Below, in pieces: positions 1 through 64,000 of a stretch of 64,000 nucleotides of DNA. Position 1 is the stretch's first letter. Every line of letters starts with the position of its first letter. Position numbers and translations under genes: made by a program. Source of the stretch: Russula earlei (Eukaryota; Basidiomycota; Agaricomycetes; Russulales; Russulaceae); contig JAGFNK010000190.1 of assembly GCA_025769875.1 (NCBI GenBank), positions 1 through 64,000 on the forward strand. Direction: 5' to 3'. The notes under the pieces were generated by a model, which was given only the letters and a program-made list of their open reading frames with translations, was not told the origin of the DNA and ran no database searches.

Positions 1-631
1 CAGTCCTTTTGTCTCTTGGTCTCAGCCTTGGCCTGCTTTGTCTACCACCATGCAGGAGCAGACAGTCAAGAGCCCTTGCAAGCAATATCTCAGGTTTACC
101 TGTGGATGCAACAACACTGTCTGGATTTATAGTTAGGGGTTTAGGATGCTCCTGCATATGAGTTATCTTTAATATCTCATTTCCTTAAGAACTTGTTTGG
201 AGTGTCACTCAGCATGGTAGGCTTTTTTCAACAGGACCCATCAGTTGCAATCACAAGGGTGTTGAGTTGGTCACTGAGAGACCAATGGCTGATTGCTTGA
301 TCTAAGCAATGCTCAAATTGAGCCCTTAAATCAGCTACATGTCCATAGGTCATTCCTATCTCCTGAAACATTCCCTTTCCAGTTGGACTACTGTACAGTA
401 CACATCTCTGTTCATTACACTAGGCTAATCTCAAAAAATAATGCCTATGCTAGTGTAATTCATCCATCATGAACTGCCCAATTTTCTCCCTGTTGGGCTT
501 AAATGTTGTTGGCAACATTGATAGGGAGAGGATTTGAGGGTAAGACATGTGGGAACAAATGGTACTTCCATCCAGGACCAAGTTAACTGGGGTTGGTCCA
601 ATGAGATTCAGATAAAAGGCTCCTCCAAGTT
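1..631. other. AT-rich flank without a recognisable gene
   Basis: I see no conserved protein frame, RNA gene or transposon end in this stretch. It is AT-rich and lies just outside the long palindrome that begins at 632, so it is probably part of a repeat-rich accessory region. Confidence 0.5.
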
Positions 632-2249
632 GCATGTTTTCAATTAAAACTATGATAGGTGGGAAGAGAATATAAAACTTTTGTATTGCCTTCAGCAATA
701 ATAGAAATACCCCAAGAGGTTGAACAGAGTGGAGCCCAAGCATATTATCCCACACTTGTGCAGCTATAGATTCAGGTTGCTAGTATACAGACCCCTAGGG
801 GGCACACAAAGTTGAGAGGCTCAAGGTAGTCCTAGATATGAATATAAACAAGACCTGAGAGTTGAAGATTATTGGCAATTGTGTTCAGTCTGGAGGACTC
901 ACCTGTGCTTTTCATCCCCCATTCATTTGGCAAGTGATCAATTAACCCACATTTGTGCAGCTGTAGATTCAGATTGCTAGTATACAGACCCCTGAGGGCA
1001 CAAGGGCTCAAGGTAGTCCTGGATATGAATATAAACATGGACTGAGAGTTGAAGATTATTGGCAATTGTGTTCAGTCTGAAGGACTCACCTGTGCTTTTC
1101 ATCCTCCATCCATTTGACAAGTGATCAAGCATCCTGCAACTGAACAAGGTAAACAATATTCTATATATTCTAACAGGAAGATCAAGAAGCTGTTATGGCA
1201 GTGGGACAACTGGCATGCAGTTATGCTTAGTTATTATGTGTGTAACAAAAGAGTAATCCTTACACAGTAATTCAGCCATATTCACATTTGCAGTTTGGAT
1301 CTTTCACTGGTGCTTTTATAGCATAAGCAAGAACTTTGTTCAAAACTTATGCCAATATGCCACATAAAAAGGCACTTGCAAAGTAAGAACTGGTGCTTGA
1401 TCCTTGGGAATCCTTATACATATACAATATATAATATCAGTACTATAGATGAGATGGTAGTGATCCTCTCAATTGAGTTCTTACACTAGTTCTTACTTGC
1501 AAGCATTCTCTTATATGGCATGAGTTTTGAACAAAGTTCTTGCTTATGCTATAAAAGCACCAGTGAAAGATCCAAACTGCAAATGTGGATATGGCTAAAT
1601 TACTGTGTAAGGATTACTCTTTTCTTACACACATAATAACTAAGCATAACTGCATGCCAGTTGTCCCACTGCCATAACAGCTTCTTGATCTTCCTGTTGG
1701 AATATATAGAATATTGTTCATCCTTGTTCAGTTGCAGGAATGCTTGATCACTTGCCAAATGGATGAGGGATGAAAAGCACAGGTAAGTCCTTCAGACTGA
1801 ACACAATTGCCCATAATCTTCAACTCTCAGTCCATGTTTATATTCATATCCAGGACTACCTTGAGCCTCTCAACTTTGTGTGCCCTCAGGGGTCTGTATA
1901 CTAGCAACCTGAATCTACAGCTGCACAAATGTGGGTTAAATTGATCACTTGCCAAATGAATGGAGGATGAAAAGCACAGGTGAGTCCTTCAGACTGAACA
2001 CAATTGCCAATAATCTTCAACTCTCAGGCCTTGTTTATATTCATATGTAGGACTACCTTGAGCCTCTCAACTTTGTGTGCCCCCAGGGGTCTGTATACTA
2101 GCAACCTGAATCTATAGCTGCACAAGTGTGGGGTAATATATGTGGGCTCCACTCTTTTCAACCTCTTGGGGTGTTTCTATCATTGCTGAAGGCAATACAA
2201 ATGTTTTATATTCCCTTCCCACCTATCATAGTTTTAACTAAAAACATGC
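632..2249. repeat. Long imperfect palindrome, two ~765 bp arms
   Basis: The left arm (about 632-1396) reads as the reverse complement of the right arm (about 1484-2249), with an AT-rich spacer of roughly 90 bp. Outer ends match (GCATGTTTT at 632, AAAACATGC at 2241). Each arm also holds two diverged tandem copies of a unit of about 198 bp, recognisable by the string GCTAGTATACAGACCCC. A further fragment of that unit follows at about 2250-2287. Single-base differences are spread along both arms, so this is an aged structure and not an exact assembly fold-back. It could be a fold-back element or an inverted duplication. No coding potential was seen. Confidence 0.85.
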
Positions 2250-2292
2250 TTCAACTCTCAGGCCTTGTTTATATTCATATCTACACCCAACC

Positions 2293-3160
2293 ATGCTTCC
2301 CGAGTCTCGTACCTCTTCACCCACTCCCACTCTTGTCAATGTTGACGTCGTTGTCCCAGAAGGGCCCCTCTCCCCCAGTCGATCGCCGCAGTCCTCAACG
2401 GACAGCCTGAGCTCGACCCCGACACCCTCCGTGGGATGGTGGCCGGGGTTCTTCTCACAGTGGCTGCGCGTGAAATGGAACTGGCCACGCGCACCGAAGC
2501 CCTCCTTTGTGCCGAGCTCCAAGCCTCCCATCAGGGCCGACACCTTGGTTGACCTCACCAACCGCCTTCGACAGGCTACCGAACGACCTGCGCTCGCCGT
2601 TTGCCCGGAGGGATTTGTCCCCAACATGGGGCATGCCCCGGGACTTTGGCTCCCTGGGACCAAGGGACGTGCACAGCTCGCGCATTTTGTCCAGCGCAGC
2701 CCCCATTCCCCCACCATGGTCGTCGGAGTCATGGGTGACTCCCCCGATGAACCCCGCATCGGCATGGAGATATTTTGCCTCCCCAGTCAGCGACCCCATT
2801 GGCCCCATTGACGTCCTCCCCAGCTGGCTCCTCAAGCAGATGGGAGCCAACTCCCCCACCTTCCACCGCCTACTCAAGGAGGCCGGCAAGGCCGACGACT
2901 GGGGGCTGGCCACCAACGTACAGTGCTACAGAGGCTGGGATGAGCACATCAGTGCTCTCCAGGCTGACATCTCTCAGAAGGAGGCTGAACTCAGGACAGC
3001 GCGGGAGTCCCAGAATTGCGCGCGTTACTGACTCGAGGCCGCCCGACTCCCCGACCATGTCTCTCACATTCGCGTGTCGTGGGATGGCACCCCCCTACGC
3101 GCGCCGTGTCTCCTTGGCAGGGTGGCACAACCATGGTCTGGGACGTCCCAATCTCGATGA
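2293..3160 (+). pseudogene. Decayed 3'-terminal ORF of an LTR retrotransposon
   Basis: Protein-like stretches occur in all three plus-strand frames and join into one decayed reading frame. The start at 2293 has a Ser/Pro-rich N-terminus. About 2385-2550 encodes an Ala/Leu/Glu-rich helix (REMELATRTEALLCAEL) in another frame. About 2800-3160 encodes a third segment (PSWLLKQMGANSPTFHRLL, then a Gln/Glu-rich coiled-coil-like part) in yet another frame. That last part contains one internal TGA near 3029 and ends with TGA at 3158-3160, only six bases before the LTR-like sequence. Position and decay suggest the last ORF of a truncated LTR element. I do not recognise a catalytic domain. The parallel is the extra 3' ORF of the gypsy element at 61.4-63.2 kb. 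Confidence 0.6.
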
Positions 3161-3166
3161 GGGTGA

Positions 3167-3496
3167 TGACACCGCCAGCCCACTCGTGGGCCATGTTGCA
3201 CGGGAAGTCACAACGGTCGCATGGTTCGACCGTTCAAGCTTTGATGTGGTGCCGCAGCATGGTAGTGAGGGGGACATGAGGCCGCTCGATAGTGTATATA
3301 AGGAACCTGTCCTACATCTAAGAGAGGACAAGTCGAATCTTTTGTCGTATTCCCCCACGAACAATAGCAGTGACTTTCTCATCCACTTCTCTCTCTCTTT
3401 TCTCTCTCTCTCTCTCTCGCTCAAAAGCCACGTTGGACGTGGGCTTACCTAAGGTTCTCACGCTCGAACTCTGAGTACCCGTACGCGGCGGTGACA
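3167..3496 (+). mobile_element. LTR (330 bp), 3' LTR of a truncated element
   Basis: The sequence begins TGACACCGCC and ends GGCGGTGACA, a 9/10 inverted terminal match with TG...CA ends. It holds a TATA-like GTATATAAGG at about 3293 and a CT-rich tract at 3390-3420, as expected for an LTR promoter and leader. The upstream coding remnant stops six bases before it, and a purine-rich GAGGGTGA abuts the 5' edge like a polypurine tract. No 5-bp duplication flanks it (GGTGA versus AGTTG), which fits a 3' LTR whose 5' partner is lost. Confidence 0.6.
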
Positions 3497-3999
3497 AGTT
3501 GGGCGACGCACAGACGACAGCACAGCCCTTCCCCCCGCCGGATCCTAACCAACATTCGACGCCGCAAGCAAACAATTTTCGCGCATGCTTCCATCGCTCG
3601 CTCGTCACGCCGTCCCTTTGCACCATGTTTCTTTGCCCACCGTTCCGATGTCACTACCGGAGTCTCAGCCCCGCTAGCAGTTGTCTCACCTCAAGCTGCC
3701 TCAGTTCCAGCTTTGCCCGCCACTCTGCCACCTCAGTTTCTGGCCCTCCCGCCGCCTCAGCCTCGCCCCCCACTACCTTAGCTTCGCCCTCTCCAGTCAC
3801 AGTCTTGCCGACCACCGCCGCCTCCTTGTTGCTCACTGTCGCTGTCTCAGCCCCCATTCCTGCCTCTCATTTTTCTCTTCAACCGAGCGCAATGCTAAGA
3901 GCGATGGCTCTCAAAAGTACAGAGCGCGTCGAGGCAGAGAAGCGCACGGAAGCAGTACGTTGTCACCGAGTCACGGAGCGGTCTCCTTCCTCTTCGTGA

Positions 4000-4345
4000 T
4001 GAATCTCAGTGACATGTTTCAGGGAAATGCTCACTTCCGTGCGGGTGAATACCTCAAGGCTATTGTAGAATACGATGCCGCTATTATGATCCACAGTTCG
4101 AACTCAGCATATCTTTCAAACATGGCTGCAGCGTGGCTTAAGTTGGAAGTTTATTCCAGCGTTTGCAGCTATCGTTGCATACGAGAATGGATAAGTGACA
4201 GCACTGCGACTTGAAGGTACGACCATGCGGAGGCTTCTGCTGGAGAGGCCCTCGTTCTCGACCCCCGCTTCACGAAAGCGCGTTATCGTCGTGGCCTTGC
4301 GCGCAAGGGAAACCTCGAGCTTGCCCGCGCTGCTGTCGGTACGTG
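4000..4345 (+). pseudogene. TPR-repeat protein fragment
   Basis: An exon after the acceptor TTTCAG (ending at 4021) reads GNAHFRAGEYLKAIVEYDAA and continues with YLSNMAAAWLKLE. After a probable intron (about 4150-4216) the frame resumes with a YDHAEASAGEAL-type helix and LDPRFTKARYRRGLARKG up to a donor at 4341. These are consecutive tetratricopeptide helices, a protein-interaction fold common in co-chaperones. I could not make the first intron phase-consistent, and no convincing upstream exon or downstream continuation was found. A Cys/His-rich stretch near 4530-4610 could be a degraded MYND-like finger, but the spacing is incomplete. I read this as a partial or decaying gene. Confidence 0.5.
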
Positions 4346-6342
4346 TGACCCTCCTCACCTGGCCTGCTGCTGATGCCAGCAGCACGCCACACACGGCGTT
4401 TCACATCATCTCCCCTTCCACTCGCGCGCTCACACATGCCATCGCCACCTGCAGTGGAGGAAGCCCCTTCATGGCTATCGCAAGGCGCTGGCACTAGCAA
4501 TGCACAAGCCGACCACACCCTCCACCTCTGTCGACAATGCTATGCTGCCTTCCGCAGAGCTCACCACTCAATGCGACAAAGCCAATGGCACGCCGGAGAC
4601 TGCAGCAGCAGAAGCAGCAGCTATGCGTTGCACCACCACTAGGCACGACGACAGAATGGAGCACGCACTTGTGCACACCTTGCCTCTCTCCACTACTGGC
4701 TAGTCAACGCTCACGCCACCCAGTCCCGCCTTCTTGCCACACGCACCAGCATGCGATGACCTCGAGCGCTCCATCATCCCCCTTTTTGTAGCCAGCAGTT
4801 CAAGCCTGCTCGGTCTGTCAGTCGCAAGCTTACTTTCTTCTTGCACGACGGAGGACCTCGGGACAGCTGCAGTTACGACGACATCACACGGGCATATGGC
4901 TGAAAACTCCACTCTCGACAGTTTGACTAGGGACAGTCAAATTTTCATGCCCCTGGGTGGGAGATGTATAGCGGATTGTGCTGGCCATGGAATTCGCTCT
5001 TACATGGGTACATCATCGCCCCCATCGTGCGTCCTGTCACTTCCAGGTTGGCCTTGCGTCACCTCCCTCACGTCCCTCGACCACGTTCTCAAGAGCTCGT
5101 CGCCACCGATCGCCACGTGCCAGCGTAGCCACCGGAGACGACGCCTCGACGCCTCGTGTCGTCCGGTCTGACCCCGTCCACTGACTTGGATTTCCTTTCA
5201 TATGCCTGCCTGTCTTTCAAGCCTTTCCTGTCCCTTGGCTCCTCTCTTGTATATAAAAACATATCTCGAATACAGGGAGTGGCCCTCTTGTTCCCTTTGT
5301 ATGTGCCCGAGCGGATCTGACTGAACGAATGCACGCAAACGTTGTCTCCTGCGGGCCCGCTGGGTTTCAAGTCACCCGAATGTTCCTGCAATCAGGCATT
5401 CTTGCACTTGACCGGCGTCCGTTTTTGTTTTCATTTTTGGGCGTTCTCTCTCATTCTCTTTCCCCTCTTCCTTCCTACCAGTGCAACAGCCCATTGTCCC
5501 ATTTCACAAGCCTCTCTTCACGTGGTGATGACGCTGCCCCCTCCCCTCCTGCCCCAGTTTCTGCCATGCGCAACATGTGTTTCCCTTCGTTTTTCCCCTC
5601 CATTTTCTCTTTTTTTTTTACTTTCATTTTCCCCTCGAGCAGCGGTGGTGACGACGACGTCACCGTCACAGCGGCAACCTCAACGTGATGGCCATGACCA
5701 TGACCGCAACCATGGAATGGTACAAGCAGCCACCACAAGTTTTCCCGCATGCAGTCATTCTCACACATTGACCAGGTGCGTTTTTCAACTTCATTTTCCG
5801 CGGGTTCTCATCCTATCTCGCCTCCCTTTCTTTCCTCCTTCCTCCAGATGATGATATTTGATATCTACATGACAGTTTACTTCTATGTTCCATGTAATGC
5901 ATAATACAGCTTGTATATTGTATTCTATGTACGAACTTTGGCGTTGTTTGCATATCACGTGGTTGCGTCACAACTGCCGCACGGTCGAATTAGGCCGGAT
6001 GACATCCGGGCTGTGCCCAGACAACAAACCCAAACCCACAATCAATGGGAACGAGAGGCTCAGGCTTCACCACTACTACCTTTAGGTTTGTCTTTATGAG
6101 CTCAGACACGTGTGTCCTTCATAGGATTTGTTTCAAGATGATCTGAATTGACAGTATACATCCATCTTCCAGCACCTCCTTGATACCGGCTGTCGAGGAC
6201 CCAAAGATATCAAATACGGGAAAGAGTATTGCACGTCTCCACAAAAAGCTGCGGTTAGAGGAGCCTGAGGGTCGAATCGAAGGTGAGCGATGGGTGATAA
6301 TGCAATGTACAAGTCACTTATCACTAAGGTGGGACAGCCCAG
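4346..6342. other. Non-coding or unassigned interval
   Basis: Open frames here are short, Ser/Pro/His-rich and differ between frames, typical of CT-rich non-coding DNA (for example the pyrimidine tracts around 5580-5640). No domain is recognisable. The last 150 bases probably hold the promoter and an unresolved first exon of the F-box gene. Confidence 0.4.
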
Positions 6343-7725
6343 CTCTACCGGAACGTGACGATCGAAAGGCTCTACGACGATGTCCTTTTAGAAATATTCG
6401 ACTTCTACATATACGGAACCCGCGGTTATGATGGATGGCATATACTGGTGCACATCTGTCGGAGATGGAGGAACGTCGTTTTTGCATCACCACGTCGCCT
6501 CAATCTGCAACTCGTCTGCACCCAAGGGAGACCTGTGGAGAAGACGCTGGATCTCTGGCCTGCTCTGCCTATCATCATACAGGACGACGAGAAGCGAAGT
6601 ACACGAAAGGGTGCGAAAAACATCATGGCAGCACTCAAGTGTCGCCATCGCATTCGTCAAATCGCGCTCAGGGTGGTTCCAGCCCTCCTATCGGAGGGAT
6701 TTGCAGCAGTCATGCAAAAGCGATTCCCGGCATTGAAGGTGCTCACCCTTGTGTTGGCACGTGGGGCGCCGACTCCGATTTTCCCCCCTAAGTTCCTTGG
6801 TGGATATACCCCACGTCTACGCGCATTCAGCGCGGAAGGCATCTCATTTCCAGCATTACCGAGACTCCTTCTCTCTGCGAGGCACCTTGTCCACCTTTCG
6901 CTTTGGGACATTCCTCGTTCCGGGTACATTTCACCCGAGGCGATGGTCGCTTGCCTGTCAACTTTGAGCAAGCTCGAAATCCTTGGCCTTATGTTCAAAT
7001 TCCCTCGAGTTCGCCCTAACCGAGCAATCAGACGCCCAGCCCCGCTAACACGTTCCGTCCTCCCCGCTCTCACGACCTTCGAGTTCAAAGGTGTCAACGA
7101 GTACTTGGAATATCTCGTGGCGCGGATCGATGCCCCTCTACTCCACAAAATCACAATAACATTTTTCAATCAACTCATATTTGACAATTCACAACTTGCC
7201 CGGTTTCTTAATTGTGCAGAAGAGTTCAAGGCGTTCGATCACGCAGAGATATTTTTTTCCACTCGCACCGTAGACGTCCAGCTTTCCCGCCAAACGAACT
7301 TGAAAGCAGATTACCGTGATCATGCACGTTTCGAGCTTACAATCTCATGTAGAGAGCCAGAGTGGCAGCTTTCGTCCCTGGCCCAGGTCTGTAACTCTTC
7401 GTTGTCTCTTTTTGCTGCTTTGGAACGCCTCGACATCCATGGGGGTTCACCACAGCGTTGGCAAGATGACATGGAGAGCGCCCAGTGGCTCGAACTTCTA
7501 CACCCATTTACGACGGTGAAGGATCTGCACCTGCACCAAAAACTCTCCCTATACGTCATGCATGCTCTGCAAGATCTCTCCGGACAAAGCGTAACAGAGG
7601 TGTTACCCGCGCTGCAAAATATTTTTTTAGGAAGTAAGCGACCATCGGAACCTGTCCGGAAAGCCATTGGGGAGTTTGTAACCGCGCGGCAGCTCTCTGG
7701 TCATCCTGTAGCTGTCCATCGGTAG
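6343..7725 (+). CDS. F-box-like domain protein
   Basis: The open exon encodes about 460 residues. It opens with an F-box-like segment (RLYDDVLLEIFDFY ... WHILVHICRRWRNVVFASP), the Skp1-binding module of SCF ubiquitin ligases. The remainder is rich in leucine helices without clear LRR periodicity (LPRLLLSARHLVHLSLWDI; VLPALTTFEFKG; LERLDIHGGS), as in the very large F-box-like family of Agaricomycetes. No ATG precedes the domain in this frame after the TAA at 6325. An acceptor CCAG at 6339-6342 fits an upstream first exon that I could not place. The substrate is unknown. Stop is TAG at 7723-7725. The frame is intact, so a functional gene is likely. Confidence 0.8.
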   Translation, partial: LYRNVTIERLYDDVLLEIFDFYIYGTRGYDGWHILVHICRRWRNVVFASPRRLNLQLVCTQGRPVEKTLDLWPALPIIIQDDEKRSTRKGAKNIMAALKCRHRIRQIALRVVPALLSEGFAAVMQKRFPALKVLTLVLARGAPTPIFPPKFLGGYTPRLRAFSAEGISFPALPRLLLSARHLVHLSLWDIPRSGYISPEAMVACLSTLSKLEILGLMFKFPRVRPNRAIRRPAPLTRSVLPALTTFEFKGVNEYLEYLVARIDAPLLHKITITFFNQLIFDNSQLARFLNCAEEFKAFDHAEIFFSTRTVDVQLSRQTNLKADYRDHARFELTISCREPEWQLSSLAQVCNSSLSLFAALERLDIHGGSPQRWQDDMESAQWLELLHPFTTVKDLHLHQKLSLYVMHALQDLSGQSVTEVLPALQNIFLGSKRPSEPVRKAIGEFVTARQLSGHPVAVHR

Positions 7726-8834
7726 GAGAGGGAAAAGAGGAAGAAGGAAAGCAAAGGCGTCGCGACCCCTGAGTCGATGATTCATCACAGCCTAGTCATT
7801 ATCGTCTACACTAGTTCTTTTTTCTTTGGCTTTTGTACAGAAGTCAAAGAACAAAAAACGAGTGAAAGAAAACGTGCTGCAACTGGCTTCGCATGTTTCA
7901 TCGTTATGATCTGGTCCTTTTGTATGGTGATACCTTGAGAATGCTATGCGCTGTGCCCATAGGACCCAATGTAAGAGGATGGTTATCTCATCGACCCCAC
8001 ACTGGGTAGAACACAAATTTGTTCTAGAATTAGGGCTCTCGTTATACCCGAATGTTTCGCTGTCAGATCCACTTGAACCCAGTGTTTCGTACGTGTGCCT
8101 TTGGGGAAGCTCACCTTTTTGGAGCGAATGCCCTTGTTGGACGGATCTCACGCTCGAATCACATCGCGACCCGGTTTTCCCTAAGACTGGCCTCTGTAGA
8201 CTATTTATCTGTTGCGTCCCCACTGACAGCCCTTTTGGTTCCAGTCGCCATCCCTGTAAACGCGAAGTTGCTTGTACTACCTGCGTACTATAAATGTCTC
8301 ATCTAGCGGTGGCAGGAATGATGGCACAGAGAGCATCAGGCCTTCCTGACGACATCACCGACTAATCCACAGAATACCATGTCGTCCCAGGCCACACCTT
8401 TTCTGGCATCCCACTATGAAGACAGACCCATGAAGTCCAATACACATGAGATTTTGAGGGGTGCTATCCCCACTCTATCACCCGCTAGCCAGCATAGACC
8501 ACAAAGGCAGAGGTCAACGGCGATCTGCACAGCAAGAGCATCAAGGAGCCTGAAAAAAACGCGCCCGGGAAGAGCAATGACTGTGACGGGAGTGTGAAAG
8601 TTGACGAGGAATTCACGGACAAGCGTTTTCTCGGTGGAATTGAAGACACCGGATGCGGGGAAGATTTGCTGAAGAATAGAGCGCCTCATCCGATTAGCAT
8701 GTAATTCAACCTGAGCCAAGGGAGCCAGTCAAACGCGATGTTCGTGGTCATGACGGCTCAATTCACCACCACCATCATGCGGCGAACTTTGATTTTTCTC
8801 GCGCAATCGGGCACCTATTCTGTAGAATACGAAA
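7726..8834. other. Intergenic, no gene seen
   Basis: Several open frames exist on both strands, but none shows a family motif, consistent codon use or splice-linked continuity. The interval separates the 3' ends of the F-box gene and the decayed MFS gene. Confidence 0.45.
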
Positions 8835-10789
8835 CTAAGCGTGCACGAGGATCAGCACACATGCGGTGGTGCCCAAGCCAGCGGGGACTCGCGGTAGTGG
8901 CGCCATGGCCGTTGCAACACAAGCAAGGAGCGAAGTTGCACGGACCGTACCCAAGGTATGATACATCCGGGTGGCAAACAGAGGGAATACGGAAGCAAAA
9001 GTCGCGCGCATGGCGATATTGCTCGCCATTGCGGACGCGGCGATCGGCCGGTATGCGACGAGGAGGTACGTGAAAGAGGAGGCGAAGACGAAATATGTAC
9101 ACGTGCCAAATGGCACCGACGCAATGATGGCAATCCAGTGACCGTGTTCATATGTGGTAAAGGCCAGCCAGAAGAGGCTGAGCGAGACAAGCGCCCCACC
9201 CACTTGGCCCATTCTGAGACGGAACTCGGGTGGTGGGTCGCCATTCCTCTCAACAAAGCGTCTGTAGCGTCTATGAAGGGACAGAGTAAGGTTTAATGAA
9301 CAGAGAGGTCAACCATAGATAGAGCTACTCATTCCAGTTCGGTGTTGTTGCAAACCCGACGAGGAAGCCGATTGCAATGGCAAGGAATGTCAAGCCCGTC
9401 GTTTGTAAAAATAATGGATCTCATTGAAAATGACAGGAAACACTTCGAAGGCAAGATACTGAACCCCGAGGAGGAATGCATTCCTAAGAAATTTTTATCT
9501 AGTACAATGACAAGGGAGGACGTTGTGTTGTGTACCAGACGTCGATCAGGAGAGCCATGCGATCACAGAGGATGAGTTCTGAATAGAACGTGATGATGTG
9601 GCGTATACTGCCGAGACGACGAAAAAAAGAACATACGGAATGGCCTATAACAACTGACGAGGATGGCATGGCCTAAGTTGACGTTTTCCTTTTCTAATGT
9701 GGCATAGTATTTCCAGTCGCCAGTGATTTCTCGCAGGCTGGATGACTCGGGATAGATGTTAGCAATCTGGTGAATACAGATAGATGCACTGTAGTGCCTT
9801 CCACTTCAAGATAACAGGAACATAGATCTCAGGAACGAACTGCATTGTCATATCAGGGCGTGGGTCGCGTGGGGCCAAGAGGACTCACGCAGATCAAAGC
9901 GACTGCCTGCATGAAAGACCATATAATAAGAAAATAGTACGTGCATCTCCAAATCATATTTTGGTTGATGGATCTTGTGACGCTCCGACGATGAATAAGA
10001 AAATATGACGATAAACCTCACCCACTAAGCAATGGTCCGAATTCTGGACCGAAGAATTGTGTTATTGTAAAGACAGCCATCGGACTGGTGAAGGGACAAC
10101 GGAGAACTCAGCGCTGGGGAGAACCCACGTTCCGATGGTCATATTCGAGAACATATCGCCGACGCTGACACCAGCCACAGTGAGGAATGTCGCACCACAG
10201 AAACCTGTGAGAAATCGGAACGTCTAGTATGGAAAACGTGAGATGAGAAGCTGGCGGCGTACGGCAAAGTTCACACAACATTACCGATGTGAGGGGAAGA
10301 CGGGATCGGAAAGTTTGAAGCCGAAAAAAAGCACCAATGACGCACGATAGACGATGTTCCCCCCATATACTTCAGATAGGGGTCCTGTAAAGAGCGGGCC
10401 AGTGCCGAGGCCGAGGGCATATAGGCTGATCCCCAAGGTTGCTACCTCTTTTCCCACATGAAATTGCCGCGATACGGCTTCCACAGTAAAAGCAGCCAGA
10501 GTGGAAGCGAAGATAGGTCAAGTTGTACCGTGTGCCAGTATTATGTTGAGATACTCGCGATGGATGATGCGCACGCCACGCAGAATGCAGTACCACAGAT
10601 GGTTGCGACCGCTAGCCAACGACGAAATAAAGACAGCTGGAAAGCATCATCCCCCGGTTCTAGCTTGACCTCGTATTTCTTCTCCAAGAGGACAGGCGAT
10701 TCGTCCTGTTTGATCATGCCACATTGCTGGACACCCTGACGCACATCGAAGGGCGATGTCCGAACGGTGGACAGAGATGATGGAGACAT
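8835..10789 (-). pseudogene. MFS transporter (DHA1/polyamine-type), frameshifted
   Basis: Exons on the minus strand rebuild most of a 12-helix major facilitator transporter. The start region at 10789 is followed by VKLEPGDDAFQLSLFRRWLA (before helix 1), then SLYALGLGTGPLFTGPLSEV (helix 2 and the conserved loop), FRFLTGFCGATFLTVAG (about 10230), MIWRCTYYFLIIWSFMQ (about 9940), a cytoplasmic loop ending ILVSCYRPF (about 9640), and a long last exon (about 9260-8835) containing ASVPFGTCTYFVFASSFTYL and PIAASAMASNIAMR. Such proteins export drugs or polyamines across the plasma membrane. Two apparent single-base frameshifts break it, near 9403-9432 and near 8877-8905, where the normal basic C-terminus continues in another frame. 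I therefore call it a pseudogene, though sequence error is possible. It is divergent from RAD4. Confidence 0.75.
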
Positions 10790-11165
10790 GAGAGCAGAGA
10801 GGGGTTGAAAACATCGTAGAATGAGATATGTTTTGTATACACCAATCGATAATGAATGGCTCCGCAAAGCTTACAGCAGAGAATCCAGAGCTAGCAGGTA
10901 GGAGAGGGATGACGAGAAGTGTAGTCACAGGAACATGGTTGAGGAAGAACAGAAGCGCAACGATCAGGTCATGAGACCTGAAGCACGCTTTACGTTCGAG
11001 GACCGCACGCCGACTTCCATTAGCATGATTCGAATGCAAAGGACGCTTGATGACCATGGTAATAGTACGGTACGGTAACTCCTGTTGGCAAGCAAAGAGA
11101 CGCGTGTCACATGGCGCGTCACAAATCTCTTCGCTTGAGTCATTTTGTTCGAATCCCATACTTCC
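10790..11165. promoter_or_regulatory. Divergent intergenic region MFS / RAD4
   Basis: The 376 bp between the two start codons must hold the 5' ends of both genes. No unambiguous TATA box or operator was recognised. Confidence 0.4.
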
Positions 11166-14100
11166 ATGTCTACGCTGGGTGAATCCAACGGTTTCTTCAG
11201 TGACAGTGAAGAAGAGTTAGACTGGGAGGAGGTTGCAGTCCCACAGCTCGAACAAGTAGAGGTAGAGCTTGAAGATCAGGCGGGTCCATCGACAAGGCCG
11301 CACATCGAAGTAACGTTAGAGGCGTACCCAACACAAAGAAAAGGTGGTACTCAGTACGCCCTCTTTCGTTTTCATGCTCGAGGGAGCGTGTTGAAGCTGC
11401 GACAGGAAGAAGCTCCCCGGTGCCATCTCGCATGCCGAACGCCTCCTCCGCGTCGACTGTCACAAGGTGCATACGGTTGCGCTGATCGCCAATGCATCGA
11501 CACGCAACAGATGGATCAACGACGAGCTCCTTCAAGTGCGTATGAGGTCTTATGCTTGACCTCTTACTCCTGGCCCTGACTTGACCTAGGCACGCCTCCT
11601 GTCCCTCACCCCTCTCCCTATTCAAAACTCGTTCGCAATGATCCACAAATCCCGAATTCCAGATGACGTCAAGCGTGGTTACCTTTTCGAGCAGGCCGTG
11701 TCACGTCTCGCATCATGGTGGGCGGATACATTTTTTACAGTGAAGTCCCTGGGGCACCTCCGCAGCCGCACGTTTGAAGACGTCCAGCGTGCCTTGCTCT
11801 CCAACGGCTTAATTGATATCACAGGGAAGGGAAAGGGAAAAGCTCTTCCTCCAGACGCTGACCTGCTGGAGGAACTGTTTGAAAATGACAAATCAGAGAT
11901 TGTGCGCAGCCCCAAGAGCCTCATGAAACACGCGCTTATGCGCTCGGGCTCGCGAGATGTCAGTTCTCAGCTCTTCACCGCACTCTGTCGCGCTCTCGGA
12001 ATACCCGCACGCCTTGTGGTAAGCCTGCAAAGCGTGCCGTGGCAGATGAATGTCGGTCGTTCGAAGACATCAGCTAAACACAAAGAATCCGGTTCCAAGG
12101 GGAAGGCTATCCAGCTGCGTGATGCGGAAGATAGCGGCGAAGACTTACAGGAAGTCGGTGTTTCACGTCCAAACGGGTACTTGTCTGGGGACGACATGCA
12201 GGTTGACGAGGTCGCTGTGGATGAGCCCTTGCCTGCGATGTCAAATGACAAGGTGAAAGTGTCGTATGCTGTCAAGCTGGGAAAGAGCAAGAGCCCTGGG
12301 CAGAGGCTGGATTCCCCGCGGCCTGCTAGTGCGCACATCCACGCTCACGAGGCTCGTTAGTTGATCTTTATTCTGGTTACTGTGCTTAGCAGGATCCTCG
12401 GACCCACTCGCGACGCCAGCCGTCTTTTGGACTGAGGTCTTCTCGCGTCCTGATGGTCGCTGGATCCCTGTTGACCCTATCCGTGCCATCGTCAACAAGC
12501 GCAAGGTCTTCGACCCGACCCGCGTTGGAGCCTCGTCCCGCACAGCGACTGTGGACAACCGCATGATGTACGTGCTCGCAATCGAAGAAGATGGGTACAT
12601 GCGCGACGTCACTCCGCGATATGCGAAACAATATAGCGCCAAGGTCGCAAAGGCGCAATCTGGCGGCAGAGGTCGCCGAGAGTGGTGGGCTCGAGTCGTG
12701 GGGATGGTAACTCGGCCGTATAGATTAGTGCGCGATTCATGTGTCATGTTTCATTCTCATCTCATGTGGTCCGCGTCGCTGAAGCATCGGGACGATGTCG
12801 AGGACGATGAGCTGATTGTCAACCAGTTCACAGAGGGGATGCCGACCACAATCGGTGGCTTTAAAAATCACCCCTTGTGCGAGACTCGACCACTCTCTCG
12901 CTCCGCTTCTTACCAAAACTCACATCTAGTTATGTATTGGAGCGGCACTTGCTACGAGACCAGATCATCTCACAGGACGCACACGAACTCGGCAAGTTCC
13001 GTGGCGAGTCGGTCTACTCTCGCAGCCAAGTTCTGCAGCTCAAAGCGGCGGAAAACTGGATGCGCCATGGACGGGTCGTACGCATGGGCGAGCAACCACT
13101 CAAGTACGTCAAGCAGCGCGCGATGACATTGAATCGCAGGCGTGAGCTCGAGATACGTGCGGACGTAGAAGGGGCGAATAGCGGTGGCGAAGCCATGCAG
13201 GGTCTATATGCGGAGAGTCAGACTGAGATATATGTCCCTCCGCCCGTCGTTGACGTACGTCCTCATTTCCTCAGGGGACCTTTTCAGACGCTGAGGGCGC
13301 TAATTGGTTTCCACGAACGTAGGGAAAGATTCCCAAGAACAGCTTTGGGAACATTGATCTGTACGTGCCGTCCATGCTTCCCTCTGGAGCCATACACATC
13401 CCACGTACGTCATCCTCGTTCCTTCCCACACGCCTCGTGTTGAGCACCACTCGCTCTAAAGACAAGGGTGTGGCGAAGATCGCACGCCAATTGGGCTTTG
13501 ATCATGCAGAGGCCGTAGTACGTACACAATCATGTCCTCCTAAACTGGCAACGGCGATCTTACAAGACGTGATCTGGATATCGTTCGGTGCCAGACGGGC
13601 TTCGATTTCAGGAAGGGTAAGGCCTTCCCCGTACTCTCAGGGATCGTCGTAGCTGCGGAAAACGAAGATGTGATCGTCGAGGCGAGTGCGCTTTCTCAGT
13701 TCTCGGGCTGTGCGACTGCTTACCTGCGCGTTGCGCGGTAAAAGGCATACTGGGAAGCAGAGCATGTCGCCGCAGAGAAGGAGCAGGAGAAACGCCAGCA
13801 AGCCGTTCTCAAGCGGTGGACGAAGCTCGTGCAGGGCTTGCGCATCCGCCAGCGCATGCGTGAGCAGTACGGCAACAGTCAAGACGTGCGTGGACGAGGG
13901 ATCCGGGACGAGGGCGACGTCAGATCGAGTCTCGCTGCTGCAGGCAATGAAGACGGGGAGGCCGAGACACGGGCAGCCTACGCGGGCGGATTCCTCACGG
14001 GCGTGGAGGATGTCGTTCAGCCGTATAGCCTCCCACGGCCCATGCATGCCGTATTCTCATCGCCTCCACGCTCACCGAATTCAGCCGGGCGTGCGTCGCC

Positions 14101-14746
14101 CGCGCTTCCGATCGCGCCTCCAGCGTCAGCTGGCCCCACTACCCCCGGGGGGACACCCCGCGCCTCTCCCCCCTCCGTCGACGACTCGGACGAGGACATC
14201 GCGGGCAAAGAGGGCCCGTCAGCGCCCACGCTGTCGACATTTGCCGTCGAGGGCTCGGACTTGGAGACGGCGGGAGATGCGCAGAGCCGCCAGCGTCCAC
14301 GACGGATGCCCAAATCCATGGCCAAGCTAGCCGCCGAATCGGCACATGCGCAGGCACAACCAGCGGGGGATGTGGCGGTGGCGGATGTGGCGGCGCCGCA
14401 GATAAACGAGGAACAGGCTCCGGCCACGTCTGCAGCCGTGGCGGCGCCTTCGCGCACCACCCGCGCGGCGTCAAAATCAAAGACGGAACTGGAGCCGACG
14501 ATGCCACGAATGGAGGGTGGGAAGCGTTCACGTGCACGAGCACGAGCACGTGCGCGGGACGACGACGACGACGACGACGACGAGAATGATGCGTCCGGCT
14601 CAGGCGGTGAGCCGCGTATTGCGAAGCGCCCAAGGAAACAACGGCGAGGCAACTGGCATTCGGACAAGGGTGTAGATGAGGCCGTTCCGGTTCCGCCATC
14701 TGATAGGGTACTTCGAACGCGCAAGTCGCAGAGGTTTGTGGGTTGA
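11166..14746 (+). CDS. RAD4: DNA repair protein Rad4 / XPC
   Basis: Ten exons give 1012 residues: 11166-11353, 11406-11535, 11590-12328, 12390-12727, 12785-12876, 12930-13254, 13323-13404, 13462-13517, 13595-13681 and 13745-14746. Rad4/XPC recognises helix-distorting lesions and starts nucleotide excision repair with Rad23. The transglutaminase-like domain is seen around residues 80-240 (SSQLFTALCRALGIPARLVV). The lesion-binding BHD1-3 domains lie at about 480-690, with GMPTTIGGFKNHPF, ENWMRHGRVVRMGEQPLKYV and GVAKIARQLGFDHAEAV. A disordered, Ala/Arg/Asp-rich tail has an eight-Asp run near 14563. The ATG at 11166 opens an acidic SDSEEELDWEEV segment usual for the family. One donor is GC (13682), and the donor of intron 3 (12329 or 12356) is the least certain junction. 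It converges on TRM61. Confidence 0.93.
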
Positions 14747-14964
14747 TCTGCCCGTCTTACACTACACTCAGGGGTCCTTAGTTACTCTACTTTTCAGCGT
14801 AGCTTCCATACATACTCGCAGACTACTACCGATGGGGATAGCAATTTAGGGGGACGAAGTCTCCTGAATCGAATCAGAATCAGATGACGGTGTCTGGCTT
14901 TGGGTGGGTCCGCTAAGGTATTTATGCGGCGCAGTGTGGGAACATCAGAGAGAATGGCGCCCAT

Positions 14965-16684
<1,720 letters not shown>

Positions 16685-18304
16685 ATGGATTCTTCTTCTC
16701 CTTGCGTCTCTTTTAGTCAGTCCCTCTCTTTTCACCCCGAGCATGTTGTTCTGATCATCTACTCACCCAGTCGGCATCGTCGACTTCAGCGAGCATGTAT
16801 GTCCACCCACACCCCGCAATGAATCCCAGCTTTGACCCTTGCCCCCTTTGCAGGCCCGCTGGGTCTTTATGACAGAGTCCGTCAGTGAACTCCTCGGTGG
16901 GCATCCCCGCATATTCGTTCTCTTCTACCTACTTAGTCTAGACAGGTTACGAACCACATGAACTCGTTGGCACTCCCTCCCTCGATCTCGTACATCCCGA
17001 TGAATACCGCGACGTGAAAAGCCTCCATTAGTTAGCTTCGTTCCTTGACCACATATTTCGATTCCTTACCCATATGACCAGCACAACCATCAGCCAGGAC
17101 AAGGCGGCCGTCCTCGCTTATCTGCGTCTGAAGCACAAGGACCCTTATAAAGGCTACATCCTATGTGCCATCGTGAGAGACGCCAAATTCCTCCCCATTC
17201 TTACAAAACCAACACACCCTTTCAGTCGCGAACTGTCGCATGGAATGTCCTCGTCGGTAGCGTCTCCTTTGCCTCCATGGGCCCAAAGGCCATGCACAAC
17301 GCATCAACCGCTCAGGAAGTCACCATAATCACCCCTTCCGCTGCCAATTTTGAGTTTCGAGTGCGCCATTTTTTTTTTTCTCCTCCGCCTCTCCAGGGTA
17401 TGGCATACTGAATTGGCTGTATCAGCGCTGGGGTGACCCGTCGCCCATGCCTCCCAGCCCCATCCAGGGGTACGACTCTCCGGGCTCACCTTCGGAAACG
17501 GATTCGGCTACAGACGATTCCGCGAGCGAGTCTTCTGCAGGCAAGGATGCGTCCTCACCCACCGGCTCCCGCCCCAGCGGTGGGAGCAGGACTGGTCCAG
17601 ACGGCGTCATTACTTTTGATCCTCTTCCAAAACAGTCCATCCGCACCGCTCTCATCCTCGACCGGTTCTCGACGTCGTGCCCAATTAGTTATTGCTCGAA
17701 CGACAGCTTCTTGTCCACAACACATATCATGGGTCGACCGTTCTTCGATTTCGTAGCCAAGAGGGACGAAGTACTCGTCCGCAGCTGGATCGACGCCGTC
17801 AAAGGCTGGGGCGTGAATGAGCGCGGTCAACCGAGCGACGGCGGCTTCGGCTTTGGAAAGTTCCACCTCTTTCCGCGCGGTCGAGATTCAGTGTACGTCT
17901 CTCTTTACCTACCTTCCCCACCACTTCTCCAGCAAGCTGACTACTACTACATCCTCTATAACAGTGAACGACTGGAGCCAGAACCTCCACAGCCGCAACC
18001 GCGTCACGGGCGCACGGCCGGTCGCAGTAGTGCGGCAATCACTCAGCACCACACGTCGCGGTCGTCCGTTGCGCACACTGCCGCACCTGCACCGGTGCGG
18101 CAACGGCCGCCTCGGGCGCGTGCGCCAGCGAGCAGTGCGGAGGACGAGGTTGTCGTTGATGCCATCTTCTCTGCGCACTCGGACGGCCTCATGGTCATCC
18201 TGCGACACGCCTCCTCGCCAGCTGGTGGGGCTCAACCAACCAAGCCCGCTGCCTCGATAAATGTCTCCTCCAAATCCGGATCATCCCCGTCTTCCAGACG
18301 TTGA
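16685..18304 (+). CDS. PAS-domain protein (two PAS-like segments)
   Basis: Eight exons give 405 residues: 16685-16715, 16771-16796, 16854-16896, 16946-17030, 17082-17172, 17226-17360, 17426-17892 and 17965-18304. The N-terminal PAS reads FIGIVDFSEHARWVF, SVSELLGYEPHELVG and LDLVHPDEYRDVKSLHY, the canonical PAS beginning, followed by VAWNVLVGSVSFASMGPKA. A second PAS-like segment (~208-293) has TALILDRFSTSCPISYCSND and MGRPFFDFVAKRDEVLVRSW. The last 100 residues are Pro/Arg/Ser-rich around a conserved VDAIFSAHSDGLMVILR. No kinase, GATA finger or cysteine LOV signature (NCRFLQ) is present, so a sensor or adaptor role is inference. The architecture resembles a conserved basidiomycete family of unknown function. 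Every junction is GT-AG. Confidence 0.88.
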
Positions 18305-20193
18305 TTTGATACGCCATATGAATATTCTTTCTTGGTTTCGCTTGTCTTTTTTGCCCAGCTAATCCCCGTCATTTGTTGTGCCCCATGCACACTGTATGCA
18401 TCGCGCCTTTGCTTTCTCTCGCTCTGCTGTGTATCACTATTCTTCCTGTCAGTCTTTGCATATACGTGTCCGCTGCTCACTCATCCAGAGGTTATCCTCA
18501 ACCTAATCTCAACCTGGACACTCAGTTGAACGGTCAAGCGACCATGTAAAATACAAAGTAGTGGGTCCCTTGCTGCAATCTGCGACGCTCGCCCCCCTTT
18601 CTCCTCCTGCGCCGCCAAAGCCTACGCATAGGCGCCCTTAGCCCCTGACCAGACAAGACCAAAAGGCCCCGCCAAACTTCCTCCGCCGCTCTTGTAGTTC
18701 CCGTAGCAATGCCGGGGTATTGAATTACACGGCAACTCTTCGGTCTGATCCAAGCTTACGGCCTTGTATATGCATTTGAGCTACGGACGCACTTTCGAGA
18801 GCGGCCTTGGACTGCACAGCGGAAGTTCCTGGCCTTCGCTGTCAAAGGAAAAGAAAAGCACCCTGAGATGATAAAGACAGGGGGCGCAGGTGAATGTCTG
18901 ACAATAAGGGGACCAGATGATCATGTGCTTGCAGTCGCCGTCTCGAAATAAGCTGGTGGTGTGCGCAGGAACCGCCACCCGCTCCCACTTTGTCTTTATT
19001 CTCCTCGTTTCTCCAAGGGGCGGACGCGTGGACGGTGAAAGTGTTAAATGCAGGAACTGGGGCCCAGCCCAGAACCAGGCTGACGTAACAAGACACATTC
19101 ATATACACACGCTCTCTCGATTTGCACCGTTATTCGCTCCATCTTCCATGCGGAATTGGATCGTCTGATGAGCAAAGTCGAGAGTGGGCTAATGAGAGCA
19201 ACTTTCCCCTTCAGTCTTCCGTTTGGAATCGAGAACCAGCTCGGATTCTCTTCCCTTCATGATCCTTCACGTTACCCGTCACTCCAGTAGGTGGGTGACG
19301 TGGGATAGCAGGTAAGTTTATGTTATTTGTCGTGACAAGGCACGGATCACGACCGTCTCACGCACGCATGACTCCATTTATGTTTTTCCGAACGTGTTCC
19401 TTCATTGAAAGGGAGAGCAAGTGAGTGAGGACCAGGGGAAACGTCGTAGCTTTCTTTGTCACATCGTCAGGACCGCCTGTCGATTGACAAGAGTTTATCC
19501 CACTGGCGAATCGTAGGACGTGATTGAAGGGAGGCGGACAGACAAGCAAATACGTTCTGGCGTCGGTCTAAGGTCAGGTGATACCACCCATCGAGGCGTC
19601 GTGTGAGGAAATCAAATTTCCGTGTCTCTGCAGATACTATAAGGATATGAATACACATGGGACTTGTGCGGCAGGGGGGGATAACAAAGAACGCCAAAAC
19701 GAGTTGGTTGCCCGTTTCGTTATTGGAGGTGTGAAAAACGCCAAAGAGTAAAATCTGCCAATCTGCTGACTGTCAGATGATTGAAGCAAGTTTGACAGGG
19801 AAGTCAGCCGCTCGTCGGTGCGTCCCTGATAGAAGGGGGCGTACCGTAAGAATGATAAGGGCATGAATGCATGTGAGGCCCTCCAGAGCGAAGCATGCCG
19901 TAGGAGCACTGCGCTTTCCGGATAACACGGAGTTTATCACAAAAAAGTCCTCACTGAAGGTTCACGAGCCGACGTGTGATACGAAAGCGAAAAGTAGTTA
20001 ACGTGGCGTGGAAACGAAGGAAAGAGTGGAGCATTAAAAAAAAAAATAAAGGCTCCACTGGGACGCATATATGCGGATGGAAGTTTTCTACTAGCCAAAA
20101 GTCGACCGAAGCCACATAACCCGACTTGGCGAACCATGTTTGTGTAAATATTAATAAAATAAAATCAATTTCCTTGCATGTCCACTCTACGCC
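18305..20193. other. Intergenic, no gene seen
   Basis: Short frames on both strands lack recognisable domains or linked splice sites. About 20020-20165 upstream of MtnB is A/T-rich with poly-A runs and probably belongs to its promoter. Confidence 0.45.
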
Positions 20194-21257
20194 ATGTCAA
20201 CAAATGATGACCTGGTCACTTCCGACGACCCCTTGCATGTGAACAACCCTCCCTCGGCTACGCAACCTCCTGCACCAGACTAACCCTCTTTTGGTTGCCT
20301 AGCCCGCCAACCTCATCCCTGAGCTCTGTCGGGGTTTCTATCACCTGGGTTGGGTGACTGGAACTGGCGGAGGTATCAGCATCCGGGTCGGGTCAGTCGT
20401 TTCGTATCGTTTCTTTTTTTTTTTTTTGCACTGAAAGACTCACGACGAATACATTTCCAGGGATAAGGTCTACATCGCCCCTTCCGGCGTACAGAAGGAA
20501 CGCATCCTGCCCTCTCACATCTTCGTGCTGCCCTTTCCCTCTCCGGATGGCGATCGCTTCTTCCTTAGACGACCATCGCTTAACCTCAAAGAATCTGCCT
20601 GTACACCCCTCTTCTGGAACGCGTTCGATTTGCGCGGCGCGGGTAGCTGCATACACACACACTCCCAGAATGCTGTCATCGTTACCCTCACGACGCCTGG
20701 TCCTATTTTTAGGATATCACATCAGGTGAGGCACAAATCAACCCTCGGGTAGAGACTTAAATCGCCGTTTTTTCCGTGTGCGTCGTAGGAGGTAAAGTCT
20801 ACACCGCGTTACGAATCATGACACGCAGCACGTATCAACGCACGATTACAGATGATCAAAGGCGTCCGCATAGGCGGCATGAAATCTGCGCTTTCCTACC
20901 TCGACACTTTAGAGGTGCCGATTATCGAAAACACACCCAACGAGGAGGATCTCAAAGATAGCATGGCCGACGCAATGAGGCAGCACCCAGATGCCGCCGC
21001 AATTCTCGTCCGCCGACACGGTATTTACGTATGGGGTACGGTAGCGGTCTCAGTAATGCGACGCACTGACCTCGCCGATGCACTTACAGGGGCCGACTGG
21101 GAAAAGGCAAAGACGCAGACAGAGGTAGGCAGGCCCTTGGTGACCTGGCCATGCTGCCGGTTTGTTGACGCCGCGTCGGTTTGCTCAGTGTCTTGATTAT
21201 CTGTTCGAGATCGCGATCAAGATGAAGGGGCTGGGCCTTCCTCTCGTGAAAGAATAG
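20194..21257 (+). CDS. mtnB (MDE1): Methylthioribulose-1-phosphate dehydratase
   Basis: Seven exons give 229 residues: 20194-20238, 20303-20391, 20461-20725, 20789-20791, 20852-21035, 21090-21124 and 21189-21257. This class II aldolase-fold zinc enzyme dehydrates methylthioribulose-1-phosphate in the cytosolic methionine salvage pathway. Signatures are [34 protein letters not shown], the zinc ligands H110 and H112 in [31 protein letters not shown]190 in RRHGIYVWG and [14 protein letters not shown]. Spacing H110-E134-H190 equals H115-E139-H195 of human APIP. E134 is encoded alone by a 3-nt exon (20789-20791). Omitting it leaves the frame open but deletes that Glu. The alternative ATG at 20178 leads to a stop after eight codons, so 20194 is chosen. 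Confidence 0.95.
20789..20791 (+). other. 3-nt microexon (GAG) of mtnB
   Basis: Intron 20726-20788 ends CGTCGTAG and intron 20792-20851 starts GTAAAGTC, leaving just GAG between them. Both introns are of normal length (63 and 60 bp) and both junctions are phase 0. The encoded Glu restores the family-invariant HQEMIKG string. Confidence 0.85.
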
Positions 21258-21510
21258 CGTGAGCGCGTTGCAAGGATGGATCAGGAATCAGTAAACTGTG
21301 TAGGAGTACAAGTTAGCCACATTATCAATCAGAAGGTCTCGTAACGGTCCCGTGACTCGACGCGTCGCGTAAGCGTGGCAAGCTGTTATCACCACCACAA
21401 TAACCTAACCACAGACTGACAACTCTGCCTCATGAAGATAGACAACGTACTCACTTATATGATGGACCGACGTTCCGCCTCATCCAAGGTCATCGGAATC
21501 CCTCGTCACG

Positions 21511-25335
<3,825 letters not shown>

Positions 25336-26164
25336 AATGCGGGAGGTTAAAACTACCGTAGCTGTGGGTTCTGGGGATACCGAGAACGTTAAGTGAGACA
25401 CGCGGGGTGCGTTGTAGTATTTTTAGAAGGACCATTTATGCTGATAGAATAGAGATCATAGCCGGACGGTGTAAATGATTTTGCGGCTCTCGAGCAAAGA
25501 TGCCGCGCGACGAGTTATATCAGCGTCGAGGCCATTGAAGGTGGCGGCGATACCAGAGGCTCGTCGGGGAATGAACTACTTGTATAGGAATGAGGTTAAA
25601 GTATGCCGTGGTGCAGGGTAAACTTCACTCGAACACCCGTCCCTGCAGAGTGGTTGAACACATCGATAGGCTACATAAGATGCCAAGCTGAGACTAACGG
25701 AAACTCCGGTTTACAGACGGAGCGCATGTGAATCAATCCTAACACCTTGCCGGATCGCAATCAAAAGCTGGCGTGGGTATGTTTGAAGTCCGTGGCCGTG
25801 ACTTGGGGCCCGCGGCCACGTTGGGACCGCATGGAGCTGAGGGGTACGACGGTGGGAATGTCGCTTCAGACGGCGAGGAGGTCGAGGCCCCAGGGGGGGC
25901 AGAGGGAGTGCGCTAGCGGCCTGAGGCGCAGTCGCATCATGCTCGCTTCGGTGTCGTGCTGCTGGGTGATGGCTTTCATGATACGCGGCGTAGGGGAGAG
26001 CGAGTGAGGTGTGGCAGGATCAAGCTGTTCGACAAGGGGCTCGGGAGAGTGGAGATGAATCGTCTGTTGTTTGAGGCGTCCGAGTCATGGTTGGTGGGAG
26101 GGACGGCGGGTTAGTTGAATGGTCGAGGACATGAGGGTAAGAAGGAAGTGAGAGGATCACAAAG
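25336..26164. other. Intergenic, no gene seen
   Basis: This GC-rich interval lies between the helicase and the inverted duplication. Open frames show no recognisable product. Confidence 0.4.
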
Positions 26165-26483
26165 TATTTGATGATGACGACGATGGGATAAAGGGCCGAC
26201 TTGCATTGGATGATGACCGTTGCTGGGCCCTACTGTACCGTCTCAGCCAGTCGTTGAGCTGACTAGCCCTGTTGGAAGCGGAAGGACCGTCTCATTCTCT
26301 AGCTCCCATTTCTCATATTTGAGCTTTGCCGGCCAATGCCCGATACTTCAAATTGCGCTCGCACAGCTTGCGTAGCTAGATCAGTAAAAAAGTTAGGCTC
26401 ACTGCCCGAGCGTCTCGCTACTCTCGCTACACCCCAAACGCCTCGTTTTCGCTCCAATCGCTCGCGTGACCCGCACGTGCCCT

Positions 26484-26835
26484 TTAATCCGGATTACCAT
26501 TTCTTTTCTTATCTTGTGCGCTCCAGTACGCATCAGAAAAGTGCTGATCTTCATCAAGGATTTGCTTTAGGCTCAAACCTCGTCTATTGGCCCGCTCGAT
26601 GGCACTCATGATCAGCGTTTCGACCCATTTCTTGTTTTGAAACTTAATTTGTGAGTCTGATAGTTGTGGGCCCCGTGGTTCGCGCTGTTTTGGGTCTCGG
26701 CCCACGTACCTTAGAAGAAGTCAACATCACTGACAGGATGGATGAACAGCTGTCCTTACATCTGCTTCGGCATTGCGAACGACGGAGCAACGCCAACATC
26801 AAAGCAGAAATGTAAAAAACAGTCGAAGTACGCAT
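26484..26835 (-). pseudogene. Secreted-protein family copy A, exon 1 frameshift
   Basis: Exon 1 is 26835-26760 and exon 2 is 26709-26484. The ATG starts MRTSTVFYIS, matching copies C and D. Exon 1 is 76 nt instead of the 77 nt seen in C and D, so the signal peptide shifts frame after residue 10. Read past the shift, the family signature (VGVAPSFAMP) returns. The donor GTAAGG and the phase-2 position are conserved, and exon 2 is fully open with a distinctive sequence (KKWVETLIMSAIERANRRG, LKQILDEDQHFSDAYW). Only one base separates it from an intact product of about 100 residues, so the break is recent or a sequencing error. A TATA-like CTTTATAT lies near 26954. Confidence 0.6.
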
Positions 26836-27075
26836 CGTTTATGAGCGGAGTTGATACGAAACCCGTGCAAAGTCGTTGTGATGCCGGTAACCAGTACCTA
26901 AGCAGTATGAAACGAATGGGAGCCGATTGAAACTGGAACTATCACTAACTTGGCTTTATATACTGGTTGCCAAAGTCCCCTATGTCTGCACTGCTATCCG
27001 TAGATTGCCTTTGGGGGAATTCTACATCAGGATCAGGAACACCGCGTTGATGAAATGACTTGAATCGCATCCAAA

Positions 27076-27098
27076 TCGTGATCATGATTCAGATGCAG
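27076..27098 (-). promoter_or_regulatory. Shared upstream palindromic element, copy A
   Basis: CGTGATCATGATTCAGATGC lies about 245 bp upstream of the copy A start. Equivalent sequence occurs at a similar distance in all five family members. Function is inferred from position only. Confidence 0.45.
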
Positions 27099-27300
27099 TT
27101 CGACCTCCATAATCATGATTTGTACGTATCCAAGAGAGAGAGAGCATGATAACGTCCTGCATCTCAGTAGCAGCCGCAGTAGCCGCTGGTGAACTTGAAC
27201 CTTCGTGCCGAGGCAGTTCCCTCGCGCTGACACAGTCACACACTTGCTGCTTTCAAGTGTGCAAGCCTGGAAACATCAGTGCATCCACACGCAGAACACA

Positions 27301-27328
27301 CAATCACGATTCGGATGCGATTCAACGC
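27301..27328 (+). promoter_or_regulatory. Shared upstream palindromic element, copy B
   Basis: CAATCACGATTCGGATGCGA lies about 215-240 bp upstream of the former start of copy B and aligns with the element of the other copies. Confidence 0.4.
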
Positions 27329-27539
27329 AGAGTTTCTATTGATCCTGATGTAGAACTCTGCCAAAGGCAATCTACGGATAGCAGTGCAGACATAGGGGAC
27401 TTTGGCAGCCAGAACATAAAGCCAAGTTAGTGATAGTTCCAGTTTCAATCGGCTCCCATTCGTTTCATACTGCTTAGGTACTGGTTACCGGCATCACAAC
27501 GACTTTGCACGGGTTTCGTATCAACTCCGCTCATAAACG

Positions 27540-27905
27540 AGGCGTCATTGGCTGTTTTTTACATTTTCTGACTTGTTGTTGGCGTTGCTCCGTCGTTCGC
27601 AATGCCGAAGGAGATGTACGGACAGCTACGTGCCGGGCAATAAATCGTTGGGGAAAGCCTGCGTAGGCGACCGACCGGGGTTTGTATGTCAAACTCAGGA
27701 GATGCAGGGCGAGTACAGGGGTTCATCCATCCCTGTCAGTGATGTTGACTTCTTCTAAGGTACGGGGGCCGATACCCAAAAAAGCTCACAAATTGAGCGT
27801 CAACAAGACGTCTTGACATGCTGGTCGTGAATGCCATCGAGCGGGGCAAACGCCAAGGCTTGAGCCCACAGCAAATCCTTGATAAACAAAATGAAGATGC
27901 GCGCT
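27540..27905 (+). pseudogene. Secreted-protein family copy B, dead
   Basis: This is the inverted partner of copy A. The start codon position reads AGG in place of ATG (27540-27542), the signal-peptide exon carries an indel and an in-frame stop, and the second exon has a stop and a truncated end. The intron region carries about 90 additional bases. Promoter and 5' leader sequences remain well conserved with copy A, showing the unit was duplicated as a whole before this copy decayed. Confidence 0.65.
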
Positions 27906-28225
27906 TTTTTTAATGAGTACCTTGTAAGCCAAGGGCGCGAGCCCCTTTGATCCGTATTGGAGCGCACGTGCGGGTCACGCGAGCGATTTGAAAACGAATT
28001 GTAGAGACGGGACGCTCGGACAGTGGGGTAGCCTAACTGATTTGCCTACGCAAGCTGTACGAGCGCAAGTTGACGTATCGGGCATTGGCCGACGCAGCTC
28101 AAATGGGAAACTAGAGTCCTTCCGCTCCCAGCAGGGCTAGTCAGCTCAAGGACTGGCCGAGACGGGTAGGGCCCAGCAATGGTCATCATCCAATGCAAGT
28201 CGGCCCTTTATCTTGTGATCCTCTC

Positions 28226-28545
28226 ATTTCCTTGCTATCCTCATGTTGTCTAACCCCGCCATCCTTCAACCGATAATGTTACCCGCGATATTCAACCGTA
28301 ACTTATTTTGACGCGTCAAACAACACACGATCACTGACACTGCAGTGCACATCCATCCCCACACTCCCCTTGCCAAACAGACAGCTCGATCCCTGCCACA
28401 CCACACTCTCGTGGATGCTCCCAACTTCCCGAGCTTTCAGGGAGTCTCGCAAGGTCGATGATAGATCACTTAGATCCCCAATCAATCAATATCCTTCATA
28501 CTATGCAACCCTCTGAGGAAGGATCGCACTCGTAGGCACCATCGT
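28226..28545. other. Spacer, no gene seen
   Basis: This stretch between the 3' flank of copy B and the Goodbye-domain remnant shows no recognisable feature. It may be the former promoter of that remnant. Confidence 0.35.
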
Positions 28546-29060
28546 ATGACCCCCATCTCTCTTCTCCAACTTCTCGTTCTCAGTTATTCTCACAATCTTC
28601 ACCAGTATAGCTATTCTTCTCTGGACATTTCCGAAGCTCCTTGTCACTCATCCTACGTACGTGATGGGCTCGCTACCCTCATAATTTTCGCCCATTATTT
28701 TGGCCGTGACATGCTCATCGATCGCTTTGTGCGTGTCCACTTTTTCCTGCAATGTCTGAGTAGTTATATATGAACAGTCCTGCGGGGATCCACTGACGAA
28801 TAAATTGGCTGAGTCACTCGGGAAGATCATGGCGCCGTTACGTTCCATCGTCGCTTTTTCGTTCAGTAAGATGACGGAGATCCGAATTAGTGAGTCGTTC
28901 CATGTTCCTTATAATTTCTTGGCTGGCTCTGGTGCAGGAAGATCTCTGAAGTGACCTAACAGGAAAGTCGGATGTCCTGGATACGCTTCAACTGCTTACG
29001 AAGGAGAAGGACGGTGACAAGAAGTTTGAGACATCATTCGCAGTGTCGATGGAAACGTCA
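28546..29060 (+). pseudogene. Goodbye-domain (STAND N-terminus) remnant
   Basis: Degraded plus-strand segments match the first exons of the NLR-like gene at 34.6 kb. MLIDRFVRVHFFLQCLSSY (about 28710-28770) parallels LVDLLERIHFFLQRLNCY, and a stretch near 28970-29040 reads GKSDVLDTLQLLTKEKDGDK, parallel to GNEDVEDALLRLDRLT. Stops and frame changes separate them, and no NACHT or ankyrin sequence follows. It is a dead partial paralogue. Confidence 0.55.
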
Positions 29061-30293
29061 ACGAGACCAGGCACTCACGAGAGATGTTGGTGAAAATGTG
29101 AAAGGGATTCCAGCGTTGCAGATGTCGACAATGTCATTGGCGGAAACGCTACGGGGAGCAAGGTGCGCACACAAGACCTCATTTCCTTTTCCGCCCTCTC
29201 GTCCACGCCTGCGCTGTCAGCCTGGTCCGATCCAAATACTTCCGTGCGTCCGTATGAAAGGGATTGAGGAGGTCGCACAATCGATATGGCTGAGACCAGA
29301 ACCGGTACGTCACGTTTTGAAGCGGACGCCCTATGATCCTTCGTCTCATGCTGTGATTTTGAGCGGATATATGCCGGAAGTATCGATTTGAATGCTCGAC
29401 TCGATACCTTTGTCTCCTGGCCGTGCCGTTGATGCCTTCTGTATTCGAGGCGTCGGTAACGGGTGAGGGAGAGAGAACGGGAATGGGACGTGGAGGCGCA
29501 GCGTGAAATGGTAGGGCTGGGAGCTGTGGTGTTTCTCGGCGTGCGGGCATGGTTCTTGCATGAACATTGCCACGAGAGGCAGAGGCAGGATCGCAGCGGA
29601 ATTGAAAACCGGCAAGGGTGGCACCGTGGCAACCACTGGAAACGTAGATCGAAAGAGAGAGGAGAGTGGCCTATGCCTGTGACTGTCCAACGTCCAACAC
29701 TGATTCTGATGTCCGAGTGTTTCCTGTGAACCTGTGATTATCCACTCGGCATCTTTCCAACTCAACCCCCATTACCAGACACCGGTGACATCGCACTCAT
29801 AAAGCTCATGTTTCCCATAAGGACAGGCCATTGCATTGCCCTTGCCATCTTTGTGCTTCTGGAACATCTTGACTTCCCACCAAGCTTGCATACATAGAGC
29901 GGTTCACAAATCCTGACTCACAACTTTACTCTGTTACCTGCTCCACTCGAAACTGCTGTCCTGCTGCTGACATCATCCACTTGGATGATTCACCTTTCAC
30001 CAAAGTTTGGCATCAGATAGTCACGATGACATGACCGCTTTTCCTCCTTTAGATAACAATTTCGACTTGTAACTTACTTTCCACCCCTCCACCGGCAGTG
30101 GAGGGGTGGAAAGTTACAAGTGAGTTCCTCTGGGTTGCCCCCCTCTCTCCTGTCTACCCCTCCCCATGGGACAACACTCCACAATCTCACCCAATTTACA
30201 ATGTGATGGATGATGGACATTTGGCATGGTAGGTAAAACTGCGTCCCTACACTGTCGTTCTTGGTGCCAGGGTCATCGACGAAGATTCTTCTG
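29061..30293. other. Unassigned interval with one repeat copy
   Basis: Apart from the repeat at 29355-29660 I see no gene. A short inverted pair near 30080-30120 (ACTTTCCACCCCTCC ... GGAGGGGTGGAAAGT, 15/15) makes a strong hairpin just downstream of copy C and could help end its transcript. Confidence 0.4.
29355..29660 (-). repeat. Dispersed ~300 bp repeat, copy 1
   Basis: This is a direct-orientation match to 33385-33690 at roughly 75-80% by eye, sharing ATGGTAGGGCTGGGA and GGAAACGTAGATCGAA. Read on the minus strand, both copies have TATA-like GATATATCC/CATATATCC about 250 bp from the conserved end. No common protein could be established. Confidence 0.6.
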
Positions 30294-30594
30294 TCATTTG
30301 CCTTTTTTTGACTTTGGATCGTCTCGGAGGGGTAGAACAATGCGCCATGTTTGATAGTCTTCGAGTCCCATCAAATCGGTTTGGTCAGGTGCCTTTCCTT
30401 TTCCTAATTCGGGTTGGGAAGGCCTATCCTTTTGGCCACCAGGACCAGTGAACCCACGAAACCTGCGAGGTCAAGTCAACATCAGGAACACATCAGAACT
30501 TGAATAGGCGTCCATACATCCTACTCTGCATTGCGAGTGACGGAGAAACGCCAACGACAAGGCAGAAGATGGAAAAAATGGTGGAAGTACGCAT
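30294..30594 (-). CDS. Small secreted protein, family copy C
   Basis: Exons 30594-30518 (77 nt) and 30462-30294 (169 nt) join in phase 2 to give 81 residues. Residues 1-21 form a signal peptide (MRTSTIFSIFCLVVGVSPSL-A). The mature part is short and polar, with FRGFTGPGGQKDRPSQPEL and an acidic/basic C-terminus ending DDPKSKKGK. No cysteines are present in the mature chain. The 55 bp intron sits directly after the signal peptide, as in copies A, D and E, while exon 2 has little similarity beyond a GPGG motif shared with E. A TATA-like CTTTATATT lies near 30740 and the shared upstream element at 30821-30853. Function is unknown; an effector-like or cell-surface role is inference. Confidence 0.65.
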
Positions 30595-30820
30595 CGTTAT
30601 GAATGGGGTCGTTGATGGCCGTGCAAATTCGTCGAGGTATTGGAAATGTATAGAGCTTGACGGTAACCAGTACCTAAGAAGTATGCAGTAGGAAACGATT
30701 GAGAGCCGGCCTGAGCAAACTGGAGCCGCGGGCATCAGCTTTATATTGCCAAAGTCCCCTCCGTCCGCCATCCGTGGAGTGCCTTGAACATAATTCCATA
30801 CCAACACGGCGTTATCAATA

Positions 30821-30853
30821 CGTCGGATCCGAATCATGATTATGATCGCGTTC
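30821..30853 (-). promoter_or_regulatory. Shared upstream palindromic element, copy C
   Basis: GGATCCGAATCATGATTATG followed by ATCGCG lies about 240 bp upstream of the copy C start. It contains the palindromic core AATCATGATT. Confidence 0.5.
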
Positions 30854-30953
30854 GGCGTGTGGATGCATTGATTTTTCCATCCAGACTTGCAGGCTTGAAA
30901 GCGGCGAGCATGAGAGAACCATCTCACTGGCAGGAATCGACATCGGCTGCTGA

Positions 30954-31209
30954 GAAGCGGGGCAATATGCAAAAGCAAAGCCAATAGTGCAATTCATGAC
31001 ACTGGGACACCCGGATATGTGCCACAAGTCATGGTGATCAAACTGCGGGGCGCTCTCAATACCGGTGCCGTTGACACCACTGGCAGTTGGTGGCATCACG
31101 TTGAACGGTGATAGCAGCGGGCCGGGGATGGGACGAGGATTGCGGGATAGGAAACTGAGGGCAGATGGCTGCTTAAAAAGAAGATTCTACTCCGTTTTCA
31201 AGAATCCGT
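30954..31209. other. Spacer between copies C and D
   Basis: No gene seen. It continues the region between the divergent promoters of copies C and D. Confidence 0.35.
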
Positions 31210-31212
31210 GAT

Positions 31213-31318
31213 TTTAGCAATAGAATTTTGAGCTCAAAACTCAAACTTTTCCCTGTCATATTGGCGACCTCTGGAAAATCCTGAAGGTTGGAAAGTTTGA
31301 GTTTGGGCCTGTTGCTAA
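31213..31318. repeat. Short hairpin / possible MITE
   Basis: TAGCAA...AAACTCAAACTTT near the left edge faces AAAGTTTGAGTTT...TTGCTA at the right edge, giving imperfect terminal inverted repeats around a short loop. It lies between the divergent promoters of copies C and D. No target duplication was identified. Confidence 0.4.
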
Positions 31319-31703
31319 AATGGGCCTAAAAAAAGGATTCGCTCCAAAAATGAGAATTCTTCAAGTCATTGGGAGCTACTCCGAGTTCTTAGGAACGAAG
31401 ATTCAGAGTACAGAGTACAGTTCCGCACGCAAAAGCGGAAAAAGCGGTCACGGACTGGTTGATCCCACCCACCGGCTGCATCGAGAGCACTCCGCAGTTT
31501 GACCGCAATACCGACCGATGATGTGTGGCACGTATCCTACTAGGCTAGTACCATGCACTGCCCTGGTAGCTTTTCTTTTACATGTTCGGTCGACGCACAG
31601 GCCAATGTGGACACCTGGCGTGCAGTGGTTATCTCATGTTGCCGCTTCCACGGCAAACCTGCAACCCCGAACATCAATGCATCAAAGGCGGTCCACACTC
31701 TGA

Positions 31704-31731
31704 ACGCGATCATGATCGTGATTCGGATCCG
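31704..31731 (+). promoter_or_regulatory. Shared upstream palindromic element, copy D
   Basis: CGCGATCATGATCGTGATTC lies about 250 bp upstream of the copy D start, with an ATCATGAT core. Confidence 0.5.
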
Positions 31732-31975
31732 ACTTCCGCGGGCATTCCATTGACCTGAGTGGAGACAATCCACTGACTGATGGCGGACGGAGGGGACTTC
31801 GGCCACAATCATTTAAAGCGAATGCTTTTGCAGGCTCCAATTCACTCAGGCTGGCTCCTATTCATTTCAGACCGCATACTTGTTCGGGTACTGGTTACCG
31901 ACGATCTTTCTACACTTTCCCACACCTCGACGATTTGCACGGGTTTCATATCGAATCCACGCCCCATTCATAATT

Positions 31976-32320
31976 ATGCGTACTCTGGCCATCTTTTACA
32001 TCTCCTGCATTGTCGTTGGCGTCGCTCCGTCGCTCGCAATGCCGACTAGGAAGTGCGGGCACCTGTTCAAGTTCTGTTGCACACTGATGTTGATGTGGCC
32101 TTGCAGATCTCGGCCTGGTGACACAGAGCACCGCCCGTTTGACGTAGCTCAGCTTGGTAGCTCACAAATTTTCAGGGTTTTTGGGAACGACCCGGCCGAC
32201 AGAACGCCGATCAGCGACACAATCCAGACGAGACTGCAAGCCGCCACAAACGCAAAACTGATCGAAGAACAGAAGCGCGGGCGTCATCAGGATAGAGATG
32301 CAGCTTCGCGCCTACCATAA
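31976..32320 (+). CDS. Small secreted protein, family copy D
   Basis: Exons 31976-32052 (77 nt) and 32107-32320 (214 nt) join in phase 2 to give 96 residues. The signal peptide MRTLAIFYISCIVVGVAPSL-A is nearly that of copy C, and exon 1 has the same length. The mature part (TRKSRPGDTEHRPFDVAQLG, then a helical Gln/Lys/Arg-rich end with QAATNAKLIEEQKRG) contains no cysteine and matches no family I know. QLGSSQI faintly echoes QLSDSQI of copy A. The intron has donor GTGCGG and acceptor TTGCAG. The gene runs outward from the C/D centre. Read-through without splicing is also open, so RNA evidence is needed for the exact product. Confidence 0.65.
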   Translation: MRTLAIFYISCIVVGVAPSLAMPTRKCGHLFKFCCTLMLMWPCRSRPGDTEHRPFDVAQLGSSQIFRVFGNDPADRTPISDTIQTRLQAATNAKLIEEQKRGRHQDRDAASRLP

Positions 32321-33384
32321 CGCATTTACATCATCCGTCACGTCGTAGATCAGGTGCGAGTGTTGTGTTGTTCTCCTATGGGGAAAGGTAGAGAAGGAGA
32401 GAGGAGCGTGAAGTCGGGTACTTGTCATCGCGTCGTTCCTCTTTCATTGTCTGCTGCTCACAGCCTTCACTGCTTCGCCCGGTCTCGTTTCCCTTTTGTC
32501 CGTTTCCACCATCCTTTCAGTATTTCACCACGTCCTGACCCTCCCCCTCGCCGCGTCTTTACGCGCTGACGCATGCAACGCTCAATTACCACCTCGCGTC
32601 TCGCGTCATCTGCCTTTCATCGCCTCTGTCTCGAACATCCCGTCTCGATGCCCCGGTCTCAATTTCTTCTCATCCCTCCTTCCTTGCCTCCACGTATATA
32701 TAAAACACTTTAGTACTCTCACGAAAAGAAACCTTTCGTGTCCCACAATTTGTCTGCCCGTATAAGTTCTCGCGTTCTGCGTTCTCTGCCTTGCCATCTC
32801 ATCTTTTCCCGGGTCCGATCAGCATCACAAATTACCCGTGCGTCCCAGGACACGCTACAACACAACTTGAGGCCGATTACAAAGAGGTCATGACTCAGCG
32901 AGGAGTCAGGCATGGCCTCATGATTTCATGACGGGCCACTTACTCCTCCGGATTAGAACTTTCATCGTCCCCCCATCAAATGCTTTGTACGAGATTTTTC
33001 TCCATCGGGGGTCTTCCATCGTGCAAAAAGAAGAAAGTGGACACGGCCAACAACGTGTTTAGTGCTCAGACGGCAGGACCTGACATCAGGAGGGTGTGAT
33101 GTGCGTCGAGGCGAGAGACAGGAGTGCGAGTCGGCTAGTGCGACTGTCAGCGCGTCGCCACCGTCAACACAGTGGACTCCTATCAGGCTGCGAGGTGGTG
33201 CGCCTCCTTACTTTCGATTGCCTCGTAAGAGGCGTGGTCGCTCAGCGCGTCAGACGGGTCTTCCATGAGTCAGGTGTTGGGAACAAGATGCATTGATCCG
33301 AGGCGTCGGGCTGAGATGCAAGTGTTAGGGCGAGAGGGGGGGGGGGCATGTGGACACACCCTCTGATCGGACGTCGCAGTGCTG
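32321..33384. other. Intergenic, no gene seen
   Basis: CT-rich DNA with a TATA-like GTATATATAAAAC at about 32695. No coding region could be supported downstream of it. Confidence 0.4.
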
Positions 33385-33690
33385 TGGTTTTGAACGGATA
33401 TATCCCGGGCATGATGCCTCAGTCGATACCTTTTATCTCCTGTCCACGATGTCCATACCCTCTGTATCCAAAGTGTTGGTAACAGGTGAGTGAGATGGAG
33501 TGCGAGAGAGCGGGGAATAGGACGCGAGGCGCAGCGTGAGATGGTAGGGCTGGGATTTGTGGCGTTTCTCGGAGTGCAGGCCATGGGTGCTTGCATGGAC
33601 ACTGCCTCGAGAGGCAAAGGCAGGATTGTAAGCGGGATTGAAAACACAGCAAGGGTGGCGGCCACCGGAAACGTAGATCGAAGGAGAGGA
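33385..33690 (-). repeat. Dispersed ~300 bp repeat, copy 2
   Basis: Partner of the copy at 29355-29660 in the same orientation. It differs by many substitutions and small indels. The flanking 50 bp on the left also show weak similarity. Confidence 0.6.
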
Positions 33691-34637
33691 GGAGAGAGCG
33701 CAGGTGAAGGTCGCCAGCCCTTGTGGCTGTCTCTCAAGCGCTCGGCACCAGGTTTTGAATTTTCGCGTACGTGGAGACTACCGCTTACAATACAAACATG
33801 TCTGGTACCTACGAAGCCAGTTTTTGCTGCGTTCCACAATCACGCTCAACTATCAGTTTCATGGGGTTGCTGTCGCTCGTCGGCTTAGGAGGCGAGCGAT
33901 GGGGTCGTTCGTTGCTCAGCACTCAGCGCTGTCTCGTCCCGCCACCTCCGTCATCGCACTCCTACATCACCATGCAGACTCAACACCAGTAACATGAACG
34001 GTTGCCATTTTCATGGTCGGAAGTTACACATGAGCACGAGAAACAACGTAATTCCGTACCATCAAACCCGTCCCCTCGTATCACCAAGCTCAGTGGCGCG
34101 GGCCAGACCGGCTCGCTGCATACCCGCACCCTTGACTCTCCCTTGATTCGTGATACTTCCGTCCCGGACCCGGAGCTTCGCTGATATATATCGAATGGAA
34201 GGAAATATCGGGCGCTCCTCGCAATGTCGTATGTCCCTATGGCACTATGCTGGCAGGGCAGGTGACTGGCGCGGGTGGGTCCGAGGTTGAACAGTCGGAG
34301 GATGGGTCTGACCCTTCTCATCCAGCCCACCCATCCACATTCAAGTCAAGGGAGCGTTCTGCACATACCCGGTTCCATAATCAAGGGTGGACCCAGCGCT
34401 TGTCATCACTTAGTCACGCATAAAAGAGCACATCAACGACCAGGACGACTCGGAATCGGTGTTGGCCAATCCTGGTCTATTATCCGTCCGTTAACAATCA
34501 TTCATGCCTCTCGCATATCGTCACCAGAGATTGCCTTAAGGTCTCCCCTTCCCATTCAAGTATCACCGGTCACCTCCCCGACTCAACTGGTCCTCATCCG
34601 TCGCTTGCACTTCCGCCAATTTTCCCTTGTCATCCAT
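33691..34637. other. Intergenic / promoter side of the NLR-like gene
   Basis: No gene recognised. A GATATATATCG string lies at 34180-34190, facing either direction. The last 200 bases must hold the NLR-like gene promoter. Confidence 0.4.
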
Positions 34638-37600
34638 ATGTCTGTCAGCACTCATACCATCCGTCCATTGGCCAATCAATTTACCGCGATATTTAATGCT
34701 GCCTCAAACGAGTACCAGAGGTTGACGGGCCAATCCCTCGATAGTCATCCGTTTGCTGCCCAACTTGAAGCCTGCGAAAGTCCCGAGGCCGTCTCAAACA
34801 TACTTCGTGCGCAAACACAGGCATTCAATAAAGATAAGGAAGGGGACAAGAAACTGATGACTTGGTTGGACCCAACGATCCGTATCATGTTCGCATTTTC
34901 ATATTCGATCGCAAACCTTGTTGGTGTAGTAAGCCCCCCCGCATTCACCCCGTTTGGGTGTTTTATGACCTCTGATCGTCAGCCATTCCCACCTGCGAGA
35001 GGAATCTTCATTGGCTTCGTTGTCCTTTTTGTGGCAAGTCACGTCCCAAGCTCCTTTTCGTCCGTCTGCTTGACATTCTACCTTCAGGCAGCGAGGGATG
35101 CTGTTGCAAGATACATAATGCTCGTTGATCTCCTTGAGCGCATTCATTTCTTCCTTCAACGTCTGAACTGTTACACTGAAGTTCCTCTCACGAAGGAGTT
35201 CGTGGAGTTACTCGGGAAAATCATGGCGCAGTTGCTTTTGATCCTTGCACTTTCGACCAAGGAGATGAAGCAGAGCCGAATCAGTGAGATGGCCGATTCC
35301 TTACGCGCTTTTTCCTGGCTGACTGTAGCTTAGTAAGACTTTTCAAAAGGCTTGTAGGAAATGAGGATGTTGAGGATGCGCTTCTTCGGTTGGACAGGCT
35401 TACGCGTGCTGAGAGTTTGATGGTGGCAGTCAAGGGCATGGAGAGTACGCAACCTTTTCTATTGTCTTGATACACACCGACACAATTTATAAAACAGCAA
35501 TGTACCATCTAAAACGTTCGTCACTGTTCGATGGTACATAATTGATTGTTGCCCTGAGACACCCTCACAGGGAATCAGTTTCGAGGGGAACTGCGAAAAT
35601 GGCTTGCTGCTCCAGATCCTTCCATAAATCACAATGCTGCATGTGAAACGCAGCATCGTGGGTCCACACGGTGGTTTACTCAAGGCAGCACGTTCCTTGA
35701 ATGGAAGGAGAGCGCGTCGTTATTGTGGATCTGTGGCAATCGTGCGCGTCTCCCCTCCTGAATTGATGGCTACTAATCCCACCCCCTGGTTTCGCAGCGG
35801 GTGCAGGGAAAACCATTCTGTGGTACATAAGTTCTCTCCTGAATGTGCGGTAGGGGACTTATATAGCCCATAAGTTCTGCCATCATCGAGGACATCAAGA
35901 ACATGCGGCAGGCGAGATCGGCATTGATTGCATACTTTTACTTCGACTTCAAAGATTCCTCGAAGCGCGACCTCCGCGGCTTGTTGTCGTCCCTTCTCTT
36001 CCAACTCGGTGGCGCCTCTGACCGTTTCCAGGATGTTCTCTCTCAGCTCTACACCGATTACCGTGAAGGCTTTGAACAACCCAGTAACTCTGCCCTTGCA
36101 CGATGTGTTGAAAGCATGCTCGGACTTGCAGGACAAGTTCCAATTTTTCTCATCCTGGATGCGCTGGACGAGTGTCCGAGTACAACCGGAACTCCATCTC
36201 CTCGCGAAAAAGTTCTGGACTTCGTTGTGGAATTATTCCGGCCGAATCATCCCAATCTGCACGTGTGCATAACTAGTCGTCCTGAGCCTGACATACGGAC
36301 AGTTCTGGACCCCTTGACATCCACATCGCACCGCATATCCCTTCACGAGGAGCGCGGCCAGAGAGAGGATATCAACAACTATATACGCGCTTTTGTTCTC
36401 ACGGACGAGTCAATGCAGCAATGGAGGGCGGAGGACAAGGAGCTCGTTATCCGTACGCTCTCCAAACGGGCTGACGGGATGTGAGGCGCCTCTGTTACAA
36501 CACTTGTAATTGCTGATGGTCTCGGACAGGTTTAGATGGGCATTTTGTCAGCTGGACACCCTTCGTCGGTGTAATCCTTCAGGTATAAGAAAGGCCCTGT
36601 ACGAACTACCTACTACTCTGGGCGAGACTTACGAACGGGCATTGAGAGGGATTCCCGAAAGAGAAGCGGAGGTATGCGCGCGGCCTCTTCCAGTGCTTGG
36701 TTGCCGCCATCCGACCGCTTCGTGTTGAAGAATTAGCGGAGATATTCGCGATCGAGTTCGACCCGGGCGGGGCGCCTAACCTCAAGAAGGGCCAGGGAGA
36801 TGGATGTCCTGAAGCAGTTATTACTGCATGTTCGACGTTGATTACCATCATTGACGAAGAAAACTCAAAAGTTGTCCAGTTTTCTCACTTCTCAGTGAAA
36901 GAATTCTTGACTTCTGATCGTCTTCGAGCGTCCGAGGTCGGAGACATCAGCCATTACCACATTCCCCTCGATATGGCCCACACTACACTTGCGCGAGCTT
37001 GCCTCGCGGCGCTACTGCGGTTGGATGAAAAAGAGGATGTACAGCGCCTCGAAAAGTTTCCCCTGGCATCCTACGCTGCTCACCACTGGGTCCATCATGC
37101 CAAGTACGAGGACGTGGCGTCGCGAGTCCAGGATGACATGGGACGTCTATTCGACCCAAGGAAGCCATATCTTTCTGCATGGACGTGGATACGTGATATG
37201 GATCGGACTTGGGCTCGACGCTCTTTTTTTCCTTTCGCGTCGCACCCGCAGCCCAAGGCAAGTCCATTGTACTATGCGGCGTTGTGTGGATTTAGCGGGC
37301 TGGCAAAGCACCTTATCGTCACACACGCAGAAGATGTCAACGCCCTGTGCGGTTATCACAGGGCTCCATTACACGCAGCGTTGAACAAGGGACACCTCGA
37401 CGTCGCACGTGTGCTACTCCGGCATGGCGCAGATGTGAATAGGAAAGATCGGTATGGAAAAATCCCCTTCGTGACAGCCTATGCTCGCAGGGATCTGGAG
37501 GCCATGCGACTTCTGCTGGAGCACGGAGCGGACTGGGACATCCAGTACGGCTATTTCGGGTCCCTATGTCACGACGCATCGTACCGTGGAGACGCTGAAG

Positions 37601-37989
37601 TTGTGCAACTGTTACTGCACCACGATGCAGATGCCAATGCAAGGGGCAACCTAGACTGGACGCCGTTGCACTGTGCCGCGGCGTATGGACACCCGAGCGT
37701 CGCCCACCTCCTTCTCGAATATGGGTCGGACATTGACTCACAATCGATCGCTCAAGATACTCCCTTGTGCCTAGCGTGTGGGAACGGACGTCTCGATGTC
37801 GCGCGGGTGCTCCTTGGGTATGGAGCTGACGTGCACATCCGGGGCTCGTTCGGTCAGACGCCGTTCCAGATGGCCGCATTCAGGGGGTATACCGACATCG
37901 TACAGCTGTTGTTGGAGTATGGCGCAGAAGTGGAGGAGCTGTCGTGGCAAGAGGAGGATTATGAGCACTGCAGCATACGCATCGTTTAG
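34638..37989 (+). CDS. STAND/NLR-like protein: Goodbye-NACHT-ankyrin, one frameshift
   Basis: Exons 34638-34928, 34983-35030, 35088-35283, 35334-35444, 35571-35741, 35798-35822, 35875-36480 and 36530-37989 encode about 855 residues. The N-terminal fungal STAND Goodbye domain shows FPPARGIFIGFVVLF, LERIHFFLQRLNCYTEVPLT and EDVEDALLRLDRLTRAE. The NACHT NTPase follows, with Walker A GNPGAGKTIL and Walker B IFLILDALDEC, then FSHFSVKEFLTSDRL. Seven ankyrin repeats (37260-37960) show GADVN- and LLLEYGA-type ends. Such proteins are regarded as fungal NOD-like receptors that oligomerise on ligand sensing. Upstream of GLFQCLVAAIRPLRVEEL one extra G near 36671 shifts the frame, so the gene is either recently broken or miscalled. 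Exons 4 and 5 are separated by 126 bp, and family sequence usually found there is missing. Confidence 0.82.
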
Positions 37990-38279
37990 CGTGCCCAGCT
38001 TTCGTCTAATCAGATTGCTGTTCACATCGCGAAGTTGCTTAGGATCTCTATAATGACGCTATGGAGGGCGGCCGCCCGTAATGACCAGATTGTAAGGCGT
38101 TCCTCGGGGCTATGCGCGAGACGACCGTCTTGGAGCAATCGGTCACGCAGGGAAGGGGAATTCAAGTGGGCCGCCGACCTTTCTCAAGCCACCATCACGC
38201 TGACCCTGCGCGCCACCTGAGGAAGGGCACGGTTTACAGGACTGCCTAGACCTCAATACCATGTCGCGACCATGTCGCA
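37990..38279. other. 3' flank of the NLR-like gene
   Basis: No feature recognised. Confidence 0.35.
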
Positions 38280-38830
38280 ACTCTTTTTTTCTTTTCTTTT
38301 TCTTTTTTTCGGAAAGAGCTTCTTTTCGGAGTCATTTATGGACTGACTACCAGTGAAGCGAGCCAACCGGGGCGCGTAGTGTTCGTGGGGCAGGATCGGT
38401 AATCCGAGGCGATGGTCTTCAAGAGCAAGCCAAAGGAATGGAGAGGAAGAGGGGAGGAGAGGGAAGGGACAAGAGAAGGAGAGCGAGATCGCTCGCGCGC
38501 GGTTGTTTGAGATTCGGACGCTGTCGCGTGAAGGCGAGGGTGACTGCGCGCGTAGTAGAGAATCTAGACTGGGCGAGGCGGTCGAGGCGATCATGAAAGG
38601 TTTGAGACGCGGACGCGTCGCGCGAGGCGAGGCGTGGCGTGCACGCGTGGTCGGTGGCGAAGGGTGGGCGATGCGATCGAGATCTTGACGTCGGGCGCGA
38701 GGTGGCTTGTGGCGAGGGCTGAGGACGAGACGCGAGGAAGGAGGCGAGGTGTGGGAGGAGGCCAAGCATCAAGCGTCGCGCGCGGTCCGCACGAGGTTCC
38801 GAGGCCAGCGATATGGCTCACCTTACAACC
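38280..38830 (-). repeat. CpG-rich copy of a dispersed repeat
   Basis: The part around 38570-38830 aligns with 52262-52560 in direct orientation. This copy keeps very many CpG dinucleotides (for example GACGCGGACGCGTCGCGCGA), whereas the other has TG or CA at most of these sites. A T-rich run (38281-38310) marks one side. No reliable protein was identified. Confidence 0.6.
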
Positions 38831-38879
38831 AGGAATAAACATTAGATAGCGGAAAAAAACAGATCAGCCCCATCTAATA

Positions 38880-39530
38880 CTATATTACCCTGTACATTCG
38901 TCACCCCCGGTCATTCGTCACTTTTGAAATATCTCACCTCAGAGGCCTTCCAGTGACCTGGTACTGTGCACACCATCTAATATATGATATCTAAAGGTGT
39001 TCAGCCATTTTCACAATGAGATATTGATTATTGAAGAAGTCCCTTCTGAGGGGGGATTTTGTGCGTGATGTCACGCCTGCCGGTTCTTGCCGAGCGGAGC
39101 TTGAAACCGTACATGTATTTGTTGTCAGTCGTCAGACGCGCTAGTCACTCCGTTGTTATTGATGGATGGTACGTCAAGGAAAATCCTCTTGTTGCTTTCA
39201 GGTTTCACATTATGAATAATGCATGCAAAAGGCCCTTTTCAGTCTTAATGATGGAACCTACAAGACTCATCCAGATTTTCCCTATGGATACCCACTGTAC
39301 AATCCACACACTCCTTAGTACTGACTTTTGAGCCATATAGATACTTTACTTAATGGTTGTACATACATACATAAAATACAGTATGTAACCTAAAAAACTT
39401 CGCCCGCTGCTCAACCGTCTTCAATTCACTGTGCAGTGACGAATCGGACTTTGAAAATGGCACTGTGACCGATGTGACCTGAGAGTACCTGACGAATGAC
39501 CGGGGGTGACGAATGTACAGGGTAATATAG
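38880..39530. mobile_element. MITE with perfect 41 bp inverted ends, TA duplication
   Basis: The ends starting CTATATTACCCTGTACATTC (left 38880-38920, right 39490-39530 as reverse complement) match without mismatch over 41 bp and are flanked by TA on both sides (38878-38879 and 39531-39532). TA target duplication is the hallmark of Tc1/mariner and pogo/Fot1 transposons. The 651 bp element encodes no transposase, so it must have been mobilised in trans. Perfect ends suggest a fairly recent insertion. Confidence 0.88.
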
Positions 39531-39800
39531 TACACTGTAGCCAGTGCGAGGACCAGAAGCGTGAGGACAAATGCATTTACGCACGTTACGTGCATCAGGT
39601 TAGTTACTTAATAATAAATAACTCTTTGAAAAGTAATTTGCTGTGAATAGGCTATTTGAGCCTGGAATATATGTGTAACTACTCGGGAGTTGGGAACTGA
39701 TTTGAGGAACCAGGGAACCAGCAACTGCGGAAAGTACGGATCTGGTAGCGTATCATCGCTGATACGATTCCTTTCACACATAAGACTGAGTTCCTGTGCT

Positions 39801-40256
39801 TCACGAATGCCCCATAGCACCCCCTATTGGCATTCCCATTATGCCCATTCCATCAAACACATTGGGACGAAGATGCCAATAATCCTCTGCTACCGCCTTG
39901 TCAATTTCCCCGGGGGACAGTTTCCACGACGGTTTGGGTTTGTACAAATTATCCCCAGTTGTTATAGCCCACATCCTTGCCTGGTTCTGATCAAATGTCC
40001 AGGTCGACGTTTCCCCCGGCTGGTTAGGGATGGTCAAGGGGATGGTACTATGTTGTCCATGGTCGTTGCCGGATTGAGATCCACCTGGACCGTGGGGGTT
40101 GTGGCTATTCAAAGGCGCTCTACAACGTAAAGTAAATTAAGGGACATAACAGAGCTTGAAGAGGTGGTGGCACCTAACCGAGATTGAATAAATCGAGAAC
40201 GATGAGAGGACGCCAATGCCGAGGCAGATAAAGGCGAGAACAGCGGAATTGCGCAT
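39801..40256 (-). CDS. Small secreted protein, family copy E
   Basis: Exons 40256-40174 (83 nt) and 40119-39801 (319 nt) join in phase 2 to give 133 residues. The N-terminus MRNSAVLAFICLGIGVLSSF is a signal peptide aligned with copies C and D. The mature part begins APLNSHNPHGPGGSQSGNDH and continues with QPGETSTWTFDQNQARMWAI and KPSWKLSPGEIDKAVAEDYW, ending in a Gly/Met-rich tail (GMGIMGMPIGGAMGHS). There is no cysteine in the mature chain. The 54 bp intron equals that of copy D. A TATA-like CTTATATT lies at about 40406 and the upstream element at 40482-40506. This is the longest and apparently fully intact member. Function is unknown. Confidence 0.7.
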
Positions 40257-40481
40257 TGTCGTTATGAGCGGGATCGTCGATTGAAAATGAAGATCGTGGA
40301 AGTCGTTGAGCAAAAGTGGTTGAGAAAAACTGTTGGTAACCAGTACCAAGAATGAGACAAATAGGAGCACTGCTAGAGAGGGCATTAGGAATCCGGGCAT
40401 TGGCTCTTATATTCCCAGGTGAGCCTGTTCTTGTGGATGGCCAACAGTGAATCTCCCGTGGATCAGAAGTATGATCAGACG

Positions 40482-40506
40482 GTAACTTCTGAATCACATC
40501 ATGATG
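40482..40506 (-). promoter_or_regulatory. Shared upstream palindromic element, copy E
   Basis: CTGAATCACATCATGATGGC lies about 235 bp upstream of the copy E start and keeps the ATCATGAT core. Confidence 0.45.
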
Positions 40507-40774
40507 GCTTGTGATGTTGGGCTTTGATAGTACTTTCATTGATCGGACTTCCGAGAGGCTGAGCACACCGATCAGCAAATTTGCAACAACAGTAGCGGTC
40601 AAAGTCAAAGTAGGCAATTTCTGGACAATTATTTGGCATTTTTGAGCTCAGATAATTGTGATTTTTGCAATTAATTGTCAAATTGTCAAAATCACCTCTG
40701 GAGGGGATTTGACAATTCTTGCTGTGATTATTCAGCATGATTATTCAACCTTGCAAGGTAAAAGATGACTAGTA

Positions 40775-41159
40775 TGTTGAACTGGAACCTGAATGGATCA
40801 AAGAAGGCGAAGACCTTCACACAAGGTTCAAGATCCGCTCATATATGTTACGTGTTAGACAGAACTTTAGTATATGCGCTTATGGAAATAGGGTTACGCA
40901 TACTACGTTATCTATCACAAGATGCAGCCTTATGCTGCGTCTAGAACATTTCCACATCACGCGTCACTCAGTGCATGATACAGTGGACACCTGTACTCAC
41001 CTCTTTTGGACTTAGGAACAGCCCTGGGTCATAGAGGTATAAATACCATACTTGTAGATGAGTATACATATCGCTCTACACCCCAATATCACTTGAGCAT
41101 TAGCACAACCTCTAAGGTGGGTTGCTTGGCCTGTTAGCTGCGCTCTATGCTGTGCAACA
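40775..41159 (+). repeat. Copia 5' LTR
   Basis: 385 bp, with a TATA-like GGTATAAATACC near 41036. It differs from the 3' LTR at nine positions, all CpG-type transitions. Confidence 0.93.
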
Positions 41160-41327
41160 GGTTATGGGCCCTGCAAGCCATGCGCCTTCATTGGCTGCAA
41201 CAATGGCTAAGCATCCCTGAAGCCTGCATGCTGCGGCAAGCTAGTCTACCCTATGGGAAGACTATGTCGGCTTGTTTGAATACAATACTCTTACTGACAA
41301 CCTCTAAGCCCCTTTCTAACAGCTACA

Positions 41328-42100
41328 ATGTCGTCGTCACAACCCTCTGCCCCTGTTGTCCCCATCCTTGATGGTGCAAACTATGGTATTTGGTCAAAGG
41401 CTATGAAAGCCTACCTTCATGTCCGTTGGACTGTGGGGTTATTGCAATGGCACTTTTGACATGCCAGTCCCTCCTGGACTTCCTCAGGCGCCTCTTGCCT
41501 GAAGAGATTGCTGCCCAGGCTGCCAGCTGTCGTAGCCCTGAAAGAATGGAACAAAGGAGATGACATGGCAGTTGGTCATATGGTCCTTAGATCGAGCATC
41601 GTGATCCAACAAGATCTTACGTCTTTGGATAACGCTGAGACAATTTGGAATCACCTAGATACCCTTTATGGTACGGTGACTACCACCAGCATCTATAAGG
41701 ACTTTAAAGAAGCTATTTCCATTGCATTAATCCGAGCCAGCATCCTGGCCCACAAATGGATTGGATACACGCTGCATTCCAGCGTCTCACCGCATCCTCC
41801 CTCATTATTCCTGACACCTTACAGGCACTCATCATGCTTGCAGCCATTCCCCCGAAATGGGAAATGCTTGTCCACATTGTCACTCAGAACTATGATTTAA
41901 CCAATCTTAGTCTGAAGGATGTCCGAGAGGCTATTGTCTCTCAATATCAAACTGAGATGAATCGTGGCACAAATAAAAAACACAGCGCACAGAAGCTCTC
42001 AGCTGTCAAGCGCAAGCACGGTGACCCCTCCTTCTCCAATCAGCAGCAGGGCAATAAGCCCAAGCGCGATGAAGATAAGGACAAGCAGCCAGTGCGGTAA
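41328..42100 (+). pseudogene. Copia gag remnant
   Basis: The ATG opens a short frame with PILDGANYGIWSKAMKAYL, typical of copia gag N-termini, then stops at 41460. The same frame resumes with LKEWNKGDDMAVGHMVL and AETIWNHLDTLYG (the UBN2-type gag core) to about 41740. The next part (IPPKWEMLVHIVTQNYDL) is in another frame up to a basic tail. So at least one stop and one frameshift break it. The nucleocapsid zinc knuckle was not seen. Confidence 0.75.
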
Positions 42101-42605
42101 GCGCGGCGGCAAAGGAAAAGGGAAAGGCAAGGAGAAGGCCGATCACTAGCCATGGTCCCTGGACACTCCCACATTGCGGATGTTGCCGCACTCCCACTCC
42201 CGACCATTACCACTATCGCCCATCTGGGTCCTTCAGGGGATCCAACAACGTACCGTCCCAACTGCGACTGACCCTCACAAATGCACCCACATGCCCTTAC
42301 AAGGCCTTAAACAAAGCAGCTTGATCTTGCTGACGATCTTGGGGTAACTCCCACTATACAGACAGTCAAGACCCTCGAGCAGCGGATCTCGACTCAATCC
42401 GCTGCCTCGTCGAGTGCAGTCAAATTACCGTCGCCATTCCCTGAGCCTATGGACCAGGACGATGGCGACTTTCGTGCAAACAAATACGTTGGATTTATTC
42501 GACATATATGACGGTATCCCAGAAGGTGCTGCCACCCCTGAGCGTGCTCTGACCTCTGTCGGATGAAGCGCTTGATTGGGGCAGTGACCCCGAAGATAAT
42601 GAAGC

Positions 42606-43785
42606 GTGTGTGCGCCTCCCTCTCTCTTTCACTCGCTAAAGAACCTTTTAGCATCTCCCCAGCCCCTAAGTGGGCTAGATATGTCTAAAAAGTGTTTGCT
42701 TGTATCGCACAATGTACAAATTAGTGCAGGAAGTAGTTCCCTGCATAGTGAATGTAACACCAATTGTTTGAGATGTAGAGGAAAGCACGACTTGAGTAAA
42801 TTGGGATCCTTATGGCTCCTAGACTCTGGCGCGTCCGCACACTTCACCTTCGAAATAAAAGACTTTATAGAGTATATGCCGGCTTTGCTGCACGAAAGAT
42901 CCCCTGTTAAAACTGCCGATAACACAATATATGTGGAAGGCAAAGGTGCTGTGTTGCTTCGGCACACTGTCAACTCTAAAATGGTTGTCACGCGCATTTC
43001 TCCTGTCCTTTATATTCTGAAAATTAACACTCGGAATTATCTATGGGGGAGTTTTCACAACAAGGGATGCATGCATTAGGGAATAATAGACATATTTCCC
43101 TACAGAGAGGACGGATGTATAATCCTGTCCTCTTACCCCTTATTCTCGGGTCAAACCACGTATTGGTTAGACGCCTCTATTGAAAGCGCGCAAGCGCATT
43201 CTCTTATCTACATGGTAGATTATGATGTCATCCACCGATGCCTTGGCCACCCATCTAAGGATGTCATAACACATGCAAAGACACATACCAAGGGTCTCCC
43301 TGAAGACCTGAAAATCCCTAAGGAACAGCCAGTATGTTCGTGGCTGCACGCAAGGCAAAATGCCTGCATCTGCGCACCCCCCTTCTGAAATTCGTGCCTC
43401 TGCACTGTTCGAGCGTAATTCACTCGGACGTCAAGAGTTTCCCTGTGAAGTCGTATCATAAGTATGAATATTTCGTCAGCTTCATTGACAATTATTCCTC
43501 CTATGCATGGATCACACTCTTAAAAAATAAAAAGTCGACCATAATGGCTGTCAAACAATTCCTTGCTATGGTCAAGAACCAATATAAAGCAGGAATTAGA
43601 GAGTGGATGTCCGATGCTGGCGGGAGAGTACAAATCCAAGGCTTTTGATAACGTCCTAAAGGACAAAGGAATTAAAATCCTGCAAAGTGCCCCATACACT
43701 CCACAACAGAATGGACACGCAGAGCGCTTTATGCACACTGTAATGGACAAAGCTCAGGCAATGCGCCTTGAAGCTTGTCTACCTC
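42606..43785 (+). pseudogene. Copia protease and integrase, part 1
   Basis: LWLLDSGASAHFTFE near 42810-42860 is the aspartic protease active site. RCLGHPSKDVITHAK (about 43235-43280) is the GAG-pre-integrase zinc region. IDNYSSYAWITLLKNKK and QSAPYTPQQNGHAERFMHTV come from the integrase core, the latter in a shifted frame. The core is cut at 43785 by a solo LTR and resumes at 44652. Confidence 0.8.
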
Positions 43786-44651
43786 TGTTACACCATTTTC
43801 CTTTTACGTTTACTTCTTACCTTTTGCTATGGACTGCTTGCTTGCGTACGTCCCTTTACCTACTGGTCTTGTGATCTCTTACGTCTTGTGATCCTTTCTG
43901 TGTTATCATGTGATCCATACACGTCCAGGTAACACTGGATTGCTGTTACTTTCCCTTTGTTTGGTTCTCTTTCCATTTATGTTCACTTCTTAGTTTCAAC
44001 TGTGCAATGCTGCGCACCTACTGTGCAGCACAGTTACTTGGTTCTGACTCATTCGTGGCCTCATTCCTATGACTCCTACTATGCTAGTAGCACAGTCAAA
44101 GCGCAGCTATTGCTGCGCTTCTCCTGTATATATAAGCTCAGTACTTTGTGACCAAAGCCCTAAGCTTGGTCTCTTGTAGAATCCAACCTACTCTTGTCCA
44201 AACATATTCGCCTGCAACCCACTTCACTCTCACAAACTTAACCCACAACTACCTCTCCATTTCATCAACTCTCAACACACCATCCACCATCTACTCTTCG
44301 CCTTTCCCTTCCTTCCCTAAGAGTCTCTCTTCACTCTCCTGAGAAGAGCTCTCCTCCTTTAAGACCTACCTTCCTCTACTCTCTCTGCGTTGTTCAAGGT
44401 CTCGACGGACTTGAACGCATATAGCTAGTGGAACCAGCCCTAGTCTATCCCATTACAAACTTACCCTAGCTTCTCAACGGACCGAGTCGTACTAGGAAGG
44501 GTCTATTGGCCATAACCTGTTTAGCATAAAACACTTCGACCGCTGCAGGGATCCTTACTCATTATACACGGGAACCAGCCCGTTTCTTGAACACCTCTCT
44601 ATCATCGACTTGCTTTCTGCTTGTGAACTGACACGGCTAGTTACCGTGACA
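43786..44651 (+). mobile_element. Solo LTR family 1, copy 1 (866 bp), TSD ACCTC
   Basis: Starts TGTTACACC, ends TTACCGTGACA, and is flanked by ACCTC on both sides (43781-43785, 44652-44656) inside the copia integrase. A TATA-like GTATATATAAGC is at about 44126. The reverse complement occurs at 50582-51447 with equal length and near identity. Confidence 0.93.
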
Positions 44652-45200
44652 ACCTCCCTCCTGGTGGGAATTTGCAGTGAATCATGGGACACACTGTTAC
44701 AATAGGACACCTGCCAGACACCTTCAATGGCGTACACCCTATGAAGTCCTAAAGAACGAGGTCCCTGACATCTCACACCTCAGAGTATTTGGTTGCGGTG
44801 CATATGTGCATATACCAGAAAAGCGTTGAGTCAATAAGCTTTCGCCCAAAAGCGAGCTAATGATCTACCTTGGTCACACTGAGGGGATCAAAGCCTCACT
44901 CTTCATGAGGCTCCCAAATAATACACTTTACACAAATGCTACTGCCCTGTACGATGAGACCCTGTACCCCAAATGCGACAAAGCATGCACTAAAGGTACC
45001 ACGTGGATTAATGAACCACGTGAGGAACTACCGCAACAACCTGTCGAAGACACCATTCCTGGTGTTGACAACCCATTCCCTGCTATCAAAAGTGAGGACA
45101 ATGAGCAGCCTATACAGGCGCCAGAAGTAGAGGAACACAAGCAAACGCCCATCCCTCCTACACTGTCCCCTCCTCCTGTTGAAGAACCTGTACCTCTTTG
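44652..45200 (+). pseudogene. Copia integrase, part 2
   Basis: After the solo LTR the integrase C-terminal part continues with PYEVLKNEVPDISHLRVFGC and SELMIYLGHTEGIK, then an acidic Pro-rich linker. A TGA lies in the frame near 44830, so it is not functional. Confidence 0.75.
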
Positions 45201-45213
45201 AAGGTCTCAGCGG

Positions 45214-45963
45214 TTGAGGAAAGTACCTACCCATCCTGGCAACGTCTATGGTGAACGCAGACACCCCACAGAAGTGGAAAAAGACGTTCGGCGCACACAC
45301 ACATGGAGAACAATGACAGAAAACCAACCCGGTAGCTCTGGTGAGGGTAGTATGTCAGGATCGGCCGCACCAGGCCCTTACCCTCCTGTCGTCCTTGACG
45401 ATCAACCGCCACAAGCCTCTGAGGATGAGGTAGAAGACATTCTATGTCTAGCAAGGGAAGGGGGAGTCAAATTTCTGAACTATCTGCTCGCCCAAGCAGT
45501 TCCACTAAGTTCGGAAGCACCCGATACTGTGAAGATTTGCGAATGGACCTTTAGGGACATTCTGCAAATGCCAAGTGAACTCCAAAAGGAGTGGAAAGAT
45601 GCTTGTCGTGAGGAGTTGGAATCCCTCTGCAGACGCAAAGTCTTCGAACTAGTCGATCCTCCCAAGGATTGCAAAATAATCAAAAATAGATGGGTATTCG
45701 ACCTTAAGTCTGATGGTCGTAAAAAAGCCAGACTAGTCGCCAAAGGCTTCTCCCAAGTAGAAGGCATTGACTATGACGAAATATTCTCACCCGTGGTACG
45801 GTTTGAGACAGTCCGCCTGATGATTGCGCTCACAGCGCTCAAAAACTGGCACATTAGTGGACTAGATGTCAAAACTGCCTTTCTCTATGGTGAGCTCGAT
45901 GAAGAGCTCTATATGGAGCAGCCCGAGGGCTTCAAAATAAAAGGCCAAGAGCGTAAAGTCATG
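45214..45963 (+). pseudogene. Copia reverse transcriptase, part 1
   Basis: The open frame carries ARLVAKGFSQVEGIDYDEIF, SPVVRFETVRLMIALTA and LDVKTAFLYGELDEELYMEQ, the first half of the RVT_2 domain including its first catalytic Asp. It is interrupted after KVM by a solo LTR and resumes at 46926. Confidence 0.85.
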
Positions 45964-46925
45964 TGTCATGAACCATTCTCCGGAGAGGGCCCTTGAAGGA
46001 CCCTTCCTTATAGGAGGAAACCCAGCCTCTATGGTGTCACCCTGTTCACACGAGCAAAAGGGGTGAGTAGAGGTGTCCACAATATCGTGTGCGCATTGTT
46101 GCGCGAGCGATTCTCGGCACAATCGACATACAGCAAGCCCCACTTAAAGGCAACCCTTCTAGCAACAAAAGACAGTATTAGGGCCTTCCTAAGGACCCTT
46201 TGGAACGACCCTAGGAGCTCTACAATAGGTACTCACCTAGTATCAAAGGCCCTACAACGCGTTATTAGACCAACTCTAATAACTATAGAACGAACTATAA
46301 GGCAACACTAAGGACCTTAATAGAAGTATTAGGGTCGACTCTAAGGACCCTAATAGAACTATATAAGGGCCTTATAAGATAACACTATTCCCTAACCAAA
46401 CTACAAGTCCTCAAATGACTGGCCCTAAACTAACTAACAGGAAATGAATCAGGTGCTCGCACGTGGACTAAAGCAGTGAACACGTGGACAATGGAAGCTC
46501 TTACTCATCAAGAGAAGCTTTCTTACTCAGCAGCTTACTGAGCATGACTGAGCATGCTCAGTAAGCATCCTCCGACTTCTTACTCATCACTCCATTGTGC
46601 TTGATAACAAGGTTATGACTTGTTCCCTATTTAGCAGTTCTCTTGTAGTATATAAGCGCTCAATAAAGTAGCGGACAGTCCTCAGACTGTCCATTTGTTT
46701 ACGGCACTCTCCATCCCTGGGATACTCCTTTAAGGACCATCCCCTTGTGACTATCCTGGCTTCTCCTCTGTGTGACTGCTTGACTCTCACAGTAACAATA
46801 CCTCTCTGGTATCTGTTACTACTCTGGACTCTACTTCTTGCCCACACCATCTTGGACGTTTATCGACTCATCTCTGAGCTTATCCCTTGCTCTTGAACTG
46901 GATAGTTCAACAGTGAGTCTTGACA
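45964..46925 (+). mobile_element. Solo LTR family 2, copy 1 (962 bp), TSD TCATG
   Basis: Starts TGTCATGAACC, ends GAGTCTTGACA, flanked by TCATG (45959-45963, 46926-46930). A TATA-like AGTATATAAGCGC lies near 46647. The distal part matches the LTR pieces at about 55040-55361 and 63795-63952. It sits inside the copia RT frame. Confidence 0.93.
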
Positions 46926-48031
46926 TCATGTGCCTTAAACGCGCAATATATGGACTCAAGCAAGCGGCACTTGCATGGTGGAAAGCCCTTGACAGGTCCA
47001 TGGCCTTGCTTGGCCTTATTCGCCTCATGTCTGACTCTGGGCTCTTTGTTAGTAAAGACAAGAGCATCATAGCCATCATCTATGTTGATGATGTGCTCTT
47101 CTTTGGAGCAGATAAAAAACAAATAAATAAAACAAAGGAGTGCTTTATGAAGCTCTGGGAATGTTGAGATCTGGGCGATGCCCAAGAATTTCTATGCATG
47201 TGCATCATACGCAAGTCTGGCCAAATACATCTGGACCAGACTGAGTATCTAAGGAAAGTGCTGCAGCATTTCGACTTGCTTAATGCAAATCCTGCTCCTA
47301 CTCCGCTACCAGAGGGCTATCACCCCTCTCCCAACACTTCCGCTGCTGACCAAGCCTTGCGGTCAAAATTCCAGCAAGTTATAGGATCACTCCTATACAT
47401 AATGCTTGGAACGCATCCAGACATAGCCTTTGCTGTCACAAAGTTGTCGCAACATGCTGCCAATCCCTCAGAGGATCATTTAAATCGTGCATACTATATT
47501 TGCCGATACCTCTTGGGAACCGCCAATTATGCCTTGGTCTATGATGGACCATCTAATGGTGGCCTAATGGCATATGCAGACTCCGACTGGGCTTCTGATC
47601 CGACTAATCAGAAGTCCACTATAGGCTATATGGTGAACCTGGCTGGAGCAATATTTTTGTGGAACTCACGAGCACAGAAAACAGTCGCGCTCTCCTCCAC
47701 TGAAGCAGAGTACATGTCGCTCTCTGACACGAGCAGACAGTTAATTTGGATTAAATCCTTACTAACAGAACTTGGCATTAATCTTGCTCCCATCCCACTG
47801 TTCGGTGATAACCAAGGCTCAATATTCTTAGCCTCCAACCCTGTGCAAGAAAAGCGCATCAAACACATTGATTTGCGCTATCACTTCATTTGTGAAGTCA
47901 TACAAAATAAACAGGTGGAGCTATTCTTTATTGAAGGGGCTAATAACCCAGCCGACATGTTCACCAAGAACCTTGGTCATGTTAAGTTCCTCAAATTCAG
48001 GGAGCAACTAGGACTAACGTTCTACCCCTGA
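46926..48031 (+). pseudogene. Copia reverse transcriptase part 2 and RNase H
   Basis: Continues the RT with MCLKRAIYGLKQAALAWWKA and the catalytic IYVDDVLFFGAD. A TGA at 47165-47167 interrupts it. RNase H follows with LMAYADSDWASDPTNQKSTI, ALSSTEAEYMSLSDTSRQLI and KRIKHIDLRYHFICE. The last 277 codons are fully open, the best preserved part of the element. Confidence 0.88.
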
Positions 48032-48080
48032 ATGTGGGAAAATGCTCATGGCATCTACTGATGCACTTAGCAAGGGGGAG

Positions 48081-48465
48081 TGTTGAACCGGAACCCGAAT
48101 GGATCAAAGAAGGCGAAGACCTTCACACAAGGTTCAAGATCCACTCATATATGTTACGTGTTAGACAGAACTTTAGTATATGCGCTTATGGAAATAGGGT
48201 TACGCATACTACGTTATCTATCACAAGATGCAGCCTTATGCTGTATCTAGAACATTTCCACATCACGCGTCACTCAGTGCGTGATACAGTGGACACCTGT
48301 ACTCACCTCTTTTGGACTTAGGAACAGCCCTGGGTCATAGAGGTATAAATACCATACTTGTAGACGAGTATACATATCACTCTACACCCCAATATCACTT
48401 GAGCATTAGCACAACCTCTAAGGTGGGTTGCTTGGCCTGTTAGCTGCGCTCTATGCTGCGCAACA
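48081..48465 (+). repeat. Copia 3' LTR
   Basis: 385 bp, directly after the purine tract. It keeps CpG at most positions where the 5' LTR has TG or CA. Confidence 0.93.
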
Positions 48466-49446
48466 TAGTATACTGGCTTTATAGTCATCCTGCTTGTCAT
48501 TTGAGCTTGAACATCCTACAGACTGAAAGCCATTATACATGGCCCAGACAGCTACCCCAGCCTCTAGAAAACCCTCTGCATGCATTCAAACTGCATTCAT
48601 ATTCAAATAGTAGTAACTGGAGTAAATTTGACAGGTTGAGTGTCAAGACTCACTATTGAACAATCCAGTTCAAGAGTGAGTGGAAAGGCTAGAGATGAGT
48701 TGGTAGATGTCTAAGGCCCCATACAGCAATGAAATTTTTACAAAATTTTGAAACTTTTGCAAATATTTTGAAATTCAGGGGTTTCTGGAGTCACTTGTGT
48801 GACAGGAGTACTCATCATGACATCATGTAATATCATAATATCAGAAGTATTTTTTTAAGGTTTCTTGGCATTTGCCAGACAGTCACCAGACAGTCACAAG
48901 GTGCAGGTGCAGCAAAGCATAAGGCATATGATGAGGTCCTGTTGCAACACACGAGACACTGTCATAATGCACCCTCTGTCTTTTTGACCAACTGGCCATA
49001 CTGATACCATGTCTGATCAACAGAGCCAAGAGGAAAACCAACTAGAACACCAGCAACCCCACATGCAGGCAGTAGTACCACTTGTCACAGTCTCACAGAA
49101 CTGGTACCTTGGACCAAACTGGCAACTGGGATAGCTGACCTCGACATGTCTCATGTTTAGTTCATGTTATATGACTTGTTTTACCTGACTTGTGCCTACA
49201 ATGACTCCTTCTCATGCCCAGCCCCCAATTGCCTTGTTACTGACTCATTGCTACCTGCAGGATGCTATTTGATATAGTATTTCTGTGTATATAAACTGTT
49301 CTGTCAAAGAGAACAAGCCTTAGGCTTGTTCTCCTGAGAATTCACTAGTTTACACCTCAGGATCCATTCATCTTAGAGCCCTCAAGCTCTTTGTCTGAAA
49401 CTTCCCATATTGCTAAGTCTTCCAGATGTGAAGACTTATCAATCAT
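48466..49446. other. Unassigned repeat-like DNA
   Basis: No gene. AT-rich, with a TATA-like GTGTATATAAACTG at about 49285 followed by CT-rich leader-like sequence, which could be an older LTR interrupted at 49446 by the next solo LTR. No ends could be fixed. Confidence 0.35.
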
Positions 49447-50002
49447 TGTTAAGATCTGACGGATCTTAGTACCGACTCTTTAGTGAAAGAGTTGCTTGAT
49501 ATAGTTCAAGCACTAGACTTCGAACCCTTTGATATTATCTCAGGAAGATTGAATGTAGAAAAGAGAGGGACCTCTTTCAGTTAGAGTCTGCACTATAATT
49601 TTGTGTAGATCAGTTGACAAGATGGTTGTCTTGTTAAAAGTGTAAGTCAAGCATAAGGCTCGACTTCTTGGTACCACAGACTATTTATACGATATCTCAA
49701 TAACTGCTGATTCGATTCGTACGAAACTCGGGGCGCACATAGCTGAGAGCCAGTAGTATCCAAATACAGAAAGCGCAATTCAAGAATGTTAGAAATGACT
49801 CACGCATGAGTCATTCTTTCCTAGTATCAGTCATGAATCAATAAGCAGTGAGTAAGCTCTTACTGATCAGGATCAGTAAGCAATCACTAAGCCAGACAGG
49901 ATCAGTAAGCGACCACTAAGCCAGATCAATAAGCAGACATATGAGTAATCACAGATGAGTCAGCAAAACAGATGACAGTCGGAGAACAAGAGAATCCTAA
50001 CA
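49447..50002 (-). mobile_element. Solo gypsy-type LTR (556 bp), TSD ATCAT
   Basis: On the minus strand it starts TGTTAGGATTCTC, like the LTR of the gypsy element at 55362. It ends TCTTAACA and is flanked by ATCAT (49442-49446, 50003-50007). It is clearly diverged from the 534 bp LTRs, so it represents a related subfamily. Confidence 0.9.
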
Positions 50003-50581
50003 ATCATTCCCCCTCTCTGCAGTACACACTAGCAAGGACTGTGTTGTCACTGAGATCCCCAAACTCCATGAGAACCTGTTGTCTTGCTCAACTCCCTGCA
50101 CTCATCTCACATGTGAAATGATTTGTCAGTGACATCAGGAAAAACCTCCCATGCTGGTGAGAGATTATTATCCCTTGCTAGCATCATTTATCAAAAACTG
50201 AAATTATTGTTGCCAGTTTACCCCCAATAATTTTATCAACCATTATCATCATTATGGGATAATAATTTTGCTATTATGATAATTCATGGTTCTCATTCTA
50301 TAATTTTGGATTGGATAGTTCATGACATGATTGATAATGAGCACTGATAATAGTGCAATGACTTTGCAGTCCATTCAGCTACGCTATGACAGGAATACTA
50401 ATGTAGGCATTTTAAAATGCCAAACTGAAAACAAGTGTAGATGTATGAGAACAATAATTTGTCCAAGAGAACAATATGAGTGGGTATAATGTCACTGTTG
50501 GTTTGAGGGACCAAGGATGGTGTGAGCTTGCTCAATTGTTGAGTTCTTCAAGGTTGAGTCCAGCAATTGGAACTGAGGTTC
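50003..50581. other. AT-rich spacer
   Basis: No feature recognised. It may be the remaining part of the unit interrupted by the solo LTR at 49447. Confidence 0.35.
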
Positions 50582-51447
50582 TGTCACGGTAACTAGCCGT
50601 GTCAGTTCACAAGCAGAAAGCAAGTCGATGATAGAGAGGTGTTCAAGAAACGGGCTGGTTCCCGTGTATAATGAGTAAGGATCCCTGCAGCAGTCGAAGT
50701 GTTTTATGCTAAACAGGTTATGGCCAATAGACCCTTCCTAGTACGACTCGGTCCGTTGAGAAGCTAGGGTAAGTTTGTAATGGGATAGACTAGGGCTGGT
50801 TCCACTAGCTATATGCGTTCAAGTCCGTCGAGACCTTGAACAACGCAGAGAGAGTAGAGGAAGGTAGGTCTTAAAGGAGGAGAGCTCTTCTCAGGAGAGT
50901 GAAGAGAGACTCTTAGGGAAGGAAGGGAAAGGCGAAGAGTAGATGGTGGATGGTGTGTTGAGAGTTGATGAAATGGAGAGGTAGTTGTGGGTTAAGTTTG
51001 TGAGAGTGAAGTGGGTTGCAGGCGAATATGTTTGGACAAGAGTAGGTTGGATTCTACAAGAGACCAAGCTTAGGGCTTTGGTCACAAAGTACTGAGCTTA
51101 TATATACAGGAGAAGCGCAGCAATAGCTGCGCTTTGACTGTGCTACTAGCATAGTAGGAGTCATAGGAATGAGGCCACGAATGAGTCAGAACCAAGTAAC
51201 TGTGCTGCACAGTAGGTGCGCAGCATTGCACAGTTGAAACTAAGAAGTGAACATAAATGGAAAGAGAACCAAACAAAGGGAAAGTAACAGCAATCCAGTG
51301 TTACCTGGACGTGTATGGATCACATGATAACACAGAAAGGATCACAAGACGTAAGAGATCACAAGACCAGTAGGTAAAGGGACGTACGCAAGCAAGCAGT
51401 CCATAGCAAAAGGTAAGAAGTAAACGTAAAAGGAAAATGGTGTAACA
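50582..51447 (-). mobile_element. Solo LTR family 1, copy 2 (866 bp), TSD GGTTC
   Basis: Reverse complement of 43786-44651, same length, flanked by GGTTC (50577-50581, 51448-51452). One clear difference seen by eye is C to T at a CpG near 50693 (minus-strand reading). Two near-identical solo LTRs indicate a recently active family with no internal region in this window. Confidence 0.93.
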
Positions 51448-52261
51448 GGTTCTCAACACCAAAGTGCTGCCACAAAGGTAGATTAGTTAAAAAAAGTATA
51501 ACATGATTTGATTGCTCACTGTGCTTTCATAAAAATATCCACCATCATCATGTGGAATGCATTGTGACAATGCTCCTGGATATGGTTGAATGTGCCAATA
51601 TGGCCACAATAGACATCAAGGTATGGATTGGCTGAAAAGTCTGTGGCCTGGTGGACACCAGTATGCCACTCATGCAGGGCATGTCATAAATGCTCTCAAA
51701 GAGTCCATTCTATTATTGCCATTTTCAGCGCACTTGGCGGAGCTTGAATTCCACCCAAATCGGTGCAGAAACCCCCTCAAACATGCGGGATAAATATCTC
51801 CCTCAAAACAGCTTCGATTCATATGACAATTATTGTCCCTGAATCGTCTGAATGAGGGCTAGGCAGCCCCATTGTTTTCATGAGATTTGAGTGAGAATTG
51901 GTGGAGCTGGACTCAAGCCACCTCCACATGTGTATTAGATGAATTACAGCTCAAAATCATGGTCTATATCTATTATTTTTCCCTCATGTTGTACCCATGG
52001 GCTGTCTTGAGGCAGCCCCATAGTGTTTTTGACTCAAGTGTTGTGGTGTGCAACGTTGTTTCCAGTGCGATTGGAGTCGTGGCCAGCCACTCATCACCCC
52101 TCTTGCCTCTCGATTCTGACCATCCTTCTTGTTCTTCACAGACAGAGAGGAGTGGGTTGCAAAGAGGGGTCCTATTCTGAACTCTTTCTACTACAGAGTA
52201 GCTAGGGTGTTTTTATATACAGGAGAGAGGTACTAGAGATGAATGGCATGAAAGTGAATCA

Positions 52262-52560
52262 AGACTGGTTGAGACAGTCAAAGCAGTCGTGAAAGGCTTG
52301 AGATGCGAACGCGTCTAGTGTGCCGAGGTGTGCATGCGTGCGTGGTCAGTGGTGAGGGCTGGGTGATGCAATCAAGGTCTTGATGTCGCATGTGAGATGG
52401 CTTGTGGTGTGTGGTTGGTGGACTGCCTGGAACGAGAGGGAGGTGGCAAGGGATGAAAGGGAGCTGAGGTGTCAGTCTCATGTCATGTCGTGTCGTGTCG
52501 TGTTTTCGCATGTGATTTCGAGGCCAGCCATAATCTTCCTTACACCTCCTGGGGGCTTGA
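52262..52560 (+). repeat. CpG-depleted copy of the 38.6 kb repeat
   Basis: Aligns with about 38570-38830. Differences are mainly CG in the other copy against TG or CA here, for example GAGACGCGGACGCGTC against GAGATGCGAACGCGTC. Confidence 0.65.
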
Positions 52561-53116
52561 AACTTTGACCGTCCTTGGTCAAGCATCTGAATGCGAGTGT
52601 TTTGAGCCTTTCACGTCTGAATTGAGGCGGCGGTCGCAGCTGCTTGTGCTGCGGAAGACGCGAAGGCAGCGATCGGTGATGGCAATGACGGAAGAGGCGA
52701 GGGTGATGGGAAACGGAGGCGATGGAGATGAGGGCAGTGGTGATGAGATGGCGGCTGCATGGTGGTGGTGTTGTCTTGTGGCGGTGGCGAGGACTCGAGA
52801 AAGAGGATGCGTGGGGCGGCTTGCACGGGGGTGGGATCTGTCGTCTTGCGGTGGTGGTGGCGGGGTTGTCTCCACTGCAGGTGTCGGCAGCAGACATGGG
52901 CAAAAGCGCACGAATGGATGGGGAGGCAATGTGGGAGGCGGCGTGCAGTGTGCTGTTGGCGTCGGCGACCGCTTCTCCTGCAGCGGCGGCTTCTGCTCCT
53001 GTTGTGGCGTGTCATGGCTAAGTTTGTGGCTGAGGCCTTCTTGGTCTTCTGGGGTGGTGCTGGTGGCGAGGGGTTGCGACGGTGCGGTGGTGCTGGTGTC
53101 GCGCGAAACTACTAAA

Positions 53117-53225
53117 GCGGTGACTGAGACTGAGAAGACTGAGGCTGAGACTGAGAAGACTGAGGCTGAGACCGAGAAGACTGAGGCTGAGACTGAGAAG
53201 ACTGAGGCTGAGACTGAGAAGGTGG
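53117..53225 (+). repeat. 21 bp tandem minisatellite
   Basis: About 4.5 near-identical units of GAGACTGAGAAGACTGAGGC plus T. In the plus frame each encodes a TEAETEK heptad. The following kilobase consists of degenerate relatives (GGCTGAGGCTGAG, GTGGCGG), so frames on both strands stay open through composition alone. Confidence 0.85.
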
Positions 53226-54633
53226 CAGTGGACTGAGCTGGTGCGACGGTGGAGGTGGACGGGGCGGAGGTGACGACTGAGGGTGATGCAGGGGCGATGG
53301 TGGCTGTGGCTGACAAGGGCGTGGCGGTGGTGGCTTGTGAGACGGTGGTGGAGACGGCGGCATGTGGTGCTAAGATGTCAGTGGCTGAGGCTGAGGCTAT
53401 GGTGGTGGCTGACGAGACTAAGGTGGCTGGCAAGGCTAAGAGCGCGGTGGCGGCGGTTGACTGATCTGAACCTGGGGCGACGGAGACGGCTGGCAAAACT
53501 AGGGGCACGGTGGCGGCGGCTGAGACTGAGAAGGCTGAGACTGAGGGCAGGGTGGAGATGGCGGTGGCTGGCAATGCTGGTGCTATGACAGACTGGGCTG
53601 AACTGACGAGTACGGGCGAGGCTAAGACAGAGACTGATGCGAAGTTGGCGGCTGGCATGACTGAGGCTACTGTGGCGACGGACGAGGCAACAGATGAGAC
53701 TGAGGGTGACGAGACAACTGAGGGTGCGGGAGCGGATGAGACAAAGGCAGGGGTGGCAGACGAGGCTGCGAGGGTTGAAGTGGCGGGCGGCGCTAAAACG
53801 TTGGTGGGCGAGGTTGAGATGGTGGTTGTGCATGGAGCTGAGACAGTGGCCATAGCAGGCGACACTGAGGGCGTGGGAGCTGGTCGGGCTAAGACGGGGA
53901 CAGTGGCGATAGGCGATGTCATGGCTGAGGCTATGGCGGCAGGGACAGATGAGGTGGTGATGATGGCGAATGCGGGTGATGCTGGGACAGCGAGGGCAGG
54001 TGGAGCCGAGGTGATGATGGCTGGCGAGTCGAGGATGGCGGCAGTGAACGAGGTGACAGGAACGGCGGACAAGGTGGGAACTGCAGGGACGATGGGCAAG
54101 GCAGGCGAGGCAGAGGCGATGGTGCACAATGTAGGGACAGAGGCTGGAGCGGGCATGGGCGCAGGGTATGTGTATGGTCAGAATGGAGAGGTAAGAGGGG
54201 CAATGAGTGGCTGGCCGTCACTCCGATCACACTGAAACAATGTTGCACACCACAACACTTGAGTCAAAAACACTATGGGGCTGCCTCAAGACAGCCCATG
54301 GGTACAACATGAGGGAAAAATAATAGATATAGACCATGATTTTGAGTTGTAATTCATCTAATACACATGTGGAGGTGGCTTGAGTCCAGCTCCACCAATT
54401 CTCACTCAAATCTCATGAAAACAATGGGGCTGCCTAGCCCTCATTCAGACGATTCAGGGACAATAATTGTCATATGAATCGAAGCTGTTTTGAGGGAGAT
54501 ATTCATCCTGCATGTTTGAGGGGGTTTCTGCGCCAATTTGGATAGAATTCAAGCTCTGCCAAGTGCGCTGAAAACGGCAATAAGGGGACTACCAAGGGAC
54601 TTAATGAGGAATGCATATGACTATTGACAAGCA

Positions 54634-54905
54634 AGACAATGGTGCCAAGATTGACTCCAGTTATATCTCACATAATAGTCCATTACACAGGATTGAACCC
54701 AAGACCCTTGTTACAGAAGCTGGCTATGGCCTTCTGTTGAAAGGGGATTAAACAACAAGCATTGTACACTTACAAGACAATGGTGCCAAGTTCAGCTCCA
54801 AGTCACCTTGAAAGATAGCCCACTGCCAGGATTGAACCCAGGACCTCTAACCAACGGACCGAATGCTCATGGCCAGTAAGCCATCCAGTCTTAACTATAG
54901 TAAAG
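54634..54905 (-). mobile_element. tRNA-derived SINE, tandem dimer
   Basis: Read on the minus strand, the second unit (54905-54774) has a Pol III A-box-like TGGCTTACTGG (54893-54883) and a B-box GGTTCAATCC (54838-54829) about 45 bp apart, as in a tRNA. It is followed by a tail ending CTTGGCACCATTGTCT. The first unit (54773-54634) repeats the B-box (GGGTTCAATC near 54700) and the same tail. Period is about 140 bp. The tRNA-like part does not fold into a complete cloverleaf by eye, so this is a SINE and not a tRNA gene. Confidence 0.65.
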
Positions 54906-55039
54906 TGGTTCAACCCTTATAACCACTCAACACATGAAATGAAAACTTAACCTGGAGACTCCTAAAAGGGAGATCCACATGCCCAGGTTCCCAGGAGAGA
55001 GTTAGCAACGTTTACTAACTGTATTAGTAAGCCTGAAGT

Positions 55040-55361
55040 ACGAATGACCGATGAAGTTCACATGATGATCACATGGACTCTAAGAACTATTACTCATCAC
55101 CAAAGCCCTCCTTACTCAGCAGGTTACTAAGCATGACTGAACATGCTTACCAAGCACCTCTGGGTGCCTTACTCATCCAGCTATTGTGATTGATAACAAG
55201 GTTACAGCGCGTCCCTTATTTAGTAGCTCTCTTGTAGTATATAAGCGCTCAATGAAGTACCGGACAGTCTCCAGACTGTCCATTTGATTTGTGGCACTCC
55301 ATACATCCAAGGGCACTCCTTAAGGACTGCTCCTTCTAGTTCCACTGGCTTTCTCTCTGCA
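55040..55361 (+). mobile_element. Solo LTR family 2, copy 2, left part
   Basis: Similar to 46480-46750 of family 2 copy 1, sharing TTGATAACAAGGTTA and CTCTTGTAGTATATAAGCGC with the TATA box. It is cut at 55361 by the gypsy element and continues at 63795. The 5' end could not be fixed. Confidence 0.7.
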
Positions 55362-55895
55362 TGTTAGGATTCTCGTGTTTCTCCGACTGTCACCTGTTTC
55401 GCTGATTCATTTTTGATTACTCATATGTGTGCTTACTGATTGCTTACTGATCCTCGCTTACCAAACCTTGCTTACTGATCCTGATCAGTAATAGCTTACT
55501 CATTTGATGACAGATACTAGGAAAGGATGACTCATGCGTGAGTAATTTCTAACATTCTCGAATTGCGCTCTCCATATTTGGATACTACTGGTTCTCAGCT
55601 ATGTGCACCCCAAGTTTCGTACGAATCGGATCAGGAGTTGTTGAGATATCATATAAATAGTCTGTGGTACCAAGAAGTCAAGCCTTACACTCGACTTACT
55701 CTTTACAACAAGAAACTATCATCTTGTATACACTCTAAACAATCTGTTCAAGAACTCCAAGTGAAAGAGGTCCCTCTCTTCTCTTAACATCTATTCTTCC
55801 TGAGATAATATCAAAGTAGTCAAAGTCTAGTGCTTGAACTATATCAAGCAACTCTTTCACTGAAGAGTTAGTATAAGACCAGAGAGGTCTTAACA
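55362..55895 (+). repeat. Gypsy 5' LTR
   Basis: 534 bp, TGTTAGG...CTTAACA, with a weak TATA (CATATAAATAG) near 55650. Confidence 0.92.
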
Positions 55896-56159
55896 TAAGT
55901 CAAGTGTACTTACCTTTGCACCAAGTAGGAGCAAAATTCGGACCCCAACTTATGCAGAAGTAGTCATAGGGAGGAACCTGTGGCGATTAGGAACTCCTCC
56001 AAGACTTTATATCCTGGAAAAGAAGGATATAGAACATAGTCAAATCTATTGGTATTTTTGCCAAGAAAGAGCTTGTCGGTATCATAACTGAAAGCTAGGC
56101 AAAACTGGAGTCGGAATCAATCAACGCTCCATTCAAGACAGGAAGTAACAGAAAATGAT

Positions 56160-57840
56160 ATGCAGGGTTCAAAGGAAGAACTCGAGACCTTCAAAACTTT
56201 TCCTTGACTGGTGTAGGAGCATGGTGGCATCCTACTGAAAAACCAGAAGGAGGATTTTTTGACGTTCAATTCAACAATGAAGTCCGACCTGCAGAATACA
56301 TAAACAATCACTGGTATTTCATTGATTGGGACAAGGACAGATTCTACATGCTCGAAGACAACTTCATTGTCAATCCAGAAGAGTTCGGTTTAGGAACTGA
56401 AGCTAAGCCCTATACCACAGGGTGGCTGTTTAGGAGTGAACCAGAACGAGACATATCTATCACCAGTGTCAGCGAACCAAAAAAGTCAGAATCCCCTGAA
56501 GACACTCTGGTAATTGAAAAGAACAAGGAGCCCATAGATGAGCTCACTGAACGCTTTGCCACAGCCATAGATTTGACCCAAGCAGCAACTGAAATAATGG
56601 CTACTACCACTCAAATAGCGACGCAAACCACCCATTCAACATCTGGAAATTTGTACGCCACTCATCATGGACCATTGTTAGTCCCCAATGTACAACAAGG
56701 AGGAGACCCACCAGATGCAGGAGCACCAAGTGGAGGAGGAGGAGCGCCAGGAGGACCTCCAGGAGGAGTACCCCCTGGAGGAGGCCCACCCCAAGCGGCG
56801 ATCCCTGGACCAGCTCAAGGAGTCCCTGGAGGAACAGGATCAATGAGAGGTCAACCACCAGCAATGTTTGCAGGAAATAGGAAGAAGACTATACAGTTCA
56901 TGAAAGAATTTGAGCTGTATAGGATCATGAACTCACAAAGCAGCGTTATGCTGGTGCCATATGAAAGGGTAGCCTGCGCTTTGTCTTTTATAAAAAGAGA
57001 TAAAGTCAATGGATGGGTAATCCAACAATTGGAAACCTTGATACAAAGAGTACAAGGAGACCACACGAACCAATTACCACTGGCTCACCTTCGAGAAGAT
57101 GAAGATTTGTGGTACCTTTTTTCAATGGACTTCCTAAATCAGTGGCACGATAGTACCACTATAGAAGACGCCACAATGAATATCCAACAACTCACTATGA
57201 AGGAAGGGGAGTTGGATGACTACATCGTGACCTTTAACCAATACCTACTCATGTCCGGATGGCCTAGAAATACTCAAGGGATGGTCAAACTGTTCAGGGA
57301 TGGGCTTTGGAGAAACTTACATGCTATGATCCTCCGAAGAAGGCCTTTACCTGCAGCAGGAAACCTGGATGCTTGGCAAACCATAGCAAGGGAAGAGGTG
57401 GCAGCTCTGAATGAGATGAAAAATGCCTTAGGAACATCCGGAAACCTGAGTTCCAGAGCACAACAACTCAAGAATTGGAAGGAGAAAAAAGCCAAAAAGG
57501 ACCCTAATGCCTTGGATGTAGATGTAGTCAGGGCTACTTCAAGACTTAGCAAAGAAGAAAGAAAAAGGTTACAAGCAGAAGGGAAATGCTTTATATGCAA
57601 AAAGGTTGGACATGTGAGCCGACAATGCCCCCAGAGGAAGAAGAAGGATGACCCTAAACAAAAGGGGAAAGATGTCAAAGCTTGAACCACCAAAGCAGAA
57701 GAAGACAAACCTGCAAAGAGCTCTAAAGAAGAGGAACAACCCCCTGCCTATGACATCAATAGTATCATGGTGGCTATTAAAGGAATGAAGACAGAAGAAA
57801 AGGATGCCTTTCTGGACAAAATAATGGCTGATGAGGATTT
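56160..57840 (+). pseudogene. Gypsy gag with zinc knuckle
   Basis: The likely start ATG is at 56160 (MQGSKEELETFKTF). A one-base frameshift near 56200 leads into the long open frame with GVGAWWHPTEKPEGGFFDVQ. A Gly/Pro-rich linker (about 56700-56850) precedes the retrotransposon gag core (LYRIMNSQSSVMLVPYERVA; YNQYLL-like FNQYLLMSGWPRN). The nucleocapsid CFICKKVGHVSRQC is a CX2CX4HX4C knuckle. A TGA at 57683 (probably from CGA) and the stop at 57841 end the frame. Without the first shift, capsid translation would lack its true N-terminus. Confidence 0.85.
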
Positions 57841-57858
57841 TTGATAAGCCCAAGGTCA

Positions 57859-58577
57859 ATGGCCAGACTTAGGGCAGCAGTAACTCACACTGTGTACATT
57901 AGGAGAATTGCAACTATGAACGTCCCCTTTTCATTTCACACGGCACGAGGAGTGGCCACAGAAAAGGCTCTACTAGATAGCGGAGCAACAGAAAACTTCC
58001 TGGATAAAGAAACTTGGAAGAGACTAGGGATAGGAAGGCAAGATCTTCGAGAACCAATGATGGTCCAGAATGTCGATGGGACTGAAAACAAAAAAGGAGA
58101 ACTAAAACATTTCTGCTGGCTTAGGGTCCATTATAACAAAAGGAACAAGTTACAGAAGTTTTATATTACGTCCCTGGGAGGAGACCAGGTCATACTGGGA
58201 TACCCCTTTCTCTGGGAATTTGAACCAACTATAGATTGGAAGAATGGAGAACTTAAGGAAGGATCTTTGCGCCTGGAAAGTGCACAACTCAAGTATCTTG
58301 ATCTCTACATCAAATCCTTACAACTAAAAGCAGTTAAGAAATGCGGAAGGCCCAAAAGGATCAAGCCTTATACATACAAAAAACAAGTCTAGCTCAAGAA
58401 TGGGCTAGGGACCAAAACTTGAAGGCTCAAAAACTCACAGAGCAAGATTTGCCAGAAGAATATTGACAACATGCAAAGGTCTTCTCTAAAGAAGCTTCTA
58501 CATGCTTCCCTCCCAGAAGAGAAGAAGATATGAAGATAAACCTATTTCCTGATGCACCTAGATCCTTAGATTGCAAA
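57859..58577 (+). pseudogene. Gypsy protease and linker
   Basis: The frame lies -1 relative to gag. ALLDSGATENFLDKETWKRL is the retropepsin active site (DSG), followed by VILGYPFLWEFEPTIDW. TAG at 58390 and TGA near 58464 interrupt the linker to the RT. A single missing base near 58577 shifts into the RT frame. Confidence 0.82.
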
Positions 58578-59810
58578 TCTATCCTCTATCTCAAGAGGAA
58601 AAGGAATATTTAAGGAAATATCTCGAAGAAGAACTCGAAAAGGGGTACATCAAACCTGGGGCCTCCAACTACATATCACCAGTATTCTTTATTGGCAAAA
58701 AGGACAGTAAAGAAAAAAGGTTGATAATTGACTATCAGAAGTTGAATCAATGGACGATACCAGACACTGACACCTTGGAAAGCATTCAAAGAATCATGGA
58801 ACAGATTCAGAACAACGGACTATTTTCAAAGTTTGACATAGTTAAAGGGTATAACAATATGAGGATCACAGAAGAAGACCAGTTGAAAGCAGCCTTCAAA
58901 ACACCCATGGGAACCTACATTCCAAGAGTAATGCAATTTGGATTAAGGAATGCCCCAGCATACTTCTTGCGTTCGATGAGAAGAGACTTTCGATCGCTGC
59001 TTCAAAAATATTCAGAAAACATTGCCAATTATTTGGATGACTGGATTGTCATGACCCCCAAAGGAACTCATGCTCTACATCAACAAATCGTACATGAATT
59101 CCTGGACTTGATGGAACAAAACTCATACTTTTTAAAAGTATCCAAGTGCAAGTTTGAGAAAGAAAGAATAGAAGTCTTGGGATGGATAGCCGAAGAAGGA
59201 AGGATACGAATAGACCCTTCAAAGATCAAAGGGTTAAGCGAATGGCCAAGGGACTGCAAGGACAAGACAGACATACAAGTAACCCTAGGAATGATAGGGT
59301 ATCATCGACCCTTTATACCAAACTTCTCAACCATAGCCCTGCCCATTACGTGTTTACTCAAGAAAGATGTTCCTTTCCAATGGACAGACAAATGCCAAGA
59401 GGCTCTAGATAAACTGATCAAAGCAATCACAAGTGATCCGATACTCTGGCAACCAAACTTCAAAAGGCAGTTCTTCTTGGATGTCAATGCTTCATCCTAT
59501 GCTTTAGGAGCCATTCTCTATCAATATGATGAAGATCAAAAAGAGAAGTGGGATATTATTCCCGAACCTTAAATTCAGCAGAAACAAAACTATGCAGTAT
59601 GGGATAGAGAATTCTTAGCACTGGTCGCCGCCCTCAAAAACTGGAGACATCTCTTGCTCGGATCACCACACAAGGTAGTGGTTTTTACGGACCACAAGAA
59701 TCTGATGTACTATCGAGAACCTCAAAAACTGAGGGACCGAGTAGCAAGATATCTCCCCATAGTGGCACAGTACAATCTGGAATTGCGACACCAGCCAGGG
59801 AAAAGGAAAT
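58571..59810 (+). pseudogene. Gypsy reverse transcriptase and RNase H
   Basis: RT motifs KRLIIDYQKLNQWTIPDTDT, FSKFDIVKGYNNMRI, PRVMQFGLRNAPAYFLRSM and the catalytic NYLDDWIV are intact. RNase H begins FFLDVNASSYALGAILYQ, where the usual catalytic Asp of the D-A-S motif is Asn (GAT to AAT). A TAA at 59570 and a TAG near 59808 break the frame before FTDHKNLMYYREPQKLRDRV and after HQPGKRK. Confidence 0.88.
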
Positions 59811-61386
59811 AGAGCAGATGGACTATCAAGAAGACCTGACTACAGATCAGATGTTCCAGAAAAAGAAGAAATCACTGCCTTACCAGATGAGCTCTTCGTT
59901 CAAGTTCTAGAAGTTACTGCCATGGAAAGGAGAGTCAAACTTGACCAAAGAAAGGAAGAAGGAGCAAGACTCCTGAGACGATGGAAGGACAATTATGAAC
60001 TCAAGATAGTCAATGGACAATGGAGGAAAGATACGGCCTTGGTGGTGACAGGAGGCATGGAAGCGTACCAAGCAATCCTTTGAGAATATCATGATGGACC
60101 AACAGCAGGACATCCAGGGTTGCGCAAAACCTATACTGCGATAAGAAGAGATTATTGGTGGCCCAATCAGAGACAAGTGATTCAAAATTGCATCAAAGGA
60201 TGTGCAACATGTCAATCAAATAAAACCATCACAAGATGAAATGAGCCACCGATATATCTGATAACACCTGAAACAGAGGCAACTCCTTTCCAAACTATAG
60301 CTATGGACTTCATCACCAAGTTGCCGCTGTCTAAAGGATACGATTCCATACTCACCATAACAGATCATGATTGCACCAAAGCAGTCATACTACTCCCCTT
60401 TAAAGAAACTATGGGAATGGAAGACCTAGCAAAAATCTATCATGAGAGAGTCTTCCCATTCGTATCATCCCCAGACTGATGGACAATCAGAAAGAACCAA
60501 TCAAACGGTAGAAAGTATACTGCGGATATATTGCAATTTCCAACAAGACAATTGGGTGGACTTGTTGCCAGTAACTCAATACATTATAAACTCACATACT
60601 TCCAGTGCTACACAACAGACACCATATGAGTTGTGGATGGGATTTCTTCCCAAAACCTACCAATCAACTACAATAGGAAACTTCCCAAAACTAGAAGAGA
60701 GAAAGGAATCATTACAAAAGGCTAGGCGGGACGCCCAGAAGGCTATCCTGTTAGGGCATAGGCTATTGAAGAAGAAAATAGGGTTTAAACCTTATAGAGA
60801 AGGAGATAAAGTATGGTTAGAAGGGAAGAACATCAAAACGTTCCAGCCCATGGCCAAACTAGCCACAAAAAGACTAGGGCCATTTGAAATTAAAGAAGTG
60901 ATAAGCCCAATAGCATACAGACTACAATTACCAGACCAATGGAGGGCGCATGACATCTTCCATGCTAACCTCTTACATCCATATCAGGAGACGGAGGAAT
61001 ATGGTGCAAATTATGAAGAACTGCCACTGGATGTCGTAAATGATGAACAGGAGTGGGAACTTGAAAACATTTTGGGGTCAAGGCATGTTGGAAGAAAAAA
61101 ACAGCTGCAATATTATGTTTGTTGGAAGGGATACTCCTCTGCTCATGACTCTTGGGAACCAGCCACAAATCTACATGCCCCCGACCTCGTGAAAGACTTT
61201 CACAAAGCAAACCCTACAGCCATCAGGACTATAAAAACCTGCATGGAAAGCGACACTGATCCTAGTAGGCCTTCATCCCCCATTGAAGATCTTTGTCGGC
61301 AACTGAGTTGTGTCCATATTGATCAACTACTCCCTGTCTTCCTTGATCTTGTTGGTAACAGAACGATTATGTCTACAGATGAATGA
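59811..61386 (+). pseudogene. Gypsy integrase with chromodomain, core deleted
   Basis: The HHCC finger (EYHDGPTAGHPGLRK ... GCATCQSNK) and the first DDE Asp (AMDFITKLPLSKGYDSI) are present. After HERVFP the sequence jumps to SYHPQTDGQSERTNQTVESI, losing about 35 codons that normally include the second catalytic Asp. The C-terminal part has RLGPFEIKEV and WRAHDIFHANLLHPY, then a chromodomain (ELENILGSRHVGRKKQLQYY, VCWKGYSSAHDSWEPATNL) that would target modified histones. Stops near 60081 and 60238 add to the damage. Confidence 0.87.
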
Positions 61387-63228
61387 GCATTGCCCTCTTA
61401 CCATGTCCGAACACCTTCCCCATCTCTCCCTGATCTCGAGTACCTTGAGGCAGTCGTTTCCCCTGGACCTACAATGGAAGAATTGATTAGTCCTATTCCC
61501 ATCACATCTAACTCCCCTATGAGTACCTACGTGGACCCCGACATCCCAGGAGAAGGGTGGGAGTGCTATGACCCCAGTCAACACCCTGTCCACATCACTA
61601 TCCTGAATGACTGGCATGAACTCATCCTGGCCAAATATATTCAATGGGGTGTGGGTGGAAACCAGGGCACAGAAGAACTGTTCATCTGGGGCTGTCAAGG
61701 AAAGGACAAGTTGGTTTTCGGAGAACCCCTATACGTGCACCCTAACTACAACCTCTACCCAGAGCTCCTTCCAGAGAGTGAAGAAGAATACCCTGACATT
61801 CTTACAGCCAAAATCCCGAATTTCCCTCTCCACATGTTCCACTCTCTCCTCACCTCTGTCACACACACGTTGGGAGATGCTGGAGTCGAAGCCGAAATAT
61901 GGCGCATTAACCAGCATTCCATGCGACTCGCTAACTTGGCTCAACAGAATCAACTACTTAACGAGCGACAAAAAGTTATTCAGCGAGAAAGAGATCAATT
62001 GGCTCTCGATAGAGCTTGAGCGGAGGATATCTACCAGGGAGCGCATTCTTGTCTCCAAGCAGCCAAATTCCTCCCTCACGCACAAGAGATGTGGACTCTT
62101 ATCACGAGAGCAAATGGCCTGCGAGGCATTCTGGAAGGTATGGGACTATGGCAAGAAGAGTTCTTCTTACCTGAGGTACAAGTCCTCGTTGCCCACCACG
62201 TTGCAGAAAGAGTTAGAGGAGGGGCTGGAAGTGAAGATTCTCAGGACAATGAGGGAGGAGAAACAGGACCGTCTTCAAGAGCTTATGAGGAGGAAGAGAT
62301 TGAGCGAGGAAAGTTTTCTCACCCTCCGACCCCCCCTTACAATGCAGGAATGGCTAAATGGTGGCAGCTCATGTATGAGCACAAGTGCCGATGGTGCGGT
62401 TGGAAGGGACATTGGGACCGACACTGTGAAACACCCCACTATGCCTGCATTTCTTGTCGACAATGTATTGTCCCCAACAATCACAAATTCTTCCATCCCA
62501 TAGAACGGTGCAGTCATCTAAGGCCACTCTTGCCAGAGGAAAGGACCTTGAGGGGACATTTGCGAGGAACAGTAGGGGTCTTACAAGACGCAGTTGCTAA
62601 TGCACGAGCAGTGTCGACCGCAGTTGATGATCTCAAGATCACTCTCGCGCGCATGTCTTGTGCAGTAGAAGGTCTCAAAAGCACACTAACAAGTACCACT
62701 GTAGAGACTTCTGCTGCAGAACAACTTGTAACAACCATCTTAAATGATGGTACTATAAACCTGGACACCCCCCTTCCTTCCCTGACTCCAACTCCTATAA
62801 CCTCATGCCACGCTACACCAGCTGAAGCAAGATCTGGGTCAGAGCCTCCACTTACTGGACGAGGGAGGCGAGGAAGAGGTGGCAACAGATGACCCTCACA
62901 ACGGAGTGCTTGACTCAGAGGAGAAACCAGTGCTCCCCCAACTGCAAGGTGAGGTGGTGGACTCCCGGTCTGAGAGGTTCCCAATGCAGTGTGCCTAGCT
63001 TCGACTTCACGACACATGCCTAGGGCTAGTACCCCTAACCTAGGATCAGACATGACTGAAGCAGAAATAAAACAATATGAATATTACAAGGAGCTGAATT
63101 CTCTAGAGTACAGTCCAAGGCATATCGACAGAGACGTCTCTACCCTCCTCACTGAACAAGATGCTCTGGATGTGACTGAGGGGTGGGAAGGCGAGTGGGT
63201 CGAAGGATATCATGGAGTAAGTGACTAG
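61387..63228 (+). pseudogene. Extra gypsy 3' ORF with zinc knuckle
   Basis: The same frame as the integrase continues after the TGA at 61384-61386 for 209 codons, a second TGA (62017-62019), and about 290 further codons to 62892. A final piece lies at 62989-63228 after several stops. Features are a Pro-rich acidic start, a helical Gln/Glu/Arg-rich coiled-coil-like part (about 61900-62010), CRWCGWKGHWDRHC (CX2CX4HX4C) near 62380-62425, then CISCRQC, and a Gly/Arg tail (GRGRRGRGGNR). Both first stops could come from CGA. No family is recognised. It resembles in position the remnant at 2.3-3.2 kb. Confidence 0.7.
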
Positions 63229-63260
63229 GTCGTGCCAGACCTAGCCTAAAGGGGGAGTGG

Positions 63261-63794
63261 GGTTAGGATTCTCGTGTTTCTCCGACTGTTACCTGTTTCA
63301 CTGATTCATTTGTGATTACTCATATGTGTGCTTACTGATTGCTTACTGATCCTCGCTTACCAAACCTTGCTTACTGATCCTGATCAGTAATAGCTTACTC
63401 ATTTGATGACAGATACTAGGAAAGGATGACTCATGCGTGAGTCATTTCTAACATTCTTGAATTGCGCTTTCTGTATTTGGATACTACTGGCTCTCAGCTA
63501 TGTGCACCCCGAGTTTCGTACGAATCGGATCAGTAGTTGTTGAGATATCATATAAATAGTCTGTGGTACCAAGAAGTCAAGCCTTACACTCGACTTACTC
63601 TTTACAACAAGAAACTATCATCTTGTATACGCTCTAAACAATCTGTTCAAGAACTCCAAGTGAAAGAGGTCCCTCTCTTCCCTTAACATCTATTCTTCCT
63701 GAGATAATATCAAAGGAGTCGAAGTCTAGTGCTTGAACTATATCAAGCAACTCTTTCACTGAAGAGTTAGTATAAGACCAGAGAGGTCTTAACA
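63261..63794 (+). repeat. Gypsy 3' LTR
   Basis: 534 bp; begins GGTTAGG in place of TGTTAGG and ends CTTAACA. Confidence 0.92.
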
Positions 63795-63952
63795 CTGCAT
63801 AACTACTCCACGCTACCAGTCACAGTACCCCTCTGGTATCTGTTACTGCTTTGGACCCTCATACTTGCCCATGCCATCTTAGACATCTATTGACTTGTGT
63901 CCGAGCTCTCCCCTTGCTCTTTAACTGGATTGTTCAACAGTGAGTCTTGACA
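63795..63952 (+). mobile_element. Solo LTR family 2, copy 2, right part
   Basis: Continues the LTR broken at 55361. It shares CCTCTGGTATCTGTTACT and the terminal TTCAACAGTGAGTCTTGACA with 46925. The following bases (GGGCT) should be its target duplication, but no left partner was found. Confidence 0.75.
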
Positions 63953-64000
63953 GGGCTGCATAGAGCTACATATCTAGTTAGAACAACTTTCAAAGACAAG

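Follow-up and report, generated by a model that had tools for sequence, protein, structure and literature searches.

The window analyzed here is a stretch of 64,000 nt of genomic DNA from Russula earlei. Between positions 20194 and 21257 of the + strand, a homology-guided model placed an mtnB gene with seven exons and six introns, encoding a product of 229 amino acids. The third and fourth introns enclose an exon of three nucleotides. The parts of the gene are as follows.

20194..20238, + strand: mtnB exon 1, from the start codon to DPLH (homology-guided model)
20239..20302, + strand: mtnB intron 1, 64 nt, phase 0, GTGAAC...CCTAG, with a CTAAC branch-like site from 23 nt before its end
20303..20391, + strand: mtnB exon 2 (homology-guided model)
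20392..20460, + strand: mtnB intron 2, 69 nt, phase 2
20461..20725, + strand: mtnB exon 3, ending in ...RISHQ and carrying C92 and the zinc ligands H110 and H112
20726..20788, + strand: mtnB intron 3, 63 nt, phase 0, GTGAGG...GTAG; in-frame stop if retained
20789..20791, + strand: mtnB microexon, GAG, 3 nt, Glu134 (equivalent of E139 in human APIP)
20792..20851, + strand: mtnB intron 4, 60 nt, phase 0, GTAAAG...ACAG; in-frame stop if retained
20852..21035, + strand: mtnB exon 5, starting with MIKG and carrying the zinc ligand H190
21036..21089, + strand: mtnB intron 5, 54 nt, phase 1
21090..21124, + strand: mtnB exon 6 (homology-guided model)
21125..21188, + strand: mtnB intron 6, 64 nt, phase 0
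21189..21257, + strand: mtnB exon 7, to the stop codon

In intron 4 a branch-like site, TCATGAC, was seen by eye at 20816-20822; scripted pattern scans of this intron returned no branch site. Intron 2 contains an unbroken run of 14 T, and the longest T run found by eye in the introns flanking the microexon was 6. Downstream of mtnB, the frames at 21420-21960 on the + strand look to us like the beginning of a RecQ-type DNA helicase interrupted by short introns.

The predicted protein scored 195.4 bits against the MtnB model TIGR03328, above the curated cut-off of 137.05, and matched human APIP (PDB 4m6r) with E = 1.1e-82, the HQEMIKG string being matched in the alignment. The best named matches in the protein search came from Lactarius and Multifurca. 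Judged by these protein matches, the gene is a normal mtnB, coding for methylthioribulose-1-phosphate dehydratase in a mushroom of the Russulales. For APIP, we take E139 to be the proposed acid/base residue. Residue numbers for APIP were used as they appear in PMC6602929 and PMC5008309, and the motifs were aligned with 4m6r. Residues C92, H110, H112, E134 and H190 of the Russula protein correspond to C97, H115, H117, E139 and H195 of APIP at a constant offset of 5, so that the equivalence of H110-E134-H190 with H115-E139-H195, part of the original prediction, was upheld. The zinc ligands are present as H110, H112 and H190; the essential Cys is present as C92, and the essential Glu as E134, the latter only when the GAG exon is included. 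In PMC5008309, C97, H115 and E139 of APIP are called essential for MtnB activity, and mutants of these residues did not rescue proliferation after APIP knockdown, with a figure on growth with MTA replacing methionine; the essentiality of E139 is also supported by PMC6602929.

In the source genome (66.6 Mb in 1374 contigs), no second MtnB copy was found by a PF00596 profile search and a DNA search. The remaining Aldolase_II match lies on contig C1324 and was rejected as an mtnB copy, being a different, bacterial-looking gene. At 1399-3540 of locus L001 on that contig, a class II aldolase/epimerase-like open reading frame of 231 amino acids with a PF00596 match adjoins one of 448 amino acids, both on the same strand and intronless. 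The 448-amino acid frame resembles what we take to be a ribulokinase, and the pair is presumably of the bacterial-looking araBD type. It is probably contamination of the fungal assembly.

The splicing of the central part of the gene was examined by enumeration. Between 20700 and 20880, all introns of at least 35 nt were considered with GT, GC or AT as donors and AG or AC as acceptors. This yielded 23 single introns and 624 intron pairs as in-frame solutions, with 31 of the pairs being GT-AG throughout. The sequence QEMIKG was obtained from one enumerated solution only, the pair 20726-20788 plus 20792-20851, and from no single intron. A single GT-AC intron at 20700-20849 yielded EMIKG but removed conserved residues before it. 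Retention of intron 3 or intron 4 led to an in-frame stop within 10 codons of the respective donor. Skipping of GAG kept the frame open and gave HQMIKG, with one residue fewer. Taken by sequence, the 3 nt between two GT-AG introns lie within the usual definition of a microexon (≤30 nt between canonical introns). A GAG exon between GT-AG introns of 63 and 60 nt had been predicted, together with a Glu that restores HQEMIKG and a skipped form that stays in frame yet loses the E139 equivalent. The coordinates proved exact, the Glu came from the sole pair giving QEMIKG and was aligned in 4m6r, and skipping kept the frame open, as proposed. At the sequence level, GAG was thereby confirmed as a 3-nt exon encoding the Glu equivalent to E139.

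To place the exon in a wider context, homologues of the protein were surveyed. Three protein searches returned 4,382, 5,377 and 5,590 homologues, and the best 120 of each were combined into 150 distinct cluster representatives, all of which were used. An NCBI record was available for 114 of these, and 36 were recorded in jgi or lgn only. The longest contigs of the latter group measured 924-4,348 nt, with 29 of 36 below 2,000 nt, and carried unbroken MtnB frames of 227-394 amino acids. From the short length and the unbroken frame, we infer that these contigs are spliced transcripts, and they are called transcript-like below. EMIKG was present in 36/36 transcript-like homologues versus 69/114 NCBI-recorded ones among the 150 listed (Fisher p = 4e-7, a rough value in which related sequences are treated as independent). 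P0001 and P0002, the nearest transcript-like relatives, were 92% identical to the window protein and contained HQEMIKG, and for 29 of the 36 transcript-like proteins the nearest NCBI-recorded neighbor was an Agaricomycete. The 45 failures among the 114 listed NCBI-recorded proteins comprised 42 without E before MIKG and 3 without MIKG. Plain omission accounted for 32 of the 42 (31 with HQ, HL or RQ before MIKG and 1 with HW), an extra Q for 5 and other patches for the remaining 5. Among the 69 NCBI proteins with EMIKG, correct annotation and absence of an intron look the same at the protein level; three of them (P0009, P0035 and P0110) had an odd insert before EMIKG.

Going by NCBI names, every one of the 45 failures comes from the Agaricomycetes; class membership was checked for Sistotremastrum, Jaapia, Exidia and Pisolithus, and the remaining failing proteins we take to belong there as well. 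Their orders, assigned mostly from general knowledge, are presumably Russulales, Agaricales, Boletales, Hymenochaetales, Jaapiales, Auriculariales and Sistotremastrales. Among the listed NCBI-recorded proteins, with groups likewise assigned from general knowledge, there were no failures in other Basidiomycota (0/17) or in Cantharellales and Sebacinales (0/13). Comparison of all Agaricomycetes with the other NCBI-recorded proteins (45/97 versus 0/17) gave a Fisher p of 9e-5, and comparison of the other Agaricomycetes with Cantharellales plus Sebacinales (45/84 versus 0/13) gave 1.5e-4, both rough values that ignore kinship. From this distribution, the 3-nt exon may have been gained once Cantharellales and Sebacinales had already branched off, which is a lead only, as proteins cannot show introns. 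mtnB genomic DNA of other fungi was also sought. The exon-intron pattern had 0 matches in viral contigs, and a protein-guided scan of viral contigs gave 1 stretch by pattern and 0 confirmed. A slightly looser version of the pattern had 19 matches in genome contigs, which were rejected as chance; they lay in bacterial or archaeal records and had no tblastn match at E <1. With the spliced MtnB as query against the collected loci, tblastn gave E <1 only in loci of the source genome itself (L001, L002 and L022).

The clearest single case is that of Pisolithus microcarpus. Here the NCBI protein P0059 (234 amino acids, HQMIKG) is the same as P0028 (235 amino acids, HQEMIKG, from a contig of 927 nt) except for the Glu, and P0033 from strain 441 reads HQQMIKG and is otherwise the same as both. 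What looks like one mtnB gene is thus present in three public forms, with Glu missing, replaced by Gln, or in place. Only the Glu form comes from a transcript-like contig, and the two annotations lose the Glu in two different ways. A real loss of Glu in this species was rejected because the otherwise identical contig carries it. Other proteins contain intron traces that survived in faulty annotations as inserts of the type HQ-V or HQE-V. HQ-VR was found in P0034 (Mycena crocata), P0035 (Amylostereum) and P0092 (Gymnopilus), HQ-VK in P0113 (Suillus), HQ-VG in P0100 (Russula vinacea), and HQE-V in P0086 (Mycena venus) and P0087 (Jaapia). In the window, the first and second donors flanking the microexon read VR and VK when translated through. 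In P0110 (Phellinidium pouzarii) the insert finishes with GLFLQ immediately ahead of E, which could be the reading of a pyrimidine-rich tract followed by CAG. Several cases do not read as simple run-on at a donor: the five proteins with an additional Q, HQA... in P0110 and P0114 (HQASI in P0114), HQEASGE in P0009 and HW in P0042. For the extra Q, our guess is that a nearby CAG was used as acceptor. For Favolaschia claudopus, four or more MtnB proteins are annotated (P0015, P0018, P0052 and P0115), three with Glu and one without, possibly duplicates that were annotated differently.

These observations bear on the remaining claim of the original prediction, that splicing could switch methionine salvage between active and dead enzyme. 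The exon would then be a regulated cassette, and controlled skipping, for example in response to sulfur or methionine supply, would produce a dead full-length subunit and reduce methionine salvage. None of the 36 transcript-like representatives lacked the Glu, although clustering into representatives would hide rare or condition-specific isoforms. The Glu-less sequences were all NCBI-recorded proteins; a contig that is otherwise identical exists in a single case, and it has the Glu. The survey therefore did not bear out the switch, and we regard it as very unlikely despite several features that would suit it. The skip leaves the frame open and removes exactly the equivalent of a residue described as essential in APIP (PMC5008309), and a switch-like microexon is described for Xlr2 of Trichoderma virens (PMC11121469). 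Splicing can produce a dead MtnB, as an alternatively spliced short isoform of human APIP is reported to be inactive (PMC3532061), and a dead subunit could matter, as APIP is described as a tetramer (PMC5008309). There is equally little to recommend the idea that the exon was kept across Agaricomycete orders since it can be skipped, with Glu-less subunits entering the tetramer under certain conditions and damping methionine salvage. If true, the skippable exon would be a single-residue on/off switch set by splicing.

Removal of the whole region as one intron of 126 nt, leaving a real Glu-less MtnB (a pseudo-enzyme or one with altered chemistry), would also give an open frame through HQ-MIKG, and the plain omissions that dominate the NCBI-recorded proteins without E could be read in its favor. 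The presence of Glu in every listed transcript-like relative, including the two closest, argues against it, as does the lack of a second MtnB copy in the searches of the genome. An arrangement of AG, GAR and GT with at least 45 nt on each side was obtained in only 0.21% of 20,000 dinucleotide shuffles of the 126-nt stretch. Introns of 63 and 60 nt fit the other mtnB introns (64, 69, 54 and 64 nt), and a single intron of 126 nt would be about twice as long. We consider this explanation most improbable. A nested or recursive removal is scarcely credible either: the acceptor and donor do lie 3 nt apart, but a stwintron requires that an internal intron break up a splice element of the external one, whereas both introns here have complete, uninterrupted GT...AG ends and neither interrupts the other, and in a zero-length recursive splice site AG is directly followed by GT, whereas here GAG separates them.

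The explanation we favor, with a probability of roughly 0.9, is that the catalytic Glu of mtnB is encoded by a constitutive 3-nt exon that several Agaricomycete orders have in common and that gene finders often overlook. Both introns would then be present in the other orders, and GAG would be included in the mRNA of R. earlei itself. Without the Glu the enzyme should be dead, so constitutive inclusion is expected, and the proteins annotated without it should likewise be catalytically dead. Gene finders would often join HQ to MIKG and so drop the residue. In fungal introns of such short length, splice sites are generally paired across the intron, and an exon of 3 nt is too small for splicing complexes on both sides at once. 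For this latter reason the two introns are presumably removed successively, each short intron being recognized as its own unit (intron definition). Removal of the first would join GAG to ...CATCAG, after which these three bases would form the exon end of the following donor, GAG/GTAAAG. We infer both this order of removal and the intron-definition mechanism. Because GAG would serve as a codon and as the exon end of a donor, the catalytic residue and the splice signal may constrain the same three bases.

An exon of this kind is near the lower size limit for a coding exon and contributes exactly one catalytic residue. The EMIKG string is absent from 45/114 of the listed NCBI-recorded homologues, an error that stays silent as the frame is kept and that would misdirect metabolic models as well as enzyme annotation and structure prediction. 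As skipping is safe for the frame and costs a single residue, the gene also offers a simple test case for the pairing of small fungal introns around a 3-nt exon. No mtnB microexon was found in the literature at the level of titles and the openings of abstracts, in searches in which no query paired the mtnB name with microexon.

Several known systems can be compared with the mtnB exon. In the Fusarium P450 CYP621A, a 1-nt exon between introns is described with support from transcript reads (PMC12940212). It resembles the mtnB case as an ultra-small fungal exon within a conserved protein motif that is needed for the correct protein and poses an annotation problem. It differs, as described there, in that its omission shifts the frame, in that the motif is PKG with no catalytic residue, and in its occurrence in Fusarium species; in mtnB the annotation error is silent because omission of 3 nt keeps the frame. 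Plant microexons, such as the 1-nt exons of APC11 and VPS55, are likewise described as conserved and often absent from reference annotations; unlike the mtnB exon, they form a large set in other genes and were found by RNA-seq pipelines (PMC8831610). The Xlr2 microexon of T. virens is similarly one of a filamentous fungus that is absent from the JGI gene model, but it belongs to a transcription factor and is described as alternatively included with glucose (PMC11121469), and no such regulation was seen for mtnB. P450 genes of the basidiomycete Phanerochaete chrysosporium have very small exons and introns of 45-55 bp, but the shortest exon described is 6 bp, the protein family is a different one, and no exon for a catalytic residue features in that description (PMC1184071). 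The short isoform of human APIP concerns the same enzyme and an inactive splice form; unlike a form without the Glu exon, it is reported to lack the first 38 residues (PMC3532061). The element of surprise is limited, since plants and Fusarium already provide examples of tiny exons that annotation overlooks, as described in PMC8831610 and PMC12940212. What mtnB adds is an exon of 3 nt that supplies one catalytic residue in an enzyme of primary metabolism, that probably extends over several orders and whose omission from annotations is silent.
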